Assembly: GCA_017537965.1 (NCBI GenBank)
Contig: JAFYJV010000009.1
Coordinates: forward strand, 1-64,000
Reading direction: 5' to 3'
Source: Bacteroidales bacterium
Lineage (GTDB): Bacteria; Bacteroidota; Bacteroidia; Bacteroidales; F082
DNA: 64,000 bases
Shown in pieces: positions 1 to 64,000 of this stretch (position 1 is the stretch's first letter; each line of letters begins with the position of its first letter). The notes under the pieces were generated by a model. It was not told the origin of the DNA and did no database searches. It worked only from the letters and a program-made list of their open reading frames with translations. The translations under genes and the position numbers were made by a program.

Positions 1-53
1 ATATGCCTCCAGTAGGTTTATTCCACATTCCGCATTCTTAATTCCGAATTAAA

Positions 54-1181
54 TCAGGCGTTCAGCATCACAGGCATCAACAGCATGAGGATGTCCTCTC
101 CCTCTTTCTGGTTGTCAACCGGGACAAGGATGCCGGCACGATTCGGAGCCGACATCTCCAGTTTCACTTCCTCCGTGTCAAGGTTGTTGAGCATCTCCTG
201 GAAGAAACGGGAATTGAAGCCAATCTCTATGTCATCGCCTGAATAACTGCACGACAGACGCTCCTTGGCCTCGTTATAAAAGTCGATGTCCTCGGCAGTC
301 AGCAAGATCTCTTGACCCGTGATCTTGAAACGCACCTGATGGGTGGCCTTGCTGGAGAACACAGCCACACGACGAATGGCCGACAGGAACGACTGACGAT
401 CGATAACCAACTGGTTGGGGTTGTTGGCAGGAATGACCGCCTCGTAGTTCGGATAATGGCCTTCGATGAGACGGCAGACCAGTTTATAGTCGCCGAATAC
501 AAAGGAGGCGTTGGTTCTGTTGAATTCCACCTTGACCGGTTCGTCGGCCATCGTGCCAAGGATGTTTTTCAACTGGTTGATAGGCTTCTTGGGCATAATG
601 AACGAAGCCATCACTTCCGACTTCACGTCCATCCTTCTGTAACGCACCAGCTTATGGGCATCGGTGGCGACAAAGGTAAGGTAGTTTTCCTTCATCTCAA
701 GCAGCACGCCCGACATGATCGGACGGATCTCATCATTGCCAGTGGCAAACACGGTCTTCTCGAAGCCGTTGGCCAATACGTCGGCAGGGATCTCCCACGT
801 CGAAGTGTCGTCCATCACCGGAATCTGCGGGAACTCGTCACTCTTGTGGCCCGACAACTTGTACTGGCCGTCGCCAGCCCTCAGCACCACTGCCAACGTG
901 TCTTCAGCAACACTGACAGTCACCGGTACATCGGGGAAGTTCTTCATGATGTCAAGCAAGAGACGAGCGGGGATGGTAACCTCGCCGGAGCCTTCCACCA
1001 TGTCGGGCTGCAAAGCCACCGTCATCGTAGTCTCAAGATCCGACGCAGTGATCTTCAATCCTGTATCCCCCAACTGAAACAGGAAATCATCCAAAATGGG
1101 CAATGTGTTGTTCGAGCCAATGACACCACTCATGGCTTGAAGGCTCTTCAACAACTTTAAGCTTGATACGATAAATTTCAT
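54..1181 (-). CDS. dnaN: DNA polymerase III beta subunit (sliding clamp)
   Basis: The 375-residue product is the ring-shaped clamp that tethers DNA polymerase III to DNA and serves as a docking platform for repair proteins. The length is that of the family (about 370), and the whole chain reads as three successive clamp folds of about 120 residues. It ends in the hydrophobic LMPV segment typical of the clamp C-terminus. The start codon is the first ATG of the frame and the stop is TGA. The gene upstream on the same strand ends 116 bp away, and a -7-like box lies in that gap, so dnaN may have its own promoter. No dnaA or origin is visible in the window. Identification is firm. Confidence 0.97.
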   Translation of the reverse strand: MKFIVSSLKLLKSLQAMSGVIGSNNTLPILDDFLFQLGDTGLKITASDLETTMTVALQPDMVEGSGEVTIPARLLLDIMKNFPDVPVTVSVAEDTLAVVLRAGDGQYKLSGHKSDEFPQIPVMDDTSTWEIPADVLANGFEKTVFATGNDEIRPIMSGVLLEMKENYLTFVATDAHKLVRYRRMDVKSEVMASFIMPKKPINQLKNILGTMADEPVKVEFNRTNASFVFGDYKLVCRLIEGHYPNYEAVIPANNPNQLVIDRQSFLSAIRRVAVFSSKATHQVRFKITGQEILLTAEDIDFYNEAKERLSCSYSGDDIEIGFNSRFFQEMLNNLDTEEVKLEMSAPNRAGILVPVDNQKEGEDILMLLMPVMLNA

Positions 1182-1231
1182 TTGTCTTGTATTTAATTAT
1201 TATTACTCTACTTATCCACTCATGGAACTTA

Positions 1232-1239
1232 CAAAAATA
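1232..1239 (-). promoter_or_regulatory. Possible -7 box of dnaN
   Basis: CAAAAATA on the plus strand reads TATTTTTG on the minus strand, which fits the Bacteroidota -7 consensus TAnnTTTG. It lies about 50 bp upstream of the dnaN start. No clear -33 box sits at 19-21 bp, and the region is A-rich, so this is tentative. Confidence 0.4.
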
Positions 1240-1297
1240 CAAAAAAATTCAATTCCACAGCATTTTTTAACAATCTTTCAAATTCCCCTTTCATTTT

Positions 1298-4200
1298 TTA
1301 TCTCAAGCCAGCACGCTTCAAACGCGACAGGAATCCGGTAATCGCCTCGTATGGCGTCACCACATACTCGAAATAATAGTTCCCCGACTTCACGGAACGC
1401 ATCTTTTCCTTCATGTCCGAGAGTTGCGAGTTGACCGTTCCCCAAGTGGCATGGATTTGCAACTGCCCATCACCGCAATTATAGCTGATATAGGTCATAA
1501 ACAGATCATGCTCAAAGAAATAGGTGATGACGCCCAAACGCCTGTCAAAAACAACATAACCGTCCACATAGCGGTTTACCACATTCGTTCCGAAACTGCC
1601 TATGCCAATCTTGCCTTGTGACACGAATGCCCTCAACACTGGATTCCACACCAAATGCAAGTTCGGAATAACAATCATCCGATCATAGAAACTGTTCGCC
1701 TCGATCTCAGGATAGCCGTTCAGCTCAATCTCTTGTCGCAACAAGGCAGCCGCTTCTTCTCCTTGCTCCATCCGCAGATAATCCACATAGCCGGTTTTTG
1801 TCAAGTCCACCGCCTCCCCTTCCACGGCAGCATAGATCTCCGCCATGTCCTTCAAAAGCTGTTCGTTGAAAATCGGCACTTGGAAGACATTGAGCACATC
1901 CATCACCAAACTGTCATTCGGAAAACCCGTGTAATCGCCATAGCATGTCATCTTGGTCAGACCTTCGTCGAAACCAAGGTTGGTGGCACCATGCCCCTTG
2001 ACGACACAACGGTCCGATAGCGACAACCTGTAATCAGTTCTTTGACTGTCTTTTATCACATAACGGGAACTATCCACCTCGTAACTGAGATCGCCACTCT
2101 GCATCAGCACCATGACTGTCTCTGAGTTCATGGGTTTCAAGAAGTTGGCACGATAGCCTCCACCACTGCCAAACTCATAGCACAAACCGTTGAACAAGCC
2201 GGGACGCACCTTGCGGATCTTGTCCATGTCGATGGGAATGCTCACCCTTTCTGGATCGATCTCCGCCGTCGAAACAAACCACACCGTATCCCCCAGGCAC
2301 GACTGTGTCAATCGGAACGATCCTTCATATCGGTCATGGGGAGATGAAGCCGTCGAGACCACCTTTCCTTGGAAACCGAAATAAGGACTCAACAGGAACT
2401 CAAGGGAATCGGCCACCACGGCATGACCAACGGTGACGCCGTCCACCGGCTCTATCTTATCAAAATAGACTGGCGTGGCAACACCTTCCATGTCCAGATA
2501 GTCCTTGGTGCCTTCCGCCAGATAACGGTTGCGACTGAATATCGTAACCGAGGCGTCTTTATACAGATGCTGACGGTTCAGAGTGTCGGCCAAGACCGAG
2601 GCATGTTCCAAGGGAGTGATCTCTGCGTTGCGCATGATGTCGAGGTTGGCATCCGAAGGGAACAAAGCGGCATCAGCCACACGGATAATCTTGACATCGT
2701 GAGCGTGGATGACATAGTCGTTCATGTTGTAGTCGGCATTCGAGCAGAAAAACTCCAGCGAGTCGTGTTCGGGCAACATGGAGACGAATTTAGAGGCGGC
2801 ATTGTGGATCGACAACAACTCGTCATGCGTGGTAGCTGCGGCATAATCAGCAAACGAAGATGACGGACTGAAAAGATGGATGGTGTTTGCGTCCATGTCC
2901 CACTCAGCCTCTTGAAGAGAACAGTAGAACTTGTTCAAGGGAAAGTCCAGATTGCTCTTCATGTCCAAATACTGATACTGCACCTTCTTCGATGCCAAGT
3001 TAACCAAGGAACGATAGTTCTCCGCCAAAAAAGCCTTGGTGCTTCCGTCTTCGTCATACAATACAAAGTCAGACGAGTCGGCAACGAATGAATGGGATTC
3101 AAAGTCGAAATAATTCGAATTGAAACGGGTCAGTCCGAAAGTCAACTCACCGTCACCGTGGTAGCCCTGGTTTGAGAGCATGGTGACACCACGGAAATAG
3201 GTGCTGTCGAACATGCAGATCGGCTCTACCTTGGTAGTCGTATAAAGCAACTGGTCTGAAAGGTCCCATTTCAATTCCAACGGGCCACAACTTGCCTTGG
3301 GGAAAGGCACCTCACCACTGCGCTCACGCATGGCAAACTGTTGCACATCGGCGGTAACGGAATCCAGATACAAATCAAAGCGCGGCGCCGTATAATCAGC
3401 CGTTTCAACATTCAACACGCCTTGTCCAAAGAAACCCTCGTTGGAAAGGAATACTTCCTGGTGGAAGTTGCCTTGACCACCATACATGGGATAGCTGTCG
3501 CTCTTCCCGTTGCCAATGGTATGCTTGAAACCCAACGAGTGGTCGTCCATCACCACCAGTGGCTCGGTGATGTCCGGGAAGATGCCTCCCGAAACGAGAT
3601 GTCCTTTGAATGAGATGTCCTCGCTGTTCAGATTGTCTAGGCTGTTCACAGAGAAGGGCTCCAGACAATAATAGAACTTGTCTGCCAAAAACTCGTCCGT
3701 CACCGAATCCAAAGGGAGTTTCAGGTCGAAGACGCCACCGTTGATGTCCCTATAGAACTTATAGGAGTGTCCCGGGCAATGGAATCTCGGATAGTCAGGC
3801 GTTTGCCTCACACTCGATTTATTATCCTTCTCATCGATCTCCAGGGTGCCTTTCAGCCGTTCCAGCGTACCCTCCACGGGATATACCTTCCCATCGAAAC
3901 GGGCATAGAAACGCAACGAGTCCACCTTTTTCATCTCGATGGAAAACGTGCTGTAATCAAACAGACAATCCTTGGTGAAGAACTCGTACATACCAGCCAT
4001 GATGCAACCCGAGAAGTTGAAATTTCTGTTTTTCTTCAGCACCACCCTGGCGTCGTCAGGAAGGATAACCACATGTTTGAAGTCGCTCAAGGTTATGGAC
4101 GGAATCTCTGAACCCGTCTGGTCGTCCCAAATGCCAAACACCATCATATCGTTGGTATTCAGCACTAAACGGATGTTCGGCTGCCGGTTGGTGGCCCTAG

Positions 4201-5815
4201 TCTGGAATCTGATGACATCGAAATCGAATTCTTGGTGATCAGAGGCAAGCACGTCGAAGAAACGGTCAAGAACCGTTACCGTCTGAGTATCCTTATCGTA
4301 TTCAAGATAGCCTTCCGACTGAAGGTTCAGTATCAGCGAGGTCACCTGCGACAACGGATACTTCAGATAACCCACCAAATCGTTGATGTTGAAACGATGA
4401 AACTCATCGCCATACAGCTGCAGAAACTTGTTGATATGCTCCATGGGATGCTTCTTATCCAGGGCTTGGATCTTCAGATAATCCGACTTCCTGAAATAAT
4501 TCACCGAGGAGATGACGCCCTCGCTCACACCGCTGGTGCCCTCCAAACGGCGAAAGTCCATCAAATCAGTATTCCTGTCCCAGTAGATGGCTTCAAGAAA
4601 GATGTCAAATGCATGATATGTATCGTGATATGGGCCAGCACCCACGCCATTGTCCCTGCGGTAAAGCAGCACCTTGTCTTTCTGCATGTCATAGCGGAAG
4701 CCCAAGTCGTTATGGTAGATGGAATCAATGGAATGGGTGATCGAGTCATAGAGATAGATCCTGACAGCCGCCTCGTTTGAAACCAGGTTGTCATCTTTGA
4801 GAATAAACCTTTTGGCCAGCATCCTCAAGGTGATGCGTCTGTTATGCCGAAAAACAAGTTGAGCCTGGTTTTGTCCAGTGCCGAAGAAGCTCACCGACTG
4901 ACCCACCATACCGAATCCGCCAATGAAATCGATGTCATTCTCAAGATGGCCCGACTGCACGTTTTCGTCATGGGAGAGCGCCTTGGGAAACATGGTCTTC
5001 TCGTTGGGCGGTGAGTTGGTCACTCCATCCTCAAAAGAGCATTGGATGGCGTGAGCAAAATAATCCTTGTTGTAGAAGTCGATCGACTCGATGCGGTAGT
5101 TGGACGCTGCCAAATTGATCTGATAGTCGTGGACAATGCCATAGACCTTATCCTCAGGAATCCCAAACCGGCTCCAATCGACTCTTCCCCCCTTCCCCAA
5201 CCATTGGTTTTCTTCCATTAGGAAACGTCCTTGCGTGTTGTGGATGACAGACTGGTCCTTGGAGGTCTTCAAGATGAGGTCGCATTGGTTCACAGCGACA
5301 ATGAAAGCAGTATCGGTCGGAAAACTGAGTGAGGCATCTTGGACGATCCACTGGGTCACGCCTCGCTCATTGATGACATGATCAGCGAAAAGATCACGAC
5401 AACGTTTCAGGTAACCGTCCATCTTCATCGGACGGTTGCCATAATGAGTCGAAGTATAACTCAACCAACGACGAAGGTCGTCGCGCGACAGCCCACTTTG
5501 TGGCGCATGGAGAAGCGCTTCTGCGAAGGTAAAAAGGTTGTAGTAGGCACGGTTGCCACTTTTTGACAACATCGTCTCACACAATGGAATGACCATGCCC
5601 GCCTCATCAACGCCATAACGGTCGTTCCAGACTCCTTGAAGGTCCTGCATCATAACTTCGGCAGCTTTTTTGTCTTCTTTCGAAGTCGCAGAAGTCAGAT
5701 AAGCACGCAGTTCCTCGAAAAACTGCGTCTTGTCCGTGGAAAAACGGTTCCCTTGGGAATAGCCGTTGAAAGCCATTGCCAACAATGCGATCAGTAGGAT
5801 CAAGATTTTTTTCAT
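1298..5815 (-). CDS. Giant secreted/periplasmic protein of unknown function (1505 aa)
   Basis: I do not recognise this family. The first 20 residues (MKKILILLIALL, then a Gln after YS) form a signal peptide, so I chose the ATG at 5815 over one 18 bp upstream. The mature part has no membrane helix and no T9SS-type sorting domain at its end. Most of it is a long series of beta-rich segments in which phrases such as DSLRFYA, DSLEFFC and DSLEFLL recur, suggesting repeated strands or shelves. Near residues 470-530 there is a helical stretch that resembles a winged-helix repeat (NINDLVGYL, QVTSLILNL, EGYLEYD). The gene is followed by dnaN and preceded by prmA 33 bp away. A structural or surface-scaffold role is only a guess. 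Confidence 0.85.
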   Translation of the reverse strand: MKKILILLIALLAMAFNGYSQGNRFSTDKTQFFEELRAYLTSATSKEDKKAAEVMMQDLQGVWNDRYGVDEAGMVIPLCETMLSKSGNRAYYNLFTFAEALLHAPQSGLSRDDLRRWLSYTSTHYGNRPMKMDGYLKRCRDLFADHVINERGVTQWIVQDASLSFPTDTAFIVAVNQCDLILKTSKDQSVIHNTQGRFLMEENQWLGKGGRVDWSRFGIPEDKVYGIVHDYQINLAASNYRIESIDFYNKDYFAHAIQCSFEDGVTNSPPNEKTMFPKALSHDENVQSGHLENDIDFIGGFGMVGQSVSFFGTGQNQAQLVFRHNRRITLRMLAKRFILKDDNLVSNEAAVRIYLYDSITHSIDSIYHNDLGFRYDMQKDKVLLYRRDNGVGAGPYHDTYHAFDIFLEAIYWDRNTDLMDFRRLEGTSGVSEGVISSVNYFRKSDYLKIQALDKKHPMEHINKFLQLYGDEFHRFNINDLVGYLKYPLSQVTSLILNLQSEGYLEYDKDTQTVTVLDRFFDVLASDHQEFDFDVIRFQTRATNRQPNIRLVLNTNDMMVFGIWDDQTGSEIPSITLSDFKHVVILPDDARVVLKKNRNFNFSGCIMAGMYEFFTKDCLFDYSTFSIEMKKVDSLRFYARFDGKVYPVEGTLERLKGTLEIDEKDNKSSVRQTPDYPRFHCPGHSYKFYRDINGGVFDLKLPLDSVTDEFLADKFYYCLEPFSVNSLDNLNSEDISFKGHLVSGGIFPDITEPLVVMDDHSLGFKHTIGNGKSDSYPMYGGQGNFHQEVFLSNEGFFGQGVLNVETADYTAPRFDLYLDSVTADVQQFAMRERSGEVPFPKASCGPLELKWDLSDQLLYTTTKVEPICMFDSTYFRGVTMLSNQGYHGDGELTFGLTRFNSNYFDFESHSFVADSSDFVLYDEDGSTKAFLAENYRSLVNLASKKVQYQYLDMKSNLDFPLNKFYCSLQEAEWDMDANTIHLFSPSSSFADYAAATTHDELLSIHNAASKFVSMLPEHDSLEFFCSNADYNMNDYVIHAHDVKIIRVADAALFPSDANLDIMRNAEITPLEHASVLADTLNRQHLYKDASVTIFSRNRYLAEGTKDYLDMEGVATPVYFDKIEPVDGVTVGHAVVADSLEFLLSPYFGFQGKVVSTASSPHDRYEGSFRLTQSCLGDTVWFVSTAEIDPERVSIPIDMDKIRKVRPGLFNGLCYEFGSGGGYRANFLKPMNSETVMVLMQSGDLSYEVDSSRYVIKDSQRTDYRLSLSDRCVVKGHGATNLGFDEGLTKMTCYGDYTGFPNDSLVMDVLNVFQVPIFNEQLLKDMAEIYAAVEGEAVDLTKTGYVDYLRMEQGEEAAALLRQEIELNGYPEIEANSFYDRMIVIPNLHLVWNPVLRAFVSQGKIGIGSFGTNVVNRYVDGYVVFDRRLGVITYFFEHDLFMTYISYNCGDGQLQIHATWGTVNSQLSDMKEKMRSVKSGNYYFEYVVTPYEAITGFLSRLKRAGLR

Positions 5816-5848
5816 ATCGTCAAAAACAGGCACAACATGCCATGTTAG

Positions 5849-6679
5849 TTATTTTAAAAACTCAGCGGCCACCCAGTTGTTTCTAGCGAGATGTCTCGCA
5901 TAGCGAAGGCCGCATCGCGAAGCCTCCTCTTGGATGCTCCCAAGGTCCTCCGTGTAGAAGCCGCTGAAGAAGATGTGGGCTCCGGGACGCATGGCATCAA
6001 CATATAGGTGCATGTCGCGGAGCAGGATATTTCGATTGATGTTGGCCAAAACGATGTCAAAACTTCCGTCGCCGATTGCGCTGGCGTCGCCCAATACGAT
6101 CTGGATGTCGTCGATGCCATTGAGAGCAACGTTTGTGAAAGCGTTACGATAGGCCCATTCGTCGTTGTCGATGGCAACAGTTCGAGCTGCGCCCAGCTTT
6201 TTGGCGAGGATGGCAAGCACTGCGGTACCACTACCCATGTCGAGCACATCCTTCCCTTGAAAGTCGGTCTCCAGCATCATCGTGATGATCTGCGCCGTGG
6301 TCTCGTGGTTGGCGGTACCGAACGACATCTTAGGTTCAATGACAAGGTCGAACTCGTAACTCGGATCGGGAGTATGGAAAGGAGCCCTCACCCGACATCG
6401 CTCGTTGACGACCACTGGCTGATAGGAAGCCTCCCACACCTCGTTCCAATCCTTGTCAGGCATCTCCTCGACAGCAAGAAGGTGCAGGCCACTGAAGACA
6501 TCCATCAGCAACAGTTCCTCCACTGCAGCATCGTCACGCCGATCTTCGCTACAATAGGCCTTCAGGCCCAGGTCGTCGTCCATGAACGAGTCAAAGCCCA
6601 TCTCACCGAGCATCGTGATCAACATGTCATGCTGGATGTCCGACGTAGGCGTCGTAAAGGTGTATTCAAGCGTCTTCAT
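5849..6679 (-). CDS. prmA: Ribosomal protein L11 methyltransferase
   Basis: The enzyme methylates lysines and the N-terminus of ribosomal protein L11 with S-adenosylmethionine. The 276-residue protein has an N-terminal substrate-recognition domain (about 1-100) and a class I methyltransferase fold. The SAM-binding motif DMGSGTAVLA is at residues 147-156, an acidic ribose-binding residue follows at the end of the next strand (AIDND, 169-173), and the family motif NIN is at 213-215. Its start overlaps the tpiA stop by 4 bp (ATGA), so the two are translationally coupled. PrmA next to TpiA is an arrangement I have met in other Bacteroidota, though I cannot verify it here. Confidence 0.93.
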   Translation of the reverse strand: MKTLEYTFTTPTSDIQHDMLITMLGEMGFDSFMDDDLGLKAYCSEDRRDDAAVEELLLMDVFSGLHLLAVEEMPDKDWNEVWEASYQPVVVNERCRVRAPFHTPDPSYEFDLVIEPKMSFGTANHETTAQIITMMLETDFQGKDVLDMGSGTAVLAILAKKLGAARTVAIDNDEWAYRNAFTNVALNGIDDIQIVLGDASAIGDGSFDIVLANINRNILLRDMHLYVDAMRPGAHIFFSGFYTEDLGSIQEEASRCGLRYARHLARNNWVAAEFLK

Positions 6680-7458
6680 TCCTTATCCATGAGTTGGGAA
6701 GCCTGCAAACAGATAGAGACAAAGTCGTCCGCCTTGAGTGAAGCACCGCCTATCAAGCCACCGTCCACATCGGGTTGCGAGAATAGCTCCGTGGCGTTCT
6801 TGGCGTTGCAACTGCCTCCGTAAAGGATACGTATGTCGTTGGCAGCGGCTTCGTCATAATGCTCTTTCACCAACTGACGGATAAAGGCATGCATCTCCTG
6901 TGCCTGCTCAGGCGTAGCGGTCTTGCCAGTGCCGATGGCCCAGACGGGTTCGTATGCGATGATGGCGTCATAGATGGCATCGCCATCAAGATGGAACAAG
7001 CCTTTCTCCAATTGTTCCTTCACCACCTCGAAATGACGACCCGCCTCACGTTCTTCAAGCACCTCGCCCACACAATAGATGGGCGACATGTTATTCTCAA
7101 TCACGCGGCTGATCTTCTCGGCAAGGATCTCGTTGGTCTCACCGAAATACTTTCTCCGTTCGCTGTGACCGATGATGCAGTAATCCACGTCAAGCGACTT
7201 CAGCATTTTGGCCGACACCTCGCCTGTGTAAGCGCCTTTGTCGTAAGCGCTGCAGTTTTGCGCACCCACATTGAACTGCTGTTCCTCAAACTCCATGTCG
7301 GTAAGCATCTCCAGATAAGGGAACGGCGGGCACACGATCACCTCGCATTTCAGTTCTTCCTGTTCCTCCATACGGTCTAAAATGTCGTTGACCAGATCTT
7401 CGGCTTCTTCGAAAGCCATATTCATTTTCCAGTTTCCTGCTACGATTTTACTTCTCAT
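6676..7458 (-). CDS. tpiA: Triosephosphate isomerase
   Basis: This glycolytic enzyme interconverts dihydroxyacetone phosphate and glyceraldehyde 3-phosphate in the cytosol. At 260 residues it has the usual length. All catalytic residues are present: Lys11 in GNWKMN, His98 in GHSERR, and Glu170 in AYEPVWAIGTG, with the phosphate-binding loop YGGSCNAKN near the end. It precedes prmA with a 4-bp overlap. The esterase gene upstream on the same strand ends 62 bp away, and that gap holds only a poor -7 match, so tpiA may be read from further upstream. Confidence 0.97.
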   Translation of the reverse strand: MRSKIVAGNWKMNMAFEEAEDLVNDILDRMEEQEELKCEVIVCPPFPYLEMLTDMEFEEQQFNVGAQNCSAYDKGAYTGEVSAKMLKSLDVDYCIIGHSERRKYFGETNEILAEKISRVIENNMSPIYCVGEVLEEREAGRHFEVVKEQLEKGLFHLDGDAIYDAIIAYEPVWAIGTGKTATPEQAQEMHAFIRQLVKEHYDEAAANDIRILYGGSCNAKNATELFSQPDVDGGLIGGASLKADDFVSICLQASQLMDKE

Positions 7459-7520
7459 GGTATAAGATATTTATGGTTTATGCAAAATAAGGCATTTTCG
7501 GTGACATTCACAAATAAAAC

Positions 7521-8480
7521 TCATTTCACGCGAATCTTTCTGCCCGGCCACATTTTGGCGTTCTTCTTGAAATTGTTGAGCTCGCACAGGATGGAGACTG
7601 TCGTGTAGTTCTCCACTGCAATCGAAGCCAGGGTCTCCCCTTTCTTGACTACATAGTATTTTTTCCGCTCCCTGAGGGGAGGATACACCGCCTCCACGAT
7701 GTTCACGGTAAACTTATTGTCCATGTCTTCGTATGCAACCTCCAGCAAGTCGTTTGTCAGAGTGAAAGACCTGTTTACGGGACGATCCTTGTCCAACAAA
7801 GAATGGGAAAACAGCCATTCGTAGGTCTGTTTGAGATAGAACACGCGCGCCAAGCGGGAATGGTTCACGCCTTCGAGACGGTCGTAGATCAGCCGGGTCG
7901 TGTCGCCACAGGTTCGGATAGCCTCGACCACCCGGTCGGAACAGGCCACCGGCACCAACTCGTCGGCAGTTCCGTGGACGACCCAAAGCGGCAAGGTAGT
8001 CAAGCCACACAGCGAATCTGTCTTTCCCGATGCTCCGCCGCACATCGCCATGGCAGCCGCCACCTTATCGGGATATTTCGTAGCAACATCCAAGGCGCCA
8101 TAGCCACCCATGCTCATGCCCAACACATAGAATCGGTTGCTATCCACCTTGTAATGGTCGTCCAGCCAGTCGTACAACGCCATCACCCGATCTGGCTCCC
8201 AAGCGCTCTGTGCCTGTGGCGCAGCCACAATGGCATCAATGGCACGTCCTTTCATCAAGGCATGAATGCAGCCGTAACGCAAGACCATCTCCAAGGAATC
8301 GCCGCTCAAGCTCTTTCCGTGCAAAAACATGACAAGAGGCAACTGCTCCGCCTTTTCATACTTGTCGGGAAGATAAAGCCAGAAATCATAGCCGTCCTCA
8401 ACGAAGTCGCGACAGGCCATCAGCTGTGCCGACGAGCTCAGAGGCAGAAACAGAAGCAACAGAAAAAGCAGTTTTCTCAC
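7521..8480 (-). CDS. Secreted alpha/beta-hydrolase (esterase-like) with C-terminal LysM domain
   Basis: A signal peptide (residues 1-19, ending SSSAQ) leads into a feruloyl-esterase or PHB-depolymerase-like alpha/beta-hydrolase. The nucleophile is Ser123 in GMSMGG, the acid is probably Asp173 in HGTADELVP and the base His207 in GVNHSR; an oxyanion HG motif is at 54-55. Residues 275-318 form a LysM module (VVKKGETLASIA to PGRKIRVK), which binds peptidoglycan-type glycans. The enzyme is therefore probably held at the cell wall. The substrate is unknown. It lies between tpiA and an OppB-like permease, 31 bp from the permease stop. Confidence 0.88.
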   Translation of the reverse strand: MRKLLFLLLLFLPLSSSAQLMACRDFVEDGYDFWLYLPDKYEKAEQLPLVMFLHGKSLSGDSLEMVLRYGCIHALMKGRAIDAIVAAPQAQSAWEPDRVMALYDWLDDHYKVDSNRFYVLGMSMGGYGALDVATKYPDKVAAAMAMCGGASGKTDSLCGLTTLPLWVVHGTADELVPVACSDRVVEAIRTCGDTTRLIYDRLEGVNHSRLARVFYLKQTYEWLFSHSLLDKDRPVNRSFTLTNDLLEVAYEDMDNKFTVNIVEAVYPPLRERKKYYVVKKGETLASIAVENYTTVSILCELNNFKKNAKMWPGRKIRVK

Positions 8481-8511
8481 GGCTTGACTCTTTTATCTAT
8501 TTGGTTTTCTT

Positions 8512-9579
8512 CTAACTAATCCTTACTCTCGGGTCGATGATGCCATAGAGGATATCGACGATCAAGTTGACGATGATCAACATAACGGCGATCAGCAACA
8601 CGGCTCCCATAATCACGGGAAAGTCGTATTTTTCGAGCGCATCCACCACCACTACGCCAATGCCTTTCCAGTCGAAGACATATTCCACAAAAACGGCACC
8701 AGCCAGCAGCGAGGCGAACCATCCTGAGATGGCCGTCACCACTGGGTTCAAGGCGTTGCGCAAGGCATGGACGCAGATGACCCTCCACGGCCTCAGCCCC
8801 TTGGCTTTGGCAGTCCGGACATAATCCATCGACATGGCCTCAAGCAACGAGGTGCGTGTCAGTTCCACCACCACAGCCAACGGCCTCATGCCCAAGGTCA
8901 GGGCCGGCAGGACGAGGTTGGATAGGGAGAGGTATTCCCCCCTTCCGTATTCATCCACCGTGTAGAGGCTTCCTGTCATGCTCAGCCCCGTCACATCCTC
9001 CAAGATAAAGCCAAAGATCCATGCCATGAGGATGGCGGCAAAAAACGAGGGCAGCGACATGCCTATGGTGGTAATGAACAAGGTGAGTTTGTTCAGGAAA
9101 TTCGTGTTCAACACAGCCGTCAAGATGCCGATCACCAGCCCCAAGATGAAAGCGATGGAGATGGACACCGCCGCCAACAATAAAGTATTGGGAAACGCCT
9201 CTCCCAAGATGCTCGACACCTTGCGCTTGCTCTGATAGGACATGCGCAAATATGGTGCTTTCAGGACCACGGCCGTCGCACCCAAAGTGGCTATTTTCGA
9301 ATAGGGAGCCACTTTTGCAAGTTTCTCCTCTCCATTTGAAATATCATAGAACGAAATCGGCACCAAGTCGTTGAGATAATCCACATACTGTTTTCCAAGA
9401 CTCTGGTTCAGTCCCAACTCCTCACGGATGGCATCCACCGACTCCTTATCGGCACGCTGTCCGAGCATCATCTGTGCTGGATCGCCTGGAAGGATGTTGA
9501 ACAGGAAAAAGACCAGTGTCGCGACACCCCAAAGCACCGCAAGTCCGTAAAGCAATTTCCTGATGATATATGATCCCAT
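8512..9579 (-). CDS. Dipeptide/oligopeptide-type ABC transporter permease (DppB/OppB family)
   Basis: The 355-residue inner-membrane protein has the N-terminal helix and FNILPGDP motif of OppB/DppB permeases, about six membrane segments, and the cytoplasmic EAA loop (DYVRTAKAKGL) that contacts the ATPase. I place the start at the ATG at 9579 (MGSYIIRKLL), one base past the stop of the preceding gene; an in-frame start 54 bp upstream would lie inside that gene. The stop is TAG. No partner permease, ATPase or binding protein is present in the window, which is unusual for this family. Confidence 0.9.
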   Translation of the reverse strand: MGSYIIRKLLYGLAVLWGVATLVFFLFNILPGDPAQMMLGQRADKESVDAIREELGLNQSLGKQYVDYLNDLVPISFYDISNGEEKLAKVAPYSKIATLGATAVVLKAPYLRMSYQSKRKVSSILGEAFPNTLLLAAVSISIAFILGLVIGILTAVLNTNFLNKLTLFITTIGMSLPSFFAAILMAWIFGFILEDVTGLSMTGSLYTVDEYGRGEYLSLSNLVLPALTLGMRPLAVVVELTRTSLLEAMSMDYVRTAKAKGLRPWRVICVHALRNALNPVVTAISGWFASLLAGAVFVEYVFDWKGIGVVVVDALEKYDFPVIMGAVLLIAVMLIIVNLIVDILYGIIDPRVRIS

Positions 9580-9580
9580 A

Positions 9581-10831
9581 TTATTGATTGACGCGAGACA
9601 CGTGACTGAAAGATTCGGGGAAGTCGATTGCACTCCATTTGTCCTTCACCAGACCCTCATCAAGCCACATCAACCCCGGGTTGAAACGCACGATGGTCTT
9701 GATTTCCAATTCATCTCCATAATACACTTCCGAAACGAAAGGATATCGTTCCTGAATCATCTCCACATAATCCTGCGGCGAGGAGGTAACCCATATCACA
9801 TAACAGCCAGCCTGCTCAGCATTTTCCGTCACCTTTTTGATCTTCTTCCATTCGTTCAAGGTGATCTTGCTCATGTCGTTCGAGGTGAACATCAGAAGGT
9901 TTTCGGTGGTCAGGATCATCTCGGTAACGTCATCGCCGTCTTGATCCAAAGCCGAGAAGCCAAGGAAGCTGTTGCCACCCACCACACGTTGATCGACGAA
10001 TTCCCATTGGCTCATCCACACTGAATCATTCCACGGATAGTTGGGCGACAAGTACTCCTGGGTCTTCCCGGTCTCCTTGTTCTTGAAGGTCAAGTAGATC
10101 TGCTGCTCCTGTTCTTGTTTCTCGTTCATTTGCTTCCCAACTTTCCAATTCATGAAATCGATCACAGGCAGATGGCGGTAGTTATAGATCTCGAAACCAG
10201 CAAACAGTGCTGCATACACAAAGCCGATCAGCAACTGTCCTCTCCAAGTGAGGCGGTTTTTCAAACTCTTGAAATTCAATATTAGAGGCAACAACACCGC
10301 GTCGATCACCAGATTCTTGTAAAAGGTCTGCCAGTTCGTCATCTTCACCGCCGTGCCGAAGCAGCCGCAGTCGGGCACCACATCGTAGAGAGCGTCGAAG
10401 AGCGTCGTTGTCGTGAATATCAGCATCAGAGCTACACCACCTATGACCGCGATATGGGGACACACATTGGTCAAAAGACAGATACCCACAAGGAACTCCG
10501 CAAGAATCATCAGCACAGCAAGCACCAGTGCCAAGTCGTTCAGCCACTCGATATGGTATGCCGCAAAATAGTCCAGCATCTTGTATCTCGTCCCTAGTGG
10601 ATCCACCCCTTTTGTGAAGCTGCTGAAGATGAAAAGCAAGCCTATGAGGATACGGCATACCGTCAAGGCCTCTTTTGTGTAACCCTTCCGAAACACGATG
10701 CTGACAACGATGTTCAACAACAAGATGGCCAAAAACCACAGCCGATAGTCGGGGATAAAGGCAATGCCCACAGCCGAAGCGATGGCCACGGCAATGCTGA
10801 TCCAGCTGATGGAGGAGTTATTGCTTCTCAT
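9581..10831 (-). CDS. DoxX/MauE-like membrane protein, BT_3928 type
   Basis: The N-terminal half (about 1-210) has several membrane helices of the DoxX/MauE type, including the loop PDCGCFG with two close cysteines. The C-terminal 200 residues are soluble and resemble a thioredoxin fold without a CxxC motif. This matches what I know as the BT_3928 family of Bacteroidota. The gene overlaps DUF1599 by 14 bp upstream, and its stop is 1 bp from the permease start, so the three are one transcription unit. The biochemical role is unknown; a redox or quinone-linked role would follow from the DoxX/MauE relationship only. Confidence 0.85.
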   Translation of the reverse strand: MRSNNSSISWISIAVAIASAVGIAFIPDYRLWFLAILLLNIVVSIVFRKGYTKEALTVCRILIGLLFIFSSFTKGVDPLGTRYKMLDYFAAYHIEWLNDLALVLAVLMILAEFLVGICLLTNVCPHIAVIGGVALMLIFTTTTLFDALYDVVPDCGCFGTAVKMTNWQTFYKNLVIDAVLLPLILNFKSLKNRLTWRGQLLIGFVYAALFAGFEIYNYRHLPVIDFMNWKVGKQMNEKQEQEQQIYLTFKNKETGKTQEYLSPNYPWNDSVWMSQWEFVDQRVVGGNSFLGFSALDQDGDDVTEMILTTENLLMFTSNDMSKITLNEWKKIKKVTENAEQAGCYVIWVTSSPQDYVEMIQERYPFVSEVYYGDELEIKTIVRFNPGLMWLDEGLVKDKWSAIDFPESFSHVSRVNQ

Positions 10832-11387
10832 CGGCGCACTCCTTTTGTTCTGTCAATAGGATCAAGGCAAAGACCGCATAGTTGATCATGTCATAGTAAT
10901 TGGCATCAAGTCCTTCCGAGACGAGGGTCTTGCCCCCATGATCCTCGATGGACTTGGTTCGCAGCACCTTCGACATGATGAGGTCGGTGATGGAGCTGAT
11001 GCGCATGTCGCGCCAAGCTTCGCCATAGTCATGGTTCTTGCGGGTCATGAGTTCGTAAGCCTCACGGGTCACTTTGTCATACTTGGCAGCGGCCTCTTCC
11101 GAAGACAAGTCAGGTTGGTCAACCGCACCCAGTTGCAGCTGGATGATGCCCATGGCCGCATAGTTGACGATACCGATGAACTCCGGCTCAATGCCTTCGT
11201 CCACCATGCGTTCCTCTCCTGTCTGCAAGGTTCGGATACGTTTCACTTTGATATAGATCTGATCCGTTATCGAGGGTGCGCGCAAGATGCGCCATGCCGG
11301 ACCATAATCTTTCATTTTGTCGATAAAGAGGGTACGACACTGAGCCAGCACGGCTTGGAATTCCTGTTCGGTATTGGGATTGTTCAT
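10818..11387 (-). CDS. DUF1599 protein with two internal copies
   Basis: The 189-residue protein consists of two similar halves, about residues 10-90 and 103-180. Each has the pattern KxxDYGxAWR, then SITDxIxxKVxRxxxL and a later INYAxxxxIxL segment. This fits DUF1599, a family I recall as linked to nucleotide modification; that link is general knowledge and is not shown here. It is the first gene of the minus-strand unit that continues with the DoxX-type protein. A good -7 box lies 22 bp upstream of the start codon. Confidence 0.85.
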   Translation of the reverse strand: MNNPNTEQEFQAVLAQCRTLFIDKMKDYGPAWRILRAPSITDQIYIKVKRIRTLQTGEERMVDEGIEPEFIGIVNYAAMGIIQLQLGAVDQPDLSSEEAAAKYDKVTREAYELMTRKNHDYGEAWRDMRISSITDLIMSKVLRTKSIEDHGGKTLVSEGLDANYYDMINYAVFALILLTEQKECADEKQ

Positions 11388-11408
11388 GTTTCTTTAAGTA
11401 TTGCGAAG

Positions 11409-11416
11409 CAAAGATA
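11409..11416 (-). promoter_or_regulatory. -7 box of the DUF1599 operon
   Basis: CAAAGATA on the plus strand reads TATCTTTG on the minus strand, a strong Bacteroidota -7 box 22 bp before the DUF1599 start. It stands back to back with the plus-strand promoter at 11482. Confidence 0.65.
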
Positions 11417-11477
11417 CAAAAAACTCTCCGCATAAAAAACCAAAAAAACCAGAATTTCGGTAGAATATGAAAAATAA

Positions 11478-11530
11478 TTACTATTTTTGCAGTGTTTTAG
11501 ATAACGATTTCAAAAAATAAACAAAAACAT
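11478..11530 (+). promoter_or_regulatory. Promoter and leader shared with the second DUF5618-like gene
   Basis: The -7 box TATTTTTG is at 11482-11489. The 15-bp block TTACTATTTTTGCAG (11478-11492) and a 22-bp block at 11509-11530 (TTCAAAAAATAAAC followed by AAAAACAT) both recur, unchanged and with nearly the same spacing, at 51404-51418 and 51434-51455 before the paralogous gene. Confidence 0.75.
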
Positions 11531-11537
11531 ATCCATT

Positions 11538-11978
11538 ATGAAAGACTTGATGATTGAACCTGTAGTAGATCCCGTAAGCGAAGCCCGACGCTATGTAGCA
11601 AACGCCCAAGAACTATTAAGAGATCATGGAAAACTCGATTTCGAGACCCAACTTTATCAGGACAGGAAATACGTACGCATGGCTGGCAACACCCTATGGA
11701 ATGGGGTGCTGCTTATTGTTGACGCAGTATTCCATGTGAAAACCAACAACAGAATGCATCCCGATGTTGATGACTATAGGTTTAGTATCTCAAGACGCGA
11801 CCACAAACTGCTTGACCTATTCAACACTGCCCACGAAACGCTCCATGTCTATATGGGCTACGATGGTAACCGAAGGAAAAACCTTTGTCAAGACGGCATC
11901 CACCTCGCCATCGAGATTATAGACCGCTGCGAACTCATGCTGAAAAATAGAAGCGCGTTTCAACTAGATAAAACATAA
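11538..11978 (+). CDS. DUF5618-like protein, copy 1
   Basis: The 146-residue protein is small, helical and soluble, with no signal peptide. It carries the block PVSEARRYVANA near the start, then DRKYVRMAGNTLWNGVLL in the middle. I believe it belongs to DUF5618, whose function is unknown. A paralogue is encoded at 51501-51917; the two share most of these blocks as well as promoter and leader. Copy 1 has a longer C-terminal tail (SAFQLDKT). It is followed 31 bp later by folP, which has its own promoter. Confidence 0.85.
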   Translation: MKDLMIEPVVDPVSEARRYVANAQELLRDHGKLDFETQLYQDRKYVRMAGNTLWNGVLLIVDAVFHVKTNNRMHPDVDDYRFSISRRDHKLLDLFNTAHETLHVYMGYDGNRRKNLCQDGIHLAIEIIDRCELMLKNRSAFQLDKT

Positions 11979-11983
11979 ATCGC

Positions 11984-11991
11984 TATCTTTG
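11984..11991 (+). promoter_or_regulatory. -7 box of folP-cdaA
   Basis: TATCTTTG begins five bases after the stop of the preceding gene. Transcription would begin near 11998, which supports the ATG at 12010 as the folP start rather than an in-frame TTG at 11989 that lies inside this box. Confidence 0.65.
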
Positions 11992-12009
11992 CAGAAAGAC
12001 AAGATCGCT

Positions 12010-12813
12010 ATGAACCTCCCTTCTCGCCCAGCCATCATGGGCATCCTCAACGTCACCCCTGACTCGTTTTCCGACGGGGGCAGATACAACGACACCGACA
12101 AAGCACTTAATCATTGCGAGGAAATGCTGCAACAAGGCGCCGACATCATCGACATCGGAGGCTGCTCCACACGACCCAACAACGCCATCGCCACCGAACA
12201 AGAGGAGATGGAACGGGTTATCCCAGTTTTAAAAGCCATTCGACTGCGTTTTCCTGAAGCGATGATTTCCATCGACACCTTCCGCAAATACGTGGCAGAA
12301 GCCTGTGTGATTGAGGGTGCCGACATCATCAACGACATCTCTGGCGGACTCTTCGACTCCGAAATGCTGCCCTATATCGGGAAAAACCACATCCCTTACG
12401 TGCTGATGCACTGTGTAGGCACCCCAGAGACCATGCACCAATACCATTTGGATGGCGACATCCACCAAACCGTTTTGGACTTTTTCAAACGACAATGTGA
12501 CATCCTGGAATCTTATGGCGACCAACAAATCATACTAGATCCGGGAATCGGCTTCGGGAAAAGCCTGGAAGCCAACTATGCCTTGCTCAGCCATTTGGAA
12601 CGTTACCGTTACCACGAATATCCTATCCTCATTGGCATATCACGGAAATCAATGATCCCAAAATTGTTGGGGCCTGATGCGGATCTGGAGAACTGCACCA
12701 CCATACTCAACACCATCGCTATGTTGAACGGCGCAGACTTTTTAAGGGTCCACAACGTCAAAAACGTCGTCGAATTGAAAAAAACCTTTAATTTTGCGCA
12801 ACCAACGGAATAA
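12010..12813 (+). CDS. folP: Dihydropteroate synthase
   Basis: The enzyme joins p-aminobenzoate to dihydropterin pyrophosphate in folate synthesis and is the sulfonamide target. The 267-residue barrel shows the two family signatures: ILNVTPDSFSDGG near residue 11 and DIGGCSTRP near residue 49. Later motifs NDISGG and DPGIGFGK are also present. I prefer the ATG at 12010 because the promoter lies just upstream. The gene ends 3 bp before cdaA, so both are co-transcribed; folP beside the diadenylate cyclase gene is a common Bacteroidota arrangement. Confidence 0.96.
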   Translation: MNLPSRPAIMGILNVTPDSFSDGGRYNDTDKALNHCEEMLQQGADIIDIGGCSTRPNNAIATEQEEMERVIPVLKAIRLRFPEAMISIDTFRKYVAEACVIEGADIINDISGGLFDSEMLPYIGKNHIPYVLMHCVGTPETMHQYHLDGDIHQTVLDFFKRQCDILESYGDQQIILDPGIGFGKSLEANYALLSHLERYRYHEYPILIGISRKSMIPKLLGPDADLENCTTILNTIAMLNGADFLRVHNVKNVVELKKTFNFAQPTE

Positions 12814-12816
12814 ATC

Positions 12817-13590
12817 ATGCTGGATCTATTCATACAGATACGCATCGTCGATGTCATCGACATCCTGCTGGTTGCCGCGCTGCTCTACACGCTTTACCGA
12901 TTGCTGAAGGGCACCGCAGCCATCAGCATCTTCGTCGGCATTGTTGCCATCTTCCTCATCTGGCAATTGGTCAACGCCCTCCAGATGGAGCTCCTGTCGT
13001 CAATCCTGGGTGCCTTTGTAAGTGTAGGTTTTATCGCCCTCATCATCATCTTCCAACCCGAGATCCGGCGTTTCCTCTTTACCATAGGCACACAGACAAA
13101 GAATGGCAACTTGAGAACTTTCAGGCTCTTCCGGCGGAAAAGCAAGGGCATCACTTTGGACACCGACACCATCAGCCAGGCATGCGTTGCCATGTCAAGC
13201 ATCAAACAGGGCGCACTCATCGTCCTTACCCGACAAAACACCCTTGCCGACATCGTCCTGACCGGTGTCACCATCGACGCTCAACTCAGTAAACCATTGA
13301 TTGAAAACATCTTCTTCAAAAACAGCCCATTGCATGACGGCGCCATGATCATCACCGACAACAAGATCGTTGCCGCCCGATGCATCCTGCCTGTCACCAA
13401 CAATAGCGAGATACCAGGGCATTACGGCCTACGTCACCGTGCCGCCGTGGGCGTCAGCGAGAACAACGACTGCATCGTGCTCGTAGTCTCCGAAGAGACT
13501 GGTGGCATCAGCCTTGTAAAAAGTGGGAAGATCATGACCCTCCATGCCTCCACTATGAATGAAGTACTGGAGAAAGAACTGAAGAACTAA
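12817..13590 (+). CDS. cdaA: Membrane diadenylate cyclase (c-di-AMP synthase)
   Basis: The protein makes the second messenger c-di-AMP from two ATP. Its 257 residues comprise three N-terminal membrane helices (about 12-30, 34-52, 62-80) and a DAC catalytic domain (about 110-250). The active-site motifs are DGA at 174-176 and RHR at 206-208. c-di-AMP generally controls potassium and osmolyte balance and cell-wall state. No phosphodiesterase or receptor gene is seen nearby. The gene runs convergently into a lipoprotein gene, with only 4 bp between the two stops. Confidence 0.95.
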   Translation: MLDLFIQIRIVDVIDILLVAALLYTLYRLLKGTAAISIFVGIVAIFLIWQLVNALQMELLSSILGAFVSVGFIALIIIFQPEIRRFLFTIGTQTKNGNLRTFRLFRRKSKGITLDTDTISQACVAMSSIKQGALIVLTRQNTLADIVLTGVTIDAQLSKPLIENIFFKNSPLHDGAMIITDNKIVAARCILPVTNNSEIPGHYGLRHRAAVGVSENNDCIVLVVSEETGGISLVKSGKIMTLHASTMNEVLEKELKN

Positions 13591-13594
13591 TCTC

Positions 13595-14395
13595 TCAATT
13601 AGCGTCGTTGAGGACATCGCCGTTCTCAATCCCCAACTCAATGAATCCCTCTCCCTCAAGAAGGAAATAAAGCGATTCTTCGTATGGATCCCAACGCAAC
13701 TTGAATCGAGACGCGTCACCTTTCTTTTTCAATTCGCCGCCGACATAACGGTTCATCATGTAATTGTATGTGAAAGTGGCATAGCGCTTCCCAAGATACA
13801 CCGCATAGTCATAAACATCGTTTGTTGTGATGGGAGTAATGTCGTAATGATACTGCGCCCCCTCGTTGCCGTTGCTAACGTACGACTTGAAATCGTCCAT
13901 AAGGTTGCACTCGTCATACAAGGTAACGGGAAGCCATTCCCCATCATTGATATCGAACCACGCCGCCACATTGACCGTGTTCAAGGAAAACGAATAATCG
14001 TAATCATCAGTGAAATCGAAAAGATGGTCCACATAGTCCGTAAAAAGGCCTTGTATCTCCACCTTGGAAAGGAGCACCAGCCAATGCGTGGAATCAACAG
14101 GGACATGGTCGGCATCCTCAGGAATATAGACATCCACCCCAAAGGTCCTCATCTCATCAGCGTATGCCGCATACATGATATCCAAAAAGGCGTTCTGATC
14201 CAACGAATCCAACACCTTGGTATAGGTCCCATCCCCGTTCTGTATCAGGGTCACCTGTGCCTCCTCGGGAAAGTAAACTGCTGCACGCGTACGATGTGAT
14301 TGAACGACGAACTTGTTGGCCAACCAGAACTCGCTACCACAGCCCGAGAAAAGCACTGCGAGCAAAACACCTATAAACAATGTCTTTATTTTCAT
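13595..14395 (-). CDS. Lipoprotein of unknown function
   Basis: The N-terminus (MKIKTLFIGVLLAVLFSGC) is a lipoprotein signal with the lipid-bearing Cys at residue 19. The remaining 245 residues are soluble, acidic and rich in aromatic residues, with no motif I recognise. A segment near the middle (DYVDHLFDFTDDYDYSFSLN) recalls envelope proteins of Bacteroidota that have no known function. It starts 3 bp after the stop of the topoisomerase IV A gene and is probably transcribed with it. Confidence 0.85.
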   Translation of the reverse strand: MKIKTLFIGVLLAVLFSGCGSEFWLANKFVVQSHRTRAAVYFPEEAQVTLIQNGDGTYTKVLDSLDQNAFLDIMYAAYADEMRTFGVDVYIPEDADHVPVDSTHWLVLLSKVEIQGLFTDYVDHLFDFTDDYDYSFSLNTVNVAAWFDINDGEWLPVTLYDECNLMDDFKSYVSNGNEGAQYHYDITPITTNDVYDYAVYLGKRYATFTYNYMMNRYVGGELKKKGDASRFKLRWDPYEESLYFLLEGEGFIELGIENGDVLNDAN

Positions 14396-14398
14396 ATT

Positions 14399-17185
14399 CT
14401 AAAACAATTCCATTTGAATCGGTTCGCCACCATGCTTCTTGTCATCGTCAAAAGGCTCTGGACTCGGTATTTCTGGTGTCGGAACTTCCTGGGCCGGGGC
14501 TTCTTGGAACGGCTTTTCGGGAACCTGGTTCTCGGAGCTATCCTCATCCTCCGGGACATCTGCTTCCGCTTCCTCCGAAACCTCAGGCACTTCCGGCTCA
14601 TACGGCTCCAACCATTCAAAACGCTCAATCTCCCTGTTTGAGAGGCGTTTGCCTTTGGCCTTATAACTCTTGATGCCAATGAACTCCTCGACATTGACTT
14701 CATCATCGGGGAAACTGTTCCCGGCATCGCTGACCTGATAACTCAACAAAAGTCGTGGCATCACGTCAGTACAACTCGAAAGATATTTGGCCGCCTCATG
14801 CTCGCCGATGAAAGAGCAACGGGTGTTCATCTTGACATCACGGTCGATGCAGAAACGTTTCAGGTACATCTTTTGGGTCTCTCCTTCGATATAAATGACT
14901 GAGAAGATGTCGTCAGGATCGAACTTGCGGATCTCCACCATGTCGTCGTCGAAATGCGTTGAAAGGTCATAACCTGTCACCTTGAACTCACCATTGCTGA
15001 AAAGCTGAAAGATACGGTCATCGCCCTCGAAGGCGCCCAGATATTGTCCACGCTTGTCGGCATTGAGACGTCGCACTGTGTCATCATACCATAGGTCGCG
15101 CGCCGTCAAGGTCGATACACCGTCGTCATGCTTGAAAACGACTTTGATGGCATACTTGGTCAGCAAGTTGCCTCGTGCCGCACGGCCTTTCACGGCTAGC
15201 TGGGCGAAGTCGTAGTCGAAACTCGCCTTCTTGAGTTTGGGAGCGGGACGCAGTTGCACCTTGATGACTTCCGCCTCGCCGTTGGGGTTGGCGGTGAAAT
15301 ACACCACTCGCGAATCGGGCTTGCCTTGGGTAAGGTCATACTCCTTGTCACGTGTAACGCCCGTCACGGCGAAACGCTTGACATAGAACGGATTTCCCGC
15401 CTTGCCGTCACGATACACCGCATTATAGGTGGTTCTGTCGTCGTTCTTATGGAACACCGCCACATGGATCACATTGGCACCTACAAAGAGCTTGGATTGC
15501 AGCTTGGTCACCATGTATGTGCCTTTCTCGTGGAACACGATGATATCATCCATATCGGAGCAGTCGGAGACAAAGGTATAAGCCTCCTTGTTCTTTTCAC
15601 GCTTCAATCCCTCAGAGGTACAAACGAAGCCCTCGGCAGTATTTACATATAGTTTCTCGTTGTTGGCTGCTACAGCCTGTGCAGAGATGTTGTCGAAGTT
15701 ACGGATCTCCGTCTTGCGCTCGCGGCCATCGCCATATTTCTCCTTGATATGGGTGTAGTAATTGATGGTATAGTCAACGATATGGTCAAGGTTGTAGCGA
15801 GCCTCCTCCATCTTCGCCTCAATGTCGGCCAGCTGTTCATCGGCTTTCTTGATGTCGAACTTGGAAATCTTCCTTACCGGCTTCTCGCAAAGCTTCAACA
15901 CGTCATCGCGCGTAATCTCACGTTGCAGCCGTTTGCGATAAGGGTCAAAGCGGCGTTCGATACCCGTCACCTGATCCTCCCAAGTTGCATAGTCCTTCTT
16001 TTCCAACTCCTTGTAGATGCCTTTTTCAAAGAAGATCTTCTCCAAAGAGATCCAATGCCATTCGGATTCCAGTTCATCCAACAGGATCTGAAGTTCCCAG
16101 CTAAGGAGTTCCATGGTACGGTCGGTGCAGCGTTTGAGGATCTCACTGACGCCCATGAAGACGGGACGCTCGTTGACAATGACACATGCATTGGGCGAGA
16201 TCGAAACCTCGCACTGGGTGAAGGCATACAATGCGTCAATAGTCTGGTCGGGCGACACTCCCGGGTTGAGGTAGATGACAATCTCGCAAGTCTCCGCAGT
16301 GTTATCGTCGATCTTCTTGATCTTGATCTTTCCCTTATCGTTCTCCTTGACGATGCTCTCGATCACGCTACCCGTAGTGGTTCCAAAAGGAATCTCCGTG
16401 ATCACCAAGGTCTTCTTGTCGAGTTGGCTGATGCGGGCGCGCACTTTGACACGTCCACCTCGGAGGCCATCGTTGTAGTTCGTGACGTCCATCAGACCTC
16501 CTGTCGGGAAGTCGGGATACAGCGCAAAAGGCTCATCACGGAGATAGGCGATGGAGGCGTCGATAAGCTCGATGAAGTTATGCGGCAGGAACTTGGAGGC
16601 AAGACCCACGGCGATGCCCTCAGTACCTTGAGCGAGAAGCAAAGGGAACTTCACAGGCAACGACACTGGTTCCTGGTTGCGACCGTCGTAAGAAGGTGTC
16701 CAGTCGGTCGTCTTCTTGTTGAAGACGACCTCTTTGGCGAATTTCGAAAGCCTGGCTTCGATATAACGGGAGGCAGCAGCGCTGTCGCCCGTGAGGATGT
16801 TGCCGAAGTTTCCCTGCATGTCGATAAGCAGGTCTTTTTGCGCCAGCTGCACCAGGGCGTCAGCGATGGAGGCATCGCCGTGAGGGTGGTATTTCATCGT
16901 GTTGCCTACGATGTTGGCCACCTTGTTGAACCGTCCGTCGTCAAGCTCATTCATGGAATGGAGGATGCGCCGCTGCACCGGTTTCAGGCCGTCTTCGATG
17001 GCAGGTACAGCGCGTTCCAGAATGACGTAAGAGGCATAGTCGAGAAACCAGTTCTCGAACATGCCTTTGATGGGGATCACATGGAAACTGTCGTTTTCCG
17101 GCTGGATATCCGTCGGCTCGGTCATATCCTCCACAGGATCAACCACTTCGTCATTTCTTAATTCATCCTTTTCCTCAATATCCAT
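14399..17185 (-). CDS. parC: DNA topoisomerase IV subunit A (gyrase A-like)
   Basis: The 928-residue protein is the DNA-cleaving subunit of a type IIA topoisomerase. The catalytic tyrosine is at about residue 141 in AAASRYIEARLS, preceded by the YHPHGD and QGNFG motifs of the winged-helix region. A beta-pinwheel-like C-terminal half follows, then an acidic, Pro/Glu-rich tail (about 850-920). I chose the ATG at 17185: a very good promoter lies at 17206-17236, so longer in-frame starts would lie upstream of the transcript. The stop is TAG, followed after 3 bp by a lipoprotein gene. Assignment to ParC over GyrA rests on the non-canonical tail and is less certain. Confidence 0.92.
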   Translation of the reverse strand: MDIEEKDELRNDEVVDPVEDMTEPTDIQPENDSFHVIPIKGMFENWFLDYASYVILERAVPAIEDGLKPVQRRILHSMNELDDGRFNKVANIVGNTMKYHPHGDASIADALVQLAQKDLLIDMQGNFGNILTGDSAAASRYIEARLSKFAKEVVFNKKTTDWTPSYDGRNQEPVSLPVKFPLLLAQGTEGIAVGLASKFLPHNFIELIDASIAYLRDEPFALYPDFPTGGLMDVTNYNDGLRGGRVKVRARISQLDKKTLVITEIPFGTTTGSVIESIVKENDKGKIKIKKIDDNTAETCEIVIYLNPGVSPDQTIDALYAFTQCEVSISPNACVIVNERPVFMGVSEILKRCTDRTMELLSWELQILLDELESEWHWISLEKIFFEKGIYKELEKKDYATWEDQVTGIERRFDPYRKRLQREITRDDVLKLCEKPVRKISKFDIKKADEQLADIEAKMEEARYNLDHIVDYTINYYTHIKEKYGDGRERKTEIRNFDNISAQAVAANNEKLYVNTAEGFVCTSEGLKREKNKEAYTFVSDCSDMDDIIVFHEKGTYMVTKLQSKLFVGANVIHVAVFHKNDDRTTYNAVYRDGKAGNPFYVKRFAVTGVTRDKEYDLTQGKPDSRVVYFTANPNGEAEVIKVQLRPAPKLKKASFDYDFAQLAVKGRAARGNLLTKYAIKVVFKHDDGVSTLTARDLWYDDTVRRLNADKRGQYLGAFEGDDRIFQLFSNGEFKVTGYDLSTHFDDDMVEIRKFDPDDIFSVIYIEGETQKMYLKRFCIDRDVKMNTRCSFIGEHEAAKYLSSCTDVMPRLLLSYQVSDAGNSFPDDEVNVEEFIGIKSYKAKGKRLSNREIERFEWLEPYEPEVPEVSEEAEADVPEDEDSSENQVPEKPFQEAPAQEVPTPEIPSPEPFDDDKKHGGEPIQMELF

Positions 17186-17205
17186 AGGATTCGCTTTGGA
17201 AGAGG

Positions 17206-17236
17206 CAAAGATACGTTTTTTTTCTTCTTGGTCAAA
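17206..17236 (-). promoter_or_regulatory. Promoter of the topoisomerase IV A gene
   Basis: On the minus strand a TTTG -33 box (17233-17236) is separated by exactly 19 bp from the -7 box TATCTTTG (17206-17213). This is among the best matches to the Bacteroidota consensus in the window and fixes the start codon at 17185. Confidence 0.75.
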
Positions 17237-17250
17237 GGAAATTTTCAACT

Positions 17251-19233
17251 TCATTTCCAGAAGCGAAGCACGGCAACCTCCCCTGCGAGCGCGAGAAGCG
17301 CGAGCAGGACCCACCACTTCCACAGGGACGACTGGCGCGCCATAGCCTCGGCAATGTCTTTTCCCGTGAACTCATCGGTGCTCATGACGGCACGCACAGG
17401 AAGTCCAGCCGCCTCGAAGGCCTTCTTGACCTTCCCACGATCCATGAAACGAAGCTCCGATTCGAGGCGGCTGTCATTCCATGCCATCACATGGCACACG
17501 ACATCGTCTTTCCTAAGTTCGTAGAAGCCCGCCTCTGGCAAGTCATCTTGGAAGAACACGCAGACGCGGTTGTTTCTGAACTCATGGGCAGGCATCATCT
17601 CGAAAGAACCATCCTCATTACGAACCCTCAGATCCCGGAGACCGTCAGGCCCCAAGTCATCGAAGAGCAGCGACTGATCATTACCAAGAGTATAGGCAAT
17701 CCGTCCCACTCCACCTCCGACGAGAGCCATCTTGAGCATCAAAGGCACGAAGAGGGCATTGTCGGCCAAGTTGCTCCACTGCCCGTCAAGCGTAGTGGCA
17801 AAGTCATAGACACGACCTTTGTCTGTCTTCCGTTCCGTCATCAAAGGTTCTCCGTTTTCAAGTCTGATTAACACGGAAGCATCGGTTGCAGGCTGGATGT
17901 GTACATGCTGCCTTACCTTAGGCAAGTCGGCCTGTTGAGGCATCTCAAGGATGACATCGTGGAAAAATTCATGTTGCAAAGCCAAGCTACTGGCAGCCAT
18001 CGTATTGGTATCGACCGATTTGCCGTCGTCGTGGAAGATGGCCACACAAGCCCCTTCAGCCGCATCTTCTAACAATGCGTTAAGCTGGTTCTCACTAAGC
18101 GAGGAAGCCTCACTCACGACAATGAGTTGTGCCTTGGCCAACTCCCCAAGGTCGATACGACTCGGATCCATAAGGGAATAGTCATATTGCGGATCGTCGT
18201 CAAAGACCAGGGAAACACACGATGGGGCGGCATTACGGTTGAGTTCCACCACCTTCAGCGTCGGACGGGTCTCTATGACGAAACGATAGGCATCATCGAA
18301 GGTGATGGGATAGTCCATGACAGAGACGCTACAACGAGTGGCGCCATTCTCTTGGAGCAGGAACTGCATGACCAGCTCCGCAGTGCCCTGGCCTTCCACA
18401 TCGACCGTTGCAGAGGCTGTCACCTTGCCGTCCATGGTCAGGCTGACGGGAAGGCCTTTGACCTCCTTGTCACCTTGATTGCGGACACGCACATGGAGTT
18501 CGTTGGTCAATCCCGCCTGCATCACCGGAGAGCTGAGCCATACCGTGTCGATGGAAAGGTTCGACTGCAACTCGGCCGACATGGGGACTACAACCAGCTG
18601 AAGGCTGGTATCGGGCCTTACTCCGCCTAGGTCAAACATGTTTTCCTGGAAATCCGAATAAACAAACAGCGTCGAAGGCCCGAAGCCATGCAGATGCCGA
18701 AGCATCGTAAAACGGTCGATGACTGCATTCATCTTCACTGGAGAGCCGTCCAACTTCATTCTGTCGAGCTGCCCCAACATCTCCTCTCGGTTCATTGGAT
18801 ATTCATTCTGGATCTCGAAACTATTGGTCATCAACAGATAGCGCGTCGAAGGCGGAAACTGTCCCACCAACTGTCTAGCCGACTCACGGGCATCTTCCAA
18901 CAAGGTAGTCTTCGACGAGAGTGCCTTCATGCTCATGGAGTTGTCGAGATAGATACCCACCACTCCGTCATCGGTGTTGACAAGCGCCTTGCTTTCTTTC
19001 TTCACAGGAAAAGCAAACGCCAGCACTAACGCCACGATGAAAAGGCAACGCAGGAAAAACGTAACCAAGTATTTCAACCTCTTTGTCTTCGCATTCTCCT
19101 GCTGGATGGTCTTCAACAAGGCAGTATTGCTGAAATAGACCTGCTTGTGCCTCCTGAAATTAAAGAGATGGATGGCTATCGGGATTGCCAACGCCGCCAA
19201 AGCCCATAACATCCGAGGATAAAGGAAAGACAT
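17251..19233 (-). CDS. BatA-domain membrane protein
   Basis: The first 85 residues carry the BatA N-terminal signature (MSFLYPRMLWALAALAIPI, then HLFNFRR) with two membrane segments around 6-25 and 58-78. A von Willebrand A-like region follows: YLDNSMSMKA near residue 95 could be the start of a metal-binding DxSxS site with Asn in place of the Ser. A large extracytoplasmic part comes next, and one last membrane helix (about 640-656) closes the 660-residue chain. Such proteins occur with MoxR ATPases in Bat operons, but none is seen here. The gene ends 65 bp before the parC start. Confidence 0.85.
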   Translation of the reverse strand: MSFLYPRMLWALAALAIPIAIHLFNFRRHKQVYFSNTALLKTIQQENAKTKRLKYLVTFFLRCLFIVALVLAFAFPVKKESKALVNTDDGVVGIYLDNSMSMKALSSKTTLLEDARESARQLVGQFPPSTRYLLMTNSFEIQNEYPMNREEMLGQLDRMKLDGSPVKMNAVIDRFTMLRHLHGFGPSTLFVYSDFQENMFDLGGVRPDTSLQLVVVPMSAELQSNLSIDTVWLSSPVMQAGLTNELHVRVRNQGDKEVKGLPVSLTMDGKVTASATVDVEGQGTAELVMQFLLQENGATRCSVSVMDYPITFDDAYRFVIETRPTLKVVELNRNAAPSCVSLVFDDDPQYDYSLMDPSRIDLGELAKAQLIVVSEASSLSENQLNALLEDAAEGACVAIFHDDGKSVDTNTMAASSLALQHEFFHDVILEMPQQADLPKVRQHVHIQPATDASVLIRLENGEPLMTERKTDKGRVYDFATTLDGQWSNLADNALFVPLMLKMALVGGGVGRIAYTLGNDQSLLFDDLGPDGLRDLRVRNEDGSFEMMPAHEFRNNRVCVFFQDDLPEAGFYELRKDDVVCHVMAWNDSRLESELRFMDRGKVKKAFEAAGLPVRAVMSTDEFTGKDIAEAMARQSSLWKWWVLLALLALAGEVAVLRFWK

Positions 19234-19284
19234 TGCTATTCGACAGTTAAAAAACTCTTGATTCTAAAACCCACATTCTAAATC

Positions 19285-20178
19285 TCAGAACCCCCTATGT
19301 ACCCTGGAACGGGACCGAGGTTCTTCTTTCGACCAATTGGAGCAGGCATCGCCACCAAGGAAATGCAAGGGAAGAACAACTCCCAAGGTACACTCCAATC
19401 CACGGTTGAAGCGGCTGTCAACGGAATAATGCGTGCCGCCGGCTCCAAGGTTGGCAGCAGGAGCCTCCGATGCCAATTCCTTTTTGGAGAAGGTATTCAA
19501 CAGCCCCCTGCTATATGCCACCTCCAGCTTGAAGGCCAACGAGAATCGGGCAAAGTCAACGGTATAACGGGCACCAAGTCCAACAAACACACCTGCATCG
19601 AAAGGAGCCATGTTTGACTTGTTCACTTCCACTGACTGGTCTTCCATTGCGATATTTCCAGAAAGGTTCAATTCAATAGGATTACTGAGAGGCTTGTTGA
19701 GCAGAGGAATGGTGTCCAAATAAAAACAGGGCATCACCATGCTTGTCTCGATCCCACAAAAAACATAGGGACGGACGGGACCTTTTATCGGCAACGTATA
19801 GACAAAAGGAATCCGCAAGTCAAGATAGTTGACACGAGCTACATAACGCAAGCTATCGTCAGAAGGCACGTTATGAAACAGACGCGCATCGCCCTTTTGA
19901 ATCCACATCAGCTCAGCAGCAAAATAACTGCTTTCCCCGACAGGCATCTCAAACTGCACCCCCACCACCGGACGAAGGCGGTTGAGGAGCAATGTGTCTT
20001 TCCCAAGGTCGTTCAAGTCGGAATTGGATCCATAAAAATACTCCGGCATGAACACTCCACCCTTCAAGCCAATGCCCATATATCTGCGAAAATGCTGCTC
20101 ACGAGCCTCCGCATCCACTTGCGCAATCAAGGGGAGCGCCATCATCCATGCCATAGTCATCAACAAAATCCTCTTCAT
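19285..20178 (-). CDS. Outer-membrane beta-barrel protein (PorT-like fold)
   Basis: A signal peptide (1-19, ending LIAQ) precedes about 275 residues with alternating hydrophobic and polar strands, including GIGLKGGVFMPEYF, LDLRIPFVY and VFVGLGARYTVDF. This is the pattern of the 8-10-stranded outer-membrane barrels of the PorT/PF13568 group. The last 20 residues are basic and lack the usual terminal aromatic, although the chain does end in Phe. The start codon is preceded by a consensus Shine-Dalgarno site. It forms a pair with the lipoprotein gene upstream, 11 bp away. Confidence 0.75.
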   Translation of the reverse strand: MKRILLMTMAWMMALPLIAQVDAEAREQHFRRYMGIGLKGGVFMPEYFYGSNSDLNDLGKDTLLLNRLRPVVGVQFEMPVGESSYFAAELMWIQKGDARLFHNVPSDDSLRYVARVNYLDLRIPFVYTLPIKGPVRPYVFCGIETSMVMPCFYLDTIPLLNKPLSNPIELNLSGNIAMEDQSVEVNKSNMAPFDAGVFVGLGARYTVDFARFSLAFKLEVAYSRGLLNTFSKKELASEAPAANLGAGGTHYSVDSRFNRGLECTLGVVLPLHFLGGDACSNWSKEEPRSRSRVHRGF

Positions 20179-20183
20179 AGCAT

Positions 20184-20190
20184 CACCTCC
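20184..20190 (-). promoter_or_regulatory. Consensus Shine-Dalgarno site
   Basis: The minus strand reads GGAGGTG, five bases before the ATG at 20178. Such sites are rare in Bacteroidota, which mostly start translation without them. It overlaps the TAG stop of the preceding lipoprotein gene, so ribosomes ending there could restart on the barrel gene. Confidence 0.6.
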
Positions 20191-20993
20191 TAATCATTCC
20201 AATCAATAAATGGTTGTCCTCCTTTGTTAAACACCGTCACACTGTCCTCGTCCATGTAAACGAACAGTTTGCCTTTCATCATGAGGATATTGTCCACAAG
20301 CTCTTGTGTCAACTCCGAAGCGTTCAGCAACTCGATATCCTTGTTATAGAGCATCAAACGGGCATCACGAATATCGTCAGGTATCCATCCGCTGTCGGTC
20401 TCCATCACAGTCCTCTCTCCTGAGATGGCGATTCCCTGCGAAAGCTTGTAACGAGCGACGAGATTGCCGTATGGAGCAGCAACTTCCTGTTCACGAGACA
20501 GATAAGCCGTAAAAGAATTACCGTGTCCACTGATAAATGCCGTATCCGTGTGGAACAGGTTCGAATTCAGGTCCAAGCCGGGAATCATGATATCGCAATG
20601 GGTAATCATGTGATGCTGGCCGTGCAGATAATCCTCCCAATCATCGAAATCACCACCAAAACGGAAATATACAGCGTCATGGGTTTCAAAGCCGTTCTGA
20701 GGATAGATCAATTTCCTGACGGCAAACTCATACTCTCCACGGATATCGGGAGGCTCGATACCGCTATTACGAACCACATGACCAAAAAGACTGGCATCAA
20801 CAGACGGATCGTTCAGTGAATCCATCCCGAAGAAAACCTCCTCAAAACCTTTGATATAGGCTTCTTCGCCAAAAAGAATGATGGTCTGGTCAGGGTTGGA
20901 AGGATCTTCCGACTCCTTGAGACAACTTGGCAACATCAACGATGCCAGCAGCACAAAAACCATCATCAGTCCTTCTTTTTTCATAGTATTCAT
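20190..20993 (-). CDS. Lipoprotein of unknown function
   Basis: The N-terminus has a lipoprotein signal: a run of hydrophobic residues ending LMLPSC, with the Cys near residue 24. The 267-residue product is rich in Asp and aromatic residues and contains segments such as FRFGGDFDDWEDYLHG. No known domain is recognised. The start at 20993 (MNTMKKEG) or 9 bp later is preferred over the longest frame at 21008, because the signal peptide begins with MKKEG. The stop is TAG. It lies between the T9SS cargo gene and the beta-barrel gene on the same strand, and may form a small surface unit with the barrel. Confidence 0.8.
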   Translation of the reverse strand: MNTMKKEGLMMVFVLLASLMLPSCLKESEDPSNPDQTIILFGEEAYIKGFEEVFFGMDSLNDPSVDASLFGHVVRNSGIEPPDIRGEYEFAVRKLIYPQNGFETHDAVYFRFGGDFDDWEDYLHGQHHMITHCDIMIPGLDLNSNLFHTDTAFISGHGNSFTAYLSREQEVAAPYGNLVARYKLSQGIAISGERTVMETDSGWIPDDIRDARLMLYNKDIELLNASELTQELVDNILMMKGKLFVYMDEDSVTVFNKGGQPFIDWND

Positions 20994-21013
20994 AGATAGA
21001 AAATGCAAATATA

Positions 21014-24000
21014 CTACAAAACAGAAAACAACAAGGTTTTATTGCCTTTCTTTGTTTGAACTTGCACCACATAAAGCGCCGGTGCCAAATCATGGACATC
21101 GGCCTCCACCAAATCGCCCATCGGACACGAAATGGCTTTAACCTGTTGTCCCATCAGGTTATAAATCACGACACCCATCAGCTCCTCTCCCTTCACAAAC
21201 AGCAATCCGTCAGTGGGGTTCGGATAGAGTTGTACATTGACTGACTCCTGTTCATCCACACCAAAATACGATGCGTTGATGAGAATGACATCGTTGCCAC
21301 AGCTGCCGTCGCCAACAGCCGCAGTAAGCCTAGCCCTTCCCGAAGAGGTCACCGTCAACTGGCAACAGTTTTTCCCATCGATGATGGTGTCTTGGATTTG
21401 CCAAGGGATTTGTTGCGACATGGTGTCTTGTATTGGCGATAACATCTCCAAAGTCCAATTCAGATTGACACCCACAACGTCCGTATAGTAATAATAGACG
21501 CCTGGCCAGAAGCTGCTCATCACTAGCACCTCCGAGCTACCATCGATATGCACATCCGATGATTCGTAAACCGATAGCTGAATTGGGGTGCTGTTGTCCT
21601 CAGCGCCACATCCTTCCACATGATAGCGCACATACCATCCATCGAAAGCGGGGGCGACATGACCGACATCGAACATCAACCCCTCAGAACCAAACGGCCC
21701 TGTGCCAAAGCTCCCATTGGCCGTCGGGCCAACCTGCCACTCCCCTTCTTCAGGAGTGGTATGATGCCAATCAACTTCCGGAGCAGTGACAACCAAAGCT
21801 CCATCGCCACACACGCCGATTTGACCAACCATATCATCTGTATCTTCAATAATCTCGGGAGTACCAGCAACCCAAAGCACCATAGGGTCGCTCACAGCCT
21901 CAAAGCCGCATTGGGTTGAAGAGATCTTCATGCGCACCTGAATGCCGTCATGTTCATTGGCAAGCGTCAACGGCAAGTTGGGAATATCCATCCACGACTG
22001 GCCCGCCATCTTCCATTGCCACTGTTCGGTACAGCTGCTGTTGTGATTATCGATTTCCAACTCCACACCATACGGGAACAACTCACCACTGCAAAAACTC
22101 TGGGACATGCTCAGCGAGACGATCTCAGGCCGGCCCAGGACTTGCAAAAGAATGCCACCGCTATAAATGGGCACCGAACTACAATCACCAGTCATCGCAT
22201 AACAAAGCTCGCTTCCATGGAAAGACTCCGTAATGGATTGACCCAACGTGCAAGGATCATAATGAGTGTTGTTATTCTCATCCTTGTATTTGACAAACCA
22301 TCCCAAAAGCGTATGTGATATTGACGGATCGACAAGCTCCGGAACAGACACACCAGCCTCATCCAACACGACACCCAGCGTCTGCCCGTCACAAATCTCA
22401 AGGCTCTCAGGCCAAGAGGTCTCCTGTTGGAACTCAGGTCCAGGAGTGACCGTCAGGCGATTAGGCCCACTATACACTGGATTGTCAGCATTACACTGAT
22501 TCACGACTACATAATACACGTTATATACGCCAGGAACATTAAACTGGTATGAATCAGGATCAAACTCCGTCACGTTGCCCAGTTCGTCCTCAAACTTCCA
22601 CAACCAATACTCAACTGGGACATTGTTAGATCCAACATATTGATAACCGATCAATTGTCCTTGACAGATGGATTCAACGATATCATATTCCACTTCTGGA
22701 GCGGCAATCATCTGAAGAGTCGCCTCCGTAGTGTAGGTATCGCCGCAATCATTATGCGCAACATAACGGATCGGGCACCCGTCATAGTCAATGGTGAAAT
22801 ACTCGGGCAGTTCCACCCATGCGCCATGATAATAAACCTCCCAACGACTGTAATTCTCTTCCGAATAAAACTGATTCCATTCCTCAACATAAACGGAATT
22901 GAGATAATAAGAATCCAAAGGACTCCCTTCACAAATAGGATCGGGCTCATTCAACTCCACTTGAGTCAGACTGGGTTTGTCGCCCACATGGATCTGCACC
23001 GCATTGCTATAACCCGTGCTACAGCCGAAAACATCATACCGCAGCCATCGTCCATCATCTTCCTGATGAAGTACAAGGGAACCATTCAAAGATTGATAGT
23101 GACCGTATTGATCGTCATCGTCGCTGATCGACCATCCATGCTCCGAGCCATCAAAAGTATTTGAGAATTCAGGTTCAACAGGCAATGGGAGCACCTCTCC
23201 AGGACAGAAAGGACCTTCCAGCTCCGCAATCGAATCAACCAACGGAATGCCATACACCGATAATTGGAAAGGATATGGATAACGGATATCGCCACAGTTG
23301 CTCTGAAGCAGGAAGCTGATATAGCGACCGTTCCACTCTTCCGTGAGCTCAATGGCACCAGTGATCGGCAGATAATCCACGTTGTCCTCCGAATAGGCCC
23401 AATAACCTTCGACTTGGCTGCCGTTGGTCACATAAACGGGATCCTGAGGCATGATCAACTGGATGCCGTCACAATAGAAAGGCGAGAAATCAAGCTGTTG
23501 CGGATTGGTAAACTCAGGCCCACGTATCACAGTGATGATAGCGGGATTCGTCTCAGTCCTACCGCACTCACTGGCGGCCCAGAAATGGAGTAATGCACCG
23601 TTGTAGTCAATGCTCAACGTCGCACCAGGTTCGTATGGCTCCCATGCGCCGTTATGATAGATCTCCCATCCCTCACCGTTGGCTTCTCCATTCCAGTCGG
23701 CCACTCCAACTTCGGGCAAAACCAAAGCGACACCGGAACAAATCACATCGGGATCATCAATGACTAATGATGTCAAAGTCGGCTGGGTATTAACTTGGAT
23801 TTGCACGGCGTTACTATAGGAAAGCCCGCATCCATTCGCCCAATGCCTCAACCACTTGCCGTTGTGATCGACGCTCAAGGCGATAGGCAATTCCAAAGGA
23901 ATATAATTCCCATTTGGATCGGATGAAGTGCTGATCGCCCATCCATGCTCAGTCCCTTCATAGCTATAAAAATCAGGTGCCTCTGAGAGCGAAAGCGTTT

Positions 24001-25930
24001 CTCCTGGACAGAAAGGACCTTCAAAAGGTTCCAAATCCTCGGTGAAGACCGGCTCTTCGTAAACGTGAATGACAAAAGGATTTCCACTGTTCACAGATCC
24101 GCAATCACATTCCAAACGATAACAAATCCAGTTGCCATCCCAACTCATATCCAAATATGGATTGCCGTCAATCTCATCATAGGTAACACCCCCATCCGTT
24201 GAACGCACCCAATACTGGTCATTGATCGTGATGCCGTTCGTCTGGTATGATGGAGTCGCCATGGAGGACAAATTCAACACATCATCCACACAATAATGAT
24301 CCAAGAAAGAGGGAGTCGGTTGTGTAAACTCAGGACCAGCCGTGACACTGACAGTCACCTCGTTGGTCATAACTTCATCACAGCAGTTCTCTGCCCTAAA
24401 ACGAAGCTTATCGCCCTGTGCAAGCGTCACCTCCGCCAAAGGTTGCCAAGGACCATTGCCATGCTTTACTTCCCAACCACTGGTGCCCACGTCATTGTTC
24501 CAACCCTGAGGATCCGGCACCCACACCTGCGTCAGATAGGCATCGGGAAGCGATCCCCCTTCGCAAATGGTACTAGGTGCAGAAATCTGTGACGTATTCA
24601 ATATCGGCCCGCTACAAACCCTAAGCAGCATCGGTTCACTATATCCGGCACCGCAACCATTCACGGCCTTATAACGCACATAATAGTCAAAGTAACTGGC
24701 AATCTCAACAAATTCGGCCAAATTGAGTTCATTCCAGTTGTCAGTAGGCGAAAAAGCCCATTCCCATCTTTGGCTTGTCGCACTCGATCCATTGGAGTCG
24801 AAGGTGCAACTGATGTTCAACGGATCCCCTTTGCACCAGTAGCCTTCAGGAAAGTTGGAAACGACAAAATTGGAAGGAACCCCTTGCACATGGAGCGTGA
24901 TGGTCTTCTCCGATGACATGCCATATTTCTGGACACGATAGAGAATTTGGTCGTCTCCCACATAACCCTCATCCGGAGTATAGTGGATCCTTTTGTTGCT
25001 ATCGAAATAGGCCGATCCATGGTTGGTATTGACAGCAGTGTTTGACGTAGTAGTCCACGATTGATTGGCGTTTCCGCGAATGCTGAATATGGTAGAAAGA
25101 GTAGGTTGTCCTTCTGGTTGAGTGATCGTAACATGATCGTTCAGGTTAATCAATGGATAGTTTTCATTACAACCTGAAACAGAAAAGTCTTGTGCCGTGA
25201 CAGAATAGCCAGAGGCCAGTTTCAATTCAGCATCGTCGATACCGAAATCGTCGCCATATTCAGATGTCCAAATATTATCGTCATAAAGGGTAATGACCAG
25301 CTGTCCGTTGCTATTGCTAAGGCAACGGTAAGTGGGCGACTTGCACCACTTGGGTGCGTTGGCGACATGTTCCGGCTCCCATGTCAACTCATTATTGCCA
25401 TAATACACATTAGCGCTATTGCATTTCACGCGAAACTTGACACGTCCATCGAAAGGATCAAATGGGAGACCCGTATTGTCACCATTTGTCAGATGGGTTG
25501 CCCAAAAGGAAAAGTCGTACAACATGTTCGGCTGGACCTGTATGGTATATCGAAGGATCTTTTTATTGCTCGGGGTGTTGTTTAACAGGTGATAATAGTC
25601 ACGATTCCCACCAAACCCATTGACCGCCAAGAACTTCTCAGCGCTATGTCCAGATGGATGTCCTATGCAATTGAAATAGTTTTGGTTGCCGTTATTTGCC
25701 TGAGCGGTGATACTGAACTTGCCGCTGCCGTTTTCCACACCACCGTTTTGGAGTCCATGATAGGAAGGATCATAAGTATAATCTGTCGAGATGGCTGTGT
25801 CATCCAGCCAATTTGCATTGGATTCTTGGAAATCGCAATTATGCCCTTGCAACAAATTCGTTTGTGCCTGAGACGAACAAGCCCAAATGACCAGTCCCAT
25901 CACCGTGAGAAATCTTAATGCATTTTTCAT
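21014..25930 (-). CDS. Large secreted multi-repeat protein with type IX sorting domain
   Basis: The 1638-residue protein begins with a signal peptide (MKNALRFLTVMGLVIWACSSQAQ). A jelly-roll-like N-terminal region (about 25-240) and a cadherin-like or Ig-like region (about 250-350) come first. At least twelve modules of about 90 residues follow, each with a conserved Cys pair and Trp-rich centre. The C-terminal 75 residues (from LYPNPTDG) are a type A T9SS sorting domain with the GQQV and YVVQVQ strands. The protein should be exported by T9SS and anchored to or released from the surface. The ATG at 25930 is chosen because the signal peptide starts there. Adhesion is plausible but not shown. 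Confidence 0.9.
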   Translation of the reverse strand: MKNALRFLTVMGLVIWACSSQAQTNLLQGHNCDFQESNANWLDDTAISTDYTYDPSYHGLQNGGVENGSGKFSITAQANNGNQNYFNCIGHPSGHSAEKFLAVNGFGGNRDYYHLLNNTPSNKKILRYTIQVQPNMLYDFSFWATHLTNGDNTGLPFDPFDGRVKFRVKCNSANVYYGNNELTWEPEHVANAPKWCKSPTYRCLSNSNGQLVITLYDDNIWTSEYGDDFGIDDAELKLASGYSVTAQDFSVSGCNENYPLINLNDHVTITQPEGQPTLSTIFSIRGNANQSWTTTSNTAVNTNHGSAYFDSNKRIHYTPDEGYVGDDQILYRVQKYGMSSEKTITLHVQGVPSNFVVSNFPEGYWCKGDPLNISCTFDSNGSSATSQRWEWAFSPTDNWNELNLAEFVEIASYFDYYVRYKAVNGCGAGYSEPMLLRVCSGPILNTSQISAPSTICEGGSLPDAYLTQVWVPDPQGWNNDVGTSGWEVKHGNGPWQPLAEVTLAQGDKLRFRAENCCDEVMTNEVTVSVTAGPEFTQPTPSFLDHYCVDDVLNLSSMATPSYQTNGITINDQYWVRSTDGGVTYDEIDGNPYLDMSWDGNWICYRLECDCGSVNSGNPFVIHVYEEPVFTEDLEPFEGPFCPGETLSLSEAPDFYSYEGTEHGWAISTSSDPNGNYIPLELPIALSVDHNGKWLRHWANGCGLSYSNAVQIQVNTQPTLTSLVIDDPDVICSGVALVLPEVGVADWNGEANGEGWEIYHNGAWEPYEPGATLSIDYNGALLHFWAASECGRTETNPAIITVIRGPEFTNPQQLDFSPFYCDGIQLIMPQDPVYVTNGSQVEGYWAYSEDNVDYLPITGAIELTEEWNGRYISFLLQSNCGDIRYPYPFQLSVYGIPLVDSIAELEGPFCPGEVLPLPVEPEFSNTFDGSEHGWSISDDDDQYGHYQSLNGSLVLHQEDDGRWLRYDVFGCSTGYSNAVQIHVGDKPSLTQVELNEPDPICEGSPLDSYYLNSVYVEEWNQFYSEENYSRWEVYYHGAWVELPEYFTIDYDGCPIRYVAHNDCGDTYTTEATLQMIAAPEVEYDIVESICQGQLIGYQYVGSNNVPVEYWLWKFEDELGNVTEFDPDSYQFNVPGVYNVYYVVVNQCNADNPVYSGPNRLTVTPGPEFQQETSWPESLEICDGQTLGVVLDEAGVSVPELVDPSISHTLLGWFVKYKDENNNTHYDPCTLGQSITESFHGSELCYAMTGDCSSVPIYSGGILLQVLGRPEIVSLSMSQSFCSGELFPYGVELEIDNHNSSCTEQWQWKMAGQSWMDIPNLPLTLANEHDGIQVRMKISSTQCGFEAVSDPMVLWVAGTPEIIEDTDDMVGQIGVCGDGALVVTAPEVDWHHTTPEEGEWQVGPTANGSFGTGPFGSEGLMFDVGHVAPAFDGWYVRYHVEGCGAEDNSTPIQLSVYESSDVHIDGSSEVLVMSSFWPGVYYYYTDVVGVNLNWTLEMLSPIQDTMSQQIPWQIQDTIIDGKNCCQLTVTSSGRARLTAAVGDGSCGNDVILINASYFGVDEQESVNVQLYPNPTDGLLFVKGEELMGVVIYNLMGQQVKAISCPMGDLVEADVHDLAPALYVVQVQTKKGNKTLLFSVL

Positions 25931-25986
25931 AGTGAATAATAGTTTTGCCAAAAATACTAATAATTCACAAATACCACGCCATTTCG

Positions 25987-26457
25987 TCAGCATTTTATGA
26001 TTTTCCCATCGAGGACTGCTTCTTGAAGATCATCTCCTTTGTAGGTCAGTTTCAAGGAAAAGAAGGGCACTTGTTTGTCAATGAGTCCAAGGAAGATTTT
26101 GTCGCCTTCCCACATCGTCAGTTCGAGGAGACGTCGTTTCTCAATCCATTCGAGGTCGCCCTCGTTGCATTCGATCTGGTCGCCCGTCCAGTCGGTACAG
26201 ACAAAAAGGTGCATGTGTTCACTTTCCCAGATGTCGGAGATGAAGGTGACGATGCCGCAGTAGCGCCATTGAGTGACGGTGAATCCCGTCTCCTCCCGCA
26301 CCTCACGCAGCATGCAGTCCTCGGGGCTCTCCCCTTCCTCGAACTTACCGCCCACTCCGAGCCATTTGTCATGGTTGAGGTCGTTTTCCTTTTTGGTGCG
26401 GTGAAGCATTAGGTACTTATCCCCTTTTTCAAGGTAACAGAGAGTTGTTTGTTTCAT
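25987..26457 (-). CDS. Nudix hydrolase, 8-oxo-dGTP diphosphatase-like
   Basis: The 156-residue protein has a complete Nudix box (GGKFEEGESPEDCMLREVREETGF, split here as G-x5-E-x7-RExxEE-x-G) at about residues 37-59. The N-terminal TTLCYLEKGDKYLMLHRTKK fits MutT/NUDT1-like enzymes that clean oxidised purine nucleotides. The substrate cannot be read from sequence alone. The start is preceded by a pyrimidine-rich tandem repeat and then by the gdhA terminator, so the gene probably has a promoter I cannot define or is read at a low level from gdhA. Confidence 0.9.
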   Translation of the reverse strand: MKQTTLCYLEKGDKYLMLHRTKKENDLNHDKWLGVGGKFEEGESPEDCMLREVREETGFTVTQWRYCGIVTFISDIWESEHMHLFVCTDWTGDQIECNEGDLEWIEKRRLLELTMWEGDKIFLGLIDKQVPFFSLKLTYKGDDLQEAVLDGKIIKC

Positions 26458-26472
26458 TCTTTAGAAGACAGA

Positions 26473-26500
26473 AGTAAGAAGTAAGAAGTAAGAAGTAAGA
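26473..26500. repeat. Tandem heptamer, four perfect copies
   Basis: AGTAAGA is repeated four times without error just upstream of the Nudix gene, next to the gdhA terminator. Related purine-rich tracts lie before the start codons at 36257, 49176 and 55285. Confidence 0.9.
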
Positions 26501-26503
26501 ATA

Positions 26504-26531
26504 GCAAAGGCGGCCTTTCGACCGCCTTTGC
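26504..26531 (-). terminator. Terminator of gdhA
   Basis: A perfect 10-bp inverted repeat (GCAAAGGCGG and its complement) with an 8-base loop lies 22 bp after the gdhA stop. The tract after it on the minus strand is only moderately T-rich (TATTCTTACTT). Confidence 0.75.
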
Positions 26532-26553
26532 GTAAAAACCTTTGAACTTTGGT

Positions 26554-27897
26554 TTAGATGATGCCTTGAGCGAGCATGGCGTTGGCAACGCGCATGAAGC
26601 CGGCGATGTTGGCGCCCTTCACGTAGTTGATGGTGCCATCAGCTTGAGTACCATACTTCACGCACATGTCATAGATGTCGTTCATGATCTTGTGGAGCTT
26701 CTGATCAACTTCAGGAGCAGTCCAGTTGATGTGACCGGCGTTCTGGCAGATTTCGAGACCTGAGGTGGCAACACCACCGGCGTTGACAGCCTTACCAGGA
26801 CCGAACGGGATCTTGGCAGCTTGGAATGCAGCAATTGCACCAGGCTGGCAGCCCATGTTGGAGACTTCAGCCACATACTTCACGCCATTGGCGATCAGTT
26901 CCTTGGCATCCTCTTCAGCAAGCTCGTTTTGGAAAGCGCAGGGGCATGCGATGTCGCACTTCACCATCCAAGCCTTCTTGCCAGGAGTGAAGATAGCCTT
27001 TGCTGGGAACTTGTCGGCCATGTCTTGAACCTTGTTACGGTTCGAGGCACGCATTTCGAGCATGTAGTCGATCATTTCCTTGTCGATACCGTTAGGCAGT
27101 TCGCAAACGCCGTCGGGACCTGACAAAGCAACAACCTTAGCACCGAGTTCGGTAGCCTTGATGGCGGCACCCCAAGCCACGTTACCGAAGCCTGAGAGGG
27201 CGATGCGCTTGCCTTCCATCTTGTCACCAGTCTGCTTCACCATGCGTTCGACATAGTAGATAGCACCGAAACCAGTGGCTTCAGGACGAACAAGAGAACC
27301 ACCCCAGCCATAGCTCTTACCAGTCAGAGCGCCAGTGCTGTGTTCACGGGCGAGCTTCTTGTAAGCGCCATAGAGGTAACCGATCTCACGGCCACCAACG
27401 CCGACGTCACCAGCAGGTGAGTCTTGGTCGGGACCGATGTTTCTCCAAAGTTCATACATGAAAGCTTGGCAGAAACGCATGATTTCTTCGTCGGTCTTGC
27501 CAACCGGGTCGAAGTCGGAACCGCCCTTGCCACCGCCGAGAGGCAGGTTGGTCAGGGAGTTCTTGAAGATCTGCTCGAAGCCCAAGAACTTCAGCATGGA
27601 AACGTTCACAGCCTTGTGGAAACGCAAACCGCCTTTGTAAGCGCCGAGAGCGGCGTTGTACTGAACGCGGTAGCCCAGGTTGGTCTGAACTTCGCCATTG
27701 CGGTCAACCCAAGTCACACGGAAAGTGAAGATACGATCAGGCTCAACGAGTCTTTCAACGATCTTGGCCTTTTCGAACTCAGGATGTTGGTTGTAAACTT
27801 CTTCGATTGATTCGAGCACTTCGCGTACTGCCTGTAAATACTCCTTTTCGCCTGGATGTTTAGCTTCCAGAGCGGTCATGATTTCATTTACTTTCAT
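26554..27897 (-). CDS. gdhA: NADP-type glutamate dehydrogenase
   Basis: The enzyme makes glutamate from 2-oxoglutarate and ammonia, or runs the reverse reaction. The 447-residue chain is typical of the hexameric family. The glutamate-binding and catalytic block (PLGGGKGGSDFDP) is near residue 110, and the Rossmann motif ALSGFGNVAWGAA near residue 237. I chose the ATG at 27897 (MKVNEIMTAL) because the longer frame has a non-conserved AT-rich extension and a promoter box lies at 27962. NADP preference is assumed from family similarity. The gene ends in a clear hairpin and appears monocistronic. Confidence 0.95.
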   Translation of the reverse strand: MKVNEIMTALEAKHPGEKEYLQAVREVLESIEEVYNQHPEFEKAKIVERLVEPDRIFTFRVTWVDRNGEVQTNLGYRVQYNAALGAYKGGLRFHKAVNVSMLKFLGFEQIFKNSLTNLPLGGGKGGSDFDPVGKTDEEIMRFCQAFMYELWRNIGPDQDSPAGDVGVGGREIGYLYGAYKKLAREHSTGALTGKSYGWGGSLVRPEATGFGAIYYVERMVKQTGDKMEGKRIALSGFGNVAWGAAIKATELGAKVVALSGPDGVCELPNGIDKEMIDYMLEMRASNRNKVQDMADKFPAKAIFTPGKKAWMVKCDIACPCAFQNELAEEDAKELIANGVKYVAEVSNMGCQPGAIAAFQAAKIPFGPGKAVNAGGVATSGLEICQNAGHINWTAPEVDQKLHKIMNDIYDMCVKYGTQADGTINYVKGANIAGFMRVANAMLAQGII

Positions 27898-27961
27898 TTT
27901 ATTAACTTGATTATTAAAAGGTTTTATTAAACAATGAATGTTTGTTTTCAATATTTCGGTG

Positions 27962-27969
27962 CAAAGGTA
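27962..27969 (-). promoter_or_regulatory. -7 box of gdhA
   Basis: CAAAGGTA on the plus strand reads TACCTTTG on the minus strand, giving a leader of about 58 bases. A second weaker box (TATTTTTG) is at 28000-28007. Confidence 0.6.
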
Positions 27970-28023
27970 GCATTTTAAATTCAATAAATGATACGAAAGC
28001 AAAAATAATTATTTGCCCCCTTC

Positions 28024-28674
28024 TCATTCGTCTCCAATCCACTCACCGTCCTCATATATCGCCACCCTCGTAACCGACCCGTCGGGGTTGTAATAGATCT
28101 CCTTTCCATGCTTCAAATTATCGACATACGGCGTACTCAGACATTTGTATCCCGCCTGTGCATAGCTGGTCTGCACCCCCGTTCCATGGTCGAAATTCGC
28201 TGTCGCAGCCAAACTGCCATCAGCATAGAAAATCATCCACGACCCGTCCATCATATCATCGGCATAACTTCCCTCCTGAAAAGGCTGTCCATTCTCATAC
28301 CAACGCTTGTACTCCCCGTTGAGCTTGCCATCGACATAGTAACACTCCGATGCCAGGATCCCATTCAGCGAATAGGTGCGCGTCAGGCTGTCTTGAACCC
28401 CTTCCTTGTACCAACACTCCTCCATAAGGTTTCCGTTCTCATACCATCTGCGCAACAGCCCATGCATCTTGTTTTTCTTGTAGGTCACCTCCATCTGCGG
28501 ATTGCCACTGGCAAAATACCAAGTACACATCCCATCCAGTTGGTCTCCGTCGTATCGAAGCTCTGATTTTATATTGCCATTCTCCCAATAATCTTTCTTC
28601 ACCGAATCGTCGCCGCCACATGCCATCAGCCCGATCAGGATCGTCATGCCAAAACATATTATCCACCGACGCAT
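28024..28674 (-). CDS. MORN-repeat lipoprotein (YwqK-like)
   Basis: A lipoprotein signal ends at MACGG (Cys at 19). The rest is made of about seven repeats of roughly 22 residues with the pattern WYENGNxxxExxYxxGxxxG, which is the MORN_2/YwqK repeat. Database names call such proteins antitoxins (after Bacillus YwqK), but here it is an envelope lipoprotein and no toxin gene adjoins it. Its start is 1 bp after the stop of the LysM/periplasmic-binding gene, so both are one unit. Confidence 0.88.
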   Translation of the reverse strand: MRRWIICFGMTILIGLMACGGDDSVKKDYWENGNIKSELRYDGDQLDGMCTWYFASGNPQMEVTYKKNKMHGLLRRWYENGNLMEECWYKEGVQDSLTRTYSLNGILASECYYVDGKLNGEYKRWYENGQPFQEGSYADDMMDGSWMIFYADGSLAATANFDHGTGVQTSYAQAGYKCLSTPYVDNLKHGKEIYYNPDGSVTRVAIYEDGEWIGDE

Positions 28675-28675
28675 G

Positions 28676-31150
28676 TCACTCCTCCTGTTCTCCGTAGATC
28701 AGCACTGGCTTCAACTCCACCGCATGGCTGTCATACTGATAGATGTTCCAATAGCGGTTCTCCAGCCCATCGTGAATACGGCTCTTGTTGAAATAATAGT
28801 TGGAATGAAGCAGCGGAAGATGATAATATGGCAGGCACTCTTGGGGATGGGGCCCGAACTCCATCAAGGCATTCAGGAAATACCAACCCACATCGAAGCC
28901 TTCGTATGCGTACTCCATAGGCTCGCTATCATACTTCGAACGAAAATCATCTACAAAGCACAACACCGTCGAATCATTGAAATCCACAAAATGGTCGTCA
29001 AAGTAGATGGCATTCATATTCAACAGGTTCTGCACAAGAAGATTTTCAAAATTGCCCCATTGCGGCAATCCGATCAAGGTGATGGGAAACTTTTGAGCCG
29101 ACTTGTTGATGTTGTTCAACACCTTGGTGGCAAACACCAGATCGTCGCCATACGCCACCAACACATTCTCACGAGCCGCCGACAAGTCATCTTTGAATGT
29201 TTTTAACTCATTGTCGGAATATGTGATGTGCTGGTAATGGTTTTCGAAATAGGTCACGTCATCGGGATGTGCCTCAAGTGCCTTGGTAGAAAAGATCTGA
29301 CCCTCCACCTCCAAGTTGGAAAGGATGCGTTTACCCATTTTCCTGCGACTGCTCTCTTTGGCAATCAACTCAAGCATCTCAGTATTGGAAAGTTGCACCT
29401 CGGGTTGCACCACAGTGGCCAGCATCTGGTCGAGTGCCTCCACCGTCAACGAATCCTTGACAGCTGAAGGTGTTATCAACGTCACCTTCGACTTGGGATA
29501 GCGGATCCGTATCAAGTCGCCAAGTTCAGTCACCATGGCTTGCATGCTCGGTTTCAGTTTCAATACGTTAGACGCATCGGAGACCACACTCTCACGCTCT
29601 GAAAGAGGGTTGACAACTAGAATGTCATGACTTGCTGCATACTCTTGCACGATTGCAAACGACTTGCTAAAGAAGGGGCCGATAATCAAGTCAACGTCCT
29701 CGTCCCTCAGTTTCTCAACAGCCGCTTCCGCACCGGAGGTATTCTCGTTGACATCCATGACCGTCAGCTCCAAACACAGGCCATAATGGTTAGTCAGCGA
29801 ATCCACTGCCATCATGAAGCCCTCGTAAAACTGCAAGAACTTCAGCGCACGGGTTTTCTTCGTCTTTTCGGCACGGTCACGCGACGCATCCAATTTGTCG
29901 ATATCGCCCAAGTATAGCGGCACCAACAACGCCACATGATACAGCCGATCCGTGTTGGCTCCGGAAAAATAGCAATCCAAAGGCTTCTCGTCCGAATAAA
30001 GCAAGCGTCCTGGTGACACCTCGTCTTCCACAGCAGAGCCTTGATTATCGGCCATAACGGGTGTCGTCTCTTCCGTGGGTTGTTCCACAATAGGTTCGTC
30101 GATAGTCGGCTTCTCTTCTTCGTCCTGGGGCGCTTGAGGAGTTGCGACATAAGGAATCAGCACTTTCTGTCCCACAAAGACTCGCGAGCCCACCGAGGGA
30201 TTCAGTTGGCGGAACTCCTCAAGCGACACGTTCCAAGCGCTGAGCATGGTTTTTGTCTTCTCAGCTTTTTTTACAGTATGGATGACATATCCGTCCCCTA
30301 TCTCATCATCTGGCGACACAGGACTCACGGAAGGCTCATGAACCGCCACAGGCTCTTCCTTTACAACCGGTTTAACTGTCACCAGCGGTTGGGTCACAGT
30401 TTCGGTCTCGGGTTCCTTCTCGGGTTCGGTCTCGGGTTCCTTCTCGGGTTCTTTCTCGGGTTCCTTCTCAGGTTCCTTCTCGGGTTCAGGTTTAACCGTT
30501 ACCAGTGGAGCCTCCTCAACGACAGGGATGCCTATCACCATGCCTGCCTTCAGGCCTTCTTTGATTTCAGGATTTTTCGATATGATCTCATCTTCCGTCA
30601 CATGGAAAGTCCTGCTCAGCCCCCATACTGTCTCACCAGGCTTAACGTAATGCATCACATAACGTTTCCCAGCCACTTCCACGATGGTATCGCTGATTGT
30701 TTGCGATACGGGTTTTGTTGTCACCACGGGTTCGGGCTTTGGTTCCACAACAGGCGTCGGCGCCTCCACTTGAGGCTTTTCCTCCACTTTCGGTTCGACT
30801 TTTGGCTCGTCTTTCGGTTCGTCTTTTTTCTCTACTATCGGCTCAGTCACCGTTTCCGCTTCATCCTTCTCTTCTACGTACGGAATTCCGATGACCATCT
30901 TAGCCTGCAAACCATTCTGTCGCAGTTCCGGATTATACATCTCAATCTCCTCTACGGTGACGTGATAGGCTTTCGCAATCGCATACAAAGTCTCGCCGGC
31001 CTTGACATGATGCATGTAAAACTGCTTGCTGCCTATGGTGACCGTTTTTTCCACGCGCTTCACCGTCACTTCTTGAGCAGACGCCGTTCTGGGCGAGATC
31101 ATGATCACGCTCAGCAACAGGATGATAAACAAGATCGTTCTTTTGTTCAT
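28676..31150 (-). CDS. Triple-LysM protein fused to a periplasmic-binding (type 1) domain
   Basis: After a signal peptide (1-25, ending TASAQ), three LysM modules lie at about 44-89, 163-208 and 286-333. They are joined by Pro/Glu/Lys linkers, one of them a run of EPEK units. The C-terminal half (about 390-815) resembles a type 1 periplasmic-binding or leucine-binding fold (HVALLVPLYLGDIDK, EDVDLIIGPFFSKS, ILVVNPLSER). The protein is probably bound to peptidoglycan in the periplasm and may sense or scavenge a ligand, which is not known. The ATG at 31150 starts the signal peptide. No transporter genes are adjacent. A YwqK-like lipoprotein follows in the operon. Confidence 0.88.
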   Translation of the reverse strand: MNKRTILFIILLLSVIMISPRTASAQEVTVKRVEKTVTIGSKQFYMHHVKAGETLYAIAKAYHVTVEEIEMYNPELRQNGLQAKMVIGIPYVEEKDEAETVTEPIVEKKDEPKDEPKVEPKVEEKPQVEAPTPVVEPKPEPVVTTKPVSQTISDTIVEVAGKRYVMHYVKPGETVWGLSRTFHVTEDEIISKNPEIKEGLKAGMVIGIPVVEEAPLVTVKPEPEKEPEKEPEKEPEKEPETEPEKEPETETVTQPLVTVKPVVKEEPVAVHEPSVSPVSPDDEIGDGYVIHTVKKAEKTKTMLSAWNVSLEEFRQLNPSVGSRVFVGQKVLIPYVATPQAPQDEEEKPTIDEPIVEQPTEETTPVMADNQGSAVEDEVSPGRLLYSDEKPLDCYFSGANTDRLYHVALLVPLYLGDIDKLDASRDRAEKTKKTRALKFLQFYEGFMMAVDSLTNHYGLCLELTVMDVNENTSGAEAAVEKLRDEDVDLIIGPFFSKSFAIVQEYAASHDILVVNPLSERESVVSDASNVLKLKPSMQAMVTELGDLIRIRYPKSKVTLITPSAVKDSLTVEALDQMLATVVQPEVQLSNTEMLELIAKESSRRKMGKRILSNLEVEGQIFSTKALEAHPDDVTYFENHYQHITYSDNELKTFKDDLSAARENVLVAYGDDLVFATKVLNNINKSAQKFPITLIGLPQWGNFENLLVQNLLNMNAIYFDDHFVDFNDSTVLCFVDDFRSKYDSEPMEYAYEGFDVGWYFLNALMEFGPHPQECLPYYHLPLLHSNYYFNKSRIHDGLENRYWNIYQYDSHAVELKPVLIYGEQEE
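30401..30490. repeat. In-frame 12-bp minisatellite
   Basis: About seven copies of a 12-base unit encode EPEK or EPET in the second linker of the LysM protein. Copies differ by single bases. Copy number could change linker length by four residues at a time. Confidence 0.8.
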
Positions 31151-31215
31151 TGGTATCTCACAAGATGGGCCATTCAGAAGCACCACCATTTAATAATCTA
31201 AATTCAAAAATCGAC

Positions 31216-32790
31216 TCACTCCCACTCGATTGTCGCCGGTGGTTTGGAAGAGATGTCATAGCAAACCCTATTGACACCTTTCACCTTATTAATAATGTCG
31301 TTTGACACTTTGGCCAAGAATTCATACGGAAGATGCACCCAATCGGCGGTCATGCCATCCGTCGAGATCACTGCACGTAAAGCGATGGTATATTCATAGC
31401 TTCTCTCGTCTCCCATCACGCCCACCGACTTCACGGGAAGCAGCATGGTGCCGGCCTGCCAGATGCTATCGTACAAGTTGTCGGCCATCTCGTTGGGATA
31501 GGAGGCGCTAGGCAGTTCACATGGCCAGTTTCTCAAGCCTTTGATGAAGATGTCGTCGGCATCGCGAAGGATGCGAAGCTTCTCTTCGGTGACCTCGCCT
31601 AGGATACGGATGCCGAGACTCGGTCCGGGAAAAGGATGCCTGCCAATGAGTTCGCGCTTGATACCCAAAGAACGTCCAACGCGGCGCACCTCGTCCTTAA
31701 ACAAGGTACGAAGCGGCTCCACGATTTTCAGGTTCATCTTCTCGGGAAGTCCACCCACGTTGTGGTGAGACTTGATCTTGCAGCTCGGTCCATTGACGCT
31801 CACGCTCTCGATGACATCGGGATAGATGGTGCCTTGAGCCAACCAGCGAGCGCCTTCGATCTTCTGAGCTTCCGCATCGAAAACCTCTATGAAAGTCGAT
31901 CCGATGGCCTTGCGTTTCGCCTCAGGATCCGTGACACCCTTCAGCTTCTCCAAGAACAGAGATCCCGAATGTACTCCGATGACGTTCAACCCCATTTCTT
32001 TGTAGGAGTCAAGCACGTCTTCAAACTCATTCTTGCGAAGCAAGCCATTGTCCACGAAAATGCAAGTCAGGTTCTTGCCAATGGCCTTGTTCAGCAGAAC
32101 GGCCGCCACGGTACTGTCCACACCGCCCGAGAGGCCGAGGATCACCTTGTCGTCACCCAGCTGCTTTTTCAGGCTAGTCACAGTGTTCTCCACAAACGAG
32201 GCCGGAGTCCAGTCACCCTTGCAGCCGCAAATGTCCAAGGCGAAATTGGCAAGGATCTTCGGTCCTTCCTTAGTGTGGAACACCTCCGGATGGAACTGAA
32301 CAGCGTAGGTCTCTTCCCCATCGATCTTATAGGCAGCGTTCTCCACGTCATCTGTGGATGCGATGACTCGCGCTCCTTTGGGCAATTTGGCAATGGTGTC
32401 GCCATGACTCATCCACACCTGACTGGTTGGACTCACATCCTTGAAAAGAGGCGACTTGTCGTCAACCACCTTCAACATGGCACGCCCATATTCACGGGCG
32501 ATGGATCCATTCACCTCGCCACCGAAATGCTGGGCCATGAACTGGGCACCATAACAGATGCCTAAAAGCGGCAACCTGCCTTTGATGCCTTCCAGATTCA
32601 CATACGGAGCATTTTTGTCACGAACAGAGAAAGGACTGCCGCTCAAGATGACGCCTTTGACGTTGTCGCCAATGGCAGGGATCTTGTTGTACGGATGGAT
32701 TTCGCAATAGACGTTGAGTTCACGAAGACGACGGCCTATCAACTGGGTCACCTGCGATCCGAAGTCGAGAATGAGAATCATTTCCTGCAT
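31216..32790 (-). CDS. guaA: GMP synthase (glutamine-hydrolysing)
   Basis: The enzyme converts XMP to GMP. The N-terminal glutamine amidotransferase has its nucleophile Cys in LLGICYGAQ and His/Glu in VQFHPEV. The ATP pyrophosphatase domain has the PP-loop [12 protein letters not shown], and the C-terminal dimerisation domain ends in the family signature PPATIEWE. About 524 residues, the usual length. The promoter at 32803 means translation starts at 32790 or 32781, not at the longest frame (32805). The gene is divergent from ychF. Confidence 0.97.
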
Positions 32791-32802
32791 GACTTTTTTT
32801 TG

Positions 32803-32810
32803 CAAAATTA
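32803..32810 (-). promoter_or_regulatory. -7 box of guaA
   Basis: CAAAATTA on the plus strand reads TAATTTTG on the minus strand. A start point about 7 bases later leaves a very short leader before the ATG at 32790 or 32781. Confidence 0.55.
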
Positions 32811-32842
32811 GCTTTTTTCATGTTTGAAGCGTCAACTTTTCT

Positions 32843-32850
32843 TATTTTTG
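32843..32850 (+). promoter_or_regulatory. -7 box of ychF
   Basis: TATTTTTG lies 22 bp before the ychF ATG at 32872. A TTTG (32823-32826) lies 16 bp upstream, a little closer than usual. Confidence 0.6.
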
Positions 32851-32871
32851 CCCAAAATAAAACACATCGTT

Positions 32872-33942
32872 ATGGCACTCAATTGTGGAATCATCGGTCT
32901 TTCAAGCACTGGGAAGACCACTATATTCAACTGTATATCAAACACCAAGGCAGAGATCGGCTTCGCCGCAAAATCCAATATCGGCATGTGTGAAGTGGTG
33001 GATGACCGCTTGAAACTCATCGACAACATTTCCCACTCCAAGCGCATCGTGCCCGCCACCGTGGAGATCGTTGACCTGCCTGGCTTGAGCAAGGGCGGAC
33101 AAGGCGTGGGCAACAAGTTGTTGGCCGAAGTGCAAACCATGGATGCCCTTATCCACGTGCTACGCTGTTTCGACGATCCCAACATCCCCCACAGCGAGGG
33201 CAGCATCGACCCAGTACGCGACATGGAACTCGTCGATCTGGAGCTGCAAGTACGCGACCTCGACCTGGTCACCCGCAAGCTGGAACGCGTCCAGAAACTG
33301 CTGAAAAACGGTGAGAAAGACAACAAGAAGGCCTTCGATGTGCTGAGTGTCTATAAGGAGGTGCTCGAGAACATGGGCAACGCCCGCGACGCCAAGGTCG
33401 ATGCCGAAGACCGGAAATACATCCAAGATCTCCAACTGCTCACCGCCAAACCCATCCTCTACGTCTGCAATGTCGACGACGCCTCCGCCACTACGGGAAA
33501 CAAGTATTCCGATGCCGTGAAAGCTGCCTTGAAGGAAGGCCAGGACATGCTCATCATCGCTGGAAAACTGGAGGCAGAGATTGCCGAGTTGGATGCCGAC
33601 GACCGTCAGCTCTTCATGGAAGATGCGGGGTTGAGCGAGCCTGGTGTAAACAAGCTGGTGCGCACTGCCTATCACACCCTGAACCTCCATTCCTTCTTTA
33701 CCACGGGTCCCGATGAGACGAGAGCCTGGACCATCCATGTGGGCGATACGGCGCCCATCGCCGCAGGCGCCATCCACAGCGACTTGCAGCGCGGATTCAT
33801 CCGCGCCGAGGTGATGAGCACCGAGGACTTCCTGAAGTACGGCTCAGAAGCCGCCGTGAAGGAAGCCGGCAAGTTCCGCGTGGAAGGCAAGACCTACGTC
33901 GTCCAGGACGGGGATATCCTCAATATACGATTCAACGTTTAA
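32872..33942 (+). CDS. ychF: Ribosome-associated P-loop ATPase YchF
   Basis: YchF/OLA1 is an Obg-family P-loop protein that prefers ATP and associates with the ribosome. The 356-residue protein has the P-loop GLSSTGKTT near residue 8, switch motif DLPGLSKGGQG near residue 68, a coiled-coil insert (about 120-200) and the C-terminal TGS domain (about 270-355, FFTTGPDETRAWTI). The ATG at 32872 matches the conserved N-terminus and the promoter position; an earlier in-frame start overlaps the promoter. Confidence 0.95.
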   Translation: MALNCGIIGLSSTGKTTIFNCISNTKAEIGFAAKSNIGMCEVVDDRLKLIDNISHSKRIVPATVEIVDLPGLSKGGQGVGNKLLAEVQTMDALIHVLRCFDDPNIPHSEGSIDPVRDMELVDLELQVRDLDLVTRKLERVQKLLKNGEKDNKKAFDVLSVYKEVLENMGNARDAKVDAEDRKYIQDLQLLTAKPILYVCNVDDASATTGNKYSDAVKAALKEGQDMLIIAGKLEAEIAELDADDRQLFMEDAGLSEPGVNKLVRTAYHTLNLHSFFTTGPDETRAWTIHVGDTAPIAAGAIHSDLQRGFIRAEVMSTEDFLKYGSEAAVKEAGKFRVEGKTYVVQDGDILNIRFNV

Positions 33943-33983
33943 TAAAACTACAAATTTAACGAATAATAAGATCTTAGAGGCGA

Positions 33984-34442
33984 ATGGAATTGAAAGGACG
34001 CAAGCGTCCGATTTTACGAATGGTGGAAAAGATGGAGAACGAGGGATTGATATATAAAAATGAGGCTTTTCAAATTATTGGAGCGGCCATGGAAGTACAC
34101 AAAACCTTAGGGCTCGGTTTTTTGGAATCCGTTTATCAAGAAGCGATGGAAATAGAATTGACCAAACGTAACATCCCTTTTGTCCCTCAAAAAAGAATCC
34201 AAATCCGATACAAAGATGTATTATTGAATCAGTATTATGTGACAGATCTTTTCTGTTATGACAAAATCATTGTAGAACTCAAAGCCGTCTCCACCATTCT
34301 TCCCGAACACGAGGCTCAAATCATCAACTATGTTAAGGCGACAGGAATCAAATTGGGGCTATTGCTTAATTTCGGAGAAGAAAGTCTCTACTATAAACGA
34401 TTCCCAAACCTCTACCCCATTCGTACCAATCCGCAGCTTTAG
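33984..34442 (+). CDS. GxxExxY protein
   Basis: The family is named for its motif, here GFLESVY at about residues 46-52. A PD-(D/E)xK nuclease-like core is suggested by the run DLFCYDKIIVELKA (about 88-101). The function is unknown. The product has 152 residues if the first ATG is used; ATGs at 34020 and 34032 are equally possible, since homologues usually start near ENEGLIY. Codon use is clearly more AT-rich than in ychF and idi, which flank it, hinting at acquisition. It lies between them on the same strand with 41 and 59 bp gaps. Confidence 0.88.
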   Translation: MELKGRKRPILRMVEKMENEGLIYKNEAFQIIGAAMEVHKTLGLGFLESVYQEAMEIELTKRNIPFVPQKRIQIRYKDVLLNQYYVTDLFCYDKIIVELKAVSTILPEHEAQIINYVKATGIKLGLLLNFGEESLYYKRFPNLYPIRTNPQL

Positions 34443-34501
34443 CTGCCAAATCCCCATCCCAAAATAAATTTATATTATTTGTAAAATTCGTAGTTAACAT
34501 A

Positions 34502-35008
34502 ATGGAATACGTAGTCCTTGTCGATCATAACGATACCCAGATAGGCATCATGGAAAAGATGGCTGCACACATCGTGCCTCGTCTCCACCGCGCCTTCTCC
34601 ATATTCATCTTCAACAGCAAAGGCGAACTGCTGCTCCAGCAAAGAGCTTTTACCAAATACCACTCCCCGGGATTGTGGACCAACACCTGCTGCAGCCACC
34701 CTCGTAACGGCGAGACCATGAAACAAGCCACTTCCCGCCGACTGTTGGAAGAGATGGGCATCACCTGTGAAATGCAAGAGGTGTTCACCTTTATCTATAA
34801 GGCACCGGTAGGATTGGGTCTCATTGAGCACGAGTTCGACCATGTATTTTTTGGACAAAGCGACGACACTCCCGTCATCAACTCCGATGAGGTGGCCGCT
34901 TGGAAATACATGAGCCTCGATCTTATCGAAGAAGACATGAAGGTCCATCCTGAATGTTACACCGAGTGGTTCAAGATCTCATTTGACGAAGTCAGAAAGC
35001 ACATCTGA
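34502..35008 (+). CDS. idi: Isopentenyl-diphosphate delta-isomerase, type 1
   Basis: The enzyme interconverts isopentenyl and dimethylallyl diphosphate for isoprenoid and quinone synthesis. The 168-residue Nudix-fold protein has the active-site Cys in TNTCCSHP (about residues 58-65), the ExxE-type metal site within RRLLEEMGI, and the conserved EHEFDHVF (about 104-111). The stop codon lies inside a short terminator-like hairpin. The preceding GxxExxY gene is on the same strand. Confidence 0.95.
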   Translation: MEYVVLVDHNDTQIGIMEKMAAHIVPRLHRAFSIFIFNSKGELLLQQRAFTKYHSPGLWTNTCCSHPRNGETMKQATSRRLLEEMGITCEMQEVFTFIYKAPVGLGLIEHEFDHVFFGQSDDTPVINSDEVAAWKYMSLDLIEEDMKVHPECYTEWFKISFDEVRKHI

Positions 35009-35016
35009 CTTTTTTT
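34989..35016 (+). terminator. Terminator of idi
   Basis: An 8-bp stem (AAGTCAGA and its complement) with a 7-base loop overlaps the idi stop codon and is followed by seven T residues (35010-35016). Confidence 0.65.
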
Positions 35017-35022
35017 GGTCAA

Positions 35023-35071
35023 ATAGTAAATATATTTACTATCAAAGTTTATACTATCAATATTTTTACTA
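35023..35071 (+). promoter_or_regulatory. Palindromic operator-like region before the porin gene
   Basis: A perfect 20-bp palindrome (35023-35042; half site ATAGTAAATA) is followed by two direct copies of ACTATCAA (35038-35045 and 35053-35060) and another TTTACTA (35065-35071). The last overlaps a likely -7 box TAATTTTG at 35070-35077. The layout looks like a binding array for a dimeric regulator that I cannot name. Confidence 0.6.
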
Positions 35072-35127
35072 ATTTTGTCGCATAATTCATCAAAAACGAG
35101 CAAATATCATTTTTAATTCAATTATCC

Positions 35128-36219
35128 ATGAAACGCAACTTATTATTACTCATTGGGATGATCGCTATCCTATTCCCGATGAACCTCAACGCCCAAGAGG
35201 GGCCAAAGATCTCGGGATTTGTCCAAGGTCTCTATCAAGCCAACCTCGACAAAGATTTCGACCTCAAAGACAACACCTTTAGAATGCGCCGCGTGCGTAT
35301 GTCGATCGAGGGAAAGTTCACCAACAAACTCTCCTACAAGATCCAAGGCGACTTCCTCAACTCCCCTATGCTGGTGGATGTTTTCTTGAAATACAAGGTC
35401 TGCGACGAATTCTCCATCCAAGCAGGTCAGTTCAAGACCCCATTTACCCTGGAAAGCCCCATCAACCCCGTGAATCTTGAGGTTTTCGACTATGGTGAGA
35501 TCATCACCAAACTTGTCGGTTACAACGATGTGTGCGGAGTGGGCAAACTGGGACGTGACATCGGTATCATGGCTTCAGGCAACCTGTTCAAGTTCGAAGG
35601 CAAGGACTTCCCGCTAGTCACCTACAGCCTCGGTGTATTCAACGGCAACGGCACTAACGTGATCGACAACAACAACCGCAAGGACGTGGTGGGACGCTTG
35701 GAGATCCATCCCATGCTGAAAGCCCTAACTTTGACTGGTTCATATTATTACGGATTCTATAAAGGCAGCAATGACCCCGAGTATTTGGAAGATGCTGAAA
35801 AGAACTTCGGCCATGGCGCTCGCAACCGCTGGACTGCAGGTCTTCAATACAACGATGGTGACATGATCGTACGAAGCGAGTACATCAGCGGCTTGACCGG
35901 ATACCAAGTTGGCACTTTCAACGGCGTGGGAAATCCCATTATCGACGAAAGAACCATGACAAGCAACGGCTTCTACGGTGTGGCAGGATACAACTTCAAA
36001 CTGGGTAAGGATGGCAGCCAGAAACTCATGCCGGTCATGCGTTTCGAGCATTTCGCCAAAGATGTCACTATCGATAACGGAGGAACCAACTATTATACCG
36101 TCGGCATCAGCTACTGGCCTTTGAAGTCAATCAACCTCAAACTCGACTATTCGCTGATCCAACCTGAAACAGGCAACAATTCCCACCGCGTGGTGACCAT
36201 GTTGAATTATAAGTTTTAA
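35128..36219 (+). CDS. Outer-membrane porin, OprO/OprP type
   Basis: A signal peptide (1-22, ending LNAQ) leads to a 340-residue barrel with the strand patterns RMRRVRMSIEGKF, LSYKIQGDF and QAGQFKTPFTLES typical of phosphate- and polyphosphate-selective porins. The C-terminus ends VTMLNYKF with the terminal Phe needed for barrel insertion. The gene precedes the YeiH exporter by 37 bp, so both probably act on the same small anion across the two membranes; the actual ion is unknown. Expression may be controlled by the palindromic region 35023-35071. Confidence 0.88.
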   Translation: MKRNLLLLIGMIAILFPMNLNAQEGPKISGFVQGLYQANLDKDFDLKDNTFRMRRVRMSIEGKFTNKLSYKIQGDFLNSPMLVDVFLKYKVCDEFSIQAGQFKTPFTLESPINPVNLEVFDYGEIITKLVGYNDVCGVGKLGRDIGIMASGNLFKFEGKDFPLVTYSLGVFNGNGTNVIDNNNRKDVVGRLEIHPMLKALTLTGSYYYGFYKGSNDPEYLEDAEKNFGHGARNRWTAGLQYNDGDMIVRSEYISGLTGYQVGTFNGVGNPIIDERTMTSNGFYGVAGYNFKLGKDGSQKLMPVMRFEHFAKDVTIDNGGTNYYTVGISYWPLKSINLKLDYSLIQPETGNNSHRVVTMLNYKF

Positions 36220-36222
36220 TTA

Positions 36223-36243
36223 AGAAGAAAGAAGAAAGAAGAA
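36223..36243. repeat. Tandem heptamer AGAAGAA, three copies
   Basis: The purine-rich tract fills the gap between porin stop and exporter start, and runs on into GGAGTAAGAATA just before the ATG at 36257. Nearly the same last bases precede the ATG at 55285. Confidence 0.85.
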
Positions 36244-36256
36244 AGGAGTAAGAATA

Positions 36257-37603
36257 ATGGGAAACAATAAAGCATCCAACCTTTGGAAAAAGGAAGACTG
36301 GCTGGCCGTATGGATTGGTTTCATTATCATCGCCATCGGCTGCGTCGCCGTCCTGACCCAATCCTTCGACTTCACCGCTGCCAAGTTCGGCACCTGGCAC
36401 TGGTGGGAGAACGTGGACGAAAAGAAATCATTGATTGATCAATTCAACGGCGCCTTCTGGATCAAGCTGCTCCGTACTTTCCTGGTTCTGGGCATCCTGT
36501 TTGCCATCGGCATCAAGCTGCAAGGCGAGAAAATCGGCAAGTTCATCCCTGCCTTCGTCGTGCTGTTCATCATCTGCATCGTGGTGCGTCTGGTGAGCGC
36601 CGAGTTCACGCTGAACCGTTACCTCGAGTGGGCTTTCTGGGCCTTGCTCATCGGACTGTTGATCTCCAACACCGTCGGCACACCCGAATGGCTGAAACCT
36701 GCCATCCGTACTGAGTTCTACATCAAGACCGGTCTGGTCATCATGGGCTTCTCGGTGCTGTTCAGCAACATCGCCAAGTTCGGTCTCTACGGCCTCGGCA
36801 TCGCATGGATCGTGACACCTATCGTCATTATCTTCATGTGGTGGTTCGGCACTAAGGTGCTGAAGCTCGACAACAAGCCGTTGGTCATCACTTTGGCCTC
36901 CGCTACTTCGGTGTGTGGTACCAGTGCCGCCATCGCCACTGGAGCAGCCGCTAAGGCTAAGAAGGAAGACCTCTCGCTGGCCATCTCCATCTCCATCATC
37001 TTCACCATTTTGATGATGGTATTCGAACCCATGATCATCCGCGCCTGCGGCATGAGCCAACTCATGGGTGGAGCCCTCATCGGCGGCACCGTGGACTCCA
37101 CTGGTGCAGTGGTGCTGGCAGGCAACGCCCTCGGCGAGGAAGCCGAACAGGCCGCCGTCCTCGTGAAATCCATCCAAAACATCCTCATCGGCTTCATCGC
37201 CTTCTTTGTGGCCATCTTCTTCGCCACCAAGGTGGACAAGACCGACGACCGCAAGGTCGGAGCCGGCGAGATCTGGAACCGCTTCCCGAAGTTCATCATC
37301 GGTTTCTTCGTGGCCTCGTTGGTCGCCTCCTTCATCATCCTGCCTCTTACCGACGGTGCTACCGTGAGCACCATCAACAAGGGTGTCCTCGACCAATATA
37401 AGAACTGGGCTTTCGTGTTGGCTTTCACCAGCATCGGCCTCGACACCAACTTCAAGAGCCTCTTCAAGCAGATGCAAGGCGGCAAGGTGCTTTGGCTCTA
37501 CATCGTGGGCCAAGTGTTCAACATCCTCCTCACCCTGTTTGCCGTGTGGTTCCTTCTCTCAGGCAAGATCTTTGAGATTCCGAACCTCGACATGTTCAAA
37601 TGA
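36257..37603 (+). CDS. YeiH-family putative sulfate/anion exporter
   Basis: The 448-residue membrane protein has about ten helices and the family blocks SATSVCGTSAAIA and GGALIGGTVDSTGAVVLAG. YeiH proteins are annotated as putative sulfate exporters; the true substrate is not settled. A basic loop after the first helices and the repeated Gly-rich helices fit the fold. Its TGA overlaps the next start (ATGATG), and a terminator-like hairpin follows 22 bp after the stop, inside the next gene. Confidence 0.9.
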   Translation: MGNNKASNLWKKEDWLAVWIGFIIIAIGCVAVLTQSFDFTAAKFGTWHWWENVDEKKSLIDQFNGAFWIKLLRTFLVLGILFAIGIKLQGEKIGKFIPAFVVLFIICIVVRLVSAEFTLNRYLEWAFWALLIGLLISNTVGTPEWLKPAIRTEFYIKTGLVIMGFSVLFSNIAKFGLYGLGIAWIVTPIVIIFMWWFGTKVLKLDNKPLVITLASATSVCGTSAAIATGAAAKAKKEDLSLAISISIIFTILMMVFEPMIIRACGMSQLMGGALIGGTVDSTGAVVLAGNALGEEAEQAAVLVKSIQNILIGFIAFFVAIFFATKVDKTDDRKVGAGEIWNRFPKFIIGFFVASLVASFIILPLTDGATVSTINKGVLDQYKNWAFVLAFTSIGLDTNFKSLFKQMQGGKVLWLYIVGQVFNILLTLFAVWFLLSGKIFEIPNLDMFK

Positions 37604-37890
37604 TGAACAAAAACCACAAAATATTCAAAGTGATTACCATCGTCGTGATGGTAATCACTTTGTTTTTGGCCGGCTGGATCATGGCCAACCGACTCGGTCT
37701 CGTAGATGGTTACGACTTCGGCGCCGGCGCCTATTACTATGCCGACATCCCCGCCGAGCAATACCAACAGATAGAGCCAAACGGTGATTTACAAACCTCC
37801 GTCCCCAAGTGGATCTATTACGTCCTCTTCTTCGCCTGGGGCTATCTGATGTGGCGACTCTGGATTTGGGTAGAAAAGAAAAAGGGATAA
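37600..37890 (+). CDS. Small membrane protein coupled to the YeiH exporter
   Basis: The 96-residue product has two membrane helices (about 9-29 and 70-88) around a hydrophilic, aromatic-rich middle (DFGAGAYYYADIP). The start overlaps the exporter stop by 4 bp, so the protein is probably an accessory subunit. Codons 10-22 coincide with a perfect hairpin and T-run, so the gene can only be transcribed by passing this structure. I know of no function. The second ATG, three bases later, is an equal alternative. Confidence 0.75.
   Translation: MMNKNHKIFKVITIVVMVITLFLAGWIMANRLGLVDGYDFGAGAYYYADIPAEQYQQIEPNGDLQTSVPKWIYYVLFFAWGYLMWRLWIWVEKKKG
37626..37667 (+). terminator. Terminator-like hairpin inside the small membrane protein gene
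   Basis: A perfect 16-bp inverted repeat (37626-37641 and 37647-37662) with the 5-base loop GTCGT is followed by TTTTT (37663-37667). It lies 22 bp after the YeiH stop, at the normal place for its terminator, but within codons 10-22 of the overlapping gene. Confidence 0.7.
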
Positions 37891-37918
37891 GACCATCATC
37901 CCAGCAGAATAACCTTTA

Positions 37919-38608
37919 TCAACTAAACTCTGGGTGGAGTTCATTGAACTTCCGTTCATACTGACGAATACGATTCAAGGTGCGCCGTGACCATTCGAGG
38001 CGCACTTCGTTTTTTTCCTCCTCAGTAAGGTGCCAATCAACATCCGTCATCTCATGAAGACGGTGGGTCAAGACATAAACCAGCAAAGCTGCCGACACGC
38101 TGATGTTGTAGCTCTCAGTAAAACCACACATGGGAATGCGGACAAAATGGTCGGCGTGTTCCATCACATAATCGGTGATACCTGTCTTCTCAGTGCCAAA
38201 AACCAGGGCTATAGGTTTGTCTAAAGGCAAGGTCTCAGGCATGAAGTCGTCGCGATGCGGACAGGTGGCCACAATCTGATAGCCATTTGTCTTCAGATGC
38301 TCAATGACCGTTGGGGTATTGAAATCCAACTCATTGTAGCGACGGATGTTAAGCCACTTGGTACTCCCCATCACCACGTCGGGATTAATATCATAGGTGA
38401 AGTTGTTTTCAACGACATGGACGTCCTGGATACCAGTCAGGTCGCAACTGCGCATGACAGCGCTGGCATTGTGCGGCTGGAAGATATCCTCCAACACCAC
38501 CGTGATATGGCGCGTACGGTATGCAAGCACCTCCTCAAAACGCTGCTTGCGCTCGTCAGAGATAAACTGGTATAGAAAATCAAGCAGGGCTTTGTCTCTC
38601 TGGATCAT
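37919..38608 (-). CDS. TrmH/SpoU-family tRNA or rRNA 2'-O-methyltransferase
   Basis: The 229-residue protein shows the SPOUT motifs: NASAVMRSCDLTG (motif 1, near residue 39), LVFGTEKTGI (motif 2, near 143) and IPMCGFTESYNISVSAA (motif 3, near 168). It resembles TrmH, which methylates G18 of tRNA, with a helical C-terminus. The ATG at 38608 is chosen since a -7 box lies at 38629 and the longer frame runs antisense into the neighbouring TPR gene. The target base cannot be told from sequence. Confidence 0.92.
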   Translation of the reverse strand: MIQRDKALLDFLYQFISDERKQRFEEVLAYRTRHITVVLEDIFQPHNASAVMRSCDLTGIQDVHVVENNFTYDINPDVVMGSTKWLNIRRYNELDFNTPTVIEHLKTNGYQIVATCPHRDDFMPETLPLDKPIALVFGTEKTGITDYVMEHADHFVRIPMCGFTESYNISVSAALLVYVLTHRLHEMTDVDWHLTEEEKNEVRLEWSRRTLNRIRQYERKFNELHPEFS

Positions 38609-38628
38609 AATGACAATGATTTGATCCG

Positions 38629-38660
38629 CAAAAATAAAAAAAACAAGTTTTTTGTTGCAA
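38629..38660 (-). promoter_or_regulatory. Promoter of the TrmH-like gene
   Basis: On the minus strand the -7 box is TATTTTTG (38629-38636) with a TTG (38658-38660) 21 bp further upstream. It overlaps the -33 side of the divergent TPR promoter. Confidence 0.6.
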
Positions 38661-38684
38661 TGATGAGTTAATTTCCTATTTTTG
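38655..38684 (+). promoter_or_regulatory. Promoter of the TPR gene
   Basis: TTG at 38655-38657 is separated by 19 bp from TATTTTTG at 38677-38684; the ATG follows at 38708. Confidence 0.7.
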
Positions 38685-38707
38685 CAGTCCGAAAATTTTG
38701 AATTGAT

Positions 38708-39400
38708 ATGGCAAACAAGAAGAAAGAAGAAATCAAAGGCGAAGAAAGACTGGAGAATGTCGAATCCGCATTGAGCAAGACCGAACTTTGGATTGAAGAG
38801 CATCAGAAACTCATTTACGGCATCATTGGTGCTGTCATCGTGATTGCTGGCATCATTTGGGGCCTCAAAGCGTTGAACGACAGGAAAGACCGCAATGCGA
38901 GCAAAGAAATCTTCACCGCACAGAGATATTTCGAGAAAGAATCTTACGAAGCCGCCCTCACTGGCGATGGCAACTATTTGGGATTCACCGAGGTTTACGA
39001 CCAATACAGCAACACCAAGACTGGCAAGTTGGCCGCTTACTACGCTGGCATCAGCAACATGAAACTCGGCAACTATAACGAAGCCATCGACTATCTGAAG
39101 AAGTTCAACGGCAAGGACGAGATCCTCGCCCCGATGGCACTTGGCGCCATTGGCGACTGCTACATGGAGCTTGACGACATGAACAACGCCGCCGCTTATT
39201 ATGACAAGGCCGCCAACAAGTCGAAGAACAGCTTCACCGGCCCGATGTTCCTCACCAAAGCGGGCATGACCTACGAAATCCTCGGCGACTATGCCAAGGC
39301 CTTGAATTGCTACAAGACCTTGAAGAATGACTATCCGTTGAGCAACGAAGCTTTCGAGATCAGCAAGAACATCGCCAACATGGAGGCTAAACTGAAATAA
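38708..39400 (+). CDS. Membrane-anchored tetratricopeptide-repeat protein
   Basis: The 230-residue protein has a charged cytoplasmic N-terminus (1-36), one membrane helix (about 37-56, LIYGIIGAVIVIAGIIWGL) and a periplasmic part of about four TPR units (AAYYAGISNMKLGNYNEAIDY, ALGAIGDCYMELDDMNNAAAYY and others). The layout is that of YfgM-like proteins, which bind chaperones or the secretion machinery, but that role is inferred only from topology. It ends in a strong terminator. Confidence 0.88.
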   Translation: MANKKKEEIKGEERLENVESALSKTELWIEEHQKLIYGIIGAVIVIAGIIWGLKALNDRKDRNASKEIFTAQRYFEKESYEAALTGDGNYLGFTEVYDQYSNTKTGKLAAYYAGISNMKLGNYNEAIDYLKKFNGKDEILAPMALGAIGDCYMELDDMNNAAAYYDKAANKSKNSFTGPMFLTKAGMTYEILGDYAKALNCYKTLKNDYPLSNEAFEISKNIANMEAKLK

Positions 39401-39420
39401 TCGCTCATAACAATACCTAC

Positions 39421-39452
39421 AAAAGCCTGATTCCCCGAATCAGGCTTTTTTT
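39421..39452 (+). terminator. Terminator of the TPR gene
   Basis: A perfect 13-bp stem (39421-39433 with 39437-39449) and a 3-base loop CCC is followed by further T residues. It is one of the clearest intrinsic terminators in the window. Confidence 0.9.
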
Positions 39453-39474
39453 ATCTTCAAAAACCCTTACACCC

Positions 39475-40431
39475 ATGCGCATCATTTACTTCGGAACCCC
39501 TGAGTTCGCCGCCTCTCAGTTGGAGGCCATCCTCACTGCCGGCTATGACGTCGCCGCCGTAGTCACCACCCCCGACAAACCCGCTGGACGCGGCAAAAAA
39601 ATCCAGTGTTCCGAGGTGAAGAAAGCCGCCATGGAACATCATTTGCCTCTTCTCCAGCCCGAGAAACTCAAAGATCCCGACTTTCTTCATGCGCTGGAGT
39701 CGTACCATGCCGACCTATTCGTCGTAGTGGCCTTCAGGATGCTCCCGGCTGCCGTCTGGAAAATGCCCAGACTCGGCACCTTCAACTTGCATGCTTCTCT
39801 CCTTCCACAATATCGCGGCGCTGCCCCCATCAACCACGCCATTATCAATGGTGAGACGTGGACAGGACTGACCACTTTCTTCCTCAACGAAGAAATCGAT
39901 AAAGGAGAAATAATACTGCAAGAGCGTGTAGAAATCAGGCCCGACGAGACAGCAGGAGAACTACACGACGAACTCATGCTGCTTGGCAACCGACTCGTAG
40001 TAGAAACCATACGGAAAATTGAGCAAGGTAACATTCAGCCAATTGCCCAAGAAAAACTAACGGAAGGTGAAACCCTTAAAGATGCCCCAAAAATCTTCAA
40101 GGAGTTTTGCTATATCCCTTGGGAAAAAGGATGCAAAACCATCTATAACCACATTAGAGGCCTCTCCCCCTATCCAGCAGCCCATACACGCCTGGAAAAC
40201 TCTGAAGGATCGGTTGTCGAACTAAAGGTTTACAAAGCCATCATTGAAAAAGGAAATCCAAAAGAAACGACAAGAACGGTGCTAAGCGACCAAAAGACCT
40301 ATCTGAAGATTGCTGCCAAAGACGGTTATATACACCTCACGACCATCCAACAAGCGGGGAAAAAACCGATGGACATAGAAGATTTTTTAAGAGGATTTCG
40401 CCTCGAAGGACGTTGGAAAGCCAAGATTTGA
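39475..40431 (+). CDS. fmt: Methionyl-tRNA formyltransferase
   Basis: The enzyme formylates initiator Met-tRNA. The 318-residue protein has the N-terminal fold with GTPEFAA near residue 6, the catalytic block with the sequence SLLPQYRGAAPINHAI near residue 110, and an OB-like C-terminal domain. The start is the first ATG, 22 bp after the TPR terminator, so the promoter is either very short or within the terminator region. The second half of the gene (from about 39890) is visibly richer in A and in AAA/GAA codons than the first. Confidence 0.96.
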   Translation: MRIIYFGTPEFAASQLEAILTAGYDVAAVVTTPDKPAGRGKKIQCSEVKKAAMEHHLPLLQPEKLKDPDFLHALESYHADLFVVVAFRMLPAAVWKMPRLGTFNLHASLLPQYRGAAPINHAIINGETWTGLTTFFLNEEIDKGEIILQERVEIRPDETAGELHDELMLLGNRLVVETIRKIEQGNIQPIAQEKLTEGETLKDAPKIFKEFCYIPWEKGCKTIYNHIRGLSPYPAAHTRLENSEGSVVELKVYKAIIEKGNPKETTRTVLSDQKTYLKIAAKDGYIHLTTIQQAGKKPMDIEDFLRGFRLEGRWKAKI

Positions 40432-40494
40432 ATTTTTTTACACAGAAAACTTGCGTTCGAACGAAAAAAAAGTTCATTTTTTCTTCAAAACCAC

Positions 40495-40523
40495 TTGCAA
40501 ATTAGTTTTTTAAACTATCTTTG
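40495..40523 (+). promoter_or_regulatory. Promoter of the HU gene
   Basis: TTG (40495-40497), an 18-bp spacer and TATCTTTG (40516-40523) precede the ATG at 40568. Confidence 0.7.
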
Positions 40524-40567
40524 TAACGGTAAAAAAACGCATTACTAACCTAATTAACATTATTACG

Positions 40568-40831
40568 ATGAATAAAGCTGAATTAATCGATGCCATTGCT
40601 GCTAAAGCCGGCATGACGAAAGTTGACTCCAAGAAGGCTCTCGACGCTATGATCGCAGTTGCCAAGGCAGAAATGAAGAAAGACGGTAAGATCGCCCTCG
40701 TGGGCTTCGGCACCCTCGCCACCACCGTCCGTCCTGCTAGAAAAGGTCACAACCCGAGAACTGGCAAGTCCATCAAGATCGCTGCCAAGAAGGTGGTCAA
40801 ATTCAAACCAGCTGCTAATATTCTGAAGTAA
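40568..40831 (+). CDS. HU-family nucleoid protein
   Basis: The 87-residue basic protein matches the HU/IHF fold: two N-terminal helices (KAELIDAIAAKAGMTK) and the DNA-binding arm (RPARKGHNPRTGKSIKI, about 57-73). It should bend and compact DNA as a dimer. It has its own promoter and a strong terminator, so it is monocistronic. HU versus IHF cannot be separated by the sequence seen here; HU is more likely in this phylum. Confidence 0.94.
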   Translation: MNKAELIDAIAAKAGMTKVDSKKALDAMIAVAKAEMKKDGKIALVGFGTLATTVRPARKGHNPRTGKSIKIAAKKVVKFKPAANILK

Positions 40832-40854
40832 TATTCGGAATTTTACCAACACCA

Positions 40855-40889
40855 CGAGGGCGACCCCACAAGGGTCGCCCTCGTTTTTT
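40855..40889 (+). terminator. Terminator of the HU gene
   Basis: A perfect 12-bp GC-rich stem (40855-40866 with 40872-40883) and 5-base loop is followed by six T residues (40884-40889). Confidence 0.92.
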
Positions 40890-40915
40890 GAAACCGGTGA
40901 CTCATAAACCAAGAA

Positions 40916-42847
40916 TCATTTCCCCTTCTGGCCAGCCTGACGTACCGTCAGCCTCTCGTCACGATCCTTGTCCAAGACGCCGTTGTCAATCATCCAACGG
41001 ATCGCCTCCACCACCTCCTCTTCCTCGTAGTCATGACATGCCTGAGTGGCACCATAAACCGTCAATGGGCTTTCCTTTAACAATGCAAGCAAATCGCCGC
41101 TGATCTGCTCATATTTCCCCGTCGACAACTCATGAAGCGCATGGCTCACGCAGACATCACATCGACCGCATGGCTTCCCGTTGAGGTCGTTGAAATAACG
41201 AAGCAGCTGCACGCTACGACACTCTTGGTCGTTGCTCACGAAGTCAATCACAGCTTTCACACGCTCAGCAGCATCTTTCTTGCGATCCGCATAGTTTTCT
41301 TTTGACAAGGTAAAATACCTTGTATCGACCAACTCTGTCAAAAAAATCAGCTGAGGCTTCTCATTCCTGGGAATATACGTAAGGAAACGATAAGACTCCA
41401 ACTGCCGAAGTTGGGCAATGACTTGCTCCACTTTCATTCCTGTCTTCATCGCAACTGTTTCCTCGCTCACTTTTACGAAATCACTCAACACGCCAGGAAG
41501 AGAGCGCAGCATGTATTTTATAAGGTCATCGAATTGTGGATATTCCACCTGAAAACGGTACAATTCCTCCCTCGACGCCTTGATCCATACCTTGGAAGGT
41601 TCGTCAAAACTGTCGGACAATGCCAGCATCCCCTCTTTTTCCAAGAGCCTCAACGTACTGAACACCTCCATAACGCCAAAGCCATAGTTTCGCGCAAACT
41701 CGGCCATGACAAAAGGATATGCCATTCCTTGGCCCGCTCCCACAGGAATCTCCAGATAATTCCCCAAGGCGCGGTAAATCGCCTTGATCCGTTCCATCTC
41801 CGGGTACGACTGTAAAAAGTGTTCCTCCAGTTGCTTGACATCCACCTCGGAGACCAGCAGGAACGCCTCCGACGGCTTCAGGTCTCGACCTGCCCTCCCT
41901 GCTTCCTGGAAATAGGCTTCTATGCTCTCGGGCAGGTCGAGATGGATCACCAGGCGTACATCAGGCTTGTCAATACCCATCCCAAAAGCATTGGTGGCGA
42001 CCATGACCTTCACCTTCCCTTTCACCCACATATCCTGCCGCTGGTCACGGGTCGCGGCATCAAGTCCCGCGTGATAAAAGGTGGCGGAGATACCCACTGA
42101 ACTAAGCCACTCAGCCACGGCTTGAGTCTTCCTCCTGTTCCGCACATACACGATGGCGCTACCTTCCTTCATGGATTTCAGTTTGCGGTACAACACCCCG
42201 TTTTTATCCGCTTCATGATACACATTATAGGTAAGGTTGTTCCGTTCAAAACCGCTTTTAAACACATTCTTCTGCCGAAAGCCCAACCGAAACTGAATAT
42301 CGTCAACCACCTTGGCAGTAGCTGTAGCCGTCAGCGCCAACACAGGCGTCGTCGGGATAAAAGGCCTCAATTCAGCAATCTTCAGGTAAGGAGGCCGGAA
42401 GTCATAGCCCCACTGCGAGATGCAATGCGACTCATCGACCGCCAGCAGACATACCTTCATCCGTTTCACCGCCTCCAGAAACTGTTCTGTCAACAAACGT
42501 TCAGGAGACACATACAGGAACTTCAGCCTGCCGAACACCGCTTGGTTATAGGTTAGTTCCACCTGGTCGGGATGCATACCCGAATAGATGGCTGCCGCTG
42601 GGATGCCCCTTTCCACTAGATGCGCCACCTGATCTTTCATCAAGGCAATGAGCGGCGTCACCACAATACACATCCCTTCCATCGAAAGGGCAGGCACTTG
42701 GAAACAGATCGACTTGCCTCCTCCCGTAGGCAACAGTGCAAGGGTATCACGCCCATCCACTATGGCATCGACGATCTCCTCCTGCAACGGACGAAACGAC
42801 GGATAGCCCCAGTACTGTCTCAACACCGATCGTGTAAGCTCGCTCAT
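40916..42847 (-). CDS. recQ: ATP-dependent DNA helicase RecQ
   Basis: RecQ unwinds DNA at forks and recombination intermediates. The 643-residue protein has the Q motif region, Walker A in LLPTGGGKSICFQ (near residue 40), the DEAH-type box VDESHCISQWGYDFRP (near 133), helicase motifs V-VI (QEAGRAGRD near 322) and the zinc-binding cysteines ending in KPCGRCDVC (near 575). A short winged-helix remnant is at the C-terminus and no HRDC domain is evident. The ATG at 42847 is used since the promoter at 42869 excludes the longer frame at 42871. Confidence 0.93.
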   Translation of the reverse strand: MSELTRSVLRQYWGYPSFRPLQEEIVDAIVDGRDTLALLPTGGGKSICFQVPALSMEGMCIVVTPLIALMKDQVAHLVERGIPAAAIYSGMHPDQVELTYNQAVFGRLKFLYVSPERLLTEQFLEAVKRMKVCLLAVDESHCISQWGYDFRPPYLKIAELRPFIPTTPVLALTATATAKVVDDIQFRLGFRQKNVFKSGFERNNLTYNVYHEADKNGVLYRKLKSMKEGSAIVYVRNRRKTQAVAEWLSSVGISATFYHAGLDAATRDQRQDMWVKGKVKVMVATNAFGMGIDKPDVRLVIHLDLPESIEAYFQEAGRAGRDLKPSEAFLLVSEVDVKQLEEHFLQSYPEMERIKAIYRALGNYLEIPVGAGQGMAYPFVMAEFARNYGFGVMEVFSTLRLLEKEGMLALSDSFDEPSKVWIKASREELYRFQVEYPQFDDLIKYMLRSLPGVLSDFVKVSEETVAMKTGMKVEQVIAQLRQLESYRFLTYIPRNEKPQLIFLTELVDTRYFTLSKENYADRKKDAAERVKAVIDFVSNDQECRSVQLLRYFNDLNGKPCGRCDVCVSHALHELSTGKYEQISGDLLALLKESPLTVYGATQACHDYEEEEVVEAIRWMIDNGVLDKDRDERLTVRQAGQKGK

Positions 42848-42868
42848 TATGTCGTGAAAAATTTTCTC

Positions 42869-42898
42869 CAAAGATAGAGATAATTTTCAACATAACAA
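42869..42898 (-). promoter_or_regulatory. Promoter of recQ
   Basis: On the minus strand TTG (42896-42898), 19 bp and TATCTTTG (42869-42876) precede the recQ ATG at 42847. Confidence 0.72.
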
Positions 42899-42970
42899 GA
42901 AAAAATCAAAAAAATTCATCTATCACTAAAGGATTTTGCGACAATTCCCAGATAATTTAAGATTGTTTCC

Positions 42971-42978
42971 TATCTTTG
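42971..42978 (+). promoter_or_regulatory. -7 box of the typA operon
   Basis: TATCTTTG lies 35 bp before the typA ATG. No clear -33 box is at the usual distance. Confidence 0.6.
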
Positions 42979-43013
42979 TAGTTTGATCTAATTTATGGAG
43001 ATTTTTATTTAAA

Positions 43014-44828
43014 ATGCAGAGTATCAGAAATATAGCTATTATTGCCCACGTTGACCACGGCAAGACAACCTTGGTGGATCGCATCCTCTACCAATCCAAG
43101 CTTTTCAAGGAGTCGGATGAAGCCCCTGGGCAACTCATCCTCGACAACAACGATCTGGAGCGCGAACGTGGCATCACTATCCTCTCCAAAAACGTCTCAG
43201 TGCGTTACAAGGATGTGAAGATCAACATCATCGACACCCCTGGCCATGCCGATTTCGGAGGCGAGGTGGAACGTGTGCTGAACATGGCCGACGGCGTTCT
43301 CCTTTTGGTGGATGCGTTCGAAGGCCCCATGCCTCAGACGCGTTTCGTGCTGCAAAAGGCCATCGAGCTCGGACTGAAGCCCATCGTCGTCATCAACAAG
43401 GTTGACAAGCCCAACTGTCGTCCCGACGAGGTGCAGGAAGCAGTGTTCGACTTGATGTTCAACCTTGGCGCCACCGAAGACCAGCTGGACTTCCCCACCG
43501 TTTATGGTTCCTCCAAGCAAGGCTGGATGTCAGACGATCCCAACAACATAACTAGCGACGTCTCCTACCTGCTGGATACCATCATCGACACCATCCCTGA
43601 AGCCAAATACGAGGAAGGCACGCCCCAGATGCTGATCACCTCGTTGGATTACAGCTCCTATGTTGGCCGCATCGCCGTAGGCCGTCTGAAGAGAGGCACC
43701 CTGCAAGCTGGCATGAACGTGTCATTGGTAAAACACGACGGTAGCGTGGTCAAGTCAACCATCAAAGAGTTATACACCTTTGAGGGACTGGGCAAGGAAC
43801 GCACCAAGAAACCCATCCCGGCTGGCGACATCGTGGCATTAATGGGCTTGGAAGATTTCGAGATTGGCGATACTGTGGCCGACTACGAGAACCCCGAAGC
43901 GTTGCCACCTATCAAAGTTGACGAGCCCACCATGAGTATGCTCTTCACCATCAACAACTCCCCCTTCTTCGGACGAGAGGGCAAGTACGTCACTTCACGC
44001 CATCTCCGCGAACGTCTTTACAAAGAAACTGAGAAGAACCTCGCTCTGAAGGTGGAGGACACCGACTCTCCCGATTCGCTGATGGTTTATGGCCGCGGCA
44101 TCCTTCATCTCAGCATCCTTGTCGAGACCATGCGCCGCGAGGGCTACGAATTCCAACTTGGACAGCCCAAGGTCATCATCAAATACATCGACGATGTGAA
44201 GTGCGAACCCATTGAATGCCTCACAGTACTTGTCCCGGAAGATTTCGCAGGACGTGTCATTGAACAAGTGAGTGCCCGCAAGGGCGAGATGACCCAGATG
44301 GAGCCCAAGGGCGACCGCATGTGCCTTGACTTCGACATCCCTTCAAGAGGCCTCATCGGTCTCCGCAACATCCTGCTCACCGCCACCGAGGGCGAAGCCA
44401 TCATCTCGCACCGTTTCAAGGACTATGAGCCCTGGAAGGGTGAGATGCCATCACGCAACACCGGTGCGTTGATCTCCATGGAGACTGGACAAGCCATTCC
44501 ATACGCCATTTGGAAACTCCAGGACAGAGGTGTCTTTTTCGTCAACCCGAACGAGGACGTGTATGCAGGCCAAGTCATCGGCGAGAACACCCGTTCCAAC
44601 GACATCGTCATCAACGTCAACAAGACCAAGCATCTTACCAATGTGCGTGCTTCCGGATCCGACGAAGCCATCCGTCTGATTCCTCCTGTACGCTTCTCCC
44701 TCGAAGAATACATGGAATACATCCGCGACGACGAATACCTCGAAGTCACCCCGAAGAGCCTTCGCTTGCGCAAGATCATCCTCGACGAGCTGGAACGCAA
44801 ACGGGCAAACAGAAACAATGAAAATTAA
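43014..44828 (+). CDS. typA: Ribosome-binding GTPase TypA/BipA
   Basis: TypA is an EF-G-like GTPase that helps 50S assembly, mostly under stress and cold. The 604-residue chain has the G1 motif AHVDHGKTT at about residues 10-18, the RGITI switch near 51, DTPGHADF at about 72, NKVDKP at about 126, followed by domain II, the EF-G-like domain V and the BipA-specific C-terminal domain. The gene is the first of a likely operon with a lipoprotein gene 19 bp later and gcvP. Confidence 0.96.
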
Positions 44829-44847
44829 TAATATAGAATTTAAAATT

Positions 44848-45450
44848 ATGAGAAAGATCGTTAGAATTATTGCCATTGTGATGCTGACAGCATCCTTCAC
44901 GGCTTGCGAAGAGTTGGCCCAACTTGCCAACCAAGCCGCACAAGTCATCAACCTGAAAAACTGCATCTTTGACGTCAATGGCATCAGCCAAATCAACATG
45001 TTGGGCATTGACCTCAGCAAAGGCATGAACAAGAACAACTTGAATGCCACCCAGTTGTTGAACGTGACCACCTCACTGCTGAACAGACAGCTTCCCGTCT
45101 CCTTCAACGTCAACATCGACGTTGACAACCCGAACAGTATCGCCGCTTCCTTGGGCAAGATGGACTACATCATCGCCTTGAACAACAAGGAGATTATCAG
45201 CAGCACTTTCACGCAAGGCTTCAGCATCCCAGCCAACTCACAGGGCAAGATCTCCATCCCAATCAGCACCGACTTGTTTCAGCTGTTCAGTGGCGAGACT
45301 GCGGATGCCATCTTGAACCTCGCCTTCAAACTGGCAGGCGCACAAAGCGACCCTGTCAACCTGGGAGTCAAGGTGAAGCCCTACATCAAGGTAAACAACC
45401 AATCCTTAGCTTATCCAGATTTCATTACAATTAATAAGGTATTACAATGA
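44848..45450 (+). CDS. Lipoprotein with WHy/LEA-2-like domain
   Basis: A lipoprotein signal ends at TASFTAC with Cys at residue 20. The remaining 180 residues resemble the WHy (water-stress, LEA type 2) fold: one domain of Ig-like strands around LLNRQLPVSFNVNIDVDNPN and the closing VNLGVKVKPYIKV. Such domains occur in plant desiccation proteins and bacterial envelope proteins. The ATG at 44848 starts the signal peptide; an earlier in-frame ATG at 44818 overlaps typA. The stop overlaps the gcvP start (ATGA), so the two are coupled, though no functional link is known. Confidence 0.8.
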   Translation: MRKIVRIIAIVMLTASFTACEELAQLANQAAQVINLKNCIFDVNGISQINMLGIDLSKGMNKNNLNATQLLNVTTSLLNRQLPVSFNVNIDVDNPNSIAASLGKMDYIIALNNKEIISSTFTQGFSIPANSQGKISIPISTDLFQLFSGETADAILNLAFKLAGAQSDPVNLGVKVKPYIKVNNQSLAYPDFITINKVLQ

Positions 45451-48302
45451 TTAAAGACAATTTCATCAAGCGCCATAACGGCCCCACCGCATCGGATGCA
45501 GAGAAGATGCTCAAGGTCATCGGCGTTGCATCGCAAGAACAACTTGTTGACGAGATTATCGCTCCTGAAATCCGTCTTCCCAAGCCGCTCAACATCGGTG
45601 AAGGCATGAATGAATACGAAGTCATCAGCCATCTCAAGGCTTTGGGCGCCAAAAACAAGCAGTTCCGCACCTACATCGGCTTGGGTTACTACAACACCAT
45701 CACCCCAGGCGTCATCACTCGTAACATCCTTGAGAATCCCGGGTGGTACACTTCCTATACGCCTTATCAAGCCGAAGTGTCGCAAGGCCGTCTCGAAGCC
45801 CTGCTGAACTTCCAGACTGTCATCAGCGATCTTACCGCCATGCCATTGGCCAATGCATCCCTTTTGGACGAAGGCACTGCTGCCGCAGAGGCCATGTTGA
45901 TGTTCTGGCACAGCCGTAGCCGTGCACAAGTAAAGGCTGGCGTGCATAAGTTCTTCGTCGCCAACGACGTGTTCCCGCAAAGCATCGAAGTCATCAAGAC
46001 TCGCGCCCACTTCCAAGGCATCGAGGTCGTGGTGGACGACATCGACAAGTTCGATTGCAGCGAAGAATACTTCGGCATCCTGCTCCAGTGCCCCGGTCAG
46101 TTCGGCGAGATCGTTGACAACCGCGCCAAAGTCGCAGCATGGAAAGAGAAAGGTATGCAAGTGGCCGTTGCGGCCGACCTGCTCAGCCTCACCCTCATCA
46201 CCCCTCCAGGTGAGTGGGGCGCCGACGTGGTGCTTGGCTCCAACCAGCGTTTCGGTCTGCCGATGGGATTCGGCGGTCCACACGCAGGCTACTTCGCTAC
46301 CACAGAAGCTTATAAGCGCGACATGCCCGGTCGTATCATCGGCATCTCCAAAGATGCCCTTGGCAACCCTGCCTACCGTCTGGCTCTCCAGACTCGCGAG
46401 CAGCATATCAAACGCGAGAAAGCGACGTCCAATATCTGCACCGCTCAGGCACTGCTGGCCATCATGTCGGGCTTCTACGCCATCTACCATGGCCCCGATG
46501 GCTTGATTGAAATCGCCCACCATATCAACTGCCTCGCCGGCAAGCTGACCTCCGAACTGGCCAAACTCGGCGTGAAGCAGCTCAACAAATACTTCTTCGA
46601 CACGCTGTTGTTCGAACTGCCCGAAGGCGCCTGCACCTGCAAGATCAAGGAAACCGCCGAGAAACACGGCATGAACTTCCGCATCATCGACAAGCAGCAC
46701 TTCGGCATCAGCCTTGACGAGACTACCGCTCGCGAAGACATCAACGAGATCGGACAAGTCGTCGCCGAAGCCCTCGGCAAACAGCATGAGGAACTGGTTT
46801 GCGACCCGAACTGCCAGAAGTTCAGCGGCATCCCGACTGAGATGCAACGTACCTCAAAGTTCCTCCAAGCCCCGCTGTTCTTCAAGTACCGCAGCGAGAC
46901 CGACATGATGCGTTACATGAAGAAATTGGAGAACCGCGACCTCAGCCTCAATCGTTGCATGATCCCGTTGGGTTCCTGCACCATGAAGCTGAACCCCGCC
47001 ACCTCGATGTACGCCCTCAGCTGGCCTGAGTTCGGCAACATCCACCCCTTCGTCCCCGCCGACCAAGTGGAAGGCTATCTCGAACTCATCAACGAGATGG
47101 AGAAAGACCTCTGCGAGATCACAGGCTTCAAGGGCATGAGCTTCATGCCTAACTCGGGTGCCAGCGGCGAATATGCCGGTCTGCTCACCATCCGCCGTTA
47201 CCAAGAGGCAAACGGTCAGGGTCACCGCAATATCTGCCTGATCCCTGCTTCAGCCCACGGCACCAACCCAGCTTCCGCCGCCATGGCTGGTATGCAAGTG
47301 GTGGTGGTAGCCTGTGACGAGCACGGCAACATCAACCTCGAAGATGCCAAGGCAAAAGCCGAGCAATATAAGGACAACCTAGCGGCTTTCATGGTCACCT
47401 ATCCTTCTACTCACGGTATCTATGAGGACGGCATCCGCACCCTCGTGAAGATCGTCCACGACAACGGCGGACAAGTCTATATGGACGGCGCCAACATGAA
47501 CGCTCAAGTCGGCCTGACCAGCCCCGGTTACATCGGTGCCGATGTCTGTCACCTCAACCTCCACAAGACCTTCGCCATCCCGCACGGTGGCGGCGGTCCC
47601 GGCGTTGGCCCCATCGGTGTAGCCGAACACCTGAAGCCTTATCTACCTTCACACATCCTGTTCAAAACGGGCGGCGAAAAACAAGAAGGCGCTGTATCAG
47701 CGGCTCCGTTTGGCAGTGCTCAGATCCTCACCATCACCTACTGCTACATCAAGATGCTGGGTGGAGAGGGCCTGAAGCAAGCTACCATGGGCGCTATCAT
47801 GAACGCCAACTACTTGAAGGAACGTCTGAAGGACTACTACCCGATCCTTTATACCGGCAACCACGGACACGTGGCACACGAGATGATTCTCGACATCAAT
47901 GGCATCAACAAGACTGTTGGTGTGGCCGCCATCGACATCGCCAAGCGTCTGATGGACTTCGGTTTCCACGCTCCTACTGTGGCCTTCCCAGTGCACGAAA
48001 CATTGATGGTAGAACCCACGGAGAGCGAGCCGATTGCCGAGTTGGATCGCTTCGTCGAAGCCATGATCAAGATCCGTGAGGAGATCAAGGACATCGAGGA
48101 AGGCCGCGCCCCGCAAGGCGACAACATCATCTCTCATGCGCCTTACACTGCCGAGATGCTGATGGCCAACGAGTGGAACTTCCCGTTCACCCGCGAAGAG
48201 GCCGGCTTCCCGATGAAGAGCGATGTCCAGGACAAGTATTTCCCACATGTCACCCGCATCGACGACGCCTACGGCGACAGGAATTTGGTTTGCAAAATCT
48301 AA
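45447..48302 (+). CDS. gcvP: Glycine dehydrogenase (decarboxylating), P protein
   Basis: This PLP enzyme is the decarboxylating component of the glycine cleavage system. The 951-residue single-chain form has two homologous halves; the PLP lysine lies at about residue 707 in HLNLHKTFAIPHGGGGPG. Other family blocks include NASLLDEGTAAAEAM and SCTMKLNPA. GcvT, GcvH and Lpd genes are not in the window. Coupling with the preceding lipoprotein gene is by a 4-bp overlap. No glycine riboswitch is visible, as the gene lacks its own leader. Confidence 0.96.
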   Translation: MIKDNFIKRHNGPTASDAEKMLKVIGVASQEQLVDEIIAPEIRLPKPLNIGEGMNEYEVISHLKALGAKNKQFRTYIGLGYYNTITPGVITRNILENPGWYTSYTPYQAEVSQGRLEALLNFQTVISDLTAMPLANASLLDEGTAAAEAMLMFWHSRSRAQVKAGVHKFFVANDVFPQSIEVIKTRAHFQGIEVVVDDIDKFDCSEEYFGILLQCPGQFGEIVDNRAKVAAWKEKGMQVAVAADLLSLTLITPPGEWGADVVLGSNQRFGLPMGFGGPHAGYFATTEAYKRDMPGRIIGISKDALGNPAYRLALQTREQHIKREKATSNICTAQALLAIMSGFYAIYHGPDGLIEIAHHINCLAGKLTSELAKLGVKQLNKYFFDTLLFELPEGACTCKIKETAEKHGMNFRIIDKQHFGISLDETTAREDINEIGQVVAEALGKQHEELVCDPNCQKFSGIPTEMQRTSKFLQAPLFFKYRSETDMMRYMKKLENRDLSLNRCMIPLGSCTMKLNPATSMYALSWPEFGNIHPFVPADQVEGYLELINEMEKDLCEITGFKGMSFMPNSGASGEYAGLLTIRRYQEANGQGHRNICLIPASAHGTNPASAAMAGMQVVVVACDEHGNINLEDAKAKAEQYKDNLAAFMVTYPSTHGIYEDGIRTLVKIVHDNGGQVYMDGANMNAQVGLTSPGYIGADVCHLNLHKTFAIPHGGGGPGVGPIGVAEHLKPYLPSHILFKTGGEKQEGAVSAAPFGSAQILTITYCYIKMLGGEGLKQATMGAIMNANYLKERLKDYYPILYTGNHGHVAHEMILDINGINKTVGVAAIDIAKRLMDFGFHAPTVAFPVHETLMVEPTESEPIAELDRFVEAMIKIREEIKDIEEGRAPQGDNIISHAPYTAEMLMANEWNFPFTREEAGFPMKSDVQDKYFPHVTRIDDAYGDRNLVCKI

Positions 48303-48312
48303 ATTGAACATG

Positions 48313-48340
48313 GTAGAGACGGTGCATGCACCGTCTCTAC
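48313..48340. repeat. Perfect 28-bp palindrome
   Basis: The 14-base arm GTAGAGACGGTGCA is followed at once by its complement. It stands 10 bp after the gcvP stop. I recall similar GTAGAGAC-type palindromes scattered through cyanobacterial and Bacteroidota genomes. No T-run follows, so it is not a typical terminator. Confidence 0.85.
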
Positions 48341-48357
48341 ATTAAATAAATACAAAA

Positions 48358-48918
48358 ATGAAGAGAATATTCCTGTTTTTCGTTTGCTTGGCTTGCTTAG
48401 CCGCCTGCAACAACCAACCCAAGATCCAAGAGATTGCTGTCGGCGATTTCAACAAGAAAGCGCCTGAACTTCTTGATCAAGCCATCACCATCAAAGGTGT
48501 CGCCAATCACATCTGCCACAATAGTTTCCGCAAATTGTTCGTCGGAAGCCTTGACAGCGACGAGATGGTCACAGTGATGGCGGGTGAAAACATGAAGGAC
48601 TTCGACCTTGACATGGAAGGCAAGAACGTCGTCGTGGAAGGCATCGTGAAGATCGCCAACACCATCGACAACGCCTATCTTGATGAATGGGAAAAAGAAA
48701 TCATGGAAAACGGTGAAATGGAAGGCGAACACACCTGTGCCACCGAGCAAAAGGCCGAAGACGCAGCTGTTGGACAGGCAGAAGCCTCCGACACCATCGT
48801 TCCAGAGAACCCACAGCTGGCACGTATCAAGGCCTATCGTCAAAAGATTGAGGAAAACGGCGGCAACCCGCTGGTATTCTACAACATTGTCGGCACCTCA
48901 GTGAAGGTCGTCGAATGA
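48358..48918 (+). CDS. Lipoprotein of unknown function with OB-like domain
   Basis: The signal ends at LAACN with the lipid Cys at residue 17. Residues 25-105 look like a small OB-type barrel (QAITIKGVANHIC, KLFVGSLDSDEMVTVMAG, KNVVVEGIV), and the pair of Cys/His residues in NHICHN may bind metal. An acidic helical tail follows. Similar lipoproteins are found in other Bacteroidota but I know no function. It follows gcvP and the palindrome, and converges on the S4 gene. Confidence 0.8.
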   Translation: MKRIFLFFVCLACLAACNNQPKIQEIAVGDFNKKAPELLDQAITIKGVANHICHNSFRKLFVGSLDSDEMVTVMAGENMKDFDLDMEGKNVVVEGIVKIANTIDNAYLDEWEKEIMENGEMEGEHTCATEQKAEDAAVGQAEASDTIVPENPQLARIKAYRQKIEENGGNPLVFYNIVGTSVKVVE

Positions 48919-48920
48919 TT

Positions 48921-48950
48921 AAGGAGGGAGGTGTCATTCCTCCCCTCCTT
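48921..48950. other. Hairpin between converging genes
   Basis: An 11-bp stem with one bulged C (AAGGAGGGAGG against CCTCCCCTCCTT) spans the 3' ends of both genes and overlaps the S4 stop codon. There is no T-run, so a terminator role is uncertain. Confidence 0.4.
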
Positions 48951-49176
48951 CTACCTCGATCTCGTAGTTTTGGAAGAAGATCACCTCTCCGGGGGTGATC
49001 TTCGCTCTTTTACGGAGTTCCACTTCGCCGTTGCGCAGCACCATGCCCGCAACGACCGCGTCTTGAGCCTCACTCCCCGACTCCACCACACCTGTGGCTT
49101 TCAGCAGGGCAATCAGTGGGATGAACTCATCACCCTCGCGAAGCGTAAATATGATTCTATTTAGTTTCTGTACCAT
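48934..49176 (-). CDS. S4-domain RNA-binding protein
   Basis: The 80-residue product is almost only an S4 domain: ALLKATGVVESGSEAQDAVVAGMVLRNG (split in the middle) followed by the basic RKRAKITPGEVIFF. Such small proteins (YbcJ or YaaA type) bind structured RNA, often rRNA. The region ahead of the ATG is a purine-rich tract like those before the starts at 36257 and 55285. It lies downstream of rpsA behind a terminator-like hairpin. Confidence 0.88.
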   Translation of the reverse strand: MVQKLNRIIFTLREGDEFIPLIALLKATGVVESGSEAQDAVVAGMVLRNGEVELRKRAKITPGEVIFFQNYEIEVEGGEE

Positions 49177-49215
49177 CTTTTAACTTCTGACTTCTGTCTC
49201 CTATCTTCTAAAAAG

Positions 49216-49243
49216 AAAAGCCGTCCTGGACAGGGCGGCTTTT
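49216..49243 (-). terminator. Terminator of rpsA
   Basis: A 13-bp stem with one G-T pair (49216-49228 with 49231-49243), 2-base loop, followed on the minus strand by CTTTTTAG. It lies 18 bp after the stop of the second rpsA part. Confidence 0.8.
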
Positions 49244-49261
49244 CATGGTTTTCAAGCAAGA

Positions 49262-49993
49262 TTACTCTGCTTGGGGTTCATCCTTGGCAGCAGCTTCCTG
49301 CTTCTCAAGGTTCTCCTTCAGACCGGCGAGGACTTCGAGGTCACCGAGGGTGCTGTGCTCGATATTCTCGTTGATCTGTTTGACAGCGCGCTTAGCCTGC
49401 TTGGCAGCCTTGTCGGCAGCGTTGTCGGCAGCAGCCTTGGCAGCGGCTTCCTTCTCTTCATAGAGCTTGGAATGGGCAAGGATGATCTTCTTGCTTTCCT
49501 TGGAGAATTCAATCACCTTGAAGTCGAGGGTTTCATCGACTTTGGCAGTGGTGCCGTCTTCCTTCTTCAGGTAACGGTTCGGGCAGAAGCCTTCCACGCC
49601 GTAAGGCAGGGAGACGACAACGCCCTTGTCAGCAGCGCTGATGATCGTGCCTTGGTGGACAGAACCCACGGTAAACACGGTCTCGAACACTTCCCAAGGA
49701 TTCTCTTCAAGCTGTTTGTGGCCGAGGCTGAGGCGACGGTTCTCTTCGTCCACGTCGAGGACGACGACGTCGATGCTCTCTCCAACCTTAGTGAATTCAG
49801 CCGGATGCTTGATCTTCTTCGACCAGCTGAGGTCGCTGATGTGGATGAGGCCGTCAACGCCTTCTTCCAGTTCGACAAAGATGCCGAAGTTGGTGAAGTT
49901 ACGGACGGTAGCAGTGTGCTTGGAGCCGATCGGGTAACGATCCTTGATGTTAGCCCACGGATCCGGGATGAGCTGCTTCATGCCGAGAGACAT
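49262..49993 (-). CDS. rpsA: 30S ribosomal protein S1, C-terminal part (after in-frame TAG)
   Basis: The frame continues that of the first part with no shift; only TAG, CGC and AAG separate them from this ATG. The 243 residues start with the last strand of S1 domain 4 (MSLGMKQL), then hold S1 domain 5 (TVRNFTNFGIFVELEEGVDG), domain 6 (GTIISAADKGVVVSLPYGVEG) and an Ala/Lys/Glu-rich tail. A separate protein starting here would carry an orphan strand. Restart on this ATG right after the stop is possible. I regard it as one rpsA gene interrupted by a point change or sequencing error. Confidence 0.85.
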   Translation of the reverse strand: MSLGMKQLIPDPWANIKDRYPIGSKHTATVRNFTNFGIFVELEEGVDGLIHISDLSWSKKIKHPAEFTKVGESIDVVVLDVDEENRRLSLGHKQLEENPWEVFETVFTVGSVHQGTIISAADKGVVVSLPYGVEGFCPNRYLKKEDGTTAKVDETLDFKVIEFSKESKKIILAHSKLYEEKEAAAKAAADNAADKAAKQAKRAVKQINENIEHSTLGDLEVLAGLKENLEKQEAAAKDEPQAE

Positions 49994-49999
49994 CTTGCG

Positions 50000-50002
50000 C
50001 TA
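50000..50002 (-). other. rpsA: In-frame amber codon inside rpsA
   Basis: The minus strand reads GAC CGT GAA TAG CGC AAG ATG. Homologous S1 proteins have an E-E-R-K-M run here as I recall, so TAG would be one base away from GAG. TAG also ends several intact genes in the window, so it is not a sense codon in this genome. Confidence 0.9.
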
Positions 50003-51181
50003 TTCACGGTCGAGAGTGAGCACCTTGGCTTCCACCTCGTCACCGACTTTCAGGAAGTCGTGAGCTGTACGGAGGTGCTGTGACCATGACATTTCAGAGA
50101 CGTGGATGAGGCCTTCAACGCCAGGAGCGATCTCGATGAACGCACCGTAGTCGGCGATGACAACGACCTTACCCTTGACAATGTCACCCACCTTGAGGTT
50201 CGGGTCAAGAGCATCCCACGGATGAGGAGTGAGTTGCTTGAGACCGAGGGCGATACGTTTCTTGTTGTCGTCAAAGTCGAGGATAACGACCTTGATCTTT
50301 TCATCCAACTTGACGATCTCTTCGGGATGGTTGATACGTCCCCAAGAGAGGTCGGTGATGTGGATGAGACCGTCAACGCCGCCGAGGTCGATGAAGACTC
50401 CATAGGAAGTGATGTTCTTGACAACGCCTTCGAGGACCTGACCCTTTTCGAGCTTGCTGATGATCTCAGCCTTCTGGGCTTCAAGCTCGTCTTCGATGAG
50501 TGCTTTGTGAGAGACCACCACGTTCTTGTATTCCTGGTTGATCTTCACGACCTTGAATTCCATCACGCTGTCAACAAACACGTCATAGTCGCGGATAGGC
50601 TTGACATCGATTTGCGATCCGGGAAGGAAGGAGTCGATGCCGAACACGTCCACGATGAGACCGCCCTTGGTGCGGCTCTTGACGTAACCGTTGACGACTT
50701 CGCCACTTTCGTAGGCTGCGTTGACGCGATCCCATGACTTGAGGATGCGGGCCTTCTTGTGGGAGAGGACGAGTTGTCCGTTGGAGCCTTCTTGGCTTTC
50801 CACATAGACTTCGACCTTGTCGCCCACGGCGAGGTTCGGGTTGGTACGGAATTCAGCGATTGGAATAACACCATCAGATTTGAAGCCGATGTTGACAACC
50901 ACTTCGCGATCAGTCTTGGCAACCACAGTGCCTTCGATGACCTCATGGTCGGCGACTTGGTTCATGGTAGCGACATACTTGTCTTCGAGCTTAGCGCGCT
51001 CGTCGGCTGAGTAGTTGTCGAATTTCTTGTGTGAGGAAGTCCAATCGAAATCTTCGGCCGGAACCGGTTTCTGTTTCGGTGCCTTGGGAGCCTTTGCTAC
51101 GGGAGCTTGTTCAACTGGAGTTTCAACGACCGTTTCTTCTGCTGGCATGGCCTCGTTGATGATGTTTTCGTTTTCTGCCAT
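50000..51181 (-). CDS. rpsA: 30S ribosomal protein S1, N-terminal part (before in-frame TAG)
   Basis: S1 unfolds mRNA on the 30S subunit; it matters especially in Bacteroidota, which rarely use Shine-Dalgarno sites. This 393-residue part has an acidic N-terminal extension, S1 domains 1-3 and most of domain 4 (GKVVVIADYGAFIEIAPGVEG). It stops at TAG just before the last strand of domain 4. The ATG at 51181 (MAENENI) is preferred, as the longer frame reaches into the leader. The promoter at 51311 gives a leader of about 120 bases. Neither part would be a natural domain set alone. Confidence 0.88.
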   Translation of the reverse strand: MAENENIINEAMPAEETVVETPVEQAPVAKAPKAPKQKPVPAEDFDWTSSHKKFDNYSADERAKLEDKYVATMNQVADHEVIEGTVVAKTDREVVVNIGFKSDGVIPIAEFRTNPNLAVGDKVEVYVESQEGSNGQLVLSHKKARILKSWDRVNAAYESGEVVNGYVKSRTKGGLIVDVFGIDSFLPGSQIDVKPIRDYDVFVDSVMEFKVVKINQEYKNVVVSHKALIEDELEAQKAEIISKLEKGQVLEGVVKNITSYGVFIDLGGVDGLIHITDLSWGRINHPEEIVKLDEKIKVVILDFDDNKKRIALGLKQLTPHPWDALDPNLKVGDIVKGKVVVIADYGAFIEIAPGVEGLIHVSEMSWSQHLRTAHDFLKVGDEVEAKVLTLDRE

Positions 51182-51310
51182 TTTGTTGTTTTGTTTTTTA
51201 CTTGTACCCGTCTGGATGCCGGACAATCCACACGAGGAGGTTTGACTAATTGTTATCGACTTGATCTTCTGGCTTTTCTACCATTCCGACTTAAAGAGCA
51301 AATCGGGCTG

Positions 51311-51318
51311 CAAAGGTA
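51311..51318 (-). promoter_or_regulatory. -7 box of rpsA
   Basis: CAAAGGTA on the plus strand reads TACCTTTG on the minus strand. The transcript would have an untranslated leader of about 120 bases, long for this window and suited to autoregulation by S1, although no structure is proven. Confidence 0.6.
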
Positions 51319-51385
51319 GGATTTTTTTTGCAACCATGCTCATTTTTGAATTACTTTTTTTGCTTAAAAAAATTCCACCAAACTA

Positions 51386-51415
51386 TTGACAATTGAAAAA
51401 TATTTACTATTTTTG
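51386..51415 (+). promoter_or_regulatory. Promoter of DUF5618-like copy 2
   Basis: TTG (51386-51388), exactly 19 bp, and TATTTTTG (51408-51415). The -7 box and following CAG belong to the block shared with copy 1. Confidence 0.72.
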
Positions 51416-51433
51416 CAGAAATTTTGATACGTA

Positions 51434-51455
51434 TTCAAAAAATAAACAAAAACAT
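51434..51455 (+). repeat. Leader block identical to 11509-11530
   Basis: The 22-bp AT-rich block starts TTCAAAAAATAAAC and ends AAAAACAT. It is the same in both DUF5618-like leaders; the intervening 15-16 bases differ. Confidence 0.85.
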
Positions 51456-51459
51456 TATC

Positions 51460-51513
51460 ATGACTCTAAATTCTAAAATACGAATTCTAAATTCTTTGCC
51501 ATGCGAGACTTAA
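51460..51513 (+). CDS. Possible 17-codon leader ORF overlapping the next start
   Basis: An ATG four bases after the shared leader block opens a frame of 17 codons. Its TAA (51511-51513) lies inside the first codons of DUF5618-like copy 2, in a different frame. Copy 1 has no such frame at this place, since its leader is shorter. It could be chance in an AT-rich repeat tract. Confidence 0.2.
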   Translation: MTLNSKIRILNSLPCET

Positions 51514-51917
51514 TGATAGAAACCGTGTCGGATCCTGTTTCTGAAGCCCGACGCTATGTGGCGAACGCCAAAGAACTGTTGGACGAAAAAGGTCAACTCG
51601 ACTATGAGACTAAACTCTATTTGGATCGAAAGTATGTCAAGATGGCAGGCAATACCCTTTGGAACGGGGTGCTGCTCATTCTCGAAGAGGTGTTTCACCT
51701 CAAAAGCAAGGATCGTCCTCATCCGGATATCATCGACTATAAGGATGCCATCAACAAACGTGACGGCAAACTCTTACGATTAGTCATCGTAGCTTACGAA
51801 ACGATCCATATCTCCATGGGATACGATGGAATCCCTGCCAAAGAAACTTGCCAAGCTGGTTTCCGAATAGCCAACGACATCATCGACCGTTGTGCAACGA
51901 TGCTAGTCGGAAAATGA
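51501..51917 (+). CDS. DUF5618-like protein, copy 2
   Basis: The 138-residue product is a clear paralogue of that at 11538-11978: both begin M-x-DLMIE, then share PVSEARRYVANA, DRKYVxMAGNTLWNGVLL and a closing NDIIDRC or EIIDRC segment. It is helical, soluble and without signal peptide. The function is unknown. An AT-rich tract with repeated AATTCTAAATTCT units sits between the shared leader and the ATG. No gene follows on the same strand; a weak hairpin around 51960-51987 may end transcription. Confidence 0.85.
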   Translation: MRDLMIETVSDPVSEARRYVANAKELLDEKGQLDYETKLYLDRKYVKMAGNTLWNGVLLILEEVFHLKSKDRPHPDIIDYKDAINKRDGKLLRLVIVAYETIHISMGYDGIPAKETCQAGFRIANDIIDRCATMLVGK

Positions 51918-52033
51918 AACAATTAGTCCTGAGGTGCAGGGTGTCCATAAGACTGCATTCTATTTTTTCTGACTGACAGCAAAAATAGAAAAATATGAAG
52001 AAAAAGCCAATCCTATAAAGGATTTTCTCACTG

Positions 52034-53401
52034 TTATTTGCCAACACTTTTTACAAATCTCACAATCATCTCCAGCACTTCGGGCGAAATGGTCTCATCA
52101 ATGTTGACATATTCATTGGGAGAACCTGTTTCGCAATGTTGGAACAGATGATTCAGATCTGGCATTTCGCATAAGGTCCAGTTAGTTTTGCCATATTCAG
52201 CAATGGTTTTTTCAAATGCGGGAAGATTTTGTGAAGCCAGCACTTGTAGGTCTTTTGAGCCATTCAGAAGCAAGGCGGGACAATTGGTTTTCACGATGGC
52301 CTCAGTCGGGTCGTATTTCAGGAAAAAATACATCCAAGGCGAAGTCAATTGCGACATGGTCTGCTCGGTCAATTTCTCATTGTAGCCCCAACCTTTCACT
52401 AACTGGCGCAACAACGTGTCAGCCTCTTCCCTATCGTTTGAGGCAGCAATAATGTCGAACAACTGCGCATTGGCTTTGGCACTAAATTGGATGGCTTCTT
52501 CCGTCATGCCTTGGGCACGGAGTAAGGCTGCCTGCTGTTCCTTGAGCACTTCTATGCCATTCACCGCAGACCCCGCCAACGAAACCAAAAAACTCACCTC
52601 GGGTCGACGCGCCGACACCATGAAATTGATGATGCCCCCCTCACTATGACCCAAGATGCCAACATGTGAAGCATCGATATGCTTTTGTTTACGCAAAAAG
52701 TCAAAAGCGGCTTCCGCATCATATGAGAAATCCATGGAAGTGGCATTCTCCAATTCGCCTGTCGAGCCGCCCACGCCACGGTCGTCATAGCGCAACACGG
52801 CAATGCCATTTCGGGCACAATAATCTGCTATGACCCAAAACGGACGATGGTTCATCATCTCCTCATCACGGTTCTGTTGGCCACTGCCTGAGACGAGCAC
52901 CATGGCCGGAAACGGACCTTCTCCTTCTGGCATCGTCAGGGTGCCAGTGAGTGTGTTGCCTTCTTTTAAATTGGCAAACTCCACTTCTTCAATGCTATAG
53001 TTGAAAGGCGGTTGCGGGTCTTGTGGGCGAACTCTTACCACTTCTTTCGTCCCTTTCTCAAGATTCAATGGAATTGTCATGCCATGTTGAGCAAATTCGC
53101 CTTCGATGGTGTGGTCTTTCAGCACACCCGAGTATGAAGCGCCCATTGCCGACATTGTCATCCGCAAATGGCCGTCTTTGACAATAGTCGCATCCACTGG
53201 AATATCGAATGCGCCTTGTGCGGGAACATCCAAAGTGGCGGAATAGCCGTCTTCAGCCGTCTTGATTTCAAAAGCCAATTCCAGTTGTTGAACACCAAGG
53301 TTCAGCTTCCCCTTCCAATATCCCTCGATTTGGGAAAATGAAGTCTGAACCATGAAAAACAACAATAGAATGATGATATTAATGCTTGTTTTCATAACCA
53401 T
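52034..53401 (-). CDS. Exported alpha/beta-hydrolase
   Basis: A signal peptide (first about 24 residues, ending TSFSQ) precedes a beta-rich N-terminal domain (about 25-130) and an alpha/beta-hydrolase. The nucleophile is Ser253 in GHSEGG, the acid probably Asp in GSKDLQ, and the base His in DLNHLFQ near the C-terminus. It resembles bacterial acyl-peptidase or BAAT-type esterases of the envelope; the substrate is unknown. Starts at 53401 or 53395 are equally good, just after the stop of the small Arc-type gene. It is the last gene of the SPFH operon. Confidence 0.88.
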   Translation of the reverse strand: MVMKTSINIIILLLFFMVQTSFSQIEGYWKGKLNLGVQQLELAFEIKTAEDGYSATLDVPAQGAFDIPVDATIVKDGHLRMTMSAMGASYSGVLKDHTIEGEFAQHGMTIPLNLEKGTKEVVRVRPQDPQPPFNYSIEEVEFANLKEGNTLTGTLTMPEGEGPFPAMVLVSGSGQQNRDEEMMNHRPFWVIADYCARNGIAVLRYDDRGVGGSTGELENATSMDFSYDAEAAFDFLRKQKHIDASHVGILGHSEGGIINFMVSARRPEVSFLVSLAGSAVNGIEVLKEQQAALLRAQGMTEEAIQFSAKANAQLFDIIAASNDREEADTLLRQLVKGWGYNEKLTEQTMSQLTSPWMYFFLKYDPTEAIVKTNCPALLLNGSKDLQVLASQNLPAFEKTIAEYGKTNWTLCEMPDLNHLFQHCETGSPNEYVNIDETISPEVLEMIVRFVKSVGK

Positions 53402-53411
53402 TCGGTTTTTT

Positions 53412-53585
53412 TCATTTCTTTTTCCTTCCACTTTTCTTCAACGCTTCAGCAATGATCCATTGTAGTTGGCCATTGACAGAACGGAATTCGTCAGCGGCCC
53501 ATTGCTCCACAGCCGCCATCGTCTCGGCATCGACACGGAGCAGGAAGGTTTTGTTGCCTCCGATGTTGTCTTTCTCTTTTGCCAT
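53412..53585 (-). CDS. Arc-type ribbon-helix-helix protein (57 aa)
   Basis: This short gene encodes 57 residues starting MAKEKDNIGGNKTFLLRVD. The strand TFLLRVD, two helices (ETMAAVEQWAADEF and GQLQWIIAEALKK) and a basic tail (SGRKKK) match the Arc/MetJ fold that binds DNA as a dimer. It starts 3 bp after the CPBP protease stop and ends 10 bp before the hydrolase start. It is in the same operon as SPFH, where I recall Arc-like genes in other Bacteroidota. It may autoregulate the operon; no toxin gene is obvious. Confidence 0.82.
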   Translation of the reverse strand: MAKEKDNIGGNKTFLLRVDAETMAAVEQWAADEFRSVNGQLQWIIAEALKKSGRKKK

Positions 53586-53588
53586 AGT

Positions 53589-54497
53589 CTATCGATCCAA
53601 AGAGGCTCCCAGCGTCTGGGAGAAAATATGGTCTTTTGCGATGTAACAGTCATAGCCCCACAGGCAGCCGATGGCCACGGCCATGACGATGAAACCCGAC
53701 AAGCCAGCCATGCCGTTCAGGAAGTCGTTGCCGCCCAAGGTGTAATAGATGGTCATTCCCGCCACTGCGTTAATAGTGCCGTGCATCATCGCCGCCACAA
53801 TCATCGACTTGGTCTTCAGAACGAAATATAACTCAAGAACACTTGCCAGCACGCAGAACACCACCATCAACAAAACGCCCCACTGAGGCTCGTTGGGATA
53901 GTTGTGACCCATCAAGATCAGCGGGAAATGCCAGATGCCCCACACGACGCCGATGAACAAGGCGGCTTTCCAGAACTTCACCTCACGCAAAGCCCCGACA
54001 AGGTAATTGCGCCAACCATACTCCTCACCAAAAGCGGCAACGGCATTGACGGAGACACCCATTGTCAGGCCGCTGACCAAAGTCAATCCCATCATCACAA
54101 TTGCCGGAAACCGGGCCAACTGTTCACGAACCAAATCCTGTTGATCTTCGGGAACATGATATTGGGTGATCAGTTGTTCAGCACTGTATTTCAGTTCCAC
54201 GCCAGGCATAAGGCCGTTAACAAGGATGCAAAGCAGCACCATCACGACAGGCAACAGCCAAGCCACCAGCCACGACCACTTGATATTGAAATTGACCAGA
54301 CCGGTATGATTGAACTTCTCCTTGTCAATGGCTTGCAGCACCAAAGCAGTGATCATCGGGAAGAACATATAGATGATAGAGAAGACCCTGAGTCCAACGG
54401 GAGTATCTGCTCCCATGCCAAATCCCCAGTGGGCCACGACAGCCATCGCCCAGCTAAAGAGGCAGACGGCGATAGAGAACCTTATTGCTTTTTTCAT
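53589..54497 (-). CDS. CPBP-family intramembrane protease
   Basis: The 302-residue membrane protein has about eight helices and the metal-site motifs of the CAAX protease/bacteriocin-processing (Abi) family: EExxxR as EEYGWR (158-163), WGIWHFP with His190, and HGxxN as HGTIN (239-243). The active site therefore looks complete. The substrate is unknown; other members cleave peptides or act in self-immunity. Its start overlaps the upstream gene by 4 bp. Confidence 0.9.
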   Translation of the reverse strand: MKKAIRFSIAVCLFSWAMAVVAHWGFGMGADTPVGLRVFSIIYMFFPMITALVLQAIDKEKFNHTGLVNFNIKWSWLVAWLLPVVMVLLCILVNGLMPGVELKYSAEQLITQYHVPEDQQDLVREQLARFPAIVMMGLTLVSGLTMGVSVNAVAAFGEEYGWRNYLVGALREVKFWKAALFIGVVWGIWHFPLILMGHNYPNEPQWGVLLMVVFCVLASVLELYFVLKTKSMIVAAMMHGTINAVAGMTIYYTLGGNDFLNGMAGLSGFIVMAVAIGCLWGYDCYIAKDHIFSQTLGASLDR

Positions 54498-55285
54498 TTT
54501 TTCCGATCTTTGATTTCTTGATACAATTGTTTCGTCTCTTCCCCGCTATCCGCATTGATATAATAAAGGTTGTCATTGGTGCGCATTTCGATATATGGCG
54601 CTTGCTTACGAATGAAAACCATGCACTTCTCTCCACTTTTGAGTTGGAAGTGGCCTTTGTATCTATCCCCTAATTCGGAGCCATTGATGCGCCTGCTGGC
54701 CGGCATCTCATCGAGCAATTCCACCGAGACAATGTCGGCAATGGGTATTTCGCTCCCGTACATGCCTGAAATCTTGACTGCCTCCTCTCCTACCATGATT
54801 TTTTGCGGACGGCTACTTAACACCAATAAGGTCACGACAAAAACCAACGTGAGTCCCATCAGCACCCCATACACCTTCCAATAGGCCTTGGAACCAGTAT
54901 TCATTCCAAAACGGAAACGGTTCATTCGAACCAAGGGAGCGCGATTGTTGCTTGGAATTTCGCCCGATCTGTCACTACCGAAGCCGTTGTATTTTTTCAT
55001 GGCGATGAACAAAGGTACCATCATGGCAAGCCCCAACCCCATCAAGAGATAGCCGCAGACGTCTTCATCAATGACCTTGAGCATGTACAACGTAGCCGTG
55101 ATAACCAACAAAAAACCCGTCGAAGCCATTACGATGGCAACAACCTTTTTCAATCCATCGATATCTACCAAGGCCTTACGCTCCGGCGGCAGACCACCGT
55201 ACGGATTGATCAGATCTGGATACCTATAGCAGACCAATGCCGCTATAATCAGAACCAATCCCGATGCTAAAACAGTATAGCCCAT
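54494..55285 (-). CDS. Membrane protein with DUF3784-like N-terminus and PH-like domain
   Basis: The N-terminal half has three to four helices (about 5-20, 47-67, 74-92, 142-160), with the loop NPYGGLPPERK after the first, as in DUF3784 proteins. The soluble C-terminal 95 residues (AVKISGMYG to IEMRTND) resemble a bacterial PH domain. The 263-residue chain lacks catalytic motifs. It overlaps the CPBP gene by 4 bp and follows the SPFH gene, so it is probably part of a membrane-microdomain unit. The function is unknown. Confidence 0.75.
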   Translation of the reverse strand: MGYTVLASGLVLIIAALVCYRYPDLINPYGGLPPERKALVDIDGLKKVVAIVMASTGFLLVITATLYMLKVIDEDVCGYLLMGLGLAMMVPLFIAMKKYNGFGSDRSGEIPSNNRAPLVRMNRFRFGMNTGSKAYWKVYGVLMGLTLVFVVTLLVLSSRPQKIMVGEEAVKISGMYGSEIPIADIVSVELLDEMPASRRINGSELGDRYKGHFQLKSGEKCMVFIRKQAPYIEMRTNDNLYYINADSGEETKQLYQEIKDRKK

Positions 55286-55322
55286 AATTCTTACTTCTTA
55301 ATTCTGTCTTCTGACTTCTATC
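55286..55322. repeat. Short-period tract before the DUF3784-like gene
   Basis: On the coding (minus) strand the 37-bp gap reads as repeats of AGAAGT, AGAAGA and TAAGAAGT and runs into the ATG at 55285. It matches the tracts before 36257 and 49176. Confidence 0.75.
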
Positions 55323-55323
55323 C

Positions 55324-56265
55324 TCAATAAAGGCTCCCCGTGTTGACCACCGGTTGTGCCGACTCATCGGCGCAGAGCACCACCATCAGGTTGCTCACCA
55401 TGGCGGCCTTGCGTTCCTCGTCGAGTTCAACCACGCCTTCGTCCTTCAGCTTGTCCAGCGCCATCTTGACCATGGAGACAGCACCTTCCACGATCTTCTC
55501 ACGAGCCGAGATGATAGCGGCAGCTTGCTGACGGCGAAGCATCACGGCGGCAATCTCGGGTGAATAGGCCAGATAGTTGATGCGAGCCTCCAGCACTTCC
55601 AGGCCTGACATGGTGAGGCGCTCATTCAGTTTGGACAGCAACACGTCATTGATTTCCTTGCCACCTGAACGGAGTGTCAACTCACCGTTTTCGGCCTCGT
55701 TCTCGTCATAGGCATACATGCCTGCAACCTCGCGCAAGGCAGCGTCACTTTGCACTTGGATGAAGCTCTCAAAAGCACGCATACGGTTGGACACCGTCAC
55801 AGGCGCCGTGCCCGAGCCACCACCGGCCATCGTCTGTGAGTCGATCTCAAACATGGCCTTGTAGGTGTCTTTCAACTTCCAAACGAGGATTTGTCCAATC
55901 ATGATGGGGTTGCCCGTCTTGTCGTTCACCTTGATGTTATCGGGATTGAGGTTGCGAGCACGCATTGAGACTTTCTTGGAGGTCATCAGGAAATTGACCC
56001 AATGGAAACCCGTCTTGGTAAAGGTTCCTTTATACTTGCCGAAGAACAGCATCACCATGGCCTCGTTGGGTTCCAACTTGCGGAAGCCGATGGGAAGGAT
56101 ACAAGCCAGAAACAAGCCAATGACAAATAGTACGGGCGTGGACATCTGTCCGTTGGTAAATGCGACCAAGCCCCAAACACTAAAGCCAATGATAGCAAAT
56201 AAGATAAACAAAGCGACGAAACCATTCATCGTAAAACCTTTAAATTCAAATTCTTTTGTTTCCAT
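55324..56265 (-). CDS. SPFH (stomatin/prohibitin/flotillin) domain protein
   Basis: The 313-residue protein has a cytoplasmic start ([10 protein letters not shown]), two hydrophobic segments (about 13-55) and an SPFH domain (about 60-230), with the phrases [19 protein letters not shown] and [23 protein letters not shown], followed by a helical part. Such proteins assemble rings that organise membrane domains and proteases. The ATG at 56265 is fixed by the promoter at 56297; a longer frame overlaps it. It is the first gene of the operon with the PH-like, CPBP, Arc and hydrolase genes. Confidence 0.92.
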
Positions 56266-56296
56266 AGATGATATTATTTTGATATTATTTCGAAAG

Positions 56297-56325
56297 CAAA
56301 AATACAATTATTTTTTAATATGCAA
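56297..56325 (-). promoter_or_regulatory. Promoter of the SPFH operon
   Basis: On the minus strand TTG (56323-56325), 18 bp and TATTTTTG (56297-56304). Confidence 0.68.
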
Positions 56326-56354
56326 GCTTTTTTTGTCTTTTTTTTGATTTTTTT

Positions 56355-56362
56355 TATTTTTG
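56355..56362 (+). promoter_or_regulatory. -7 box of the M48 gene
   Basis: TATTTTTG lies 30 bp before the ATG at 56393 and back to back with the SPFH promoter. An in-frame TTG at 56360 is part of this box, so it cannot be the start. Confidence 0.6.
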
Positions 56363-56392
56363 CAATTAAATCAAAAGCAGAAAGGACTCATC

Positions 56393-57343
56393 ATGAAAAA
56401 GTTACTCTTTGGAATCATCACCTTATTATTTATGACAGCCAGTTGCTCGTCACTCAAAGTCGTCAACCAAAACGCCGCCATACAAGCAGGAGCTGCTGCT
56501 GTTCAAGCACTGACCATCAGCGACTCACAGATCGTATCTTTATGCAGAGAATACATGGCACAAACCGACAAGGAGAACACCGTTCTTCCTGCCAGCAACG
56601 AGTACAGCCAGCGTCTCAACCGCATCATGAATCGTTTCAAGAACATTGGCAATCTGGATCTCAACTACGCTGTGTACCAATCCAACACCGTCAACGCTTT
56701 CGCCAGCGGCGACGGCAGCGTACGAGTCTATTCGGGACTCATGGATGTCATGAGTGACGACGAGTTGTTTGCCGTCATCGGCCATGAGCTCGGGCACTTC
56801 ATCAACAAGGATGTCCGCGACGCCTATCGTACCGCTTATCTCGTAGTCGCAGCCCGTTACGGCATCGCCGCGCTCAGTGATGTGGCTGGAAGCATCTCCC
56901 AAGGATTCCTCGGCGACCTCGGCCAACAACTGGCCAGCGCCGCCTATTCGCGCCGTCAGGAGACCCAAGCCGACGAGACTGCTTTCCAATTCTGCATCAC
57001 CAACAATGTCGATCCCTTCGCCATGTATCACGCTTTGAATGTACTGCTCAGACTCAACAGCAACACCGGCTCGCAAGGAACTCTCGCACAGATGTTCTCC
57101 TCCCATCCCGACACTGAGAAACGCGCAGAACACATCAAGCAAATGGCCGAAGAAGCCGGATACCATCTCAACAATAGCGGCAGTAGCAGCTCGACAAGTG
57201 GCACGGGCGTCTCCGTTACGCCATCAAATGGAAGTCACAGCACGACGATCACACCATCAAACGGAAGCGGCAACAGCAACTCCACTGTAACACCGTCAAG
57301 CGGCAACAGCCAAGGAGGCCTCAAGACCTCGAAACCCAACTGA
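56393..57343 (+). CDS. M48-family zinc metalloprotease, lipoprotein
   Basis: The lipoprotein signal ends at MTASC with Cys18. The protease domain (about 60-260) has the zinc motif HELGH at 131-135 and a third ligand in RRQETQADETAF near residue 200. It resembles LoiP/YcaL-type envelope proteases with a role in outer-membrane quality control. The last 45 residues are a Ser/Gly/Asn/Thr-rich tail with repeated TPSNGS units. It is monocistronic, divergent from the SPFH operon and convergent with murD2 with only 10 bp between the stops. Confidence 0.93.
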   Translation: MKKLLFGIITLLFMTASCSSLKVVNQNAAIQAGAAAVQALTISDSQIVSLCREYMAQTDKENTVLPASNEYSQRLNRIMNRFKNIGNLDLNYAVYQSNTVNAFASGDGSVRVYSGLMDVMSDDELFAVIGHELGHFINKDVRDAYRTAYLVVAARYGIAALSDVAGSISQGFLGDLGQQLASAAYSRRQETQADETAFQFCITNNVDPFAMYHALNVLLRLNSNTGSQGTLAQMFSSHPDTEKRAEHIKQMAEEAGYHLNNSGSSSSTSGTGVSVTPSNGSHSTTITPSNGSGNSNSTVTPSSGNSQGGLKTSKPN

Positions 57344-57353
57344 TCAAGTATTG

Positions 57354-58640
57354 CTAAGCGCGCTGAAAAGCTGCTGCCAACCGTTTGAACTTACCGCCAC
57401 GTTCCTCGAAGTTCTTGTATTGGTCGTAGCTGGATGCCGCAGGCGACAGCAGACAAACATCACCAGAGGCAGCATGAAGCCTAAGGTAATTGAAGGCTTC
57501 CTCCATGGTGGCATAAGGCTGACAATGAGAGGTCACGCCCCTATCCTTTATCAGACACATCATTCGCTCACCCGCCTTGCCTGTAAACAACAGATGAGCC
57601 ACAGGGAATTGCGTCAAGAATTCGACCAACGGCATATAGTCGATGTCGCGATCAAAGCCGCCTAACAAAAGGAAGTCCACTTTACCCAAGGTCTGGCAAG
57701 CGGCGATGGTGGCTTGGGGAATTGTGGAGATACTGTCGTTCACGAAACGCACTCCACCATAAGTCCCTACCGGCTCCAAACGATGCTCCAATGGCTTAAA
57801 AGAATATAGATACGGGATCACTTCTTGCACGTCAACGCCATAAGCCGCACAAGCACAAAGCGCCGCCTTCACATTCAAGAGGTTATGAGGCCCAAGCAAA
57901 GGCAACGCCTCCTCATCGATATCAAACTCCATCCGTGAGAACGTCACGTTGTTGACACCCAAGCCCAACGTATCCATCATCAACGAATCATGCACCACGG
58001 CAAAGTCATCCTCTCCCATAAAACGCAACAGATTGAACTTGGCCTGCCTATATCTTTCAAAAGTCCCAAAATGATCCAGATGCTCCTCAAAGACATTAAG
58101 CAGCACTCCCACCTTCGGACTATTGTGGACATATTCCAGTTGATGGGCCGACAGTTCATACACCACCACGCTCTCTTTTGCTATCCGCTCCATCACATCG
58201 AAACAAGGTATGCCGATATTGCCCGTCAAGATGGCATCATGACCCGACGACTTCAGCAAATGATAGATCAAACTGGTTGTTGTGCTTTTACCTTTCGTCC
58301 CCGAGATTCCAATGGTATGCTCATGAAACTGGCTCAGAAACAGGTCTGTTTGCGAAGTGATCTCAACGCCTTTCGTGTCAACACCGAGCAAAGAAATGCC
58401 TGGAGTCTTCACCACCACCTCATAATCGCAAAGGGCGTCAAGGTAAGATTCTCCAGAGTGGAACGACAGCCCTTTTGACGATGTCGATCCTTCAAATGCC
58501 TTTTCGTTGCGATCGGCTACTCCTACTACCAGGTCAGGGAGATACTTTCGCAAGAAAGATAGGGTGGATTTCCCTTCGCGTCCGAATCCGAGGATGAGGA
58601 CGCGTCTTCCACTCAGTCGGTCCAATATCTTTTCAAACAT
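57354..58640 (-). CDS. murD2: UDP-MurNAc-L-Ala-L-glutamate ligase (MurD2-type)
   Basis: The 428-residue Mur ligase has the dinucleotide-like N-terminus LILGFGREGKST, the ATP loop GISGTKGKSTTTS (111-123), NVFEEHLDHFGTFERYR in the central domain and the C-terminal ligase domain. In general annotation it would be MurD. The adjoining murL gene, overlapping by 8 bp (ATGTTTGA), indicates the MurD2 version, which adds L-Glu rather than D-Glu to UDP-MurNAc-L-Ala, the reaction shown for Xanthomonas. The assignment as MurD2 depends on this context. Confidence 0.85.
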   Translation of the reverse strand: MFEKILDRLSGRRVLILGFGREGKSTLSFLRKYLPDLVVGVADRNEKAFEGSTSSKGLSFHSGESYLDALCDYEVVVKTPGISLLGVDTKGVEITSQTDLFLSQFHEHTIGISGTKGKSTTTSLIYHLLKSSGHDAILTGNIGIPCFDVMERIAKESVVVYELSAHQLEYVHNSPKVGVLLNVFEEHLDHFGTFERYRQAKFNLLRFMGEDDFAVVHDSLMMDTLGLGVNNVTFSRMEFDIDEEALPLLGPHNLLNVKAALCACAAYGVDVQEVIPYLYSFKPLEHRLEPVGTYGGVRFVNDSISTIPQATIAACQTLGKVDFLLLGGFDRDIDYMPLVEFLTQFPVAHLLFTGKAGERMMCLIKDRGVTSHCQPYATMEEAFNYLRLHAASGDVCLLSPAASSYDQYKNFEERGGKFKRLAAAFQRA

Positions 58641-59976
58641 GCAATTGTTTCTTTAAGATTTGTTCAAACGCCTCTGGCAGGAAATGCTCAGGGTTGAAAC
58701 GTCTCAAGATGGTCGCCACCGTTGCCTCACCGGCAGGAGAAGGATCCACCAAGCTACCCGTCATATCACCCATGGCATCCACACATGCTCTCACTTCCTC
58801 CACGGTACCCACACACTCAAACGGCTTCACCGCAGCAGTGCCGTTCAATTCCTCGAAAACTGGCCGCAAAGCGACATCCGACATAAGGTCCTTCCCGAAA
58901 ATCGTTGTCAAGCGTTCCCTTGAAAGGAAAGGCGACAAGATCAGCCAGGTAAACAAGCATTTGGGACACTTTCCGCACCACGAGTCGGTCTTGCTTCCCG
59001 CATTGCAACTTCTGAATACCTCATGATAAGCGGCACATTGGCTGAACAGCCAAGCGATCTGCAGTTCGTTGAGCGGACGCAGGAAACTAAAGTACTGTAT
59101 CTCCCCGTTAAGATGTAAGGACACATACTCCCTGAAATCCTTTTCAAAGGCAATCGATTTGCTATACTGGTGGTTGATGTCGGTACCTGGTACGGTGGAT
59201 TCATTGGCACTCGATTCGTTCGACAAGGCGATGTAACGCGACCCACTGCCAAAGCCGACCAGCAGTCCCACAAAGGCCAACAACGCTGAGAACGGCGTAT
59301 GGCCATTCAAAAATCCTTCTTTGTTGAGTTGCAGCAGGGTCGGATCCAAAGACCGTTCAACCATGGCACAACCCTCGTCAGCATAACCTGCCGTATGGAC
59401 ACAGCCCAAAGTAGCACCACGGGGATTTAAGATCAAGGGTATGACCGGCATCTCATGACGCAACAGCTCCAAGGTCACTACCGAGTCTTTGCCGCCACCC
59501 ACAGGAACCAGCGTCTTCTCCTCCAAGGGAAGGCTGATCCGATGCGCAACACGATCGGTACCGGACTCTATCCTTAGGAAGTCCTTTTCTGAACAGGCGA
59601 TGCCATTCAAATAACGAAACTCTCCCAATCCTTGATAATACAGATGCCTCCACCATTTCTTTTGGCAAAGCTTCAGGTCAAAAGGCTTGACAACCACCGT
59701 CTTGGGACAAGCCGCTTTCCAATAACTGACCAACTCCACCATCCCAATATGAAAGGCGAGTGATTCCAACTGATCCCGTGGAATGGATTCCCAGCGATAG
59801 AACGGACGAGCCGGAAACTTCAGTGTCGGATGGAAATAATAACGCTCATCCAAGCTGAAATGGAAGGTCATGGACAACACGCCATGCTCCACCTCCACTT
59901 CCTGACTCATGAAAGTGAACGTCTGAAAGTCCTCTCTCAGTGCATCAAACTTCCGTTGGTTTTCTTCTCGTTTCAA
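58633..59976 (-). CDS. murL: UDP-MurNAc-L-Ala-L-Glu epimerase MurL
   Basis: MurL converts the terminal L-Glu of UDP-MurNAc-L-Ala-L-Glu to D-Glu with ATP, completing a route that avoids glutamate racemase. The 447-residue protein has a PP-loop-type site VPVGGGKDSVVT (GGGKDS at 160-165), the block LSNESSANEST (251-261) and a Cys-rich site SWCGKCPKC (332-340). This combination fits the MurL family as I recall it. The gene is first in the pair with murD2. A -7 box lies 17 bp before the start codon. Confidence 0.85.
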   Translation of the reverse strand: MKREENQRKFDALREDFQTFTFMSQEVEVEHGVLSMTFHFSLDERYYFHPTLKFPARPFYRWESIPRDQLESLAFHIGMVELVSYWKAACPKTVVVKPFDLKLCQKKWWRHLYYQGLGEFRYLNGIACSEKDFLRIESGTDRVAHRISLPLEEKTLVPVGGGKDSVVTLELLRHEMPVIPLILNPRGATLGCVHTAGYADEGCAMVERSLDPTLLQLNKEGFLNGHTPFSALLAFVGLLVGFGSGSRYIALSNESSANESTVPGTDINHQYSKSIAFEKDFREYVSLHLNGEIQYFSFLRPLNELQIAWLFSQCAAYHEVFRSCNAGSKTDSWCGKCPKCLFTWLILSPFLSRERLTTIFGKDLMSDVALRPVFEELNGTAAVKPFECVGTVEEVRACVDAMGDMTGSLVDPSPAGEATVATILRRFNPEHFLPEAFEQILKKQLHV

Positions 59977-59992
59977 GGCTTGAATTTTTTTA

Positions 59993-60000
59993 CAAAAATA
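59993..60000 (-). promoter_or_regulatory. -7 box of murL-murD2
   Basis: CAAAAATA on the plus strand reads TATTTTTG on the minus strand. No clear -33 box follows at 19 bp. Confidence 0.55.
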
Positions 60001-60020
60001 AGAAATTGTTGAATTGATTA

Positions 60021-60051
60021 TTTGTTGATTGTTGAATTGTTGGTACTTTTG
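60021..60051 (+). promoter_or_regulatory. Promoter of yqgE
   Basis: TTTG (60021-60024), exactly 19 bp and TACTTTTG (60044-60051). The spacer contains a second copy of GTTGAATTG (60031-60039; first at 60008-60016). Confidence 0.72.
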
Positions 60052-60065
60052 TAAAAAAATACCAG

Positions 60066-60656
60066 ATGGATATCAAACAGCTCTTCCAGATACGCAGCAA
60101 CACCCTTCATCCGTTGCAGGGCAACCTCCTGCTCTCCGAACCGACAATGGACGATTTCCACTTTGGGCGAGCTGTCATTCTCCTTATCGACCATAACGAA
60201 TCGGAGGGTTCCTTTGGCATCATCGTGAACAAGTCGCTGAATGTGAGACTGAAAGAGATCGTCAACGTCTTTCAAGATTTCGACGCCCCTGTCTATTTGG
60301 GAGGCCCTGTCGCCGATGACCAGATCTTCTTCATGCACACCCTTGGCGACCTCATCCCCGATTCCTTCCCCATCATGGACGGCCTTTACTGGGGTGGCGA
60401 CACCGAAACACTGAACAAGTTGATATCCACGGGTATCGCCACCAAGGAAAACGTCCGTTTCTTCTTAGGTTATTCGGGATGGGAAGCCAGACAACTGACG
60501 GACGAGCTGAAACGCAATTCCTGGGCTGTCGGTAAAACCGACAGCCAAACCTTACTCAGCACACCCATCGAAACCATGTGGAAGACCTATGTCTCACACC
60601 TTGGAAAGCCCTACCAGATGTGGCTCCAATTCCCTAAAAACCCCGAAAACAACTAA
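60066..60656 (+). CDS. yqgE: YqgE/AlgH-family protein
   Basis: The 196-residue protein has the family blocks GNLLLSEPTMDDFHFGRAVILL (split around the Pro), GSFGIIVNKS, VYLGGPV and FFLGYSGWEARQL. The function of the family remains unclear; a link to alginate regulation in Pseudomonas gave the name AlgH. It has its own promoter, is divergent from murL and convergent with the GH3 fusion gene, 24 bp away. Confidence 0.92.
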   Translation: MDIKQLFQIRSNTLHPLQGNLLLSEPTMDDFHFGRAVILLIDHNESEGSFGIIVNKSLNVRLKEIVNVFQDFDAPVYLGGPVADDQIFFMHTLGDLIPDSFPIMDGLYWGGDTETLNKLISTGIATKENVRFFLGYSGWEARQLTDELKRNSWAVGKTDSQTLLSTPIETMWKTYVSHLGKPYQMWLQFPKNPENN

Positions 60657-60680
60657 ATCAGTATTCCAAATCCCAATTTC

Positions 60681-63635
60681 TTATTCTTGAATCGGATAAG
60701 CCTGATAAAGAATATCGTGAAGTAAAGTCCGGATATTCAGTTTTGCAAGGTTGTTCGGTTCGGAACTCGGACAGACACGGTTCGAGAGGAAGATAATGGA
60801 CAACTGATTCTCAGGATCAGCCCAGAAGAAGGTTCCGGTATAGCCTGTATGACCATAGCTACTCATGGAAGCCGACTTTGAAGCCGTCGAAGGTCCTTTC
60901 TTTTCGATGGGCAACTTGTCAAAACCAAGGCCGCGACGATTGTTGTTGTCGGTAAATGGCGCCGTGGTGAAGTATTGGATGGTTTCAGGCTTCAGCAACT
61001 GTTTGCCTTCAAACTTGCCTTTGTCAAGCAACATCTGGGTGATCACTGCCAAGTCATGGGTGTTGGCAAACAAACCCGCATGGCCTGAGATCCCACCCAT
61101 CAACGATGCCATCTGGTCGTGGACATCACCCCACAAAAGCTGTTTTCTGAAAGTCTGGTCATTCTCGGTGGGGACAATGGTCTCGCGCGTCCTCCAATGC
61201 AAGGGACAATAACCTATGTTGACCAAATGCATCGGATCATAGAACTTCTCCCTTAGATACTCCTCCAAACTCTTGTTGGTCAGCTGTTTGACAAGTTCTG
61301 GAACGAAATAGAACCCCATGTCACAATACACATATTTCTTCTCTTTCATCGGGCTTTTCATGATGGAGTCGATGATCTGCTCCTTGTAGTCGTTGAGCAA
61401 ATAAAGGTTCTCTGCCACACGAACAGTATGGGTTTCATCGATATGGTCGATGAAAAACTCTGGTTTCGGGCCGTTCTCGTCTATCAGTTCCAAATGGAAA
61501 GGAATCCACGATTTCATGCCCGACTGGTGTGTGAGGACGTCAATGAGCTTGATGGCTCCCTTGTTGGAGGCGTTCAGATAGGGGAAGTAATCGCCCATGG
61601 TCTTATTGAGATCTAGCAAGCCATCTTCATAAAGTTTCATCAATGCCAATGTAGAGGCAAAGATCTTGGTAAGTGAAGCGATGTCATAGACATCTTCCGG
61701 CACAACCTTCATCCCTCCTCCGTATGTAAACGTGCCAAAACACTTGTCATACACCACCTTGCCATCTTTCATGGCCAGGATCTGACAACCCGGATAGGCA
61801 CCTTGTTCGATGCCGAGCTTAGCCACAGAGTCAAGTTGACGCTCATAAACAGCATTGAGGATCCCCTTGGGCAAGGCAATCTGGTCGATGGAGAGCGAGC
61901 CTTCCTTAAGCACGGGAGCAGAAGCAGGCATTGCCGCAACCAAATCCTTTGGGAGAATGCCATCGCCACAATGGAACTTAGCCGTGGAAACGGACAACTT
62001 GCCATGAGCGCTTTTCTTGCCAGTCAAGATGTCATTGACAGCATCCAGCACCTCGTCTTCGTCTTGATAACCGACGAGCAGCCCCTTCACACTGTTATTG
62101 ATACGGAAACGATCGAGAACGTAGGGGCAGCCGAACAAATTCAAGATGACATCATTCTGGGCTACCAATTTATTGAAGAAGTCAACCGTCGTTTCGTTGA
62201 CACCAAAGTCCTTGTTGGCAAAGATGCTGGTCTGCATCACGTTTACCACAACGAGATCATAAGCCTCCAGATCCTTGAGCCAAAGCAATGCGTCCTTGGA
62301 TCCGTCCCTGCTGACACGATACGACTTCACCGTCAGACCCGCATCAGCCAAGGCATCCGCCATGGATTTCGAGCTCTTCTCCTTACCGATGGTGACCACG
62401 GCGATTTTCTTCCCAGTCTTCAAGGGAATCACAGCATCGTCGTTGCGAAGCATGGTGACAGCCTCTTCAAAGAGCTGTCTGCGTAGGTCAAGATACTCCA
62501 CCTTGTTCAAGTCATCGGCCAACTTACCTGTGGCCACTGGAGCATATCGGTTCAATCCGGCATGATATTTATACTTTAAGATCTTTTTGCAGCTCTCCTC
62601 CACACGGACAGCAATCTCCGGATCACGCTCAGCACCTTCTTTGATTTGCTTGATAGCTTCCGGAACATTATGGGGAAGGATCAACACATCGTTGCCAGCA
62701 AGGAAGGCAACGTATGGAACACTGTCGGCAGATACCGTCTGTGATACACCCTTCATGTCAAGTCCATCCGTAAAAATCAGCCCATCAAAACCCATCTCGC
62801 TCTTAAGCAGGTCTGTGACCACGCCTTTTGAAAGGGATGAGGAAGTGTTTGGCACCGCCTCGATGGCAGGGAAATAAAGATGTCCCACCATGGCACCGTT
62901 AACGCCACGCTCGATCAAGTAACGGAAAGGAGCCAACTCCACGTCTTTGACATCCTCCAGGCTCTTGTTTACCGTTGGCAGCGAGACGTGCGAGTCTGTA
63001 TCCGTGTCACCATGGCCAGGGAAATGTTTCATGGAGGTGATCATGCCCTTGCTCTGCATCCCAAGAGCATAGGCTGCTGCTTTCTCCCCAACGTTCTTGG
63101 GATCTTCGCCAAAACTGCGCACTCCAATGACGGGGTTCTTAGCATTGGAGTTCACGTCGGCATCTGGGGCAAAGTTCACATGAATGCCCATCCTCGCACA
63201 TTGTTCAGCTACTTGCTGTCCCATGGCATAAAGCAACTCGTTGTCGGTGATCGCCCCAAGAGTCATCTGATAAGGATAGGCGATGGTGTTTCTCACACGC
63301 ATCGCCAGTCCCCATTCCGCATCGATACTCACCATCAATGGCGTCTGTGCCATGGCTTGCCATTCATTGGTCTTTTCCACTTGTGGCACTGCATCGGCAC
63401 GGAAGAAACACACTCCACCGATATTGTATTGCTTGATGTATCGTCCAACCTCTTCAAAGAAAGGCTTGTCAGGCAGGTTGGCTCTCATGCAGATCAGTTG
63501 ACCCACACGCTGTTCCAGCGTCAGGCTGTTGTAAACGGAATCCACCCAATGTGCCTCGTCATCTTGCGCCGACAAAGATCCACAAAGCGACATCATCGCA
63601 ACAAGAACAATCGGAAAAACATGTTTCATTCTCAT
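60681..63635 (-). CDS. NagZ-like GH3 beta-N-acetylhexosaminidase fused to a beta-lactamase-type serine hydrolase
   Basis: The 984-residue exported protein has a signal peptide (1-23). The GH3 domain (about 30-360) has KHFPGHG (203-209), the catalytic DSH (214-216) and the nucleophile Asp290 in IFTDGLDM, all as in NagZ. A GH3 C-terminal domain (about 380-580) follows. Residues 590-980 form a class C beta-lactamase/esterase fold with SLTK (654-657), YCD (770-772) where YxN is usual, and HTG (929-931). It probably trims peptidoglycan sugars and peptides or esters outside the cytoplasm. A start at 63629 is equally likely. The next gene upstream on the same strand ends 24 bp away. Confidence 0.92.
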   Translation of the reverse strand: MRMKHVFPIVLVAMMSLCGSLSAQDDEAHWVDSVYNSLTLEQRVGQLICMRANLPDKPFFEEVGRYIKQYNIGGVCFFRADAVPQVEKTNEWQAMAQTPLMVSIDAEWGLAMRVRNTIAYPYQMTLGAITDNELLYAMGQQVAEQCARMGIHVNFAPDADVNSNAKNPVIGVRSFGEDPKNVGEKAAAYALGMQSKGMITSMKHFPGHGDTDTDSHVSLPTVNKSLEDVKDVELAPFRYLIERGVNGAMVGHLYFPAIEAVPNTSSSLSKGVVTDLLKSEMGFDGLIFTDGLDMKGVSQTVSADSVPYVAFLAGNDVLILPHNVPEAIKQIKEGAERDPEIAVRVEESCKKILKYKYHAGLNRYAPVATGKLADDLNKVEYLDLRRQLFEEAVTMLRNDDAVIPLKTGKKIAVVTIGKEKSSKSMADALADAGLTVKSYRVSRDGSKDALLWLKDLEAYDLVVVNVMQTSIFANKDFGVNETTVDFFNKLVAQNDVILNLFGCPYVLDRFRINNSVKGLLVGYQDEDEVLDAVNDILTGKKSAHGKLSVSTAKFHCGDGILPKDLVAAMPASAPVLKEGSLSIDQIALPKGILNAVYERQLDSVAKLGIEQGAYPGCQILAMKDGKVVYDKCFGTFTYGGGMKVVPEDVYDIASLTKIFASTLALMKLYEDGLLDLNKTMGDYFPYLNASNKGAIKLIDVLTHQSGMKSWIPFHLELIDENGPKPEFFIDHIDETHTVRVAENLYLLNDYKEQIIDSIMKSPMKEKKYVYCDMGFYFVPELVKQLTNKSLEEYLREKFYDPMHLVNIGYCPLHWRTRETIVPTENDQTFRKQLLWGDVHDQMASLMGGISGHAGLFANTHDLAVITQMLLDKGKFEGKQLLKPETIQYFTTAPFTDNNNRRGLGFDKLPIEKKGPSTASKSASMSSYGHTGYTGTFFWADPENQLSIIFLSNRVCPSSEPNNLAKLNIRTLLHDILYQAYPIQE

Positions 63636-63659
63636 ATCTAATCACTTAATTCTAATATC

Positions 63660-64000
63660 TTAATTCTTGATTCCCAAATACGATCTCAATTCATCCCAGT
63701 CATACGGCTTACAAAGGATGGTCTTGTCACGGTCAAGCAAAAACGCCGTAGGAGTTGACACGACATGATAGTCAAGGAAAGCCTTCCCTTCCCATCGCGC
63801 CTCGTCATAGCAATGCCATCCCTTCAGTTTCAATCTCTTCAGCTCGCGACGCACCTCCTTCTCATCGTCAGCAATGGCAAAAGTCACCAATTCAAACGTC
63901 CCTCCCAAGTCAAGATGTTTGCTGATATTTCTCAAGAAATCATGACAATACTCACAGTCCGCGGCCCAAAAGAACACGATGACCCGTTCAGCTTTGGAGT
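63660..64000 (-). CDS. Thioredoxin-like protein, C-terminal part (runs past the window end)
   Basis: The visible 113 codons include the active site CEYC in FFWAADCEYCHDF, the cis-Pro strand VVSTPTAFLLDRD and a closing helix. It fits TlpA/thiol-disulfide oxidoreductases of the envelope. The frame is open to the last base of the window, so the start and any signal peptide lie beyond 64000; the GTG at 63975-63977 is not the start, because it lies within the strand before the active site. The stop is followed after 24 bp by the GH3 fusion gene. Confidence 0.82.
   Translation of the reverse strand, partial: SKAERVIVFFWAADCEYCHDFLRNISKHLDLGGTFELVTFAIADDEKEVRRELKRLKLKGWHCYDEARWEGKAFLDYHVVSTPTAFLLDRDKTILCKPYDWDELRSYLGIKN

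Follow-up and report, generated by a model that had tools for sequence, protein, structure and literature searches.

Does the TAG that interrupts rpsA in this Bacteroidales assembly mean that ribosomal protein S1 is made in two pieces or by reading through the stop, or is the stop absent from most of the living population? It has been proposed that Bacteroidetes, lacking Shine-Dalgarno pairing, choose their start sites by way of S1 (PMC3155529), and rpsA is reported among the essential genes of Porphyromonas gingivalis, a member of the same phylum (PMC3547785). An S1 split inside an RNA-binding domain, if true, would inform the question of how large a part of the protein is required for initiation. 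At the same time, an isolated stop in a conserved gene of a metagenome assembly calls for confirmation by reads before biological claims are made. The window, the whole stretch of 64,000 nucleotides that was analysed, is part of contig 7 (83,597 bases) of a 41-contig assembly of 2.32 Mb with a completeness of 93.8% and a contamination of 4.1%. Its nearest named relatives, among 80 loci kept, are Bacteroidales metagenome-assembled genomes with 71-96% identity in the best segment. Many of the closest ones come from ruminant gut samples according to their record titles, and the host of the window is presumably likewise a Bacteroidales of ruminant-gut type.

As a first, sequence-only reading had stated, both halves of rpsA lie in one frame and are split by a single TAG that is followed, on the minus strand, by CGC AAG ATG (Table 1). 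When codon 394 was read as X, the product contained six PF00575 stretches and reached 900.7 bits against NF004953, the rpsA equivalog model, whose cut-off is 720 bits, identifying it as bS1; the two parts scored separately gave 589.3 and 292.5 bits. The TAG lies in the fourth of these stretches, eight codons short of the end of the Pfam match, so that domain 4 is cut as claimed. The gene has the same six S1 domains and the same length as the six-domain bS1 (NF004953 / PRK06299), and its identity to bS1 of the nearest genus members reaches 97% (~77-97% across full-length genus members). It differs from these in that the reading frame is interrupted in the assembly by the in-frame TAG, which was found only here among the assemblies examined. 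About stops in general, 3.6% of random single substitutions in this gene would create one.

Table 1 Features of the interrupted rpsA locus in the window.
Feature	Position	Strand	Description	Basis
rpsA, bS1 gene	49262..51181	-	639 codons and a terminal stop; interruption at codon 394	translation and NF004953 score
In-frame TAG	50000..50002	-	rpsA codon 394	sequence, translation; flagged as internal stop in profile searches
rpsA 5' part	50000..51181	-	N-terminal extension, S1 domains 1-3, most of domain 4; 393 aa	
rpsA 3' part from next in-frame ATG	49262..49993	-	domain 4 end, domains 5-6, tail; 243 aa	
First ATG past TAG	49991..49993	-	conserved internal methionine, no recognisable start site	
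S1 domain 4 (PF00575)	49976..50194	-	holds the TAG	profile match

We then compared codon 394 among relatives. It was spanned by 146 relative loci, which represent 108 distinct nucleotide stretches after removal of duplicates, and none of the 108 has a stop there. The encoded residue is glutamate in 99 stretches, aspartate in 4, alanine in 3, and glutamine and asparagine in 1 each; all 36 relatives with a protein at least 84% identical have glutamate. The TAG is one substitution away from the relatives' codon. It is also one of 4 rpsA positions (14, 162, 394 and 637) where the assembly deviates although the compared relatives agree, and it is private to the source assembly among the relatives examined. 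Searches for rpsA listed matches in 152 of the 173 genomes of the family and in 142 of the 149 genomes of the order, two sets that overlap slightly and both contain the source genome. Among the matches listed in these 173 and 149 genomes, no other isolated internal rpsA stop survived our checks. Stop flags in other genomes were TAA flags plus one TGA flag. The TAA flags were discarded, as 16 of 16 had no stop in the aligned part, and the TGA flag belongs to an rpsA with a frame change near residue 178 (G017; L177, G017:C6). In a further genus member, the region around residues 407-428 has suffered an out-of-frame deletion (G016; L178, G016:C113), showing that rpsA breaks of other kinds occur in assemblies of the genus. 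By manual count of the matches listed, 17 of the 99 genus members had no rpsA match and 21 of the 99 had fragments only, which is partly due to low completeness.

Decay of the 3' part of the gene found no support in dN/dS, which we computed against 11 relatives with the relatives among themselves as baseline. The values were 0.006-0.027 for codons 70-393 (relatives' own mean 0.027), 0.010-0.041 for codons 395-573 (0.042), and 0.041-0.186 for the variable tail, codons 574-639 (mean 0.085, maximum 0.197). The region behind the TAG is thus as constrained as in intact genes. Because the downstream domains evolve as they do in intact relatives, the stop is recent, is bypassed, or is absent from the organism.

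How often such breaks arise was estimated over 283.6 kb comprising the window, the rest of contig 7 and 200 kb of contig 17. Open reading frames of relatives cover 193 kb of this and support 156 ORFs, two of them the rpsA parts, although this set may include some non-genes. The only break backed by at least two relatives is the rpsA stop, backed by six. A generally error-rich assembly finds no support in these ORFs. The other flagged events, 26 on contig 17 and 3 on contig 7, have one relative ORF behind each, and many of them are probably antisense shadow ORFs; we adjudicated one event, 40749, and found it to lie antisense to a small gene that is intact and that we take to be HU-like. The same test gave about 3 breaks per 166 supported ORFs in G034, 1/160 in G020, 0/97 in G110 and 0/80 in G112, and the breaks in the first two indicate that assemblies of this kind normally contain isolated breaks at a low level. 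In G034, a gene of ~869 aa near position 111340 of contig C1 has a frame break and missing residues and is intact in G020 and G112. We also considered a chimera with a sampled relative and found no support for one: identity to 12 relatives along rpsA in 120-base windows showed no breakpoint by eye, and the 123 bases around the TAG matched any relative examined at 92.6% at best. A literature search on nonsense artefacts in metagenome assemblies returned no match.

Taken together, these data make it likely that the TAG reflects a consensus error or strain variation in a single-copy rpsA from which ordinary full-length S1 is made. On this view, the consensus of this metagenome-type assembly differs by one base at the TAG, owing either to an error in base calling or consensus building or to a minor or collapsed strain allele. 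rpsA would be otherwise intact and single-copy, and the organism would most likely make the ordinary six-domain protein at full length; most of the living population presumably has a sense codon at 394 and expresses rpsA normally. This explanation draws on the private, one-substitution difference, on the absence of a stop in all 108 relative stretches and of decay in the 3' part, on the isolated breaks usual in such assemblies, on the frequent absence or splitting of rpsA in the genus including the frame breaks in G016 and G017, and on the reported essentiality of the gene in P. gingivalis (PMC3547785). Against it, the sampled assembly is otherwise clean, which speaks against a consensus that is poor throughout; no chimera with a sampled relative was seen, and low completeness accounts for part of the missing or split rpsA among genus members. 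No adaptation is visible around the TAG. The sequence-only reading had offered sequencing error, strain mosaic, amber suppression and stop-restart as options; the first two are the best supported, though indirectly, and the last two found no positive support. We rank an assembly or strain blemish as most likely and a transient true nonsense allele next.

Such an allele would be a real, recent nonsense mutation that is tolerated for a time. A stop that is real and obeyed is predicted to leave a truncated S1 in which domains 5-6 are lost and domain 4 is cut as well. The consensus does show TAG, but the loss would include the end of domain 4 in a gene listed as essential in P. gingivalis (PMC3547785), and the 3' part is free of relaxed selection, which would require the mutation to have arisen very recently. 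We regard this as unlikely. There is a smaller chance still of the more striking case, a rumen or gut Bacteroidales whose sole rpsA would have newly gained a genuine amber codon, and whose S1 would either be held together non-covalently, as two pieces meeting within domain 4, or reach full length by readthrough alone.

Full-length S1 could also arise by readthrough, through leaky termination or a suppressor tRNA, and a lone in-frame TAG with preserved selection downstream is the pattern expected of it. The remainder of the genome speaks otherwise. TAG terminates 17 of the 154 other relative-supported ORFs sampled (the 156 without the two rpsA parts), and it ends all five genes for which this had been asserted, namely the permease, topoisomerase IV A, lipoprotein 20190, the T9SS cargo and GxxExxY. 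With no second interruption backed by at least two relatives in the sample, the claim that the genetic code is unchanged holds for the ORFs sampled. Neither avoidance of TAG nor its reading inside further genes was seen in the sample, and RF1 is present (457.9 bits against a cut-off of 423.25). The search for a suppressor tRNA proposed at the outset found no CUA anticodon among the 44 tRNAs typed in this incomplete assembly. The tRNA set is itself incomplete, tRNAs for Phe, Ile(GAU) and Ala(UGC) being absent from the 44, and a suppressor could sit in the missing sequence. A CUA-loop pattern gave 6 hits, none at any of the 44 tRNA places, and fewer than its reversed control, which gave 55. Amber suppression is thus without positive support, and we consider it very unlikely. 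In passing, the assembly has two tRNA-Trp(CCA) genes (G000 C16:25247-25319 and C2:1151-1223), and no tRNA-Phe was found in it.

The other way of using both parts would be for ribosomes to stop at the TAG and initiate again at the ATG after a gap of six bases, so that S1 would function as a complex of two pieces. The spacing is permissive. In E. coli reporters, termination-reinitiation is reported to fall strongly with distance and to be lost or reduced by 80-90% at +38 nt (PMC10666635), so that a gap of 6 nt is within the range where it can work, and both rpsA parts are conserved. In the gene pairs described as coupled by termination-reinitiation (PMC6728339, PMC10666635), the stop and the next ATG are likewise a few bases apart. 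Unlike these pairs, rpsA has no start-site character at this ATG beyond an A at -3, the arrangement is not conserved, and the cut lies inside a domain. The ATG encodes a methionine that is present in aligned relatives with intact genes. The 20 bases upstream of it are 45% AT, compared with a mean of 72% (lowest 40%) in 25 window genes that were hand-picked from the ORF list, and the 63-base region at the ATG folds at -15.3 kcal/mol, compared with a mean of -5.3 (sd 2.7) in the same genes. The remaining five Met codons inside rpsA gave 40-55% AT and -8.2 to -15.4 kcal/mol. The surroundings of the ATG are therefore closer to those of other internal Met codons than to those of starts, and the region does not resemble the genome's initiation sites; the A at -3, shared with 13 of the 25 window genes, is the sole start-like feature besides spacing. 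As codon 394 is a stop in none of the 108 distinct stretches, no relative shares the arrangement, and nothing suggests that the 6-nt spacing evolved for reinitiation. Of the stop-restart proposal, then, the spacing and the A at -3 stand, while its start codon looks like an ordinary conserved Met; a two-piece S1 has no positive support and seems highly improbable to us.

The weakest alternative, an intact second rpsA in the portion missing from the 93.8% complete assembly, is extremely improbable: the second copy that the sequence-only reading had suggested looking for was not found in the assembly, which outside this gene has three S1-domain matches of one domain each, and among the matches listed, genomes with a full-length match have one match per genome.

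Two further observations concern other genes of the window. The small proteins encoded at 11538-11978 (+) and 51501-51917 (+), MKDLMIEPVVDPVSEARRYVANAQELL... and MRDLMIETVSDPVSEARRYVANAKELL..., resemble each other and are apparently paralogues 40 kb apart. The overlapping genes at 57354-58640 (-) and 58633-59976 (-) both match one longer ORF in L100 (907 aa) and L098, so that in some relatives the pair is fused.
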